A DNA stretch of 39,315 nt from positions 1-39,315 of IMG/VR virus record IMGVR_UViG_3300024528_000001, one strand, 5' to 3'. Source of the stretch: a virus. How positions within the stretch are numbered: position 1 is the first letter of the stretch; each line of letters opens with the position of its first letter. This document shows positions 1 through 39,315 of the stretch, one piece after another. The translations under genes and the position numbers were made by a program. Under the pieces are notes generated by a model, which saw nothing but the letters and a program-made list of their open reading frames with translations, had not been told where the DNA came from and made no database searches.

Positions 1-127
1 GATATAACTATAGATACGTTTTATCGGTGGAAGAAAGTTCATAAGCCTTTTTCTGAGGCACTCTTAGAGGGAAAGGAAGTTGCAGATTCAAACATCGCTA
101 AAAGCCTATACCAGAGAGCAAAAGGGT
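1..127. repeat. Terminal direct repeat, copy 1 (circular contig overlap)
   Basis: These 127 bases are identical to 39189-39315. The small terminase gene reads in one frame across the join, so the two ends belong together. A 127-base exact overlap equals a common maximum assembler k-mer, so it is most simply an artefact of assembling a circular or circularly permuted genome rather than a biological terminal repeat. Unique length is then 39,188 bp. Confidence 0.95.
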
Positions 128-357
128 ATAGTCATCCCGAAGATAAAATATTTAACAACAACGGCGACCCTTTAATAATTCCAACAACAAAACATTATCC
201 TCCTGATACAGGCGCAGCAACATTATGGTTAAAGAATAGACAGCCTAAGAAGTGGCGTGATAAAGTAGATCATGACCATACTACTGGCGGTGAAAAGATA
301 AATCAAATAAATGTAACAATACGTCGGATGAAGCCAAAGGAAAAAGATAATGAGTAA
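1..357 (+). CDS. terS: Small terminase subunit, C-terminal part (gene begins at 39084)
   Basis: This is the 3' part of a 153-residue protein whose start lies at 39084; codon 36 falls at base 1 once the 127-base overlap is removed. Small terminase recognises phage DNA and regulates the large subunit. Seen: an N-terminal helix-turn-helix-like stretch (GATDEEMSDLLDITIDTFYRW), then LYQRAKG and a GDP...PDTGAATLWLKNRQPKKWRDK segment that is very typical of small terminases of this type. The stop overlaps the next start at 350. Position directly before the large terminase supports the call. The exact family (Terminase_2-like or another HTH terminase) is not certain. Confidence 0.85.
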   Translation, partial: DITIDTFYRWKKVHKPFSEALLEGKEVADSNIAKSLYQRAKGYSHPEDKIFNNNGDPLIIPTTKHYPPDTGAATLWLKNRQPKKWRDKVDHDHTTGGEKINQINVTIRRMKPKEKDNE

Positions 358-526
358 AGATACCAGTTATTTGAGTGCAGCTTACAAAGATCTGCCACCA
401 CCGCGTTATGAACGTTTGATACATGGTAATTTTCCTGAAGATCTGATATTTTCTGAAGAGCAAAAAAAACATTATTGTGACATGGGCTTTAAACTCAAAG
501 AATGGGATCATGATAGCAGCAACTGA
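350..526 (+). CDS. Small protein between terS and terL
   Basis: A 58-residue reading frame starts inside the last codons of terS (ATG at 350; terS stop at 355-357) and ends inside the beginning of the large terminase frame. It contains KDLPPPRYERLIHGNFPEDL and has no motif I recognise. Tight overlaps with both neighbours suggest translational coupling. It could be an independent small protein, or the N-terminal section of the large terminase separated from it by a frameshift, since large terminases often begin with a short lead region ahead of the ATPase. Joining to terL would need a +1 shift and I see no obvious slippery site. Confidence 0.55.
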   Translation: MSKDTSYLSAAYKDLPPPRYERLIHGNFPEDLIFSEEQKKHYCDMGFKLKEWDHDSSN

Positions 527-1967
527 CATAAACATAGATATAGAATATAATGACAAGCAGTGGAAAGCTGATATAATCCTAAAGGAAACTCTTGTTTCAA
601 TATTAGGATACGGAGGCGCACGAGGTGGTGGAAAGTCATATTTTGGTAGGACTGAAATAATTACAGACTTACTTGAACATCCAGGTTCAACAGGATTAAT
701 AATAAGAAAGACATTCTCAGAGCTTGAAAGAAATCACATCAAGAAGATTAAAAAAGAATGGCCTAAACTAATACAGAAACAAAAAGAAATCAAATATGAT
801 AAAGAAGAAGAATATACTACACTATATAAATACAAAGAGCAGAAACATTACTTTGAATTCGCTAATGGATCACAACTTGATTTAACTTACTGTGAGAACA
901 TTAAAGACTTAGAAAAGTTACAAGGAGCAGAATACGATTTTATACTATTGGATGAAGCTGAACATTATTCAGAAGTATTCTTTCAAGATATTTGCGCTTG
1001 CCTTAGAACAGTTCTAAATCTTAAGTGTTACATTATAGTTACATTTAATCCTGGTGGAATTGGCCAAAGCTGGTTAAAGAGATTGTTCATTACCAAAAAC
1101 TTTAGATCAAATGAAAAGCCAGAGAACTACGATTTTGTGAAAGCAACAGTGTATGATAATCCTAAGATAGATGAGGCTTACATAGATAGACTCAAAGCTC
1201 TACCAGAGAGAAAACGCAAGGCGTGGCTTGATGGTGACTTTGATAGTTATATCGGACAGTACTTTGATAACTTCGGAGATCATTTAAAGATTGCTCCTTT
1301 TGTTATTCCTCCTCATGAATCTGCTGGCAAGTTGTATGGTTCAATGGATTATGGTTATGGAATTAATGGTTACTCTTCATTTGGTTTGTGGTATAATTGC
1401 AATGGGGTACCTATTAGATTACTCACTTGGTTTAGGCAAGGGTTGAAAGCAACTGAACAGGCTAATGATCTTTATGACACTTTAACATCATTTCATTTCA
1501 CATCAGGAGCTTTGCCGATTGAGGTAGTATGTGATACGAATATGTGGACTGATCCAAGATTAGACGAACATAGTAAGGCGCCTATTGATTATTTCAAAGA
1601 AAAATTCCCATCTAAGGTAAAATGGATACCAGCTAATAAGAATAGAATTAATGGATGGCAAGTAGTGCTTGATTATTTTAGTATTGATCAGTTAACTCAA
1701 AAACCTAAGATGTTATATGTAGATAAATATAATGTAACAATGGAAGAAACTTTTCCTCAATTAGTTAGTGATGATAATAGGCCGGAAGATGTTAAGAAGT
1801 GTGACATAGACCATACTCCGGACGAAGTAAGATACTTTTTGACGTGGTTTGCAGCTAAGATTGCATTGATGGTTAGTGAAGAAGTGAGACAACAGTCTTC
1901 TGCAAGTATAAATAGAGAGATTAACAAGGCTTTAGCGAGTCATCCAAGATCAGTGACAGGGTGGTAA
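510..1967 (+). CDS. terL: Large terminase subunit (packaging ATPase/nuclease)
   Basis: This is the DNA-packaging motor. The open frame reaches back to a GTG at 477 (496 residues); I prefer the ATG at 510 because no good ribosome site precedes the GTG. In numbering from 477, Walker A is GARGGGKS (about 47-54), Walker B is FILLDE (155-160), and VTFNPGG near 188 fits the coupling motif. The RNase H-like nuclease half shows acidic positions at SMDYG (D291), VCDTN (D353) and a late DHTPDEVRY. Length and order of both domains are normal, so the protein looks intact. It follows terS, as in most tailed phages. The C-terminus abuts the next gene, with one base between stop and start at most. Confidence 0.95.
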   Translation: MIAATDINIDIEYNDKQWKADIILKETLVSILGYGGARGGGKSYFGRTEIITDLLEHPGSTGLIIRKTFSELERNHIKKIKKEWPKLIQKQKEIKYDKEEEYTTLYKYKEQKHYFEFANGSQLDLTYCENIKDLEKLQGAEYDFILLDEAEHYSEVFFQDICACLRTVLNLKCYIIVTFNPGGIGQSWLKRLFITKNFRSNEKPENYDFVKATVYDNPKIDEAYIDRLKALPERKRKAWLDGDFDSYIGQYFDNFGDHLKIAPFVIPPHESAGKLYGSMDYGYGINGYSSFGLWYNCNGVPIRLLTWFRQGLKATEQANDLYDTLTSFHFTSGALPIEVVCDTNMWTDPRLDEHSKAPIDYFKEKFPSKVKWIPANKNRINGWQVVLDYFSIDQLTQKPKMLYVDKYNVTMEETFPQLVSDDNRPEDVKKCDIDHTPDEVRYFLTWFAAKIALMVSEEVRQQSSASINREINKALASHPRSVTGW

Positions 1968-2270
1968 ATGAGTAACAATTGTTTTAACTTAGATTGCAAA
2001 TACAGAACAGATCCTAATTATTCTTGTGAGATGAGACCAAACGGATGTTTAGTTCATTCATTAGGCCCTTGTGTATCTGTAGAAGATAAAGAGAATGTAA
2101 GAACTGTATTAATGTATAAAGCAGTAGCAGCTTTGACCGATGGTGGAAATGGAAAGTTGTATGATCTGTTGAGGTGGCATGGCTTCGATACTGATGAAGA
2201 GATAACAAGATACGACCATGTAGGAGATAAGCAAGTTGAATTTGCTCAACAGAGGGAATGGCGAGATTGA
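1968..2270 (+). CDS. Cys-rich hypothetical protein
   Basis: This 100-residue protein begins directly after the terL stop, with GGGTGG as ribosome site. Its first 35 residues contain five cysteines (C5, C10, C20, C27, C35), which suggests a small metal-binding or disulphide knot, while the rest is helical and charged. I do not recognise the family. Its stop overlaps the TTG start of the next tiny gene. Confidence 0.7.
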   Translation: MSNNCFNLDCKYRTDPNYSCEMRPNGCLVHSLGPCVSVEDKENVRTVLMYKAVAALTDGGNGKLYDLLRWHGFDTDEEITRYDHVGDKQVEFAQQREWRD

Positions 2271-2395
2271 GCGATTCACGGTTTAATGAATTTTTTGGTT
2301 ATGCGGTGTTTTCAACTCTGCTTGTTGTCTTTGCGGTAGAGGTTTTGATTATATTGGCCGCCTATGTGTTAGGTCTTTGGAAAGCAATATTTTAA
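2267..2395 (+). CDS. Tiny single-span membrane protein (TTG start)
   Basis: A 42-residue frame starts with TTG at 2267, overlapping the previous stop (TTGA). AGAGGG lies about 10 bases upstream. After a polar N-terminus (SDSRFNEFFGY) there is one long hydrophobic segment rich in V, L, I and A, ending LGLWKAIF. Only a small inner-membrane protein can be claimed. Placement far from the holin candidate at 21258 makes a lysis role uncertain, although small membrane proteins of this size can act as holins or antiholins. Confidence 0.55.
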   Translation: MSDSRFNEFFGYAVFSTLLVVFAVEVLIILAAYVLGLWKAIF

Positions 2396-2406
2396 AAGGA
2401 AATGGA

Positions 2407-2757
2407 ATGAGCGAAGAGCATAAGAAAAAGGTTTGTGGAGATTGCAAAGGTTATAAAGATTCCCACAATGGTTTTGGTTGCATTTTCCCCAGAAGCTCAT
2501 GTGAGCGTAATGATTTAGGTATGAAGATGTGGGATCTTGTTCAAGTTTTCAAGTGCATAAACTGCCTCTATTTTGTTGATGCCTGTTGCAAAAGGCGTGC
2601 GCCTGTTAATGTAAACTGTAGCGGTACTACAAAGCCATTTCCTGTATGGCCTGCCACTGAGTATAACGATTGGTGCGGAGACTACGAATATATATTTAGA
2701 GAAGGTGTTGATCTACATCTTTATGAATTGCATAAGAAAAAGGAAGACGATGAATAA
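2407..2757 (+). CDS. Cys-rich, zinc-ribbon-like hypothetical protein
   Basis: The start is the ATG at 2407 behind AAAAGGAAATGG; the frame is open further upstream but without a better start. The 116-residue product has paired cysteines (VCGDCKGY near the N-terminus, CINCLYF in the middle, then CCKRR and a late WCGDYEY), a pattern of one or two treble-clef or zinc-ribbon knuckles. Function unknown. It overlaps the next gene by eight bases. Confidence 0.65.
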   Translation: MSEEHKKKVCGDCKGYKDSHNGFGCIFPRSSCERNDLGMKMWDLVQVFKCINCLYFVDACCKRRAPVNVNCSGTTKPFPVWPATEYNDWCGDYEYIFREGVDLHLYELHKKKEDDE

Positions 2758-2995
2758 AGAAACAATAAATCACATACCACTATACAAACATGTATTTGGT
2801 GGTAAGGATAATAATAAAAAAGTCAAGGCCATAAGATTCTCTCTTAACAAAGATAACACTAAGGATTTTATTGTGGGGATAGATATTAACAATGAATTTC
2901 TATTCGAGAGAGAAGATATAACAGAGATAATGAGTTTTTTGGAAAAGAAAATAAGATCAAAACTAACTTCTAAAGCTATAGGAGCAAGCAAATGA
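2750..2995 (+). CDS. Hypothetical protein, 81 aa
   Basis: The start chosen is the ATG at 2750 inside the previous gene's last codons (GATGAATAA), with AAGGAAGA upstream; the open frame extends back to 2705 without a better start. The sequence (IRFSLNKDNTKDFIVGIDINN, then EDITEIMSFLEKKI) looks like a small alpha/beta protein. The stop forms an ATGA overlap with the next gene, which supports that both are translated. No family recognised. Confidence 0.6.
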   Translation: MNKETINHIPLYKHVFGGKDNNKKVKAIRFSLNKDNTKDFIVGIDINNEFLFEREDITEIMSFLEKKIRSKLTSKAIGASK

Positions 2996-3591
2996 AGTAT
3001 TTAGCAATCATAATGTTAATAGTTAGCATGGTAAGTGCACAGAAGCAACGCACAGATCGAATGATCAACACCAAGCTAATGAGAACAGATACTGTTTATG
3101 TGACAGGAACAGGCACAGCTTACACACCAATCTTTTGGCAAGCTAAAGCTAATGAGAAAACCATTGAAATAATCATGGATGATACTTCGTCTGCTGGTTA
3201 TGCAAGTGATTCAGCGTCTGTTAGTGTTACGGTTAAGCAGGTGTTTGATATGGGACTTACTAAGAGCGTCAATCTTTATAACTCTGATGCTTATACAAGT
3301 GGATTGTTATATGATTCAGTAACCATTGCAGATTTAGATACGGTTACAACTTGGTTAAGAGAAACAGCTCCTATCGTAAGATATGGAAGGGATACGACAG
3401 GATACTATGCAACTGATGCGTTAGACACTCTCACAACGAGAGAGGCTTCTGCATATGTTCAATTAGTTCCTGATTATTCACCTGGACTTGTTCTATTGAT
3501 TACAGGACTAACAGACAATAAAGTAGGTTCAGCAAATAGAGTTATTATTAGATGGTATCAACAGCAGGGTTTACCTGTATTTGACGATTAA
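2992..3591 (+). CDS. Secreted hypothetical beta-rich protein (signal peptide)
   Basis: The 199-residue protein begins with a clear Sec signal peptide (MKYLAIIMLIVSMVSAQKQ, likely cut after VSA). The mature part is rich in T, S, V, Y and D, has few lysines, and alternates as beta-sandwich proteins do (for example DTVYVTGTGTAYTP and ASVSVTVKQVF). It follows an ATGA overlap and precedes the terminator at 3653. A secreted protein between terminase and portal is unusual; compare the similar signal-bearing protein right after the capsid gene (10024-10527). Function unknown: a virion surface or host-envelope protein is possible. Confidence 0.7.
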   Translation: MKYLAIIMLIVSMVSAQKQRTDRMINTKLMRTDTVYVTGTGTAYTPIFWQAKANEKTIEIIMDDTSSAGYASDSASVSVTVKQVFDMGLTKSVNLYNSDAYTSGLLYDSVTIADLDTVTTWLRETAPIVRYGRDTTGYYATDALDTLTTREASAYVQLVPDYSPGLVLLITGLTDNKVGSANRVIIRWYQQQGLPVFDD

Positions 3592-3652
3592 AAGTTAAGT
3601 AGTAAAACAAAACATAAACGGCGACCTTTGAACTAATTACTCAGAGGTTATG

Positions 3653-3696
3653 AAAAAGGGCAATATAGTGCTATATCACTGTGTTGTCCTTTTTTT
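3653..3696 (+). terminator. Rho-independent terminator
   Basis: The RNA can fold as AAAAGGGCAA-T-ATAGTG, loop CTATAT, CACTGT-G-TTGTCCTTTT, about 16 pairs including two G-U, and runs into seven T. It lies in the only sizeable gap of the early + strand genes (3592-3731). It would stop or reduce transcription from the terminase side before the portal and capsid genes, unless there is antitermination or a second promoter. Confidence 0.8.
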
Positions 3697-3731
3697 GTTG
3701 CCTTATAGTTAAACACTCAAAAGGTTATAAT

Positions 3732-4877
3732 ATGAAAAACAAAATTATACCACTCTTAGCAATGTTAGCTGTAATAGCAGCAATTGCTGCATTCTATATC
3801 TTGAGCAGTATTGACTTGTCAGCGGCAGATAGAACAACATCTAAATTAGGTAATCCTGCAAGTCCTAAGCCACAAGCATACAGAGAGTTTAGGTATGAGA
3901 TGGCTACTAAGTGGAACAAGGGAGTCGATGATTTAGATAGTTTGTACGCAGGTAAGATTGATACTATTAGAGCTGAAGCTGTAGGGATAGGAATAACTAC
4001 GCCAGAAGCTCCTTTTCATTTCTACCAAGATTATTTAGGTATCGCAATGGCAAAGTTTGAGAATCCCAATGCTGGAGCTGCTGCTGTTGTTGGTACAATT
4101 GTACAGATAGTTAATGATGAAGGTTATTGGGGAGCTACAGGTATGACGAATAGTGGTTCTACTATATTGGGTGGAACATTAGCCAACACATATCAGAACT
4201 ACAATCAAGGTTATGGAGATTTCCTTTTTACCAACGATGGAGCTGTTTGTTTTAGATGGTTCTCAGATCCAGCAGATAATCATGACTTTACAGCCTTGAA
4301 CAATGAAATAATGACACTAACAGATTCAGGATATTTAAGCGTGGTTAAAGAAGTTGATGCTTCTTTCATTACGATAGATTCAGCATGGGAAGATTTAAGA
4401 TTTGCTGCTGCTCCTGGACAGGCAAACCCTGTAACAGACAAGCCTGATTTTAACTTTGATGAGATAGGATTTCTTTTCCCTCAAGCTGACTCCACAGAGA
4501 TTGTATATATGGCTGCTCAATTACCTCACGCATATATTGAAGGCTCAGACATTGGGCCACACATACATTGGAAGCAAGATGATGCAGCGGTGGCAACCTG
4601 GGTAATGGCATACAAATGGTTTAATATTGGTGCTGATCCTGACACAGTACCCTGGGACACTATAAGGGCGAGTGTCGGTGAGCAAACTTATGTTAGTGGA
4701 TCATTACATCAGATTACTGAACTTGGCCTATTAGATGGAACTGGAAAAACAAAGTCAAGTTTAATGAGTATTAAAATATGGAGAAACGATAATGATTTGA
4801 CTGGTGATGCATTGTATTACGAATTTGATATACATCACAAAAAAGACAAACTTGGTTCAAGAGAAGAATACGAATAA
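3732..4877 (+). CDS. Phage structural/fibre-like protein with HxHW domain and N-terminal signal/anchor
   Basis: I start at ATG 3732 (381 residues), which places a hydrophobic signal or anchor first (IIPLLAMLAVIAAIAAFYIL). Around residue 80 is GIGITTPEAPFHF, the GIGTTxP-type repeat seen in fibre and other trimeric phage proteins. From about residue 215 comes a domain I recognise from many phage structural proteins: an AWEDLRF opening, a MAAQLPHAYIEGSDIGPHIHW core (HxHW near 277-280) and a closing YYEFDIHHKKDKLGSREE. Function of that domain is not established; it is usually annotated as tail or virion protein. The membrane-targeting start is unexpected for a virion protein. Confidence 0.7.
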   Translation: MKNKIIPLLAMLAVIAAIAAFYILSSIDLSAADRTTSKLGNPASPKPQAYREFRYEMATKWNKGVDDLDSLYAGKIDTIRAEAVGIGITTPEAPFHFYQDYLGIAMAKFENPNAGAAAVVGTIVQIVNDEGYWGATGMTNSGSTILGGTLANTYQNYNQGYGDFLFTNDGAVCFRWFSDPADNHDFTALNNEIMTLTDSGYLSVVKEVDASFITIDSAWEDLRFAAAPGQANPVTDKPDFNFDEIGFLFPQADSTEIVYMAAQLPHAYIEGSDIGPHIHWKQDDAAVATWVMAYKWFNIGADPDTVPWDTIRASVGEQTYVSGSLHQITELGLLDGTGKTKSSLMSIKIWRNDNDLTGDALYYEFDIHHKKDKLGSREEYE

Positions 4878-4886
4878 AGGTTAAAA

Positions 4887-6710
4887 ATGGCAATAAATTT
4901 CAATAATGATAAAGATGTAAAAAGTGCATTGCAATATGTATCTGAGAGAGTGAGTAATTTCTACCTTTCCTCAGAATACAATAGGGCATGGGATAGATAC
5001 GTAAAGCGTTGGAAAGCTTTTCATCGTAGACATGAAAGTACTGCTCCTACTTGGAGGTCCCAATTGTACTTTGCATCATACTTTGTTGCTGTCAATGCAT
5101 TGGATGCACAGTTTAAGGCTGCGCATGCCACAGATCCGTTTATATTTGTGAACCCTCAAGACAATTCAAACATAGATGATGAGGCTAAGATTAAGGCACA
5201 ATTACAACATTTTGACCTTAATTATGACCTTGGAATAACAAACTTTAAAAAGAAATTGTTTGATATGTATTGGTACACTGGAGTTTTTGGAACTGGTGTA
5301 GCAAGGGAATACATAAGAACTAAACAGAATGTTAAAACTACCAGAAAAAGAACTAAGAATAACTTTGGAATAGATTTAGGGCCAGAGATTGGCGAAGATA
5401 TTACAAGAAATGAATACACAGCCTCACAGGTGATTCATCCATTAAATTTTGCTCATGACATAACAAAGAACAGTTTTGAAGATAGTGACTGGGGTTCGGT
5501 TAGATTTGAATTGCCTGTTACAGAACTCTATATGATGTTAGACAATGAGAATTATTACCAACCTGGAGTAAAACGAGTACTACAACAATGGGAAAAGGGC
5601 GAGGGCTTAGGTTTCACTGTTGGACAGGATACTTTTTACTCAGAGCGTGGCAATGACGATCTAAACCAAAGAAAAAATACAATAGTTGTTGATGAATATA
5701 CTGGTCCTATTAGATACCAGGGCAATAGAAAAGATTCAACACCTTATTACATGCTGTATGTTAAATCAGTTAATGCAGTATTAGCAATACGACCAAATCC
5801 TTTTATGGGTCATCCGTACTGGAAGATGATGACTTACGCAGAACCTGATGGCCCTTATGGGATTGGCGCTAATGATGCAATACTTCCGATCAATTATTGG
5901 GAAAATAGTACAACTAATCAATACAATGATTATATGAATTCTGCGCTTAAATTCATGTATGAAGTACAGCCAAGAAATATTATTGGTGGAGTTAATACAA
6001 TTATTAATGGGTTACCTAACGGGATGGTTCCTTTGGAAGAAGGTGTCGCTCCAGGCTCATCAATAAAACCACTCGAATTAAACAGGAATCAAATGGGCAC
6101 CGTCGAAAGTATGTTGCAGTACATAGAGAAGTCCAAACAACAATTTGGAGCTTCGTCTAACCTTAGAGGCAGAGACTCAGGAAGTAACGCAGATACAGCA
6201 ACGGGGATATCTTTGTTGGCTCAAAGAGAAGACGATACTATTGCAGCTATTCAAGGCTACATCGATATGGGCATTAAAAGAGGCATGTCTATTAAGATCA
6301 GAAACCAGCAAGACCTTTTCAACGAAATAAGAGAAGGTAAAATTACACAGTATGGCAGAGAGCGATACATAACTCACTACCCTTACGAATTAGGTGGCAC
6401 GGATTACTCTTTCGACATTAAAAGAGAATTGGGTGATACAGCAGCAGGGAAATATATGTCATGGCTAAGGCTGCTTACAGAGTATGACCAAGTGCTAACC
6501 GCAAAAGGTACACCATTACCACCAAGAATGATGATAGACTCTTTAAGGGGAGTTGGTCAAGCGTTGGGTGTTGACAGGGTTGATGAAGTTGTTCAAGAAT
6601 TAGAAAATAGTATCCCAGCACCTCCAGAGATTGGTGGAGGAATGCCAGGAGCAGCACCACAGGAACCAGTACCACCACAGGAGATACAAAATGCCCAAGT
6701 TTTTGGATAA
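4887..6710 (+). CDS. Portal protein
   Basis: This 607-residue protein sits where the portal is expected, after terminase and ahead of scaffold and capsid. It resembles portals of short-tailed phages: an N-terminal helical region (ERVSNFYLSSEYNRAWDRYVK), a long central wing with aromatic repeats, the ENSTTNQYNDYMNSALKF helix, and the GSNADTATGISLLAQRED segment that is very typical of portals before the C-terminal helices. It ends in a proline- and glutamine-rich tail. The portal forms the dodecameric ring at the capsid vertex that serves as DNA channel and terminase dock. Ribosome site AAAGG lies ahead of the ATG. No truncation is seen. Confidence 0.9.
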   Translation: MAINFNNDKDVKSALQYVSERVSNFYLSSEYNRAWDRYVKRWKAFHRRHESTAPTWRSQLYFASYFVAVNALDAQFKAAHATDPFIFVNPQDNSNIDDEAKIKAQLQHFDLNYDLGITNFKKKLFDMYWYTGVFGTGVAREYIRTKQNVKTTRKRTKNNFGIDLGPEIGEDITRNEYTASQVIHPLNFAHDITKNSFEDSDWGSVRFELPVTELYMMLDNENYYQPGVKRVLQQWEKGEGLGFTVGQDTFYSERGNDDLNQRKNTIVVDEYTGPIRYQGNRKDSTPYYMLYVKSVNAVLAIRPNPFMGHPYWKMMTYAEPDGPYGIGANDAILPINYWENSTTNQYNDYMNSALKFMYEVQPRNIIGGVNTIINGLPNGMVPLEEGVAPGSSIKPLELNRNQMGTVESMLQYIEKSKQQFGASSNLRGRDSGSNADTATGISLLAQREDDTIAAIQGYIDMGIKRGMSIKIRNQQDLFNEIREGKITQYGRERYITHYPYELGGTDYSFDIKRELGDTAAGKYMSWLRLLTEYDQVLTAKGTPLPPRMMIDSLRGVGQALGVDRVDEVVQELENSIPAPPEIGGGMPGAAPQEPVPPQEIQNAQVFG

Positions 6711-7068
6711 GTTATTGAAGATTAGTTCGATAGAGGACATAGATAAAGTAATACCTGAACCTATTTTTATTCCTGTTTCAGACGGATATATGAAGCCATA
6801 TGCTAAGCGATGGACAGACAGAAGCTACTTAGGGACAGTTGAAAGGTTACAGCAAAACAAGTGTTTGACCTCAGAGCTAATTAATGCATTGTCCAATATG
6901 AGAAGTCATGCAGATGTAGCAGAGACACCCGCAGAGCTAAAAGGGATTAATAAATGCATAGCAGAGCTTAAACAATTATTAACAATATCATCAAAAGCAG
7001 CTTATCATATAGAGCTTTTGAAAACAAGTGAAGATATAATGGGAGCGAACAATGCACCTTCAAGATAA
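6691..7068 (+). CDS. Hypothetical protein between portal and scaffold
   Basis: The start at ATG 6691 follows a strong CAGGAG and overlaps the portal stop. The 125-residue product is mostly helical (SIEDIDKVIPEPIFIPVSDG, then a long C-terminal helical part with CIAELKQLLTISSKAAYHIE). It overlaps the next gene by 17 bases. Its place in the head module suggests a head-assembly or scaffold-associated protein, but I recognise no family. Confidence 0.65.
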   Translation: MPKFLDKLLKISSIEDIDKVIPEPIFIPVSDGYMKPYAKRWTDRSYLGTVERLQQNKCLTSELINALSNMRSHADVAETPAELKGINKCIAELKQLLTISSKAAYHIELLKTSEDIMGANNAPSR

Positions 7069-7675
7069 TAAAGAAGCGGGTATCATATGGCACTTAGGCA
7101 AAGCAGCCAATAGTCCAATTATGGCAATGGCGGGATCGTCACCAGAAGACAGATTAAAATGGAAAATAGAAGAATATGAGCAAAAGCTTAAAAAGGCTTT
7201 GATTAAATTCTATGATAAAAAAATACGTAGAAGAATGTTTTGGTTTCATAAGGCTCCGGCTTGGCTTTTTGGTAGAAAAGAATTTGATTTTGAGTATACG
7301 CTAACAGCAACATGGAGCCAATTAGAAGAGAAGTGGCAACATTCAGGAGATAAAAGAAGAGGGCCTGATTGGAGAATTTCCCTTCCTTGGAAGAAGAAAA
7401 CAAGAGGCTTTCCAGAATTCACACAATATTTAAAGGGTTCTATTGAATTAAGGCTGGGCGTAGAGTTGGCCCAATTGGCAATAGATGTTTTGGATGGTTT
7501 GATGTATGACATGAAAGAAACCTCATTTGATATAAGAATGATTAACAATGAACCAAAAGTTCATATAAGTGTAGTTGAGCGAGTAAGAAAGATAGAAAAG
7601 CTTGCTGTAAACGAGTCGAATAAACCAAGATGGCAAATCGAAAAAGAGCTAAAGCTTAAACAAATGGCAAGATAA
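7052..7675 (+). CDS. Head-module protein sharing an IIWHLG motif with the capsid protein
   Basis: The 207-residue protein starts at ATG 7052 inside the previous gene. Residues 11-30 (IIWHLG, five residues, P, then I-x4-G-S-S) match residues 26-45 of the major capsid protein (IIWHLG, five residues, P, then L-x4-G-G-S), including at DNA level. The rest is basic and helical (KKALIKFYDKKIRRRMFWF, a middle part with WSQLEEKWQ, and a C-terminus ending LKLKQMAR). No family is recognised. The shared segment suggests both proteins present the same peptide to a common partner, or that the N-terminus was copied from the capsid gene. Confidence 0.65.
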   Translation: MHLQDNKEAGIIWHLGKAANSPIMAMAGSSPEDRLKWKIEEYEQKLKKALIKFYDKKIRRRMFWFHKAPAWLFGRKEFDFEYTLTATWSQLEEKWQHSGDKRRGPDWRISLPWKKKTRGFPEFTQYLKGSIELRLGVELAQLAIDVLDGLMYDMKETSFDIRMINNEPKVHISVVERVRKIEKLAVNESNKPRWQIEKELKLKQMAR

Positions 7676-7692
7676 TTTTGAAAGGATAATTT

Positions 7693-8772
7693 ATGGCAGA
7701 AAATGCAGTATTAGAAGGCGGATCAGTAGAAACAGGGGCAGATAATAGCGATAGTGGGGCAAGTGTTGAATCTCCACAAGCTATGAATGGCCTTGAGTCT
7801 CTAAAACACAAAACAACATCAGACACGACAAGCAGCGATGACAATATTAATGATGTTAGTGCTGAAACAGATTCTGATAAGGCAGATTCTAAAGATGTAG
7901 ATAAGAAGGAAGAAAGCGCTATTGATCCTGAAATAGCAGAATTTCTAAAAGGAAAAGATATTGACCTTGGTGATTTAGCAGGTAACGAAACAGCCATGAG
8001 CTTAGTTAATTCCTTAAGAGATTCTGAAGCAGAAAAAACCAAGATACAGAATGAGCATCAGTTAGAAAATGACGCCATGGCAAGGAAGAAAGCTGAAGCA
8101 AATGTTGAAAAGGTTTTGGAAGCTGGAAAAGAGGACAAACCTGTTCCGTTATCACCATTAAAACAAGCACAAGAGAACTATGTGTCTAGTGTGAGTGGAT
8201 TAATGGATTTAATGGGCGTTGATTCAGTCGACGCACTTGCAGAAAAGCATCCTGACGTGTTTGGTGCACTAAAGAGAGGCTATGACGCAAGCAAAGATGA
8301 AGCTCAAGCCAAAGAGTATGAGTGGCACAAGGGGCAGGAAACAGAAGCGGCAGCGCAAAAGGAAGCACAGGACGCTGTTCAAAGAGAATATGACGGTGTG
8401 AAAGCTAAAGCAGCAGATATGATCACAGAAGCTAAAAAGGACTATCCAGAGCTTGCAGATGACTTTGAAAAGTATGGGATTAATGAGTTTGTTGATTCTT
8501 ACGGCAAGTTATCAGGAATACCTTCGGAGTACTTTGTAGCTGAAAAAGGATTTTTTGATTTCATGACTAAAGCAGCAGCTAACGCACGAATAGTTGAGGG
8601 GATTCCTGAAATGGAGTCTAAGCTCAAAACATCTCTTGAAAAGCAAATAAATAACACGAAAAAAGCCGAAACCGTATCGAGTGATGATTTGTTACCCGAC
8701 GATCACAGAGCAGCAGCTAATGCAAAATTTAAGCGAAGCTTTGGTGATTCCGGTAAAGGCACGAGAATTTAA
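7693..8772 (+). CDS. Scaffolding protein (putative)
   Basis: This 359-residue protein directly precedes the major capsid gene and has the usual scaffold composition: an acidic, low-complexity N-terminus rich in S, D, E, A and T, then long charged helices with A, E, K and Q (for example KKAEANVEKVLEAGKEDK and AQKEAQDAVQREYDGVKAK), and a basic C-terminal end (NAKFKRSFGDSGKGTR), where scaffolds often bind the coat protein. No protease signature is seen. AAAGGATAA precedes the ATG. Assignment rests on position and composition, as scaffolds rarely show sequence similarity. Confidence 0.75.
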   Translation: MAENAVLEGGSVETGADNSDSGASVESPQAMNGLESLKHKTTSDTTSSDDNINDVSAETDSDKADSKDVDKKEESAIDPEIAEFLKGKDIDLGDLAGNETAMSLVNSLRDSEAEKTKIQNEHQLENDAMARKKAEANVEKVLEAGKEDKPVPLSPLKQAQENYVSSVSGLMDLMGVDSVDALAEKHPDVFGALKRGYDASKDEAQAKEYEWHKGQETEAAAQKEAQDAVQREYDGVKAKAADMITEAKKDYPELADDFEKYGINEFVDSYGKLSGIPSEYFVAEKGFFDFMTKAAANARIVEGIPEMESKLKTSLEKQINNTKKAETVSSDDLLPDDHRAAANAKFKRSFGDSGKGTRI

Positions 8773-8791
8773 CTAAACATAGGATAATATT

Positions 8792-10012
8792 ATGTCACTA
8801 ATAAGTGCAAATAAAACCAATGCTAATGCCAGCACAGAAGAGCTGTTGGCTGTTGATGTTACTGACATCATATGGCATTTAGGCGAACCAACAGAAGCGC
8901 CTTTGATAACTTTAACAGGTGGATCTCTATATTTTCAAGGTGAAAACAAGCCTCAAAATGTACCATCTAAAGTAAAAAGAATTGTCGCTGAAGAAGTATC
9001 GTACAAAGTAATAGAAAAAGATCCATTGGCAAGAACGGTTACAGTTAATGGTGCAGTTGCGGATACTACTACAACTACAGTTACCCTTGACAGCAACGCA
9101 GCTTTAAAAATTGGCGACACTCTTAAGAACACAGCACAAGCAGACGGAGAATTTTTCTTTGTGTATGCTGTAGATAGTGGCGGTGCTGACATCTCTGTAC
9201 GTAGAAATATTGGATCAACTACTTTTACAGTTGCAGATAATGACACATTAGAGATTGTTGGTTATGCTGCTACTGATGGAGGCGCAAAAGCTTCTATTAG
9301 AGCACAATTAGCAGAGCCAAGAACTCGCAGAACTCAGATTTTTAAACGTACCTTTGGCGTAACTGATACATTGAAAAATGTTAAACTTGAGACTAAAGAT
9401 GTAAATGCATGGGATGAAGAAAAAACACAGGCACTAGTTGAACATAAGAAAGATATTGAATTTTCTTTCTGGTTTAATCCTGGTGCAGATTCAAGTACTG
9501 ATGCAGATTCTAATACAGTTAATCTTACACGCGGAATCTTTGCAGAATTAGCAGGTGATTCAACTATCGATGCTGGTGGAGGTGTAACAGAAGAAGACTT
9601 TTTTGGTGCTATTTCAGAACAGATATTTCAGTATGGCCCAACAAAGAAAGCGTTTTTTGTTGACTCACGTCTTAAATCTAAGATGGGTGACTGGTCACGA
9701 GTAAAACAACAGACTAAGCCTAAAGAATCAGTGTATGGTATCAACATTATCACTTTAGAAACCAATCATGGGATTCTTGATGTGATGACTAATGGAGCAT
9801 TTAACAAATTCCTTCCTGATATACAAAAAGGAATTGGTGTTGCGATAGATCTTGATAGAATTGCTTATAAATTTATCGCCAATAGAGATTCTAAATATGA
9901 AGATATGATTCAAACACCTGGTCAAGATGCACGCGAAGCGCAGTATATCACAGAGTGTGGATTATCTGTTAGGTCATTATTACATCATAAAGTTGTTAAA
10001 AACATAATATAA
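8792..10012 (+). CDS. Major capsid protein (SU10/DUF5309-like, HK97 fold)
   Basis: The 406-residue protein follows the scaffold gene and resembles capsid proteins of the SU10 / DUF5309 group. Supporting segments are the N-terminal DIIWHLGEPTEAPLITLTGG (the 'position the target near a PLxxLxG' arm typical of this group), the RRTQIFKRTFGVTDT stretch after a beta-rich insertion (about 65-155), a helical ALVEHKKDIEFSFWFNPGA (spine helix region), and a C-terminal part with VDSRLKSKMGDWSR and GILDVMTNGAFN. The threonine-rich insertion at about 65-155 may be an extra surface domain. It has the most regular codon use of the window, as expected of an abundant protein. Confidence 0.85.
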   Translation: MSLISANKTNANASTEELLAVDVTDIIWHLGEPTEAPLITLTGGSLYFQGENKPQNVPSKVKRIVAEEVSYKVIEKDPLARTVTVNGAVADTTTTTVTLDSNAALKIGDTLKNTAQADGEFFFVYAVDSGGADISVRRNIGSTTFTVADNDTLEIVGYAATDGGAKASIRAQLAEPRTRRTQIFKRTFGVTDTLKNVKLETKDVNAWDEEKTQALVEHKKDIEFSFWFNPGADSSTDADSNTVNLTRGIFAELAGDSTIDAGGGVTEEDFFGAISEQIFQYGPTKKAFFVDSRLKSKMGDWSRVKQQTKPKESVYGINIITLETNHGILDVMTNGAFNKFLPDIQKGIGVAIDLDRIAYKFIANRDSKYEDMIQTPGQDAREAQYITECGLSVRSLLHHKVVKNII

Positions 10013-10023
10013 GGAGAAAGATT

Positions 10024-10527
10024 ATGAAAAAGATATTATTGTTAGTTTTGTGTCTTGTTGCTATAAGCATGGGCGCAGGTACTGGGGTTTATAGCGATCC
10101 TGGAGTAGAAACAGGTTATCGTCCAATAGATACCAAATGGTACACACTATGGGATTCTGACATCACTGATGGAATAGATTCTATCGCTACAGACAATTGG
10201 GTTCTGCGTGGGCCTTATCCATTAACAAACGCAACCAACTCTCCACAGTTTAAAGGCTTTGGGATTATAGCAGAAGCTTTAGCGGCTGGCGACTCCCTTT
10301 ATCTTTACTACCAAATGACCAGAGGGGCAAGTATTGCCGATACGGTTGTTGGTCAGTGGATATTGGCCGATTCTGTTGGCCTTACTGGTGCAGCTAAGTT
10401 ATATGTTGATATTAGCGATGAAGTCGGGGAATATATCTGGTTTAAAGGTATAAATCCTACAGCTTCTGAATCTATTATACGTGAAATTAAAGTATATTTT
10501 AAGAAAGATTATACTTACAACAAATAA
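10024..10527 (+). CDS. Secreted protein following the capsid gene (signal peptide)
   Basis: The 167-residue product has a textbook Sec signal (MKKILLLVLCLVAISMGAG) and a beta-rich mature part with many W, Y, D and T residues (DTKWYTLWDSDITDG, then DSLYLYYQMTRG and IREIKVYFKKDY). AAGGAGAAAG precedes the ATG only 11 bases after the capsid stop. In most phages this slot holds a head decoration protein; here an export signal is fused in front. It may therefore be a cell-surface protein co-expressed with the capsid, or a decoration protein with an odd N-terminus. No family recognised. Confidence 0.7.
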   Translation: MKKILLLVLCLVAISMGAGTGVYSDPGVETGYRPIDTKWYTLWDSDITDGIDSIATDNWVLRGPYPLTNATNSPQFKGFGIIAEALAAGDSLYLYYQMTRGASIADTVVGQWILADSVGLTGAAKLYVDISDEVGEYIWFKGINPTASESIIREIKVYFKKDYTYNK

Positions 10528-10533
10528 AAAGGT

Positions 10534-10552
10534 AGGGGGCTAAACGCCCCTT
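10534..10552 (+). other. Short GC-rich hairpin after the secreted-protein gene
   Basis: GGGGC, loop TAAAC, GCCCC gives five perfect pairs, extendable by a G-U and an A-T. No T-run follows, so it is unlikely to be a strong terminator. It may be an mRNA processing or stability element downstream of the highly expressed capsid cistrons. Confidence 0.4.
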
Positions 10553-10582
10553 ATCCATGGACTACTAAGAAAGGGCATATAA

Positions 10583-11125
10583 ATGTCAAACGATAGCGTA
10601 AGAAACGGTGTGGCGGGTACGAATTTGCCCGTTGGAAGTACTAAAGAAGCTGAAGAGCTACAAGCGAGAATGCCAAAAAAACAAATAAATCAAGAAAAAC
10701 AAACAACCTTTCAAGGTGCTGGAACTTGTTACTTCAACTTAAAAGAAGGCTCTCCCAAAATAGAGGTTCAATTTAAAAAGGGCAATGGTCATCGTTACCA
10801 CACTTCTGACAAATTGATGATTGAAGCGCTAAAGAAAAAAGGCTTTAAGATTATCACAGAAGCGCAATTGAGAGAAGAAGCTGCAAGGCGACTCAAAGAA
10901 GGTAGAAGCGAGAAAGCTACTAATGCAACAATGCAAGATTACGTTGATTTGAAGATTGAAGAGCTAAAAGCTGAATTAGATGGTTCAGATAATAGTGAAT
11001 TGCTTTCCAAAATTGAAGGAATGGAAAACGCATTCGTTGAGCTTAAAAAGATTATGGCAAGCAACAAAGAAAACATTAATAAACGAGTCGATAGACTCAA
11101 ATCTAAAGTTGAAGGTGCTAAATAA
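10583..11125 (+). CDS. Head-module protein with C-terminal coiled coil
   Basis: The 180-residue protein starts behind AAAGGGC. The first half holds GAGTCYFNLKEGSPKIEVQF and HRYHTSDKLMIEALKKKGFK, a small beta domain like those seen in phage head proteins that follow the capsid gene; the second half is a coiled coil (MQDYVDLKIEELKAELDG to KRVDRLKSKVEGAK). Its stop and the next ATG share a base. Its place fits a head-completion or vertex protein, but the role is inferred only from position. Confidence 0.6.
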   Translation: MSNDSVRNGVAGTNLPVGSTKEAEELQARMPKKQINQEKQTTFQGAGTCYFNLKEGSPKIEVQFKKGNGHRYHTSDKLMIEALKKKGFKIITEAQLREEAARRLKEGRSEKATNATMQDYVDLKIEELKAELDGSDNSELLSKIEGMENAFVELKKIMASNKENINKRVDRLKSKVEGAK

Positions 11126-11751
11126 TGGCTCTTTCACTTGCAGGATTCAAGGCCAGGATTGACAACTCATTGAAGTTGCTGGGTAAACAGAGCGATACTG
11201 TACAGGAACAAAACATTTCTGATGCAGTATCCAAGTTTATTTCCAAAATGGATCATCCCATTCATGGGGCTACATTTGATACTGAGAGTGGAACGGCAAC
11301 CTATTCGGTTCCTGCGACAATTCGAAAAATTCAAGATATCAGGGATAGTGACGGAGACAGTGTTAATTTCACATTAGACTCAACTACTAACGAGTTTGTG
11401 CTTCAATCTACCCCTGATTCTGTTGAAACTTTCACGGTTTATGGAACTTGGAACTCTGTAAGGACAAATCTAAGTGCTATAATTGCAGATACTGATGAAT
11501 CTTTAGAGCATGTTCTTTGGGCTTATGTTAATGCCTACTGTTATGAGTGGGCTAACGAAGATACAGCAGCTAATAAGTTGCAAAAAGCTGACTTCTTAGC
11601 AAACGAAGAGAGAAGAAGTAATAATGTAATACTATCAATGGATTTTGTAACTATGCAAAACTATGATACCAAAGGCAAGAGAATTGCTGACGCTGCAAAT
11701 GCAGAAGGTTTTAATGTTCAGGTTAACGGACTTTATCAGAGCGACTTATAA
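11125..11751 (+). CDS. Head-tail connector/adaptor protein (putative)
   Basis: The 208-residue protein has the build of short-tailed phage adaptors: an N-terminal helical part (NISDAVSKFISKM), a beta-sandwich (ATYSVPATIRKIQDI to ETFTVYGTWNS) and long C-terminal helices (AYVNAYCYEWANEDTAANK, then LANEERRSNNVIL). Such proteins add to the portal ring and extend the DNA channel. The next gene is a stopper-like protein, as in P22 (gp4 then gp10). I rate this as plausible from architecture and order, not from a firmly known motif. Confidence 0.6.
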   Translation: MALSLAGFKARIDNSLKLLGKQSDTVQEQNISDAVSKFISKMDHPIHGATFDTESGTATYSVPATIRKIQDIRDSDGDSVNFTLDSTTNEFVLQSTPDSVETFTVYGTWNSVRTNLSAIIADTDESLEHVLWAYVNAYCYEWANEDTAANKLQKADFLANEERRSNNVILSMDFVTMQNYDTKGKRIADAANAEGFNVQVNGLYQSDL

Positions 11752-13599
11752 ATGGCACAAATGCGTAAAACTAAATATCATTCTTATGCAGAGCTTGACG
11801 GCGGTATTGATGAGTATCATGACGCTATAGAGCTTGCAAACAACAAAATGCAAAGCGCTAATAACATACATATTGATGGAGGTTCGCTTTTTAAACGTCC
11901 AGGCAAAAAGCCGTGGGGCGCTCAATTAGACGATCCTATTAATGGAATGTATGAGTATATTGATAGAGATGGAAACGCTAAAATTCTTGTTGCAAGTGAT
12001 AGTAAATTAATAGAACATTCCCCATCATCGAGCACAGTTATTGATACTATTGGAGATGAGAAAATATACTTCCACACTCTAAGAGGTATCTGTTTTTACA
12101 ATGGTGAGACAACTCAAAAAAAGTTAAATGGTAGCACTGTTGGGGATGTAGGGATAGCAAGCCCAATATCGGCAGCTACAGTTGCAGCCGGAGCTGCTGG
12201 AGTATTAACAGGTTCTTATGCTGTTGTGGTAACTTATACAACCTCTGACGGCTTAGAGTCTAACCCATCCACAGCAAGTAATAGTGTAACATTATCAAGT
12301 GACCAATTAAGCGTTACTAGTATTCCAATTAGTCCTGATTCAAGAGTAAATGGCAGGAAGATATACAGAACTACTGCTGGAGGCGCTAATTACTTTTTGA
12401 TTGGTACTATAAGCGATAACACAACCACTGTTTATACTGACAATACACCTGATGCACAATTGGACGATTTGGTTGAAAGAAATCATGGACAACCTGAACA
12501 GGGTGAAATAAGCGAAAGCGCAAATGACAGACAATTCTGGGTTGATGGGTCTAAACTAAGATATTCGGAGATAGCTCAAACTGATGCGTATATTGAATAC
12601 CAAAGATCACTATCTTATATTGAAATACCAGGCAAGGGAAAAGTTAAAGGGATTAAGGCTTTGTATAGCCAGGCTACTTTAAGAGAAGATTTATATATTT
12701 TTTCTGAGGATTCTATTTGCATGTTGCCACAAGGAGACCCTAACGCACCGATTGTTAGAATAACTGAAAACATAGGGCTACTGCAGCAAAATACAATAAC
12801 AGAGTACAAAAACGAGCTTATCTTCATGGATAATGAAAATGCCATCAACAAGATGTATGACAGAAAGATCATGAACATTAGTGGTAGGAGTATACCGAAA
12901 TCTTTGGCTGCTGCATTATCTCAAGGAAATTGTTCTGCAAACATAATATTTGATCATTATTATGCATTAACTGTGAGAGATCAAAAAGGGAAATTATACA
13001 ACACCAGCATTTGGTTGTGTGACATGCGCTCTATCGTAGAAGTGCAATTAAACCGTGCTGACGCTGTATGGTTTCCTTATGAACTCGACGCACAATTTCT
13101 ATTGCAACGGGCTGACGGAAGTGTTTTGTATGCAGATACCAATGATAGACAAATTTATGAATTGAGTGCAAGCTATAAAAGAGATACAGAGGTTGATGGA
13201 AGTTTGACCGACTGGATAACCCAATTCAGAACAAAAAACTTTATGGGTGATTCGCTACAGGTTAGAAAACAAGCGAGATGTATGAGTGTTAAAGCTGAAT
13301 TACAAAGATCCTTGTTGATGCTACCTTTTGCTTTTACCGATAAGGACAAATCTACATCAACGATAATTCCAATTGAAAGCGCTGCTGTGTTTGGTGTGAG
13401 TGTTTGGGGTTCAGTTTCTACCATAACAAAGGATGAGTTGGAGATTGCAATTGATTCTGAAACGGTAGGAAACACTTTTTCCTTTCAGTTCTTTAGCGGG
13501 TTTTTAAACAACCAAAGCAAAGTGGTCGGTCACGAAGATAATTTTTTTGAATTTAATGGCTTTGATTTTACTTATAAAATGATGTTGAGGAATATATGA
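11752..13599 (+). CDS. Stopper / tail protein, P22 gp10-like
   Basis: The 615-residue protein opens like packaged-DNA stabilisation and related tail proteins: a GGID start, then NKMQSANNIHIDGGSLFKRPGKK, corresponding to the typical 'N-hIDnG-lxxRPGxK' motif. A large beta-rich body follows, with an immunoglobulin-like insertion near residues 140-230 (TVAAGAAGVLTGSYAVVVTY, GLESNPS) and propeller-like stretches (REDLYIFSEDSICML, ENIGLLQQNTI). It follows the adaptor at the first base after the stop and overlaps the fibre start. In P22 the counterpart plugs the portal and carries the tail. Homology at this level is from motif and order. Confidence 0.7.
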   Translation: MAQMRKTKYHSYAELDGGIDEYHDAIELANNKMQSANNIHIDGGSLFKRPGKKPWGAQLDDPINGMYEYIDRDGNAKILVASDSKLIEHSPSSSTVIDTIGDEKIYFHTLRGICFYNGETTQKKLNGSTVGDVGIASPISAATVAAGAAGVLTGSYAVVVTYTTSDGLESNPSTASNSVTLSSDQLSVTSIPISPDSRVNGRKIYRTTAGGANYFLIGTISDNTTTVYTDNTPDAQLDDLVERNHGQPEQGEISESANDRQFWVDGSKLRYSEIAQTDAYIEYQRSLSYIEIPGKGKVKGIKALYSQATLREDLYIFSEDSICMLPQGDPNAPIVRITENIGLLQQNTITEYKNELIFMDNENAINKMYDRKIMNISGRSIPKSLAAALSQGNCSANIIFDHYYALTVRDQKGKLYNTSIWLCDMRSIVEVQLNRADAVWFPYELDAQFLLQRADGSVLYADTNDRQIYELSASYKRDTEVDGSLTDWITQFRTKNFMGDSLQVRKQARCMSVKAELQRSLLMLPFAFTDKDKSTSTIIPIESAAVFGVSVWGSVSTITKDELEIAIDSETVGNTFSFQFFSGFLNNQSKVVGHEDNFFEFNGFDFTYKMMLRNI

Positions 13600-14885
13600 A
13601 AAAACTTTTACTATTGTTATTTATGGCAGTTTCAATATTTGCAGTTGGTGGTGACACATTAGAATATGACGCGGGGGTTTTGGGTGTCAAGGATGGCGAT
13701 ACTATGTATGTAAATATTTGGTACCATCCTTTTAAAGACTCAGTTCAATCTGTTGTAAATGGTAGGCTTGGTGATGACAACCTTGCCGCTGATGCTAATA
13801 TTCAATTGTCGAAATTGGACACATCTTCAACTATGACAAAGTTGAAGGTTGATACAATTACAAGCAATCCTTATATAGATAGTGCTGTAATATCTTATTT
13901 AAATGTTGATACAATAAGGGGATATCCTGATATAGATAGCGTTGGGGGTGATGTGAGATTTACAGGCTCGCTCAGCGTAAATGGGGATTTGGGCGTTGAC
14001 TCTATAACAGTTGTTAATGGAATAAGCGTAAATGGCGACTTGTTAAAAGCCAACACCTCAACAGGCGCCGTAACAATTACAGGCCCTGCGGACGACACAG
14101 AGGTTTTTAATATTACAACCAACTCAAAGGAATTGATTTCTTGTAGCGGTACAGAGTTGGCTATTAATGCTGACGGGTACGACATAGACTTTAGGGTTGA
14201 GGGGGAAAGTATAAGTGACGTGTTGCACATAGACGCAGCTAATGACGTGGTAAATATAAAAGGAGGCGTCGGAGGCAGTGCCTTAGTTGTGTATACTTTT
14301 GCAACTGAAGTGTTTAGGTGCCTTACAGGAGAGGTTGTTGTAAACGAAACCAGTACAGACGTGGATTTTCGGGTTGAAGGTGATACAAATGCAAGTCTAT
14401 TCAAAACTCACGCAGTAGGTGATTCGGTGACTGTAGACGGCGGTTTTAGTGCGTCGAATATTAAAACTGATTCAATAAGGCTTAGTTCGGGTACGTGGCT
14501 CAAAACCTATGAAGAGGGCAAGTTTTACGCGACATATTTAGGGTTTAGCGGCACAGTGCAAGACACAATAAGGTATACCGTTGTAGGCAATGTTGTTACA
14601 TTGCAATTCGATGCTATGTCAGCTACGTCAAATGCTACAACGTTTCAAGTGGATACGGTCGGAGTTCCCGCGATATTATACCCACTGACAAATTATAGTT
14701 CTGCCAGTGGGTGGAGTGCAGATGATAATAACGGCTCGTTTTTTGGTTTTGGTGCTTGGATAGTTCATGACAGCGACGTTTTTATTGGCTTTTATCTTTT
14801 GGGCGCTGGTGGGCAGTATGGCGATTGGACTGGCTCAAACAGCAAAGGCTTTTCGAATGGCGCAACCATAACATACAGAAAATAA
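13596..14885 (+). CDS. Tail fibre-like protein with signal peptide
   Basis: The 429-residue protein starts with a Sec signal (MKKLLLLLFMAVSIFAVGGD). Behind it come fibre-type modules: repeats near residues 90-160 (SLSVNGDLGVDSI, GISVNGDLL) and two copies of a module ending IDFRVEGE... and VDFRVEGD..., a phrase well known from phage fibres (DFRVExxxxxxxLxxDAxxDxVxI). The C-terminal domain (GTWLKTYEEGKFYATYLGFSG, then YTVVGNVVTLQFDAMSATSN) is a common fibre tip. It overlaps the stopper gene by four bases. A host-exported fibre is not expected in a tailed phage; the signal could also act as a virion-binding hydrophobic plug. Confidence 0.75.
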   Translation: MKKLLLLLFMAVSIFAVGGDTLEYDAGVLGVKDGDTMYVNIWYHPFKDSVQSVVNGRLGDDNLAADANIQLSKLDTSSTMTKLKVDTITSNPYIDSAVISYLNVDTIRGYPDIDSVGGDVRFTGSLSVNGDLGVDSITVVNGISVNGDLLKANTSTGAVTITGPADDTEVFNITTNSKELISCSGTELAINADGYDIDFRVEGESISDVLHIDAANDVVNIKGGVGGSALVVYTFATEVFRCLTGEVVVNETSTDVDFRVEGDTNASLFKTHAVGDSVTVDGGFSASNIKTDSIRLSSGTWLKTYEEGKFYATYLGFSGTVQDTIRYTVVGNVVTLQFDAMSATSNATTFQVDTVGVPAILYPLTNYSSASGWSADDNNGSFFGFGAWIVHDSDVFIGFYLLGAGGQYGDWTGSNSKGFSNGATITYRK

Positions 14886-14890
14886 AACTA

Positions 14891-15187
14891 ATGGCAGAAA
14901 CTAACATTTACAACCAATCGCCAAATGCAAATATAAAACATGCATTTGAAGTAATTGAACAACCAAGAAAAGATGGTGACTTTAACGCGATTGTCATACG
15001 AATACCTGACAATGGAATAGCAGAAGAATTGAACGTGATAGAACACAATTTAGGCAGAATCCCAATAGGGTGCCAAATAATAAAGAAGAATGCTGCATGT
15101 GACGTATATGTTACAACGAGCAATGAAAACAATATAGTAGTAAAATTTACCGTGGGCCGTGTAGATCTTAACTTAAGGATATGGTAA
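14891..15187 (+). CDS. Small fibre-associated phage protein
   Basis: ATG 14891 gives 98 residues; the frame is open back to 14825, inside the fibre gene, without a better start. The C-terminal part (NVIEHNLGRIPIGCQIIKKN, AACDVYV, IVVKFTVGRVDLNLRIW) matches a small beta domain common in phage tail regions ('HNLGRxPxG...'), usually next to fibre genes. Function unknown; it may cap or chaperone the fibre. Its TAA overlaps the next ATG (TAATG). Confidence 0.65.
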   Translation: MAETNIYNQSPNANIKHAFEVIEQPRKDGDFNAIVIRIPDNGIAEELNVIEHNLGRIPIGCQIIKKNAACDVYVTTSNENNIVVKFTVGRVDLNLRIW

Positions 15188-17439
15188 TGGCAGTTAATTT
15201 TTTAAACAATAATAACCAGACAAATTTCACAAATGATTTTAATAAGAAGCTGACTGATGACAACCCTTTAGGGCTTAAGAAGAAAAAGCCTTTAATTGGT
15301 GGTGCTCCACAACAAGCTATTAAACCAGCCCCAGTTACTCAGACTCTTGATCAAGTATTGGGGAAAACACAAAAACCTGCGTTACCAACAAAAGGCCTTG
15401 GTGATATGTTACAACCATCAAGAAAGCCTTTTGATATTAGTCAGACAGAGCTATTTAAAAAGAGCGCAGCGGCAACGGGCAGGCAATTGGCTGGTGAAGT
15501 TCCAGGGATGACCGAACAAGAAAAGATTGCTCGTGAAAATTTGGCAGTAGCTGAAGCGAAAAGTCAAAAGAAAATAAGAGAAGATTTAACCACACAAGGT
15601 TTTAGAGATACAGGTAAATTTGTAGAAGAGGGAATATTAGAACCTGAAGAGCAAAGGCTTAGAAGGCGTAGAGATTTAGAGCGGCAATTAATAGCAGATA
15701 GGGCACCAGCAACACAACAAGCGGTTACACAAGGCCAAGCAGCTACGCAAGGTCTACTAGGAATGATGCAAGCTGGAGAGGCTCAAGAGGCAGATATAGC
15801 AGCAACTGAAAGAGCTGACGCGCTAAAGGCACAGTTAGCAAGAGAAGGTATTACAAGTACTGAAAAAATTGCGACCCAAGGAATTGCAAGTGATGAAACG
15901 TTGGCTAAACTAAATATAGGTGCTCAAGAATCAATTCTAAGAATAAAGGATGAGCTTGATACTGGTCGATTAATGTTGGCACAAGATTTTGAAGGTGCAC
16001 AAAATGAATTAGCACAAGAACATGCATTAGCAATACAAAATAATGATTTAACTGCAAAAAAAGAAATAGAAGACATGCAAGCTAATCTACAATTAGTTAT
16101 GCAAGAAAAACAACAAGAATATGCAGATGCTCAACGCGTTGCAACTCAATCCTGGCAAACAGGCGAAAGGCTTGGGGAACAGGATTTTGTTAATGCCGAA
16201 AACTTCTTACAACGTGAGCAAGAAACAGCATTACAGAATAATGATATTGAAGCACAGCTTAAAATTGCTAAAGATAGAAACATGTTACAGTTGAAATTGC
16301 AAACTAATGACATGACCCATGATGAGAAAATGGTTAATTTGAATGCGCAATTAGAAGAAGCAAAAGCAGATAATGACGTTGGAAGACAAAAAGACATTAT
16401 GTCATTTGCTCATACTCAAGAAATGGATAGAATTTTACAGGAACAAGGCTTTGAGGAGTCGATGGCATATGTTAATAATGAATTAGCGCAAGCATTACAG
16501 AATAATGATTTTACTAATAGTAAGGCTTTGATGGAAATTAGACACCAACAAGAGCTTAAAATACATAATGACAATTTAGCACTTGAACAGGCAAGGGTCG
16601 ATCTTCAAGAGGCTGGTATTGATATGGCACAAATAGAACAGCAGTATCAATTCTTACAAAATGAAGTCGCAAATGGTAGACTTGATCCAAGTGTAGCAAC
16701 TAATTTTATAAAAGATGCTTTAGGTGAAAAACTACCTGTAGGCTTCCAATTCACAGAACCTGATCCAAATGCCGTACAAGATGCAATGGCCGCCGATTGG
16801 GTTAATCAACAGTACCAATACGCATTACAACAAGGTGACGCAGATGGTGATGGTAAATTGGATGCTGGTATCTACGAGACAGACGCCAATGGAAACAATA
16901 TCTTTGTTGGGTTAGCTGATGAGCATTCTGAAAAGTTCAACAACCATATGAATGAGACTATTTACGGTACTGATACTTCGCCTTCATTGGGTGGAAGTGA
17001 CATAAAGGACAAGAACACAAGAGTTGATGGTGATTTCTTTATGGAGGGTGGCAAAATGTACAAGGTAAGCAACGGCGGCGACAAGACAGATATGCACGCT
17101 GACGACTACGCACTAATATTAAGAAATGCAAGTATGCCTAATAACAAAAACAACTCTATCTATACAGATCTATTAAACAACGCAAACGCCCCAGATATCT
17201 CAATTGATAGTCGTTCCAACAATACTATTAGAGGTGTCCCAGGAGCTGGAACTGTTGTAAAAATAGGGGATAGATTAATGGTTGTAACAGTTGGAAAATA
17301 TAGGTCGAAAACTGGAAGAAATCATGACGAGTTTGAAATTATGGATATCTCAACGGGGTCTAAAAAGACGTTTACAGGATTAAATAAAAAAGATTCAGTA
17401 GGTGGAATGGGCGGTTGGGCTGATGGATTGTCAGGATAA
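15187..17439 (+). CDS. Large coiled-coil internal virion/ejection protein
   Basis: I prefer ATG 15187, which overlaps the previous stop as TAATG and has AAGGA at eight bases, over the ATG at 15181. The 750-residue protein is dominated by Q-, A-, E-rich helices from about 80 to 500. Three similar pieces (AIQNND, ALQNND, ALQNND at about residues 280, 350 and 436) mark long imperfect repeats. Near residue 550 is a DADGDGKLDAG loop like an EF-hand or dockerin calcium site. Late large helical proteins before the lysis genes are typical ejection proteins that pass DNA across the envelope. The role is inferred from position and composition. Confidence 0.6.
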   Translation: MAVNFLNNNNQTNFTNDFNKKLTDDNPLGLKKKKPLIGGAPQQAIKPAPVTQTLDQVLGKTQKPALPTKGLGDMLQPSRKPFDISQTELFKKSAAATGRQLAGEVPGMTEQEKIARENLAVAEAKSQKKIREDLTTQGFRDTGKFVEEGILEPEEQRLRRRRDLERQLIADRAPATQQAVTQGQAATQGLLGMMQAGEAQEADIAATERADALKAQLAREGITSTEKIATQGIASDETLAKLNIGAQESILRIKDELDTGRLMLAQDFEGAQNELAQEHALAIQNNDLTAKKEIEDMQANLQLVMQEKQQEYADAQRVATQSWQTGERLGEQDFVNAENFLQREQETALQNNDIEAQLKIAKDRNMLQLKLQTNDMTHDEKMVNLNAQLEEAKADNDVGRQKDIMSFAHTQEMDRILQEQGFEESMAYVNNELAQALQNNDFTNSKALMEIRHQQELKIHNDNLALEQARVDLQEAGIDMAQIEQQYQFLQNEVANGRLDPSVATNFIKDALGEKLPVGFQFTEPDPNAVQDAMAADWVNQQYQYALQQGDADGDGKLDAGIYETDANGNNIFVGLADEHSEKFNNHMNETIYGTDTSPSLGGSDIKDKNTRVDGDFFMEGGKMYKVSNGGDKTDMHADDYALILRNASMPNNKNNSIYTDLLNNANAPDISIDSRSNNTIRGVPGAGTVVKIGDRLMVVTVGKYRSKTGRNHDEFEIMDISTGSKKTFTGLNKKDSVGGMGGWADGLSG

Positions 17440-17452
17440 AGGAGAATAAAGA

Positions 17453-18151
17453 ATGTCAGGAACAGCAGCAGCTATAATTGGAATTGTATCATTGGTGGCA
17501 ACTATTGCAGCTAAGTCAGCAGAAGCTGGAATGGCAGCAAAAGCAGCCGATGAGGCGTCTCTTTCAGAAGAGGAGCGCCGAAAATTAGAAAAAAAACGCA
17601 GAGAAGAAGTAAGGACACAGCAAAAAAGAGCTACTGACATTAGAGGGCTTGAAAGGCAAATGACCAGAAGGAGAGGAGCGGAACAAGTCGCAAGGCAAGT
17701 TCCAGGAGCAAGGCCAATACAAAGAGGCAAGTTAGAAGCTCCACCAGCACCTGCGCCTTCTGCACCAATGCCTAAACCAAAATTGGTACCGGAAGCACTT
17801 AGGGCGCCAGTTGCAGCACCTAAAGCCGATACTGGAATATCTCCAGGTGGACTTGATGCTATTTCTGGAGGCGTTCAGCTTGCCGGACAGGTTGCCGGAG
17901 GTATAACCGGAGCAGCCGGAGCAGCTAACGAGGCAAAGGCAAGAGAAGAAGAGGCTGCACAATTAGCAAGATTGCAGGAAGAGGAATTTCAAAAGACTTT
18001 AGCAGCTAAAAAGCGTGATGTAAACTTTGCAGGATTAGCACTACAAGACAAATCGGCGGCGGGGCCTGGAGCCACAGCAAGACAAAACACTTTTGCGAGT
18101 GATTTTATGACAGCATTAAGAAATAATAGAAACCCAAGGAAAACAGCATAA
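17453..18151 (+). CDS. Internal virion/ejection protein (putative)
   Basis: The 232-residue protein begins with a weakly hydrophobic helix (AAAIIGIVSLVATIAAKS), continues as a charged coiled coil (SEEERRKLEKKRREEVRTQQ), then a proline/alanine linker (PPAPAPSAPMPKPK) and a glycine/alanine-rich stretch (VAGGITGAAGAANEA) like those of ejection proteins that insert in membranes. TAAAGGAG lies ahead of the ATG. It is the first of a run of A/G/K-rich late genes. Role inferred from composition and place. Confidence 0.55.
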   Translation: MSGTAAAIIGIVSLVATIAAKSAEAGMAAKAADEASLSEEERRKLEKKRREEVRTQQKRATDIRGLERQMTRRRGAEQVARQVPGARPIQRGKLEAPPAPAPSAPMPKPKLVPEALRAPVAAPKADTGISPGGLDAISGGVQLAGQVAGGITGAAGAANEAKAREEEAAQLARLQEEEFQKTLAAKKRDVNFAGLALQDKSAAGPGATARQNTFASDFMTALRNNRNPRKTA

Positions 18152-18181
18152 TGAAAAATATAAAAGATAACGAGGTGTTTA

Positions 18182-19684
18182 ATGGCTAGTTTTGCAGGAA
18201 AAGCGGCGGCTTTAGGTAAATTTTCATCAATGTTTAAGGATGTTGGACAAACTGCCAGCAGCCTAATAGACAAAGCAGCCGCTGAAAAACGAAGAGTTGC
18301 AAAGGAAGAAAAAGATAAACCTTTTGAAGATCTAAAAAAACGCTTATTAACAACTCAAGTTGAGGGTGCTGAATTAGGAACTCAGGAAAAAACGGCTGAT
18401 ATAGAAAGTGACAGGCAAATTGACGACCTATTAAATAACTTTGGAATAGGTGATGAGGGACGCGAAGCACTAAAAACAACTCCAATGAAATCAAATGAGT
18501 TATTGGGAATGCTTAAATCAGCAGAAAGAAACCCGCAAGAAACAATTCAAGAATACGCTTCCTTTTTAGGGGCAGATTCGCAAATAGGGCAAGAGGTTAG
18601 GGCCTCGTTAAGTCCAGGTCAAGCAGAAGCACTTGATGCTATGTTAAGTGGCAAGCCTGGAAAAACTCCAGAGGATGCAGTTAAAAGGATGGTTCCTGCA
18701 CTTGATGAAACAACTGAGTTAGGCCAACAAGCAAGGGCCACTGATGTACCAGACCCTATTTTAGCACCAGGAGAAAAAGCGCCTGAAAAACCTACTACAT
18801 CATCATTTAGGTTTGAGAAAAAAGAGCTATCTGAACCGCAAAAAGTTACAAGAGCCAGAGAGATTCTTTCTCAAGTTGAGAGCAAAAGGCCAACTGAAAA
18901 ACAAAAAGATTTAGTGAAAAGAAATAGAGCTATTATAGACAAGTTTGAGGGTAGGCAGGAAAAGAAATCTGATCTTGCAGAATCCAGAGATTTTACAGTA
19001 TCATTAGCAGATGCTCAAAGAGCGCATCAAGAAAAATTAGCAAACCAAAGATTGAATGCACAAAAAATACAAAACACAGCCAAAAGAAATCAAGCACTAA
19101 AAGATCTCGATAGAACAGAAAAAACAGAGGGCGCAAAATTTGCTCAATCGTTGCGAAAAGAGATAAAGGCAGATCCATTGGTTAAAGATTTTAATATTGT
19201 CAATACTAAATACAGAGGCATGAAATCAGTAATGGCAGAATTTATGAAAAATCCAGATAAAAAATCCAGGATTGCTGTTGATGCTGCTGTCATAACCCTG
19301 TATAATAAAATATTAGATCCTGGAAGTGTTGTGAGAGAGAGCGAATATGCGCGAACCCAACAAGGGCAGGCACTATTAAATCGATTAAAGAGTTTTGACG
19401 AAAAGATATTGCAAGGTGGTACGGGATTAGCAGTTGAAGAGTTGCAGGAAATATTGAGTATATCCAAAGTGTTGCGAGATGCTTCAAAGGGAGATTACGA
19501 CAATGCCATAAATTCTTACAAGGAAAATATATCAGATATACCAGGAGTTGACCCTGAGAATGTTCTGCGTCAATTCCAAATAGAAGATGATGACGAAAAG
19601 AGCGATACAACCTCCGAAGCTGGTGGGCTATCCACGGATGAAGAAGATGAATTAAAAGAACTCGAAAAAAGGTTTGGTAAATAA
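18182..19684 (+). CDS. Internal virion/ejection protein (putative)
   Basis: The 500-residue protein starts behind CGAGGTG. It is almost wholly helical and rich in K, E, A and Q (SSLIDKAAAEKRRVAKEEK, RAREILSQVESKRPTEKQK, AKRNQALKDLDRTEKTEG), with an acidic end (DEEDELKELEKRFG). No enzymatic motif is seen, so no lytic transglycosylase can be claimed. Its stop shares a base with the next ATG, forming one unit with the neighbours at 17453 and 19684. It most resembles internal head proteins by composition only. Confidence 0.5.
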   Translation: MASFAGKAAALGKFSSMFKDVGQTASSLIDKAAAEKRRVAKEEKDKPFEDLKKRLLTTQVEGAELGTQEKTADIESDRQIDDLLNNFGIGDEGREALKTTPMKSNELLGMLKSAERNPQETIQEYASFLGADSQIGQEVRASLSPGQAEALDAMLSGKPGKTPEDAVKRMVPALDETTELGQQARATDVPDPILAPGEKAPEKPTTSSFRFEKKELSEPQKVTRAREILSQVESKRPTEKQKDLVKRNRAIIDKFEGRQEKKSDLAESRDFTVSLADAQRAHQEKLANQRLNAQKIQNTAKRNQALKDLDRTEKTEGAKFAQSLRKEIKADPLVKDFNIVNTKYRGMKSVMAEFMKNPDKKSRIAVDAAVITLYNKILDPGSVVRESEYARTQQGQALLNRLKSFDEKILQGGTGLAVEELQEILSISKVLRDASKGDYDNAINSYKENISDIPGVDPENVLRQFQIEDDDEKSDTTSEAGGLSTDEEDELKELEKRFGK

Positions 19685-21237
19685 TGCCACTTTCAGACGA
19701 TGAAAAAGCAAGAATGCGGTATTTGCAGTTAAAAAAGAAAAAAGCTCTTAGTGCTGTAAAAACACAAGAAGCCGAAGAAGAGCCGAAAAAAACAGAGGGA
19801 ACTTTCACGCAACGTCTTGGGTTTGGTGGAACACCAGAACAAAGGACGCTGTTTGGATTGCCCCAAGATGCAGAATCAAAGATTTTTCCACGGGCTGTCG
19901 AAACAAGAGAAAAGGCGAGAGAAGACAAAAAGGTTACAGCAAAAGAATTTTTACAAACTGCTGGTTCTGGAATGGCTGATTTATTATCATTGCCAGGTAG
20001 AGCCGCAACGGCAGCACCAACATTATTACCAGGAGGTGAAAAGTTTGGTGAAGCTTTAGAAAGAAAAGAAGCTCCTAAAGACGCTAGTATGCTGCGCAAA
20101 ATAGCTGAATCAGTAACAAGAGATCCGGCCGCTATACCTGTGGGTGTTGCAACTGCTGGATTAGGCCCACTTTTAAAAGCTGGAAAGGTTCCCGCTGTTT
20201 TAGCTGGAGCTGCTGAAGGTGTTGTTGGTGCTGGGACTAAGCAGATAGAAGAGTTTGGCGAAACTGGAAAAGTTAGCCCATTAAAAGCCGCTGCTGAGGT
20301 TGGTGCATCTGCATTAACTGCTGGAGCTTTGGATAAGCTGTCACCTGTGCTCAAGAAAAAAGCTACTAATATAATAACTAAAATAATCAACCCGAAGAAA
20401 AAAGCAAAACTTATGGGTTTTGATGCAGAAGACATTTTCAAACTAAAGGTTGACGGAACCATCAAACAGACAATTAAAAAGGCAGGAACCAAAAAGAATG
20501 TTTTAATCAAAGAAGTTGATGATATAGTTGAAAATTATATGAAGAACAACGCAGATAAGAAGATTTTTGTCAACAAACATTTTTCAAATGCTTTAGATAA
20601 AATAAATGCAGGAAAATTAAAAAATATCTCAGCCGATGAAGCGAAGACTGCAAGAAGTTCTATAAAAGAAATATTCAAAGAGCTTCAATCATCTAATGAT
20701 TTAGGTAACTTGGACGCAAACGGATTGAGGAGGTTAAAAAATAAGTTGGGGAAAATGGCCTTCAGAAAAACAACTGACTTGTCTCCTGATGCTGACATTG
20801 CAAAGCGAAAAGCAATAAAAACTATCTGGCAAGACGTTGTTGATGATTTTTACAAGTTGGTTCCAGATGCGAAAGGAAAATCAAGCGACATACACAAACT
20901 AGATGTTATAGAGGGTGCGGCAAAAGAAATCAATGAAAAAATAAAAGAAAAAGGCGGCAAGCTATTCAATCTTTCGTTAGGTGATTTAGTGGCATTGGGT
21001 GCAGTCAGCTCGTTTGGGCCTATCCCAGCCGGGGCTGTTACTGCGGGTGTCGTAGGAAAAAAGGCATTAACTACAGGGCCAGGCGCTCAAGCGGTACGTT
21101 TTACAGGTAAAGCTATAGGTAGACCATCTATTCAACTGGGCGGCGCTGCTGCTGCTGGTAAAACAATGGCAGAGTTATTAAAAAGTAAAAAAGATGAAGA
21201 AAAAGATAGAAAATTAGCAAATCGCAAAATATTTTAA
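19684..21237 (+). CDS. Internal virion/ejection protein with glycine-rich hydrophobic segments
   Basis: The 517-residue protein has a lysine-rich start (MPLSDDEKARMRYLQLKKKK), hydrophobic glycine/alanine stretches (IPVGVATAGLGPLLKAGKV near 155 and GALGAVSSFGPIPAGAV-type sequence near 440-450), and a central helical region. This mix of amphipathic helices and membrane-compatible stretches is typical of the last ejection protein before lysis genes in short-tailed phages. It may form part of a membrane channel. A 406-codon frame on the other strand is only its shadow. Confidence 0.55.
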   Translation: MPLSDDEKARMRYLQLKKKKALSAVKTQEAEEEPKKTEGTFTQRLGFGGTPEQRTLFGLPQDAESKIFPRAVETREKAREDKKVTAKEFLQTAGSGMADLLSLPGRAATAAPTLLPGGEKFGEALERKEAPKDASMLRKIAESVTRDPAAIPVGVATAGLGPLLKAGKVPAVLAGAAEGVVGAGTKQIEEFGETGKVSPLKAAAEVGASALTAGALDKLSPVLKKKATNIITKIINPKKKAKLMGFDAEDIFKLKVDGTIKQTIKKAGTKKNVLIKEVDDIVENYMKNNADKKIFVNKHFSNALDKINAGKLKNISADEAKTARSSIKEIFKELQSSNDLGNLDANGLRRLKNKLGKMAFRKTTDLSPDADIAKRKAIKTIWQDVVDDFYKLVPDAKGKSSDIHKLDVIEGAAKEINEKIKEKGGKLFNLSLGDLVALGAVSSFGPIPAGAVTAGVVGKKALTTGPGAQAVRFTGKAIGRPSIQLGGAAAAGKTMAELLKSKKDEEKDRKLANRKIF

Positions 21238-21257
21238 TATTAACTGGAGGTGTATTC

Positions 21258-21428
21258 ATGGACATAGTAACAGAATTTTGCATTAAGAATTGGGAATTTA
21301 TTTTATTAGGCTTTGTGATTTTAGAAAAGATAGTAAAAGCTACACCAACGAAAAAAGACGACATTATATTTGACATGATAATGAAACCAATATTCGAAGC
21401 TATTAAAAAGAAGGTAGGCAAAAAATGA
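21258..21428 (+). CDS. Small single-span membrane protein, holin candidate
   Basis: This 56-residue gene starts at ATG 21258 behind TGGAGGTG. It has one hydrophobic segment (FILLGFVILEKIV) followed by ATPTKKDDIIFDMI and a basic C-terminus (AIKKKVGKK). The segment 'IVxxTPTxKDD' recurs in small membrane proteins of many phages that are commonly annotated as holins or as lysis-region proteins. Its ATGA overlap with the next lipoprotein gene supports a common lysis or envelope function. Whether it forms holes cannot be told from sequence. Confidence 0.65.
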   Translation: MDIVTEFCIKNWEFILLGFVILEKIVKATPTKKDDIIFDMIMKPIFEAIKKKVGKK

Positions 21429-21943
21429 GATATTTCTTATTACTAATTTCTGCATTATTAGTATTTAGTACAGGGTGCAGCAAAAAAAACAAAAAGTTTG
21501 ATCTCATGAGAGACCCTATTGAAACAGTTGAACAAGTCCAGCCGGATATTGTAGAAGAAATAGTAGTTGAAGAAGTAGTTGGTCCTGTAATAGCAGAAGA
21601 CCCTTACACGCCTATTGATGCAATAATTTACTTTGATCTTGATAGCAAAGAGCTTACTCAAGAGTCTATAGATGCATTGAATGTAATAAAACGCAATATC
21701 AAACCTGATGCAGAACTTGTTATAACAGGCGAAACGTGCCCGTTAGGTGAGGAAATATACAATTACAGATTGGGCCTTAAAAGGGCAAAGAGTGCATATG
21801 ATTATTTGTACCAATACCTAAAAGGCAAAATTGATATAGTGTGTGCCTCAAAAGGTGAAGGTGAGCTTGTTAATGAGAACCCCGATGAATATTATCTAAA
21901 CCGTAGGGCTACAATAAAAGAACAAGTGAAGCTGGAGTACTGA
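21425..21943 (+). CDS. OmpA/Pal-like lipoprotein
   Basis: The 172-residue protein has a lipoprotein signal (lipobox-like FSTGC, lipid-modified C18), an acidic, valine-rich linker (EEIVVEEVVGPVIAED) and an OmpA C-terminal-like domain. Seen: AIIYFDLDSKELTQESI (opening strand), TGETCPLGEEIYNYRLGLKR (positions 101-120) and a closing YYLNRRATI. In the family the equivalent 'GHTDxxG...YNxxLSxxRA' loop binds peptidoglycan. Here R120, N159 and R160 fit, but the aspartate of GHTD is replaced (GETC). So cell-wall binding may be changed or lost. It lies in the lysis region; an outer-membrane-to-wall link, spanin-like role or exclusion function are options. Confidence 0.75.
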   Translation: MRYFLLLISALLVFSTGCSKKNKKFDLMRDPIETVEQVQPDIVEEIVVEEVVGPVIAEDPYTPIDAIIYFDLDSKELTQESIDALNVIKRNIKPDAELVITGETCPLGEEIYNYRLGLKRAKSAYDYLYQYLKGKIDIVCASKGEGELVNENPDEYYLNRRATIKEQVKLEY

Positions 21944-21944
21944 T

Positions 21945-22697
21945 ATGGATACGCTTGTTACTACAATAACTAATGGCATATCCTCATTTGCAGGAAGTCA
22001 TAGTAGTCTATTTGAACTTTCTGTTGCTGTAACAGTGGCAATCGTTTTAAAAAGCTTGTTATCCAAAAAGTACACAGAGGAAAGTGTTAAAATTATACAG
22101 GCCGTTGCGGGTATTGAAAAAACCCTCTTGGGATACCATGAAAAATTAATGGCAAATTCAAAAGACATTAAAAACATACTTGTTATATGTTCAGATTTTG
22201 ACAAGCGCATAGATCGTTTAGAGCAGAAGAGTAATATTATTAGAGAGAAAGAGTGCGTTAACACACTTATTGTTGATGACCAAGAAGAGGTTGCTACACA
22301 CCTTCAGGACTACATCAAAGCACGGCTTTCTGAAAAAGAAAAGTTCTCACCATTTATATTTGATACTGATGTTGTAAATAGTTATGATGACGCTATAAAA
22401 AAACTAAAATTAACACTGAGTAGTGAAAAGAAATATGATGTAATTATTACAGACATTAATTTAGGCGAAGGTAAGCTTGGATGGGATATTGGCAAATATT
22501 GCGAAGATGAAAATATTACCATAAACTCACGCGACAACAAACCTAACATCTTGTACTTCTCTGGCGATAGCACTTTTAATATACCAGCAGATAAGGCAGA
22601 AAAATTTATCACATTAGAAGAAAACATATTATCCAAACCCCTAACAGATGGCGAGTGGATAATTTTTGAAAACAGATTACTTGAGGCAATTAAATAG
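21945..22697 (+). CDS. Membrane-anchored response-regulator receiver domain protein
   Basis: The 250-residue protein has a hydrophobic segment (about 24-39, LSVAVTVAIVLKSLL), a helical linker (about 45-100), and a CheY-like receiver domain (about 105-250). All signature residues are present: acidic pair D111-D112 (LIVDD), phospho-acceptor D170 (VIITDINLGEG), S206 (ILYFSGD) and K231 followed by P (LSKP). No DNA-binding or enzymatic output domain is attached. Start at ATG 21945, TGGAG upstream, one base after the previous stop. Receiver domains are rare in phages, and a membrane-fused one beside a holin candidate is more so. It may sense or titrate a host phosphorelay; the output is unknown. 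Confidence 0.8.
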   Translation: MDTLVTTITNGISSFAGSHSSLFELSVAVTVAIVLKSLLSKKYTEESVKIIQAVAGIEKTLLGYHEKLMANSKDIKNILVICSDFDKRIDRLEQKSNIIREKECVNTLIVDDQEEVATHLQDYIKARLSEKEKFSPFIFDTDVVNSYDDAIKKLKLTLSSEKKYDVIITDINLGEGKLGWDIGKYCEDENITINSRDNKPNILYFSGDSTFNIPADKAEKFITLEENILSKPLTDGEWIIFENRLLEAIK

Positions 22698-22708
22698 AAA
22701 GTGAAACT

Positions 22709-24220
22709 ATGAAAAAGTTATTATTGTTGTTTGTTGTGGTGCTGGTCGCATTTTCAACCCCGCATAAGACAAATAAAAGTTTTGTGTATGGAGTTTATAA
22801 GGTCGGAGACAAAAGGACAGCTTCAGGCAAGGAACATATGGGTGTTAGGGATGGAATGATAATTGAAGTTATAGACCCCGAAGAGTGGCCACAAGGTGAG
22901 CCTGTTATATCAAATTTTATGCAGAAAGCATTTTGCATAATAAAACACAACAGAAGCTGGAAACAAGATCTAAGGGATGCGGCTACAGACTCTGGTAATT
23001 CAAATAACCCACAAAGTTACAAGGTTAAAAGAAAGAAAATTGATTTTAACGAAATAGGTAATACCATTGGTGATACAGCTCTTGACTGGAAATTGAGGTG
23101 CGATTCTTTGGTTATGATTGACGGTACCAATTTTGACAAAAAGATTTTAAAAAACACTGCTGTAATAGACAGGCCACTTAATTATATTTGCTATGACTAC
23201 AACGCTATCACTTCAGGGAGCGCCACCGTTGGGAGTGGTGGGACTTATGCAACATTCGCAATAGCGTTGGCAGATTTAGGAAACCTAACTGGAGATGTAA
23301 CTTTTACACAAATTACTGATGCGACAGAAACGGCAACGGCTGGAATATCAGAGGATTTAGGAGGCTACACGCTTACAATAACATCCAGCACAGATCATCA
23401 GGGAAGTTATAATAATGGTCTCTTGCTTACAATGCAACACAACGTTCACATGTTTCTTTTGGGCCAAGAAGGAAATGGTGTAGTTGATTTGTGTTGTCTC
23501 AAAACGATTAGAACTGTTGCGCCTAATTCATCATCAAGAGCGTTTGTATTAGCTGCAAATATTTCGGCCGGAGTCCAAACAATACGCATATACAATAATA
23601 TTCATAATGGCGACCAAGGGGGACACATGTTCTCAAGCACCGACGACACACCAACCATTTACATGTATGACAATATTAGTTTGGCAGGATATTCGGGGGT
23701 AAGTGTCGATCTTAATGACGGAAATGCTAACTCTGTTTATGAAAACAATTCTTTTTATAACCATACTGTCGCAGGAATAAAAGCGAATGATGGCGCTGGG
23801 GCTTTTGGGGTTTATAGAAATAATATTTGCATCGACAATTTTGCAGACTTCTCTGGTATAAGTGCAGGAGCTACAGGGGTAAACAATATTTCTGGAGATG
23901 CGACAGCGGACGATGGTGGATGGTCAACAGGCTCTAATAACTTAACAGGACTTTCAGCTTCTTCGCAATGGGTTAGTGTAGTTGTTAGCGATGGAGACAG
24001 TTATTTGAAACCTGTCGCCAATTCTTCTGCGGCTTTATCGGGGACAACCCCATCCTATGCAACAACTTTGATTAATGGGGTTGTATGGACTTCGGAAATA
24101 GGTGCTAAAAGTAAAGTTGTCTCAAGCTCAAACAAAAACTTTTCAAAATACAGTAACCCAACATACAAAAATGCAATATATAAAAATGATGATTATAAGA
24201 AGTTTATATACAACAAGTAG
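22709..24220 (+). CDS. Beta-helix tailspike-like protein with signal peptide
   Basis: The 503-residue protein begins with a Sec signal (MKKLLLLFVVVLVAFSTPHK). After an N-terminal domain of about 140 residues comes NYICYDYNAITSGSATVGSG and GGTYATFAIALADLG, the opening seen in parallel beta-helix adsorption proteins. Repeats with N/Y-rich turns follow (IRIYNNIHNGDQGG, TIYMYDNISLAGYSG, VYENNSFYNHT, VYRNNICIDNF), as in right-handed beta-helix rungs. The tail end (KYSNPTYKNAIYKNDDYKK) is basic. It is the last + strand gene; a hairpin overlaps its stop. Tailspike or receptor-binding function is inferred; the export signal is odd. Confidence 0.7.
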   Translation: MKKLLLLFVVVLVAFSTPHKTNKSFVYGVYKVGDKRTASGKEHMGVRDGMIIEVIDPEEWPQGEPVISNFMQKAFCIIKHNRSWKQDLRDAATDSGNSNNPQSYKVKRKKIDFNEIGNTIGDTALDWKLRCDSLVMIDGTNFDKKILKNTAVIDRPLNYICYDYNAITSGSATVGSGGTYATFAIALADLGNLTGDVTFTQITDATETATAGISEDLGGYTLTITSSTDHQGSYNNGLLLTMQHNVHMFLLGQEGNGVVDLCCLKTIRTVAPNSSSRAFVLAANISAGVQTIRIYNNIHNGDQGGHMFSSTDDTPTIYMYDNISLAGYSGVSVDLNDGNANSVYENNSFYNHTVAGIKANDGAGAFGVYRNNICIDNFADFSGISAGATGVNNISGDATADDGGWSTGSNNLTGLSASSQWVSVVVSDGDSYLKPVANSSAALSGTTPSYATTLINGVVWTSEIGAKSKVVSSSNKNFSKYSNPTYKNAIYKNDDYKKFIYNK

Positions 24221-24240
24221 CACTTAGTTACTTGTTGTAT
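24208..24240. terminator. Hairpin between convergent operons
   Basis: ATACAACAAGTA, a nine-base loop, and TACTTGTTGTAT make 12 perfect pairs. It spans the stop of the last + strand gene and the stop of the last - strand gene (24228), exactly where the two transcription units meet. T-richness after it is moderate on the + side (TGCTTTAAGTTGTTTT). It likely ends late transcription and may act in both directions. Confidence 0.65.
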
Positions 24241-24356
24241 TGCTTTAAGTTGTTTTGGCTTTTAATTATTTTAATATATTTATAGGAAGTTAATCCAGAT
24301 AGTAAAATAAGCATTAAACAAATTGTAAGTAATATGCCTTTCAGTATTGTTTTCAT
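24228..24356 (-). CDS. Tiny membrane protein, 42 aa
   Basis: This gene starts at 24356 with an ATGA overlap with the stop of the zinc-ribbon gene upstream. The product has one hydrophobic segment (ILLTICLMLILLSGLTSY) and a basic, polar tail (KYIKIIKSQNNLKQYNK). It is the last gene of the - strand and its stop lies in the terminator hairpin. The overlap and clean membrane topology support it; function unknown. Confidence 0.6.
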   Translation of the reverse strand: MKTILKGILLTICLMLILLSGLTSYKYIKIIKSQNNLKQYNK

Positions 24357-24646
24357 ATTTTGCTCTGCTCAAACATCATTCCGCAATTTGGGCAGGTTAG
24401 AAAATCATCACTAGGACTTACAGCCTCACCTTGTATTATTTTGCATTTAGGGCAAAAGCTTACATTCGATGTTGTCACCTTACTGCTCTGGGTATTGCGG
24501 ATTATCGCTTGATAATGATACCAACGCCCGGAACTATCGAATGCGACCATCGGACTACCGTACGGCTCCCACCCATCTTTGCACAACTCGTTTACTGATT
24601 TTGCCATTTTGTGCGGATCGTTGTTAAGTGTTATATTATATTCCAT
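24353..24646 (-). CDS. DUF1737-like domain plus zinc ribbon
   Basis: The 97-residue protein starts behind TAGGAG. The first half (KSVNELCKDGWEPYGSPMVA, then YHYQAII) resembles DUF1737, a small domain frequent in phages with the 'xVNxxxxxGWxPxG...QAm' pattern. The second half is a zinc ribbon with FCPKCK and LTCPNCG. Combined proteins of this type are known only as hypotheticals; a small RNA- or DNA-binding role is possible but not shown. Confidence 0.7.
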   Translation of the reverse strand: MEYNITLNNDPHKMAKSVNELCKDGWEPYGSPMVAFDSSGRWYHYQAIIRNTQSSKVTTSNVSFCPKCKIIQGEAVSPSDDFLTCPNCGMMFEQSKI

Positions 24647-24715
24647 TAGTAATTCTCCTATAATATTCGTTTTTAAAAATTAATTGACTACAACTTTTAC
24701 GAAACGGGTGAAGTG

Positions 24716-25048
24716 CTAACAATTACCTTGCATAGCTTGAGAATAGCAGCTTGAACAAAACCAACCTGTGTTTCCACCTTCACATTCTGTGCATTTTACA
24801 CTTTCGATGTTGGTTGACGTCATTTTGTTTTCCTTGGCTTCTGAGTTTGGCGAATTTGGTAAAGGCATCCAATGAGTTATGTTTCGGCCACACAAGTTAT
24901 GCGACGCTCTCCACAACCATTGTTTTTCATCATGAAGATAGTAGCAATCAGTACGCCTTGATTCATTATCTGCATCATAAACATCTACCAATTGCCCCTT
25001 TTTAGGCAACTTTACATCAACACTTACCCAAATGTTATTATGTGCCAC
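24716..25048 (-). CDS. DUF551-like protein with Cys-rich tail (GTG start)
   Basis: Start is GTG at 25048, sharing a base with the previous stop (TAGTG), seven bases after GGAGG. The 110-residue product shows the DUF551 pattern: WVSVDVKLPKKGQLVDVYD at the front and ITHWMPLPNSP at the end of the domain. A C-terminal tail has CTEC, CSSC and ends GNC. The same tail type (TNIESV, CxxC, GNC) ends the unrelated protein at 31239-31499. DUF551 domains are common in phage early regions and have no established function. Confidence 0.75.
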   Translation of the reverse strand: MAHNNIWVSVDVKLPKKGQLVDVYDADNESRRTDCYYLHDEKQWLWRASHNLCGRNITHWMPLPNSPNSEAKENKMTSTNIESVKCTECEGGNTGWFCSSCYSQAMQGNC

Positions 25049-25449
25049 TAATTAACCTCCATTACAACACTAACATTATTAAAAGCCGTTCTTCCACCAA
25101 GCCTTTTCTTAATTACAGCATACTCTATCTTAGTACAAGTAGCTCCTATATGATTTCTTTCCCATACACAAAATGGAGTTTGTAACATTGCGCCTCTAAT
25201 CTCGAGTCTCATACTCGAGTGTTTCATTCTAACATTACAATCTTTAATGCGATAAACATTATCAGATTCTTTAATGTTGGGATGGTCAAGTCTCATAACT
25301 CGTATGTAGTTATTTAATACTTCTTCACTACAATAAAACGAGTAAGATAATCCTTCGCATTTCAACGTCACTTCCTTTTCACCAGGAAGAAAGAAGCAGC
25401 CATTCATAAATACAACTGCTACGATTAATGATAGGGTTAGTTTTTTCAT
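25048..25449 (-). CDS. Small lipoprotein, hypothetical
   Basis: The 133-residue protein has a lipoprotein signal (LIVAVVFMNGC, lipid-modified Cys near 18) behind AGGAG. The mature part has six further cysteines (TLKCEGLSYSFYC, DCNV, FCV, CTKI), suggesting disulphides, consistent with a periplasmic location. No family recognised. As an early-gene lipoprotein it could change the envelope, for example to exclude other phages. Confidence 0.65.
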   Translation of the reverse strand: MKKLTLSLIVAVVFMNGCFFLPGEKEVTLKCEGLSYSFYCSEEVLNNYIRVMRLDHPNIKESDNVYRIKDCNVRMKHSSMRLEIRGAMLQTPFCVWERNHIGATCTKIEYAVIKKRLGGRTAFNNVSVVMEVN

Positions 25450-25473
25450 ACAGATCTCCTTTTTTTTAAATTA

Positions 25474-25614
25474 TTAATTTTTCCACATTAGCGCATTACC
25501 AACATTAAGCAATACTTGCATTTGTGTGAGCTTTGGGTTTCTTGCCCAATACACAAACAGTGAAACATTAAGATAAATTACAACTATCAATATAATTTTT
25601 GATATTATTTTGAT
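25474..25614 (-). CDS. Small membrane ORF with apparent non-AUG (ATC) start
   Basis: A 46-codon frame directly follows promoter P1 and a perfect AAAGGAGG ribosome site, but no ATG, GTG or TTG lies at a usable distance. The first in-frame candidate is ATC at 25614, five bases after AGGAGG; an ATA also follows in frame. The peptide (IKIISKIILIVVIYLNVSLF, then WARNPKLTQMQVLLNV) has one membrane span. Either a rare start codon is used, or the start was mutated, or the ribosome site serves another purpose. Confidence 0.4.
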   Translation of the reverse strand: MKIISKIILIVVIYLNVSLFVYWARNPKLTQMQVLLNVGNALMWKN

Positions 25615-25656
25615 TCTGGCCTCCTTTTTTAAATGATTTATTTTTGTTATATTCTA

Positions 25657-25685
25657 AGTATACTAAATAAAATTAAGAAAGTCAA
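25657..25685 (-). promoter_or_regulatory. Early promoter P1 (sigma70-like)
   Basis: On the - strand: TTGACT (25685-25680), 17-base spacer, TATACT (25662-25657), spacer ending TTTAG. An AT-rich upstream segment, GTAAAATAGTTG just before the -35 box, is shared with P2 and P3. It would drive the 25614-24228 genes. Confidence 0.85.
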
Positions 25686-25699
25686 CAACTATTTTACTT

Positions 25700-25849
25700 T
25701 TATTTTACAACAATATTATAATTCGAATCTGCAACATCACAATAAGAGTGCCTGGACTGCTCAAGCTCTTGATAGTCGTCTATTTCTTCGTGTGCTTTTT
25801 TAGCTTTCTTTTCTATTCTTTCCACAACTTTTTCAGCATATGTTTTCAT
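25700..25849 (-). CDS. Small hypothetical protein, 49 aa
   Basis: ATG at 25849 is preceded by GAGGT and lies two bases after the previous stop. The product (MKTYAEKVVERIEKKAKKAH, then EEIDDYQELEQSRHS) is a highly charged helix. It is the last gene of the replication operon, and its 3' end runs into the upstream part of P1. No family recognised. Confidence 0.55.
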   Translation of the reverse strand: MKTYAEKVVERIEKKAKKAHEEIDDYQELEQSRHSYCDVADSNYNIVVK

Positions 25850-25851
25850 AA

Positions 25852-26286
25852 TTACCTCATATAGTTTTTATATTTTTCATAGAACGATTCAAAATGCAGA
25901 TCTTCAGGATGAGGAAGTCTAATTTCTTCCGTTGAGCTATCATGATCTATGCGATTTAAAAAGGTGCTCATTTGCGATTCATTCATTTTAGAAGTAGTTA
26001 GTATCTTAACTCTTTGCTCACCAAATGCGTTTATTATCTCCCTTGGAGCAAATCTATCTATGTAGTAATCGTGTAGATCGTGTGCAGCGTTTCCAGTTTC
26101 CATCTCAATACATCCAAGCCAAAGCCACAGGAGATTGTTTTGTTTTAATGATCGTTTAAAATTGCGCTTAAGTGTGTTATAATCATAAACCAGCAACTTG
26201 CCTTCCTTGGTAGTTCCAAGCACCAAAGAATCAATGTGTCTTTTAGCCATCTCTTTGTCTTCAGGAGTTGTTATTTTTATTCGCAT
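25852..26286 (-). CDS. Putative recombination-associated protein, NinB-like
   Basis: The 144-residue protein carries LKQNNLLWLWLGCIEMETGN, HDLHDYYIDRFAP and IRLPHPEDLHFESFYEKYK. This layout (Q-N-xLLW-xWL, a metal- or DNA-facing helix, then LPxPEDLxFExFYExY) is frequent in phage early proteins placed beside recombination genes and related to NinB/Orf-type recombination mediators. I do not claim a catalytic site. AAAGGC precedes the ATG; it overlaps the upstream gene by 26 bases. Confidence 0.5.
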   Translation of the reverse strand: MRIKITTPEDKEMAKRHIDSLVLGTTKEGKLLVYDYNTLKRNFKRSLKQNNLLWLWLGCIEMETGNAAHDLHDYYIDRFAPREIINAFGEQRVKILTTSKMNESQMSTFLNRIDHDSSTEEIRLPHPEDLHFESFYEKYKNYMR

Positions 26287-26518
26287 AATACTTTTGCCTT
26301 TCTAAGCAAAGCTTAATACCCAGCATCGCTTCATCTGATGGAAAGTAAACTCTGAGCGATGGATTCCTATTGTGTATTGAATTCCAAACTCTATTCCACA
26401 TCTTGCGACTTTTGCATCCTTGAGCGTGTGCCATTTGAGCATCCTTAGACCCAAACACCAGATAAGCACAAGAATTGCAGCTATTATGGTCATAGCACAT
26501 AATATTATAACATTTCAT
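26261..26518 (-). CDS. Cys-rich hypothetical protein, 85 aa
   Basis: ATG at 26518 has AGGAG eight bases ahead; the frame is open further upstream but without a ribosome site. The N-terminus (MKCYNIMCYDHNSCNSCAYL) holds four of six cysteines, like a small zinc-binding knuckle; the rest is helical and basic. It overlaps genes on both sides. Function unknown. Confidence 0.6.
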   Translation of the reverse strand: MKCYNIMCYDHNSCNSCAYLVFGSKDAQMAHAQGCKSRKMWNRVWNSIHNRNPSLRVYFPSDEAMLGIKLCLERQKYYANKNNNS

Positions 26519-26891
26519 TACCCATTCTCCTTTTTTTAGATTTATGTTTATTATTTTGGTTACATTCACCAGAACGCCTGTAATAAGATCCACAGACAGG
26601 GCAAGGATTGCTTGTTTGATACAATTCACCTAATACTACCCCCTTGCGCTCGCTTCGATTTTTGGGTTGTTTCTGTTCGTCTGAGAGCAAAGAATATTCT
26701 GATACATGTTTAGCTGATTTGGTTCTAACCATCGTGGATTTAATTTGAGTAGCTTCAACGCCTCTACCGTTCTGAATATCATCAATTCTTGCAGCAAGCC
26801 TTTTACAATTAATTGGTTCCTTTTCGGCTTCAAGAACGTTAATGCTTCCATGCTCTTTTATGTGTTTTAGTATTTGAGTTGCTTGATTCAT
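26505..26891 (-). CDS. Helix-turn-helix protein with C-terminal zinc knuckle
   Basis: The 128-residue protein begins with QATQILKHIKEHGSINVLEA and KRLAARIDDIQNGRGVEAT, the phage 'HTH_39'-type winged helix, a family common in phage genomes and thought to regulate transcription. A C-terminal part has NPCPVCGSYYRRSGEC, a zinc knuckle, and a basic end. As the only clear DNA-binding regulator in the window, it is the best candidate to act at the three repeated promoters. It begins with an ATGA overlap. Confidence 0.7.
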   Translation of the reverse strand: MNQATQILKHIKEHGSINVLEAEKEPINCKRLAARIDDIQNGRGVEATQIKSTMVRTKSAKHVSEYSLLSDEQKQPKNRSERKGVVLGELYQTSNPCPVCGSYYRRSGECNQNNKHKSKKRRMGNEML

Positions 26892-27052
26892 TTCTTCACC
26901 CTTTCCTTTTTCAACCCTTTAAGATGAGGACAATACTTTGCCTGACATATTCCATCTTCATTTTTAGAACTATCGCAATATTCGTCTTCGTTATAAATAA
27001 TATTAAAATTTTTGCAAATATCTTTTATTTTTCTAAAGCTTATTAGATACAT
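26888..27052 (-). CDS. Small Cys-containing protein, 54 aa
   Basis: ATG 27052 is chosen because AAAGGAAAG lies at a good distance; the frame extends to 27091 without one. The product contains DEYCDSSKNEDGICQAKYCP, three cysteines in a short loop, and a basic C-terminus. It ends in an ATGA overlap with the HTH gene, so the two are probably translated together. Function unknown. Confidence 0.6.
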   Translation of the reverse strand: MYLISFRKIKDICKNFNIIYNEDEYCDSSKNEDGICQAKYCPHLKGLKKERVKK

Positions 27053-27068
27053 ATTACTTTCCTTTCTT

Positions 27069-27317
27069 TTAGTCGTGGGAATATCCAACACTAATTTGAC
27101 TAAAGTGTATCAATGCCCCTATTAGCGCATATAGATTGCATGGCAAGTGCAAAAAGTCGCCATTACCATCAATAAAAACTATTTCTTCGTCATTAATATC
27201 TATGCTCATCAAATCCAAATTATCTTTATGCATAGTTTGAAATTCATCTTCGATGTTGCCATATGATTCATATCCATTTTTCATTAAAAAACTAATACAT
27301 TTATCTATTTGCTTCAT
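27069..27317 (-). CDS. Hypothetical protein, 82 aa
   Basis: The ATG overlaps the previous stop (ATGA-type junction at 27314-27317). The protein is acidic with an alternating beta segment (LDLMSIDINDEEIVFIDGNG) and helix ends (DKCISFLMKNGYESYG, LYALIGALIHFSQ). It looks like a compact alpha/beta domain. No motif recognised. Confidence 0.6.
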   Translation of the reverse strand: MKQIDKCISFLMKNGYESYGNIEDEFQTMHKDNLDLMSIDINDEEIVFIDGNGDFLHLPCNLYALIGALIHFSQISVGYSHD

Positions 27318-27526
27318 AGCTTAGCCCCGCTCCCCTTCTTACTTTTGTTTTTACTCATATACCATTCCTCGAATACAGATAAATTTACCACATCAAATAG
27401 ACAATCTTTACACACATTCGGGCCATGGCAGTCAGTTTTTAAGCAATAATTATTCTGTTTTAATTTTGAATTAACTACAGTCCTTGGGATTCTATCAGGT
27501 ATAGTTAAATGTTTATATTTTCTCAT
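27314..27526 (-). CDS. Hypothetical protein with Cys cluster, 70 aa
   Basis: The gene overlaps both neighbours by four bases. NNYCLKTDCHGPNVCKDC carries four cysteines and a histidine that could bind zinc, and the C-terminus is strongly basic (KNKSKKGSGAKL). Function unknown. Confidence 0.6.
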   Translation of the reverse strand: MRKYKHLTIPDRIPRTVVNSKLKQNNYCLKTDCHGPNVCKDCLFDVVNLSVFEEWYMSKNKSKKGSGAKL

Positions 27527-27741
27527 AACTCAGACCCCTCCTCAAACACCATCAGCCCAAATTCTTTGGCTAATGCTATTACATCGTTTTTGTGGATGTG
27601 TAAAAAACTCACAAGGCCTGATCCATTTCCATCGCTTATTATCAGTGTTCTGTATTTTTCACACACACCTATAAGAGGCGTTGGGGGCTCTACGCTTTGT
27701 ATATCTTCATCAAACCAATCATGATCTTTCATTACTTTCAT
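27523..27741 (-). CDS. Hypothetical protein, 72 aa
   Basis: ATG 27741 follows GGGAGA at seven bases. The sequence (MKDHDWFDEDIQSVEPP, then IHKNDVIALAKEFGLMVFEE) is acidic and alpha/beta. It ends in a four-base overlap with the next gene. No family recognised. Confidence 0.6.
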   Translation of the reverse strand: MKVMKDHDWFDEDIQSVEPPTPLIGVCEKYRTLIISDGNGSGLVSFLHIHKNDVIALAKEFGLMVFEEGSEL

Positions 27742-27742
27742 A

Positions 27743-28021
27743 CTAATTCTCCCTTATTTCCTTGCCACAGTAACAGCAATACTTCATATCATTATCAGAC
27801 GGGGTGGGTTCAAAATTGTTTGTATTTTCTTTGATCCACTCATCACTTTTCCCAATATATCCACAAAACCTACCACTATGATAGCGCATCTCATACCTGT
27901 CTTCTTTGTCACCAAGTCTGTTTTCAACACGCTCTAAGATAGCTCCGGCTTCTACTGGTTCAAAATACTCAGAAAAAAGTGGTTTTTTTAATACATATTT
28001 CTGTCCGATTGGGTTACTCAT
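27743..28021 (-). CDS. Hypothetical protein with C-terminal zinc knuckle
   Basis: The 92-residue protein starts behind AAGGAGTTG. A beta-rich body (GQKYVLKKPLFSEYFEPVEA, then YEMRYHSGRFCGYIG) ends in KYCCYCGKEIREN, half of a zinc ribbon. The same CxYCGK-type ending is frequent in small phage proteins. It is the first gene after dnaB; role unknown. Confidence 0.6.
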   Translation of the reverse strand: MSNPIGQKYVLKKPLFSEYFEPVEAGAILERVENRLGDKEDRYEMRYHSGRFCGYIGKSDEWIKENTNNFEPTPSDNDMKYCCYCGKEIREN

Positions 28022-28061
28022 ACTACAACTCCTTTTTTATTTGTTTTAGTCGATGACTTAA

Positions 28062-29390
28062 TTAAAATTTATACCCTTGCTCTATTTCTTGATCTGTATC
28101 TTTAAAAGATGTTGTTGGGCCATCAAACTCTAATTTTACTGTGCCTATTTCGCCCTCACGCTGCTTTGCAATAATAAACTCTGCTACAGATTCATCTACA
28201 TCTTCACCACCCATGAATGGTCTATAGATAAACGAAACAACATCTGCATCTTGTTCTATATCACCAGACTCTCTTAAGTCAGAAAGTATTGGCCTTTTGT
28301 TTGGCCTACTCTCACATGCTCTTGAGAGTTGAGCAAGACATAAAACTGGCACATCCATTTCTTTAGCAAGAGCCTTAAGCACTGCGGACTTCTCACCAGT
28401 TTCATGTCTTTTTTCTTTTTGTTTCCCAGTATCTCTGATTTTCTGCAAGTAATCAACTGCAACTAAGCCAAAGTCATATTTTCTATGTAGCCTTAAAGCT
28501 ATTGTTCTAATTTGATACACGTTTAAATACGGGTCGTCATTAATATAAAGGCCTTTGTTGTATAATTCACCAGCAGCTTTTGAAAGCTCATCAAAATGGC
28601 CCTTGTTAATATTCCCACGTCTTAACAATGACCCACTAACACCACTGCCAGAGGCTAACATTCTCCTAACAAGAGCTTTTTTTGACATCTCAAGCGATAT
28701 TATTAATACTGGCTTTTGGGCCATATCCCAACAATTCTCACACAAATTATTCATGAGAGCCGACTTTCCCATACTTGGCCTTGCTGCAAGAATTACTAAA
28801 TCCCCAGGATACATGCCGCCAGTTTTTTCATCAATATCTTTAAATCCAGTTGTTAGTCCTGTAGCCTTTCCTTTCCTTGCATTTTCCATATCCTCAAAGA
28901 CGCCACCAATTATTTTATTTACATGCTGTGTTTCTATTTTTTCATGAGTTGTGAATCCTAAAATCCTTTTTTCTACCATAGCTTCGATATTACCATGCAC
29001 ACCATCTGGATTGTAAGCGTTTGTATTAATATCAGCCGCTAATGTGATCCAACTTCTTAACAGGCACTTTTCCCTTAGTATTTTAACATGGGCTATGATA
29101 TTAGTAACAGTGTCTACATCATCAACCAATTCGCTTATATAAGCTTCGCCACCACAATTGTTTAATGAATTGTTTTTCTTGAGTTGCTCTGTTAGTGTTA
29201 AAATATCCACTTCAGTACTTGCTTTGGTTAACTCAAGTATAGCATTGTATATTAATTTATGTGATGTCGAATAAAAGAAGTCTTCAGTTTCTATTAGCTC
29301 CATCATCATCTCGCACGCCTTATTGTTTATAAGAGCTGATCCTAAGACTGTTTTTTCAACATCAATGGCCTGTGGTGGTATTTTGTTCAT
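28062..29390 (-). CDS. dnaB: Replicative DNA helicase, DnaB-like
   Basis: The 442-residue protein has both DnaB domains. The N-terminal helical domain starts IPPQAIDVEKTVLGSALIN; the RecA-like motor has Walker A ARPSMGKS (203-210), catalytic E234 in SLEMS, Walker B LVAVDYLQ (D313), and the late SDLRESGDIEQDADVV motif. Length is near the family's usual 450. It unwinds DNA at the phage fork as a hexamer. Its ATG overlaps the stop of the initiator-like gene (TAATG), so helicase and presumed loader are co-translated. With no phage DNA polymerase in sight, it probably recruits the host replisome. Confidence 0.95.
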   Translation of the reverse strand: MNKIPPQAIDVEKTVLGSALINNKACEMMMELIETEDFFYSTSHKLIYNAILELTKASTEVDILTLTEQLKKNNSLNNCGGEAYISELVDDVDTVTNIIAHVKILREKCLLRSWITLAADINTNAYNPDGVHGNIEAMVEKRILGFTTHEKIETQHVNKIIGGVFEDMENARKGKATGLTTGFKDIDEKTGGMYPGDLVILAARPSMGKSALMNNLCENCWDMAQKPVLIISLEMSKKALVRRMLASGSGVSGSLLRRGNINKGHFDELSKAAGELYNKGLYINDDPYLNVYQIRTIALRLHRKYDFGLVAVDYLQKIRDTGKQKEKRHETGEKSAVLKALAKEMDVPVLCLAQLSRACESRPNKRPILSDLRESGDIEQDADVVSFIYRPFMGGEDVDESVAEFIIAKQREGEIGTVKLEFDGPTTSFKDTDQEIEQGYKF

Positions 29391-30091
29391 TATTCAGCCG
29401 TCTTTTTAAAAAGTCTGTACATTGGGTGAGTATAAGCTTTCGCAAACTCATCATTAAAATTTTTGTCTGCTAAGTAAGTTCTTGCTTTCTTAACATATTT
29501 TTTATCATTTATTGAAACATAGTATTCTTTTATTTTCTCGGTGGCTTTTTCTTGTTCAGTACTGTTTAGTTTTTTCCAATATTTATAAGAGGCCTCTTTA
29601 TCACTTTTAGGTTTACTTGTTATTGAATGGTATTTATCCCAAAAAGAATTAAAACCCACTTCCTTTTCTTTATCTTTTTCTTCTTCCTTTTCCTTATCCT
29701 TTTCCTTATCCTTTTCTTTATCCTTTTCTTTAAGGGTATCAATACCCTTTGAATACCCTTTGAATAGTCTATGTTTTTTCAGAAGCCTAATATAAGATTG
29801 TATTGGTTTGCTATTTGAATTTGTGTCTAAGTGACCATATTGAAAGTCACAAAATTTAACAACCCACCATTTTTCATTGTCTATTATATGTATCTTTTTA
29901 CCCATATAAGACAAGAAAACATTCCAATCAATTTCGTCATTTATATGAAATTCTACCAATCTTTTATTAACCTTCCAAACTCCAACGGAGTCACACTTGT
30001 CTAATATGAATAAATAGACAAGTTTGAAACATGAGGTCATGTCAGTAAAAAAAGGATCATCCCATTTTTCGGTATCAGAAAACCTTTTCAT
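29390..30091 (-). CDS. Replication initiator / helicase-loader-like protein
   Basis: The 233-residue protein starts with a winged-helix-like domain (RFSDTEKWDDPFF, SCFKLVYLFILDKCDSVGVW, VKFCDFQYG) as in phage replisome organisers with DnaD/DnaT-like architecture. Residues about 121-145 are a low-complexity run of EKDK units coded by a 12-base repeat. The C-terminal domain (FWDKYHSI, KPKSDKEASYKYWKKLN, ARTYLADKNFNDE) resembles the end of phage initiators that contact the helicase. AGGA lies ahead of the ATG, after a structured leader. Its place before dnaB supports origin binding or helicase loading. Confidence 0.7.
   Translation of the reverse strand: MKRFSDTEKWDDPFFTDMTSCFKLVYLFILDKCDSVGVWKVNKRLVEFHINDEIDWNVFLSYMGKKIHIIDNEKWWVVKFCDFQYGHLDTNSNSKPIQSYIRLLKKHRLFKGYSKGIDTLKEKDKEKDKEKDKEKEEEKDKEKEVGFNSFWDKYHSITSKPKSDKEASYKYWKKLNSTEQEKATEKIKEYYVSINDKKYVKKARTYLADKNFNDEFAKAYTHPMYRLFKKTAE
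29668..29739 (-). repeat. Twelve-base tandem repeat inside the initiator gene
   Basis: On the coding strand imperfect units of GAAAAGGATAAA / GAAAAGGATAAG are repeated about six times, coding for EKDK units that link the two domains. Such runs change length by slippage, so the linker may vary among relatives. Boundaries are approximate. Confidence 0.75.
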
Positions 30092-30110
30092 ATTTAATCC
30101 TAAATATATT

Positions 30111-30212
30111 GCTCAGCCCGTCACGAGAACAGCCAGAACGCATGACAGGAGGTCTTTGAGAAAACCGACTCTGAGCTATTAATTAATTTTTCTTTTTGAA
30201 TTTTGGCTGTTC
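30111..30212 (-). promoter_or_regulatory. Structured 5' leader with predicted pseudoknot
   Basis: Read on the - strand RNA: A GAACAGCCA (30212-30204), B GCTCAG (30176-30171), H GTCATG (30146-30141), A' TGGCTGTTC (30135-30127), H' CGTGAC (30125-30120), B' CTGAGC (30116-30111). B pairs B', H pairs H' inside it, and A pairs A', which sits in the 15-base loop of H. A starts where transcription from the promoter at 30221-30249 would begin. The leader ends just before the ribosome site of the initiator gene, so control of replication genes is likely. No known riboswitch matches. Confidence 0.6.
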
Positions 30213-30220
30213 ATAATACA

Positions 30221-30249
30221 AATATAACATCTACACATCTAAAATGCAA
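30221..30249 (-). promoter_or_regulatory. Promoter for the replication operon
   Basis: On the - strand TTGCAT (30249-30244), 17 bases, TATATT (30226-30221). It lacks the upstream box shared by P1-P3, so it is of a different kind. The predicted start (about 30213) coincides with the first arm of the leader pseudoknot. Confidence 0.6.
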
Positions 30250-30268
30250 GTTTTATTTTATTTACTTT

Positions 30269-30541
30269 CTAAAGTTCTAATACTCCATCTAATGAGACAA
30301 AGCTATTTAAGTTTTGAATATCATACTTGCCTAAACCAGACGTTCTTATAGCTTCTTTTTTAGCCTCTTCGATTTTAAAAAGCTCTTTCATCCTAAGCTT
30401 TTTTTTATAAGCCCTTTTGGCTCTAAGGGTTTCATTTATATAGGCTTTGGCGCATTCAGGACACCGCCGCCCATTTTTATGCTTTATTACTTCACTACAT
30501 GTATAATTATCATGTCCTATACATTGTCTTGGACCTTGCAT
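30269..30541 (-). CDS. Zinc-finger-like hypothetical protein, 90 aa
   Basis: The gene starts behind AGGAGG and overlaps the upstream gene by 25 bases. It has QCIGHDNYTCSEVIKHKNGR followed by RCPECAKAYI, four or five cysteines arranged like a zinc finger, then a basic helix. A nucleic-acid-binding role is possible. It is the last gene before the replication promoter. Confidence 0.6.
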   Translation of the reverse strand: MQGPRQCIGHDNYTCSEVIKHKNGRRCPECAKAYINETLRAKRAYKKKLRMKELFKIEEAKKEAIRTSGLGKYDIQNLNSFVSLDGVLEL

Positions 30542-30855
30542 GGTTCCTCCTTTTTATCACAAGATATTACTTTTATGCTCCCCAAATAACCACAATTTTT
30601 TTTAAAAATGAGCTTGGTATTTTCTGGAGCGATTTTGTCAAATATACCTTTAATTAAAATTCCCATGCAGTTTTCCATTGTCCGGTAGGAGGTATGGTCA
30701 ACAATCGAAACTGTTGTTCCGATATTTAGCACCGCCTTTTCTACCAAAACATAAGCGACAAGATAAGACTTGCCAATACCCCTTTTGATAGAAAAAATAA
30801 ACCTAACACCATCCAGCGCCTTGTATTGTGCTTCTGTTAATGTTGTGTATTTCAT
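30517..30855 (-). CDS. Short P-loop protein
   Basis: The 112-residue protein has FIFSIKRGIGKSYLVAYVL with a Walker A-like RGIGKS (K29, S30) after a beta strand, as in terminase- or helicase-type ATPases, followed by a strand (TTVSIVDHT). There is no room for a Walker B plus sensor region of normal length, so it is either a minimal nucleotide-binding protein or a remnant of a larger ATPase. It begins with an ATGA overlap and has intact signals on both sides, so it looks translated. Confidence 0.6.
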   Translation of the reverse strand: MKYTTLTEAQYKALDGVRFIFSIKRGIGKSYLVAYVLVEKAVLNIGTTVSIVDHTSYRTMENCMGILIKGIFDKIAPENTKLIFKKNCGYLGSIKVISCDKKEEPCKVQDNV

Positions 30856-30965
30856 TTTTTTTCCTTTTTACTTTTCTTATCAACTAAATGAATATTTAAT
30901 GCTAATGATAAAGCAGATACTATAAATAGAAATGCTACTACTGTTATGTATATGTATGGGTTCAT
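30852..30965 (-). CDS. Tiny membrane protein, 37 aa
   Basis: ATG 30965 is preceded by AAAGGAAAC and the stop forms ATGA with the P-loop gene. One hydrophobic stretch (YIYITVVAFLFIVSALSLAL) is followed by a lysine-rich tail (VDKKSKKEKK), the topology of a type I-like inner-membrane peptide. Function unknown. Confidence 0.6.
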   Translation of the reverse strand: MNPYIYITVVAFLFIVSALSLALNIHLVDKKSKKEKK

Positions 30966-30988
30966 TTGTTTCCTTTCTTTGTTTTGTC

Positions 30989-31192
30989 CTAAAAAATAGT
31001 AATTACATCATTGCTGCAAGCGTTTTTTACAAACGTGCATACACAAAACCTTTCTTCATTCACCCCCTTAGTGTACCTTATTCCAGTACCAGAACAATGA
31101 TTACATTTCTTCTTAGGTGAATACTTCGGCAAATGCTCGCCATACATCATTGTTAATGCGGGGTTATTTTTCAACAATTTATCTTTATTCAT
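30989..31192 (-). CDS. DnaJ-type zinc-knuckle protein, 67 aa
   Basis: ATG 31192 has AAAGGAAAAG ahead; the frame extends to 31225 without a better site. KKKCNHCSGTGIRYTKG and FCVCTF give a CxxCxGxG repeat like one unit of the DnaJ cysteine-rich domain. Such single knuckles are common in phage small proteins. Function unknown. Confidence 0.6.
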   Translation of the reverse strand: MNKDKLLKNNPALTMMYGEHLPKYSPKKKCNHCSGTGIRYTKGVNEERFCVCTFVKNACSNDVITIF

Positions 31193-31238
31193 CTTTTCCT
31201 TTCTTTGTTTTGTCCAACTCTTCATGAATAGGTGCTGC

Positions 31239-31499
31239 CTAACAATTGCCTGTTCTTAATCTATGTGCCAAACACTTAACAGTTGGCACCTGATTGCAAC
31301 CTTTACAGGGTGGCACACTTTCTATGTTGGTAGCTGTTGATTGACCTTCCTTAATGTCTTGTTGGTTGATATTATCATTTATTATATCAAACTTAACACA
31401 CTCTAAGCACCCGACAGCTTGAGCCATTGTAACCCTGTTATTACCAGAATGCTCACTTATAAAATCATGCAATGCTAATGAAAACTTTTTTTCTATCAT
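31239..31499 (-). CDS. Hypothetical protein with shared Cys-rich tail
   Basis: The 86-residue protein has a helical start (SLALHDFISEHSG), then GCLEC, and ends TNIESVPPCKGCNQVPTVKC and GNC. This ending repeats the tail of the DUF551-like protein at 24716-25048 (TNIESV, CxxC, GNC), although the N-terminal domains differ. AAAGGATAG lies ahead of the ATG. Function unknown. Confidence 0.65.
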   Translation of the reverse strand: MIEKKFSLALHDFISEHSGNNRVTMAQAVGCLECVKFDIINDNINQQDIKEGQSTATNIESVPPCKGCNQVPTVKCLAHRLRTGNC

Positions 31500-31516
31500 A
31501 TTACTATCCTTTCTTT

Positions 31517-31548
31517 AAAAAGCCGGGGAACGCCCTCTTGATTTCCCC
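31517..31548 (-). terminator. Possible terminator or attenuator
   Basis: On the - strand GGGGAA, a 12-base loop, TTCCCC, then GGCTTTTT. Six pairs and five T lie in the 112-base gap after the gene at 31612. It may limit transcription from the recombination genes into the smaller downstream genes. Confidence 0.4.
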
Positions 31549-31611
31549 TTGCAACAATTTACCATATAATCGTTATGAGGACGCGCTAACTTTTGTTTAT
31601 TTCCTATATTA

Positions 31612-31902
31612 TTAAAGCGGCAAGTCACCATTCTCTACCTGCTTTAGTTCACCATTCTCTATCTGCAACTCTAGTGAATCAGCAACTTTTTCACATGCAT
31701 CAGACGCTTGGGATGCGTTATAGTTGGCAACTTTTTGAACATCAGCTTTGCATAATCTAAAAATCTGCGCTACAGTTTTTGGAAATAGCCGAACTTCCAT
31801 CTTTCCAGACTCTCCCTTTATTTGTACCATACCAACAATTTCATCCTTGTAGTCGTCATTGTATTGATCATGTTTTCTAATTTCTAATTTAATTACTTTC
31901 AT
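31612..31902 (-). CDS. Hypothetical protein near recombination genes
   Basis: The 96-residue protein starts behind AAGGAGA. MKVIKLEIRKHDQYNDDYKD and VGMVQIKGESGKMEVRLFPK look like a beta-rich N-terminal domain, followed by helices (SQASDACEKVADSLELQIE). It is the last gene after nuclease and ERF, so a part in recombination or in single-strand DNA handling is conceivable. No family recognised. Confidence 0.55.
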   Translation of the reverse strand: MKVIKLEIRKHDQYNDDYKDEIVGMVQIKGESGKMEVRLFPKTVAQIFRLCKADVQKVANYNASQASDACEKVADSLELQIENGELKQVENGDLPL

Positions 31903-31903
31903 G

Positions 31904-32353
31904 TTAAATCTCCTTTTCTAAAATTTTTTCTCTAATTATTTCAGCATCTTTTATAAATGCTGTTATTATTTCCAAAGCATCATCTGAAGACCTTGGAATT
32001 TGATAATTTAACTTTGTGCCTAACTTTTTCTGTTTACCTTGCATCTTACCTGTTCTACTTTTGCACTCAATAGGGCAAGCAAGCAGGTATTTGTTCGTTA
32101 TAGGAATAAAAGCCATATTGTCCGGCCATCCTGCAAGATGCTTAGAACAGTCTTTAAGGAGCCATGCAGGGCATTTAGTTTTTAACCAGAACCAAAGCCT
32201 GTCCGGTACCCTAAAAAATGGTATCTGCATATTCTCAAGTATTCCATTAGTTGCAGATTGGACAGGAGCTTCAGTTTTAGCGCCTTTTGGTATATCTTTG
32301 CGCTTGTTTTTATAGGCTAATTGTTTGTTTTTTGAAAATTTAGCTTCCATCAT
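31904..32353 (-). CDS. VRR-NUC-like nuclease
   Basis: The 149-residue protein has the PD-(D/E)xK core of VRR-NUC type: APVQSATNGILE (helix), GWPDN (D78), then PIECKSRTGKMQGKQKK (E96, K98 and Q108). All catalytic positions of the family are present. VRR-NUC nucleases are structure-specific and act in recombination and resolution. It lies beside ERF and Gp157-like genes, as in many phages. Starts at 32353 with AAGGATAAA ahead. The first 30 residues are basic and possibly disordered. Confidence 0.75.
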   Translation of the reverse strand: MMEAKFSKNKQLAYKNKRKDIPKGAKTEAPVQSATNGILENMQIPFFRVPDRLWFWLKTKCPAWLLKDCSKHLAGWPDNMAFIPITNKYLLACPIECKSRTGKMQGKQKKLGTKLNYQIPRSSDDALEIITAFIKDAEIIREKILEKEI

Positions 32354-32360
32354 TTTATCC

Positions 32361-32954
32361 TTATTCGTTTGGCCCTGGTTCTGGCAGCCTGTACGTTCCT
32401 AATAGCATTTCTTCTATCTTCCTTGAAACTTTATACTTTTTACGGATATCTTTTATTGAGCCGCCTTTACTAATATATTCTTTCGCCTTGTTGAAGTTGG
32501 GCGTATCTTCATTTAGCCAAGGCTTGTTATCATCTTTTTTCTTTTGGGCTTGCTTCTTGCCTTGTGGCTTTTGGGCGTCAAAGTCTAAATCATTATTAAC
32601 AATACTAAAAGTCGTTTGCTTTAAATATCTCTCTGTAAAAGTCATACAGCCGCCCATTTGTTGACTTGCGTTGGTGGCTGTGATTGTAGGCATTTCTGTA
32701 GCTGCTACAAATACAGCAAAATCTTTAATATCATCCAAGTTATAAACTGTTAGTTGGCCAAACAATCCATTTAAATCTCTAACAAGCTCAAACTTAACAA
32801 AAAGATTTTCATTAGTACACGCCTCATAAACCAGCTTGTCTACTTGTTCAGGCGTATAGTAATAATACTCAGAGTAACTATTATACCCTAACTTTTGAAG
32901 ATCAGAGGCTTTAATAGCTACTCTGCAATTTTGTATTTTTTGATATACATTCAT
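32361..32954 (-). CDS. erf: ERF-family single-strand annealing protein
   Basis: The 197-residue protein has the ERF signature: a front part with YSEYYYYTPEQVDKLVYEA and the ATNASQQMGGCMTFTERYL segment, followed by FSIVNNDLDFD, matching the family's 'sQxxGxxxTYxxRYxL...xDxD'. A lysine-rich linker and C-terminal helices (KEYISKGGSIKDIRKKYKVS) follow. ERF proteins anneal homologous single strands and can recircularise P22-type genomes, which fits a circularly permuted genome. Its ATG overlaps the Gp157-like stop (TAATG). Confidence 0.85.
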   Translation of the reverse strand: MNVYQKIQNCRVAIKASDLQKLGYNSYSEYYYYTPEQVDKLVYEACTNENLFVKFELVRDLNGLFGQLTVYNLDDIKDFAVFVAATEMPTITATNASQQMGGCMTFTERYLKQTTFSIVNNDLDFDAQKPQGKKQAQKKKDDNKPWLNEDTPNFNKAKEYISKGGSIKDIRKKYKVSRKIEEMLLGTYRLPEPGPNE

Positions 32955-33445
32955 TATTTTATCCTTACATTATTGCTATATTTAAGTTCTACGCCTGGAA
33001 CATCAACACCATTTTCTATGTCTTCTTTTGCTGATGCTTTGTCAAATTTAGGCTCATAAGACATGTAATCGTCTGGTATTATATCCATGTTAGTTGGTAT
33101 AGTCTGACAGCTACGATCCCACGAAACCTTGCTAACTCCATCATTAAACTTTTCACCAACTTTTAAACTAAGTTTCAACGCTCCTGTTAACCAGGCCAAT
33201 TTATTTTTAATTACCTTTTGGCGTGCTCTAAATTTCTTTTCTTTAATTGCTATAGAGTCGGATTCAGCCCTTAAGCTTTTTATATATTTACAAACATTGC
33301 CACGCTTAACCGTTTGTTTTTGTCGAATTCTATCTAACCTATCTGCTATTATATCAGGTATTACACCTTCGTTTAATTCTGCTTCACTCATAGCCTCTGT
33401 AAGCCACAAGTCTAATTCAAAATCTATCTCATATAAACTACTCAT
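32954..33445 (-). CDS. Gp157-like protein
   Basis: ATG 33445 has GGAGGTG seven bases ahead. The 163-residue protein follows the Siphovirus Gp157 pattern: SLYEIDFELDLWLTEA at the start, a middle coiled coil (CKYIKSLRAESDSIAIKEKK), and a small beta domain ending IPDDYMSYEPKFDKASAKED and NGVDVPGVELKYSNNVRI. Gp157-family proteins co-occur with ERF or other annealing proteins; their precise action is unknown. It overlaps the preceding small gene. Confidence 0.8.
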   Translation of the reverse strand: MSSLYEIDFELDLWLTEAMSEAELNEGVIPDIIADRLDRIRQKQTVKRGNVCKYIKSLRAESDSIAIKEKKFRARQKVIKNKLAWLTGALKLSLKVGEKFNDGVSKVSWDRSCQTIPTNMDIIPDDYMSYEPKFDKASAKEDIENGVDVPGVELKYSNNVRIK

Positions 33446-33608
33446 CTTTAAACACCTCCTCAAATTTTGGATCTACAATAGGTTTTTCTATTGTAGATTC
33501 ACGCCCTTGTTGGTATGCGTATTTGACAATTTCAACCACCTCTTCTAAGCAATAATTTATATTAGAGCACTGAACCTCCCAAATTATTTGATTTACAGTT
33601 TTTGCCAT
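33438..33608 (-). CDS. Small hypothetical protein, 56 aa
   Basis: ATG 33608 lies two bases after the previous stop with AGGGATAGAG ahead; the stop overlaps the Gp157 start. The sequence (MAKTVNQIIWEVQCSNINYC, then LEEVVEIVKYAYQQGRE) is helical. Function unknown. Confidence 0.55.
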   Translation of the reverse strand: MAKTVNQIIWEVQCSNINYCLEEVVEIVKYAYQQGRESTIEKPIVDPKFEEVFKDE

Positions 33609-33610
33609 AA

Positions 33611-33820
33611 TTACTCTATCCCTTCAAATATTAAATGTTTTATTAATTCTTCTGTAACTTCCTCAATATCAAAATCAACATCTCTTCTATGGCTGAAACT
33701 ATCAACAACAACAATATCTGTTTCCCTCCACCAATCTATGGGATTATTGCCATTTATTTGATCTATATGATACTCAACCCATACTTTCACATCATCTATT
33801 TCAATTAAAGCTGTTAACAT
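33611..33820 (-). CDS. Hypothetical acidic protein, 69 aa
   Basis: GAGGAAA precedes the ATG, which overlaps the previous gene by seven bases. The protein (MLTALIEIDDVKVWVEYHID, then VVDSFSHRRDVDFDIEEVTE) is strongly acidic, a possible DNA mimic by charge alone, or a small alpha/beta domain. No family recognised. Confidence 0.6.
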   Translation of the reverse strand: MLTALIEIDDVKVWVEYHIDQINGNNPIDWWRETDIVVVDSFSHRRDVDFDIEEVTEELIKHLIFEGIE

Positions 33821-34002
33821 GATATTTCCTCTTTGATAAGATGAGTTGATTTGTCATTAGTGTTAAACCAGAATACTGCCTTGCCTAACATTTCAGTAAA
33901 ACAATTCTCTAAAGAATTACGATGAGGCAACGGATGTATTTTTCCCCATTTTTTTCTAGCCGCACTAATCATTCTCTTTTTTTGTCCTATTGAGATTTGC
34001 AT
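33814..34002 (-). CDS. Basic hypothetical protein, first gene after P2
   Basis: The 62-residue product (MQISIGQKKRMISAARKKWG, then SLENCFTEMLGKAVFWFNTND) is basic at the start, with helices. It is the first gene transcribed from P2, so it would be made early and in good amount. AAAGGAAAC ahead of the ATG. Function unknown. Confidence 0.6.
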   Translation of the reverse strand: MQISIGQKKRMISAARKKWGKIHPLPHRNSLENCFTEMLGKAVFWFNTNDKSTHLIKEEISC

Positions 34003-34043
34003 GATAGTTTCCTTTTTAAAAGATTTGTTTTTGTTATACTATA

Positions 34044-34072
34044 AGTATACTAAACTATTTTAAGGAAGTCAA
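34044..34072 (-). promoter_or_regulatory. Early promoter P2 (sigma70-like)
   Basis: On the - strand TTGACT (34072-34067), 17 bases, TATACT (34049-34044). GTAAAATAAGTG lies directly upstream, as in P1 and P3. The transcript start region ATAACAAAAA and the AT-rich leader are also shared with P1. Confidence 0.85.
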
Positions 34073-34080
34073 CACTTATT

Positions 34081-34446
34081 TTACTTTTTTTTTACACTCT
34101 TTACACATCTGTCTAAAATATGTTCTATCGATTCCTTTGAATACCTTTCACTTGCTTCAGTTTCACGTCCTATATATTTATACCACCAAACCTTAAAGCC
34201 TGTTGGCTTGTATTCAAAGTTTGGGCTTGGGTCTACTTCTCGACACCATTTGCATTCATCGCGATCACACCAGCAATAGGGATGCATTCTAAAAATATCG
34301 TTCTCAAAGAGAGTTCCATATTTTTCATTCCAATCTTCCGGATTACCTGCGGCCTCTGCAACCTTTCTCAGCATTGTATCAAGGGCTGTGTCGTACTCGC
34401 ACTTTCCCATTGCCCCGGCTGGTGCGTATACTTTTATTTTGTTCAT
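34081..34446 (-). CDS. Conserved phage hypothetical protein (HPYCWC / GFKVWWYKY type)
   Basis: The 121-residue protein contains FRMHPYCWCDRDECKWC and NFEYKPTGFKVWWYKYIGRE, a combination I recognise from hypothetical proteins of many phages, with likely zinc binding by the cysteines and histidine. No function is established. It ends just upstream of P2. Start at 34446 overlaps the preceding stop (ATGA-type). Confidence 0.65.
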   Translation of the reverse strand: MNKIKVYAPAGAMGKCEYDTALDTMLRKVAEAAGNPEDWNEKYGTLFENDIFRMHPYCWCDRDECKWCREVDPSPNFEYKPTGFKVWWYKYIGRETEASERYSKESIEHILDRCVKSVKKK

Positions 34447-34802
34447 TTGTTTTTTACTTTTCTTTCATATTCTTCAATAATCTCTTTAGCCTTTACATAT
34501 TTTGCTACAAGACTACCCTTGCTCGACAAGACCATCTTAACTCCAATCAACGCCGTTGCGCTAAGACTATTTTTTGCTTTAGGCGGGATCGGTTTGTCAG
34601 TATTTCTAAAGCCTTGCAAATCACTTATGCCTTGACCTCCATCACTGCACAAGTGAACGCCTAATAGATCTGGAGCCATCTCTAATTTAGAGTTAAGACC
34701 CAATTTTGCGTTAATAATTTCATTTCTTGCTATTCCTTCACTGCAAAATAAATTATCACTTATTCCGCCGCATCTTCTACATTTGTATTCAAATCTTGCC
34801 AT
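34443..34802 (-). CDS. Conserved phage hypothetical protein with zinc knuckle
   Basis: The 119-residue protein opens with FEYKCRRCGGI, a CxxC knuckle, and has VHLCSDGGQGISDLQGFRN in the middle, a phrase that recurs in small phage proteins of unknown role. A basic helical tail follows. AAAGGAG ahead of the ATG. Its start lies within the 3' end of the disrupted gene upstream. Confidence 0.6.
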   Translation of the reverse strand: MARFEYKCRRCGGISDNLFCSEGIARNEIINAKLGLNSKLEMAPDLLGVHLCSDGGQGISDLQGFRNTDKPIPPKAKNSLSATALIGVKMVLSSKGSLVAKYVKAKEIIEEYERKVKNK

Positions 34803-35053
34803 AATTTACTCCTTTTAGTTTAACATTGTATATGTTCGGGTCTAATGGGAATGGTCGCCAATATAAAATGTCTTCCCAAGTGCGTTGTCTTTCGCTCCAA
34901 GATTCACCATCAAAAGAGCTTACATCTTTTAGGTATATACCATCTTCTTTATTTTTATTGTTTCAACACGTTAGTTTAAAACTATGCACTTTCAGTGCAA
35001 GACTTTCAGTTGTATCATATTTTCATATTTATCAAAAATTGGTTGATATTGTC

Positions 35054-35078
35054 ATTCCCGAATGCATTTGTCGGGAAT
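35054..35078. repeat. REP-like palindrome A in the MITE
   Basis: ATTCCCGA, nine-base loop, TCGGGAAT, eight perfect pairs. With the preceding GTC it reads GTCATTCCCG, the start of intergenic palindromes found in many bacterial chromosomes, typically paired with a second one nearby. Confidence 0.75.
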
Positions 35079-35109
35079 TCAGGTTTTTGAATGATTTTTA
35101 AAAGAATGG

Positions 35110-35147
35110 ATTCCGGCCTAAAAACATACCGGAATGATTTTTTTTCT
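35110..35147 (+). terminator. REP-like palindrome B with T-run, terminator-like
   Basis: ATTCCGG, 12-base loop, CCGGAAT, then GATTTTTTTTC. The outer CCGGAATGA mirrors TCATTCCCG of palindrome A, so A and B form one bipartite REP-like element (about 35051-35138). On the + strand it has the form of an intrinsic terminator. Confidence 0.6.
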
Positions 35148-35323
35148 TTAAATTGTAAATACAGGGTAGTTAACATACAAATGAAAAACTTTCAGTTTTA
35201 ATTTTATTAAACCTATGTACTTCCAGTGCATAGTGGTTTAGTTTTAACACAAACGATTACAGCTTCATCAATATGACGGTTTTTTGTTGATGGTAATTCA
35301 TTTCTGATATCTGTCCACATAAT

Positions 35324-35506
35324 TTACTCCTCTGTTTTAATTTTTTCTAACAATTCGTTTATCCAATTACTAATGGTCTGTCTTATTGTGCTTAGCTCGC
35401 TTCTTGTAACTGTAGAACGGTCTAATGATACAATATTGTTTAAGCATTTCGAGGCATTAACTAAGCTGGTCAAATGTGACACGTTTATATATTCTTGTTC
35501 GGTCAT
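35324..35506 (-). CDS. Small helical hypothetical protein, 60 aa
   Basis: ATG 35506 is chosen; GGAG lies ten bases ahead (a TTG at 35512 is the alternative). The product (MTEQEYINVSHLTSLVNASK, then TRSELSTIRQTISNWINELL) is helical with an acidic end. It lies directly upstream of the disrupted DUF551-like gene. Function unknown. Confidence 0.55.
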   Translation of the reverse strand: MTEQEYINVSHLTSLVNASKCLNNIVSLDRSTVTRSELSTIRQTISNWINELLEKIKTEE

Positions 35507-35513
35507 ATGCAAT

Positions 35514-35678
35514 TCACTCCTTTATATTCTTTTGTTTAGTTACATAATCAGCCATAAGTTCAAAGACATCTAGTGGTAACCTAACTGACTCGCCGTCCTT
35601 TTCAATCCAAAAATCACCATATCTGTCCACACCTTCCACCAAAAGGCCGTCGTCGTCATAAAAAAAATTATTGTCCAC
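35514..35678 (-). CDS. Small hypothetical protein, 54 aa (GTG start)
   Basis: GTG 35678 follows AAAGGAG at a normal distance. The product (GLLVEGVDRYGDFWIEKDGE, then SVRLPLDVFELMADYVTKQK) is a compact beta-hairpin plus helix. The coding pattern is clean, and no ATG competes. Function unknown. Confidence 0.55.
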   Translation of the reverse strand: MDNNFFYDDDGLLVEGVDRYGDFWIEKDGESVRLPLDVFELMADYVTKQKNIKE

Positions 35679-35690
35679 AGTCTGGCTCCT

Positions 35691-36029
35691 TTATATTTTA
35701 GTTAAAAACTCAGTACAAGTTTCAGACGTTTCAAGATCAATTAACATATCTTGTATTTCATTATCTGATATTATTGAATCACGATTAGGGCGCCCTGTGA
35801 ACATATCAATTTTTAAAGGACGGCGCTTAATCTTGGCATTTTTCAGCATTCTTTTCTCAAGCACTCTGACAAGATCTTTAGTATCTTCAATTATGTCAGC
35901 GGTGCTTAAATCAAAGAATACAACTGTTTTGTTTCCGTGTTTGTCTTCACGAGTTCCTTTTATCCAGCCTTCTCTTTTGGCGATCTTTTCAATTTGTTTT
36001 TTGTTTATTTCTTTCCAATCTTTATTCAT
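35691..36029 (-). CDS. Hypothetical protein, 112 aa
   Basis: TTAGGAGA precedes the ATG. The protein has a basic N-terminal half (KIAKREGWIKGTREDKHGNK, TVVFFDLS), a helical middle (LVRVLEKRMLKNAKIKRRP) and an acidic end. The first 45 residues could be a small DNA-binding fold, but no known motif is convincing. Confidence 0.6.
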   Translation of the reverse strand: MNKDWKEINKKQIEKIAKREGWIKGTREDKHGNKTVVFFDLSTADIIEDTKDLVRVLEKRMLKNAKIKRRPLKIDMFTGRPNRDSIISDNEIQDMLIDLETSETCTEFLTKI

Positions 36030-36038
36030 GATTATCTC

Positions 36039-36185
36039 CTAATTTTTTGTTTGGTCCATTAATTGAATTTTAAGCGACGTGGCCATAACCCACCCGCAAG
36101 CAGCGCAAAGTGAGTGCCAGGACGGTTGTGTGCAAAGTATAAATATGCACATTACACTATTTATTGCACATAGAGCTAAAATCAT
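36039..36185 (-). CDS. Tiny Cys-rich membrane protein, 48 aa
   Basis: ATG 36185 is preceded by AAAGGGGA. The product (MILALCAINSVMCIFILC, then WHSLCAACGWVMATSLKI) has one or two hydrophobic segments and six cysteines. Spacing and the ribosome site support translation. Function unknown. Confidence 0.5.
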   Translation of the reverse strand: MILALCAINSVMCIFILCTQPSWHSLCAACGWVMATSLKIQLMDQTKN

Positions 36186-36195
36186 AATATCCCCT

Positions 36196-36270
36196 TTATA
36201 TAATTACAAAAAGCATTACTATTGTTAAAATTAGTACAAATATTATTGATGTTATATCCCAGAATTTCAT
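36196..36270 (-). CDS. Very small membrane peptide, 24 aa
   Basis: The ATG forms an ATGA overlap with the preceding stop. The peptide (MKFWDITSIIFVLILTIVML and four more residues) is one membrane span. A GAGGAG site lies within the upstream gene. So small an ORF could occur by chance; the overlap, span and order beside other membrane peptides favour a real gene. Confidence 0.45.
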   Translation of the reverse strand: MKFWDITSIIFVLILTIVMLFVII

Positions 36271-36440
36271 TGTTTTAAATACTCCTCTATTCCAAGTTTA
36301 ATAATTTTGTTAGCTAATACAAATAATGTTTCTCTAGGCTCATCATCACTGCGTTTTTTATTATTCTTTTTAAGCCTACGTTCTAACCAGCCATGATATA
36401 TTGGGCTGATTTTAATTTGTTTTGTTAGTAGTTTCACCAC
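36267..36440 (-). CDS. Basic hypothetical protein, 57 aa (GTG start)
   Basis: Two GTG codons (36440 and 36437) follow directly after the previous stop, with GGAG nine bases ahead. The product (LTKQIKISPIYHGWLERRLK, KNNKKRSDDEPRETLFVLAN) is basic in front and ends with a helix (KIIKLGIEEYLKQ). It could bind nucleic acid; no family recognised. Confidence 0.55.
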   Translation of the reverse strand: MVKLLTKQIKISPIYHGWLERRLKKNNKKRSDDEPRETLFVLANKIIKLGIEEYLKQ

Positions 36441-36689
36441 TTACTTTTTCTCCTTTAATAACGGTTTATAATATACAGGGATCAATGTATCCCCAGCTAT
36501 CAGTGAATCAAAATGTATTACAACTTTACTATAGTCCATTGTAGCCTTGGCAGATCCAGCTTTTAATAATCCTACTGTATTGGAATAGCTGGTGCACATA
36601 GCCTTAAGTTCTTTGATATCCAGAAAAAAAGCCATTTGATTTATGATTACAACACATAGCAAGACTATTGTTACAGTACTACTTTTCAT
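36441..36689 (-). CDS. Membrane-anchored hypothetical protein, 82 aa
   Basis: ATG 36689 overlaps the upstream gene and is chosen over 36719 because it directly starts a signal-anchor (MKSSTVTIVLLCVVIINQMA). The outer part (SNTVGLLKAGSAKATMDYSK, then VVIHFDSLIAGDTLIPVYY) is likely periplasmic. Function unknown. Confidence 0.55.
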   Translation of the reverse strand: MKSSTVTIVLLCVVIINQMAFFLDIKELKAMCTSYSNTVGLLKAGSAKATMDYSKVVIHFDSLIAGDTLIPVYYKPLLKEKK

Positions 36690-36909
36690 CTCTATCTTTT
36701 TCCTCAATTTTGCAAACATTTACAACCCTTTCACCCGCCCTCTTGGCTTGTAATTGCATTATGCCCGATTCTGCTGCAAAATAACTATCAAAGTACATAA
36801 AATCATGCTTGCTTTGGTAATCGCGCTCCCATACAATCTCTTTAGGCTGCAAAACTTCATTATTGTGCCACACTTGGAATTTCCCATTAGCATATTCTCT
36901 TATTTCCAT
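36679..36909 (-). CDS. Hypothetical protein, 76 aa
   Basis: The protein (MEIREYANGKFQVWHNNEVL, then MYFDSYFAAESGIMQLQAKR) has a beta-rich front and helical back, with a charged end. AAAGGAAAA precedes the ATG, which overlaps the previous gene. No family recognised. Confidence 0.55.
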   Translation of the reverse strand: MEIREYANGKFQVWHNNEVLQPKEIVWERDYQSKHDFMYFDSYFAAESGIMQLQAKRAGERVVNVCKIEEKDRDEK

Positions 36910-37181
36910 TTCTTTTCCTTTCCTAAAATAACAGGAGCCTTATCACTCCTATAATCATTACCATCAATTCCTTTTAAATAATAAGTACCACCTGACTTGA
37001 TCCAGACATTACATTTAATAGTATCTACTTCGTATAATAATTCATGCTCTCTAAATATTACAGCAGTTTCTATTGTGTTTGTGTCTATGTCACAGGCATT
37101 AGTATTGTAAAACAAAAGTACTGACAATATTAATAATGCAATAGCACCTACAGTTCTTACAAGCTGTATAATATTACTCAC
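36900..37181 (-). CDS. Signal-anchored hypothetical protein, 93 aa
   Basis: A hydrophobic start (LVRTVGAIALLILSVLLFY) is followed by an outer beta-rich part (TIETAVIFREHELLYEVDTI, then SGGTYYLKGIDGNDY). The start follows the upstream stop without a gap. Possibly a periplasmic domain tethered to the inner membrane. Function unknown. Confidence 0.55.
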   Translation of the reverse strand: MSNIIQLVRTVGAIALLILSVLLFYNTNACDIDTNTIETAVIFREHELLYEVDTIKCNVWIKSGGTYYLKGIDGNDYRSDKAPVILGKEKKWK

Positions 37182-37502
37182 CTATTCCTCCTTCTTAAAA
37201 GCTTTTAATTTAGACACAGGAGTATACTCTAATTTAATATCTAAATACTCTGCAATAGCATCTATATGCTCTTTTGGGTTATAAGGAGGTGCAGACACAC
37301 TTACATTTGCAGTACCTTCTCGATAACTATGATCATTACAAATGCCAGCGCTTTTTAATTTTATTTCAATACATTCTATACTAGTTTTTAAATACCTGTT
37401 CTCGCATTCAAGACTATTAATCATCTTTTCTAATTCTTGAACAATTTTTTTATTCTTCCAAAATGAAACATCTTTTTCAGCAGCTTTTGCCATATTAAAC
37501 AT
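37182..37502 (-). CDS. Coiled-coil hypothetical protein, 106 aa
   Basis: ATG 37502 has GGGAGG ahead; the frame is open to 37577. The front half is a coiled coil (AAEKDVSFWKNKKIVQELEK, then LKTSIECIEIKLKSAG), the back half ends with a short YLDIKLEYTPVSKLKAFKKE. Function unknown. Confidence 0.55.
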   Translation of the reverse strand: MFNMAKAAEKDVSFWKNKKIVQELEKMINSLECENRYLKTSIECIEIKLKSAGICNDHSYREGTANVSVSAPPYNPKEHIDAIAEYLDIKLEYTPVSKLKAFKKEE

Positions 37503-37515
37503 CTTATTCCTCCCT

Positions 37516-37845
37516 TTAATCATGAATGTTGCCAAGTAACAATTCAAGAGTATTGTAAAGTGTAGATACTGCCACATCCTTGTACTGATGATTACAAATT
37601 TCTTTTCTTTGTGACGACGCAGTTCCCCCTATAAAATTTCTAATCTCTATTGCTTGAGATTCTTTCAAGATGACTTTTACATCACGATCAACTTTTGGTG
37701 TTACAAATTCAGCTTTCATACTTTTCTCCTTGTTTAATTGTTTTTCAATTTCCATTTTTTCTTTCATTCTTCGTATTCTTTGCTCTGCCATTTCTTTTTC
37801 TATTTTAATTAATTTTTGCAATGCATGTGCAGTTACTGTAAACAT
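37516..37845 (-). CDS. Hypothetical protein, 109 aa
   Basis: GAGGAGG precedes the ATG, which follows the upstream stop at once. A long basic helix (KLIKIEKEMAEQRIRRMKEK) is followed by VILKESQAIEIRNFIGGTA. No family recognised; the lysine/arginine-rich helix could bind nucleic acid. Confidence 0.55.
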   Translation of the reverse strand: MFTVTAHALQKLIKIEKEMAEQRIRRMKEKMEIEKQLNKEKSMKAEFVTPKVDRDVKVILKESQAIEIRNFIGGTASSQRKEICNHQYKDVAVSTLYNTLELLLGNIHD

Positions 37846-38016
37846 TTAATCCTCCTCTAATGGAATTAATTTATAAACAACATCATTGTATTCCACTGTT
37901 AGAACACTACCCTTTTCACCATTCACAATTACAACACTTTTCATTGAAAAGATTAGGCAAGTAGCGAAAAAAGCTCCAAGCATTAAACTAATAATTGCTG
38001 AACTGACTGAATCCAT
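37846..38016 (-). CDS. Small membrane protein, 56 aa
   Basis: ATG 38016 has AAGGGAGG ahead, and the stop (TAA) directly precedes the next ATG. The product (AIISLMLGAFFATCLIFSM, then VVIVNGEKGSVLTVEYNDVV) has one membrane span and a small outer or inner beta part. Function unknown. Confidence 0.6.
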   Translation of the reverse strand: MDSVSSAIISLMLGAFFATCLIFSMKSVVIVNGEKGSVLTVEYNDVVYKLIPLEED

Positions 38017-38018
38017 TT

Positions 38019-38264
38019 CTAATCCTCCCTTGGTACTTTAATAGTTATTTCACCGTACCAGGGAGTGAAGTCTTTTTTTTCCCAATTTTTAGAGTAGCAC
38101 GCTCGATAGACGGTTCGGGGAACATAGCTTGTCCCAGAAAATGTGCTTTCTTTGTCACCCCAGCTGCTTACTACTACTATTGTATCGCAATCAACTGCTT
38201 TCATAAAAACAGGTACTTGCCTTTCCTTCTTCTTCTCTTCATACTCTTTTACTATTACTTCCAT
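38019..38264 (-). CDS. Hypothetical protein, 81 aa
   Basis: ATG at 38264 is behind AAAGGAG. The protein (MEVIVKEYEEKKKERQVPVF, then TIVVVSSWGDKESTFSG) has a charged helix, then beta strands ending EITIKVPRED. It is the second gene of the P3 operon. No family recognised. Confidence 0.6.
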   Translation of the reverse strand: MEVIVKEYEEKKKERQVPVFMKAVDCDTIVVVSSWGDKESTFSGTSYVPRTVYRACYSKNWEKKDFTPWYGEITIKVPRED

Positions 38265-38356
38265 ACTATACTCCTTTATTAAATTATTAATCTATTCCTC
38301 TAAAAGTTCTGATTTTAATTGTCGCACAACCTCTTTGTAACATTTTATTTGTGCAC

Positions 38357-38578
38357 TTATTTCCCCTCTCGCCGATACTCTATATCCACCGGACAATTTT
38401 CTATTATTCTAACGATATTACCTTTCGAGTCATATGCTGTATATGCGCTATAAACACTATCTTTGTAATCCTCGGAGTAATCTTTTATTTTAACAACACC
38501 ATCAACACCAACCTCACAACACGATGTTCCAAGAATACACACAACTGTTATTTTTTTAATTACCATACCATCAATCAT
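38357..38578 (-). CDS. Possible lipoprotein, first gene of the P3 operon
   Basis: ATG 38578 has GGAGG at five bases; the 73-residue product begins MIDGMVIKKITVVCILGTSC, a weak lipoprotein or export signal, followed by an acidic mature part (DGVVKIKDYSEDYKDSVYSA). Only 12 genes later is another lipoprotein of the early strand. After its stop, a second frame stays open for 22 codons in clear coding style (see findings). Function unknown. Confidence 0.55.
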   Translation of the reverse strand: MIDGMVIKKITVVCILGTSCCEVGVDGVVKIKDYSEDYKDSVYSAYTAYDSKGNIVRIIENCPVDIEYRREGK

Positions 38579-38626
38579 CTAATCCTCCAACTCCTTTTTT
38601 AAATTATTAATTTTACCTACACACAT

Positions 38627-38655
38627 AGTATACTAAATAACCCAAAACATGTCAA
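38627..38655 (-). promoter_or_regulatory. Early promoter P3 (sigma70-like)
   Basis: On the - strand TTGACA (38655-38650, consensus), 17 bases, TATACT (38632-38627), with GTAAAATAGTTG upstream as in P1. It faces away from the late promoter at 38726, so 38579-38760 is the divergent control region of the phage. No coding frame lies in this stretch. Confidence 0.85.
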
Positions 38656-38725
38656 CAACTATTTTACATTTATTTTATTTATTTTTTACAATGCCCTATT
38701 TTACTACGTCTTAGAAAAAAAACTA

Positions 38726-38754
38726 TTGACAATAACTTTGGAATTGATTATCTT
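38726..38754 (+). promoter_or_regulatory. Promoter for the terminase / late operon (sigma70-like)
   Basis: TTGACA (38726-38731), 17 bases, TATCTT (38749-38754). The upstream box of P1-P3 is absent, so it is probably controlled differently from the early strand. Transcription would begin near 38761, more than 300 bases ahead of terS. Confidence 0.7.
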
Positions 38755-38798
38755 ATGGTTATGATTTTGTTTTTTTGTTTTTGATTAGATGTTGAGAT

Positions 38799-39062
38799 AG
38801 AGCGCATAGATTAATTCTGTGTGCTCTAATTTAAAGTTAGCTTTGAGCAATCTGTGCAAGGGAAATCCTTAATGTATACTACCGAGATATCGAAAGTATG
38901 AAAACAACTTTAAGGATGAAGTTGCACAGAGTCCTCAAAGCTAAAGACAAGAGTTGGAGAGGCCTTGATAGTTGATCGCCTTGGACAAACAGCCCTGTGT
39001 CTGTATGGGCGTAATTTATGAATCTCTGAGGCAGGGAATGAGATTCTTCAAGACTTTTAAAG
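38799..39062 (+). ncRNA. Structured leader RNA upstream of terS
   Basis: No gene fits this stretch, but base pairing is dense. (1) 38799-38810 with 38816-38827: 12 pairs, five-base loop. (2) A nested rod: TTAGCTTTGAG 38837-38847 with 38934-38944 (11 pairs), TCTGTGCAA 38851-38859 with 38922-38930 (9), ATCCTTAA 38865-38872 with 38910-38917 (8), ATACT 38876-38880 with 38895-38899, separated by symmetric 3x3 and purine-rich 5x4 internal loops. (3) AGGC/GCCT 38960-38981. (4) GCCC/GGGC 38992-39010. (5) GAATCTC/GAGATTC 39020-39046. No family known to me matches. It could be an antitermination leader, packaging RNA or cis-regulator. Confidence 0.7.
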
Positions 39063-39083
39063 CAAATAGCAACAGGGGATAGT

Positions 39084-39315
39084 ATGCCGAGCAACGGAAG
39101 ACCAACTAAATACAACAAAAACATTCCAGACAAAGTATATAAGTTCTGCCTATTAGGTGCTACAGATGAAGAGATGTCCGATCTCCTTGATATAACTATA
39201 GATACGTTTTATCGGTGGAAGAAAGTTCATAAGCCTTTTTCTGAGGCACTCTTAGAGGGAAAGGAAGTTGCAGATTCAAACATCGCTAAAAGCCTATACC
39301 AGAGAGCAAAAGGGT
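39084..39315 (+). CDS. terS: Small terminase subunit, N-terminal part (continues at base 1)
   Basis: ATG 39084 follows CAGGGGATAGT. The frame runs in phase into the 127-base overlap (39189 = base 1) and continues to the stop at 355-357, 153 residues in all. The N-terminus (MPSNGRPTKYNKNIPDKVYK) is basic and leads into a helix-turn-helix-like segment, the DNA-recognition part of small terminases. It is cut only by the arbitrary end of the window, not broken. Confidence 0.85.
   Translation, partial: MPSNGRPTKYNKNIPDKVYKFCLLGATDEEMSDLLDITIDTFYRWKKVHKPFSEALLEGKEVADSNIAKSLYQRAKG
39189..39315. repeat. Terminal direct repeat, copy 2
   Basis: Identical to 1-127; see that entry. It shows that the sequence closes into a circle within terS. 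Confidence 0.95.

Follow-up and report, generated by a model that had tools for sequence, protein, structure and literature searches.

A very stable orphan leader structure between a late promoter-like site and terS in an uncultured phage

The leader that separates a late promoter-like site from terS in this phage (38755-39083, + strand) harbors a genuine and very stable orphan structure, formed by a hairpin (P1) and an adjoining rod, which is probably a control element for late genes. A strongly structured leader between promoter and terS that has no match in Rfam is supported, while its standing as a new RNA family is not established. As a tentative first choice among possible functions, P1 and the rod may constitute a cis-acting leader RNA that assists polymerase passage through the late operon in the manner of put and canT.

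The analysis covered a whole 39,315-base virus record (the window), whose ends share a 127-base overlap, indicating a circular assembly. terS (small terminase, PHROG 309) occupies 39084..39315 and continues at 1-357 via the 127-bp terminal overlap, and terL (large terminase) follows at 477..1967, both on the + strand. Late genes extend along the + strand up to ~24220, and early genes, including those for a DnaB-like helicase, Erf- and Gam-like proteins and a NinB-like protein, lie on the - strand beginning at 38578; the sign of the G+C skew switches near 24 kb, where the two blocks meet. At this convergence a 14-pair hairpin (24207-24241) lies directly past the last late gene, with no clear T run. 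The late promoter posited ahead of the leader in the earlier note was recovered as a sigma-70-like site, TTGACA-17-TATCTT (38726..38754, + strand), assigned by consensus match only (10/12). An early promoter-like site, TTGACA-17-TATACT (38627..38655, - strand; 11/12 by consensus match), diverges from it, placing the leader between the late promoter-like site and terS and divergent from the early operon. The early promoter/leader region exists in two - strand copies (25621-25707 and 38591-38677) that are 79% identical. Elsewhere in the early region, 34950-35240 contains little convincing coding sequence; CTTTCAGT motifs recur in it, and a terminator-like hairpin lies on its + strand (35102-35150). 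The stretch is possibly an origin, a small RNA or an attachment site.

Folding of the complete leader yielded -100.6 kcal/mol, compared with -76.7 for shuffled sequences (z -4.85), and the excess stability proved to be confined to two adjoining elements, P1 and the rod. Their core (38797-38945), which begins ~35 nt past the likely transcription start, reached z -11.7, a value equaled by 0 of 200 shuffles, bearing out the proposal that the nested stems exceed chance. When 3,134 windows of 150 nt from both strands of the genome were compared after correction for composition, the + strand window 38801-38950 ranked first with a residual of -34 kcal/mol; the runners-up, at about -25 to -26, comprised a stretch of the Erf-like gene, the - strand version of this leader and the 3551-3700 terminator. 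Pair probabilities were 0.9-1.0 across P1 and nearly all main helices of the rod, falling to 0.47-0.74 only at the rod base. The remaining leader (38946..39083), which carries the GGGG ribosome site of terS (39075-39078), is no more structured than shuffled sequence (z +1.3; 915 of 1000 shuffles as good), and the three additional hairpins have no excess stability. The description of a densely folded leader therefore holds for its core, while the other ~140 nt contribute nothing. The genome's second most structured stretch is on the - strand at 32801-32950 (z -6.3), where a 14-pair hairpin overlies the start of the Erf-like coding sequence.

P1 (38798..38828) is a hairpin closed by the loop UUAAU (38811-38815), with 13 pairs rather than the 12 originally counted, and alone scores z -6.2 against shuffles. 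Two of its 13 pairs are G-U, which exist in + strand RNA only; in - strand RNA both become A-C breaks. The rod (38837..38944), identified by folding, inverted-repeat search and pair probabilities, lies where the earlier note had placed it and consists of four helices of 11 (38837-38847/38934-38944), 9 (38851-38859/38922-38930), 8 (38865-38872/38910-38917) and 5 pairs (38876-38880/38895-38899). Its internal loops had been described as small and symmetric, which is true of the first (3x3, 38848-38850/38931-38933) and not of the second (5x4, 38860-38864/38918-38921), beyond which the structure is strongly asymmetric. Across the 39 kb window the rod is the sole two-armed inverted repeat of at least 16 nt with arms at most 120 nt apart; the search's two further matches are overlapping palindromes.

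The leader had been described as carrying no gene, and none of its frames matched a conserved protein family. It contains short open frames (38872-38901, 38898-38975 and a ~37-codon frame that ends at 39082), as expected by chance at such G+C content. The proposed Rfam search matched no family at gathering score in the whole window, and relaxing the cutoff to E = 10 brought up no relevant family.

Relatives of the leader were sought through its neighboring genes. Searches of viral contigs with TerL, the portal, the major capsid protein and a further virion protein returned no relatives; a TerL alignment search yielded relatives of at most 37% identity, and a degenerate TerL pattern a single distant match. 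terS has 68 relatives in viral contigs (best 62% identity), of whose loci three carry a distant TerL match and none matches the other proteins tested, suggesting that terS moves between phages. Regions upstream of these 68 relatives displayed no BLAST or covariance-model similarity to the leader, a single-sequence covariance model found nothing beyond chance in 191 loci (E 0.9 or worse), and no leader homologue was found in phage and plasmid collections or IMG/VR. A rod-sequence pattern gave 38 matches, none convincingly homologous to the leader, two of which fall within a terS reading frame. In another phage, whose terS is 51% identical, a 155-nt imperfect inverted repeat (locus L011, 2375-2530; z -7.4) lies directly between a promoter-like site and terS and is unrelated in sequence to the present leader. 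Two divergent, nearly identical sigma-70 promoters make up the long inverted repeat that precedes the terminase genes at locus L150 (2428-2558). Given these two repeats, position upstream of terS alone proves nothing.

The late operon contains one strong intrinsic-terminator-like hairpin (3653..3692, + strand), situated ~4 kb downstream of the leader between the open reading frames ending at 3591 and starting at 3732. It comprises 16 pairs (dG -20.3) with a T-rich tail, and a terminator of this strength occurred in only 1 of 60 shuffled late regions. The surrounding sequence (3653-3700) is A-rich before the hairpin and T-rich after it, so that the element is possibly bidirectional. Portal, capsid and tail genes lie beyond the hairpin, and no promoter-like site was present between 3692 and 4250 among the sites listed. 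Among the early proteins scanned, none was recognisable as Q, N or NusG-like; for three of them (36900-37842) the comparison was with Pfam only. The early operon has a short leader with no excess structure and no such terminator hairpin outside coding sequence. The predicted internal terminator, the stretch free of listed promoters to 4250, the lack of a recognised antiterminator protein and the precedent of RNA-only antiterminators together place antitermination in cis first among the explanations, narrowly ahead of RNase III processing or stabilization and, third, a DNA-level element.

According to this proposal, P1 and the rod would form once polymerase exits the late promoter, giving the ~25 kb late transcript a cis-acting leader RNA at its 5' terminus; the folded leader would then act on the elongating polymerase, permitting read-through of 3653-3692 so that the capsid and tail genes are reached. 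The mode of action would resemble that of put in HK022 and canT in Tn916. The excess stability of the fold, the promoter-like site ahead of it, the terminator-like hairpin within the operon and the failure to recognise an antiterminator protein are observed; we infer that transcription starts at the late promoter, that the RNA acts in cis and contacts polymerase, and that antitermination occurs. Against antitermination stand the failure to find relatives, the lack of sequence resemblance to put and the rod's equally exceptional score on the other strand. The terminator at 3653-3692 is itself a prediction and could alternatively set gene ratios, and antiterminator proteins can lack recognisable family membership. 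Doubtful, and rated below antitermination as such, is the view that the leader represents a new class of RNA-only processive antiterminators, unrelated in sequence to those known, that the phage uses on its late operon instead of its early operons and in place of a Q-type protein.

The second-ranked explanation, also tentative, is that the fold governs mRNA processing or stability with no antitermination: host RNase III would cut the rod, or P1 and the rod would shield the 5' end from degradation, and the lifetime of the late mRNA would be fixed in this way. Phages are well known to have RNase III sites and 5' stabilizing hairpins, and the 11+9+8-pair helix with small internal loops near the 5' end belongs to the general type of RNase III substrate. 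Such a role requires no phage protein, and the absence of sequence conservation fits it; several early intergenic stretches of T7 (putative sites), however, folded into short hairpins with no long looped rod.

Slightly less probable is a DNA-level role, in which a protein such as TerS (for packaging) or a regulator acting where the early and late regions meet would bind the rod as a double-stranded inverted repeat, its folding as RNA being incidental. The rod by itself could indeed be a DNA-level inverted repeat, since its main helices are wholly Watson-Crick, with no G-U pairs, and for this reason it is equally exceptional on the two strands (z -8.5 on + and -9.1 on -). It also adjoins terS, and the long inverted repeat in the same place at L150 is simply two divergent promoters. 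On the other hand, no consensus promoter lies inside the rod among the sites listed, its mismatches are grouped in two loops rather than scattered, and the neighboring P1 is continuously paired in + strand RNA only. The G-U positions in P1 and this clustering of rod mismatches in loops provide moderate evidence favoring + strand RNA; from the folding itself, nothing beyond P1 and the + strand window's larger composition-corrected residual points to that strand.

Two further explanations appear improbable, to a similar degree. A translational or attenuation switch for terS would have the ribosome site pair with 38982-38998, or the short upstream frames act. CCCUGU (38993-38998) does pair with ACAGGG (39072-39077) at a probability of ~0.7-0.9 once the folded sequence extends 27 nt into terS, and the short frames overlap, but the region shows no structural excess over shuffled sequence (z +0.3 to +0.6), and the ribosome-site pairing of terS ranks 11th of 51 starts, unremarkable beside the genome's other genes; this candidate was rejected. 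A trans-acting small RNA freed from the leader and regulating host or early genes would be in keeping with the promoter and the compact, stable core, but no terminator separates the core from terS and no homologues were found. A packaging RNA of the phi29 pRNA kind, a comparison raised in the earlier note, is very improbable: beyond proximity to packaging genes nothing speaks for it, the Rfam covariance model is unmatched, and packaging is driven by an ordinary TerS/TerL pair rather than a phi29-type system.

To our knowledge, RNA-only antiterminators are known from few systems, namely put, EAR and canT. The late leader system of phage lambda, 6S RNA with Q, likewise places an untranslated leader after a late promoter, but here no Q protein was recognised and the leader has no terminator. 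Phage RNase III sites and 5' stabilizing hairpins share with the present leader long paired stems with internal loops. put consists of two adjacent stem-loops, needs no dedicated protein and acts over at least 10 kb (PMC9378689); in HK022, put suppresses termination by way of the beta' subunit's zinc-binding domain. Like putL and putR, P1 and the rod form two adjacent stem-loops in the nascent leader after the promoter of a long phage operon, with no dedicated protein evident, so that the likeness drawn in the earlier note extends to position and general shape. It does not extend to sequence or size: put measures ~70 nt with stem-loops ~1 nt apart and serves early operons, whereas the present core measures ~150 nt with 8 nt between its elements and stands on a late operon. 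The 5' hairpin of put, AGACG-N7-CGUCU, is present in HK022 and absent from the whole window even with one mismatch; by sequence and by its length, twice that of put, the leader was rejected as a put element. canT is a longer RNA with the same RNA-only antitermination in Tn916 (PMC11658703). Likened here by description, this 452-nt region of an integrative element shares with the present case a long structured leader RNA, a long operon with internal terminators and RNA-only action in cis (PMC11658703); for canT-type read-through the present leader has a strong terminator-like hairpin downstream, and its antitermination function is predicted. If true, a late-operon RNA antiterminator in an uncultured phage lineage would suggest that sequence searches underestimate how common such RNAs are. 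Should its role be limited to processing or stabilizing mRNA, this would still be a clear example of a phage leader whose strong structure escapes family libraries.
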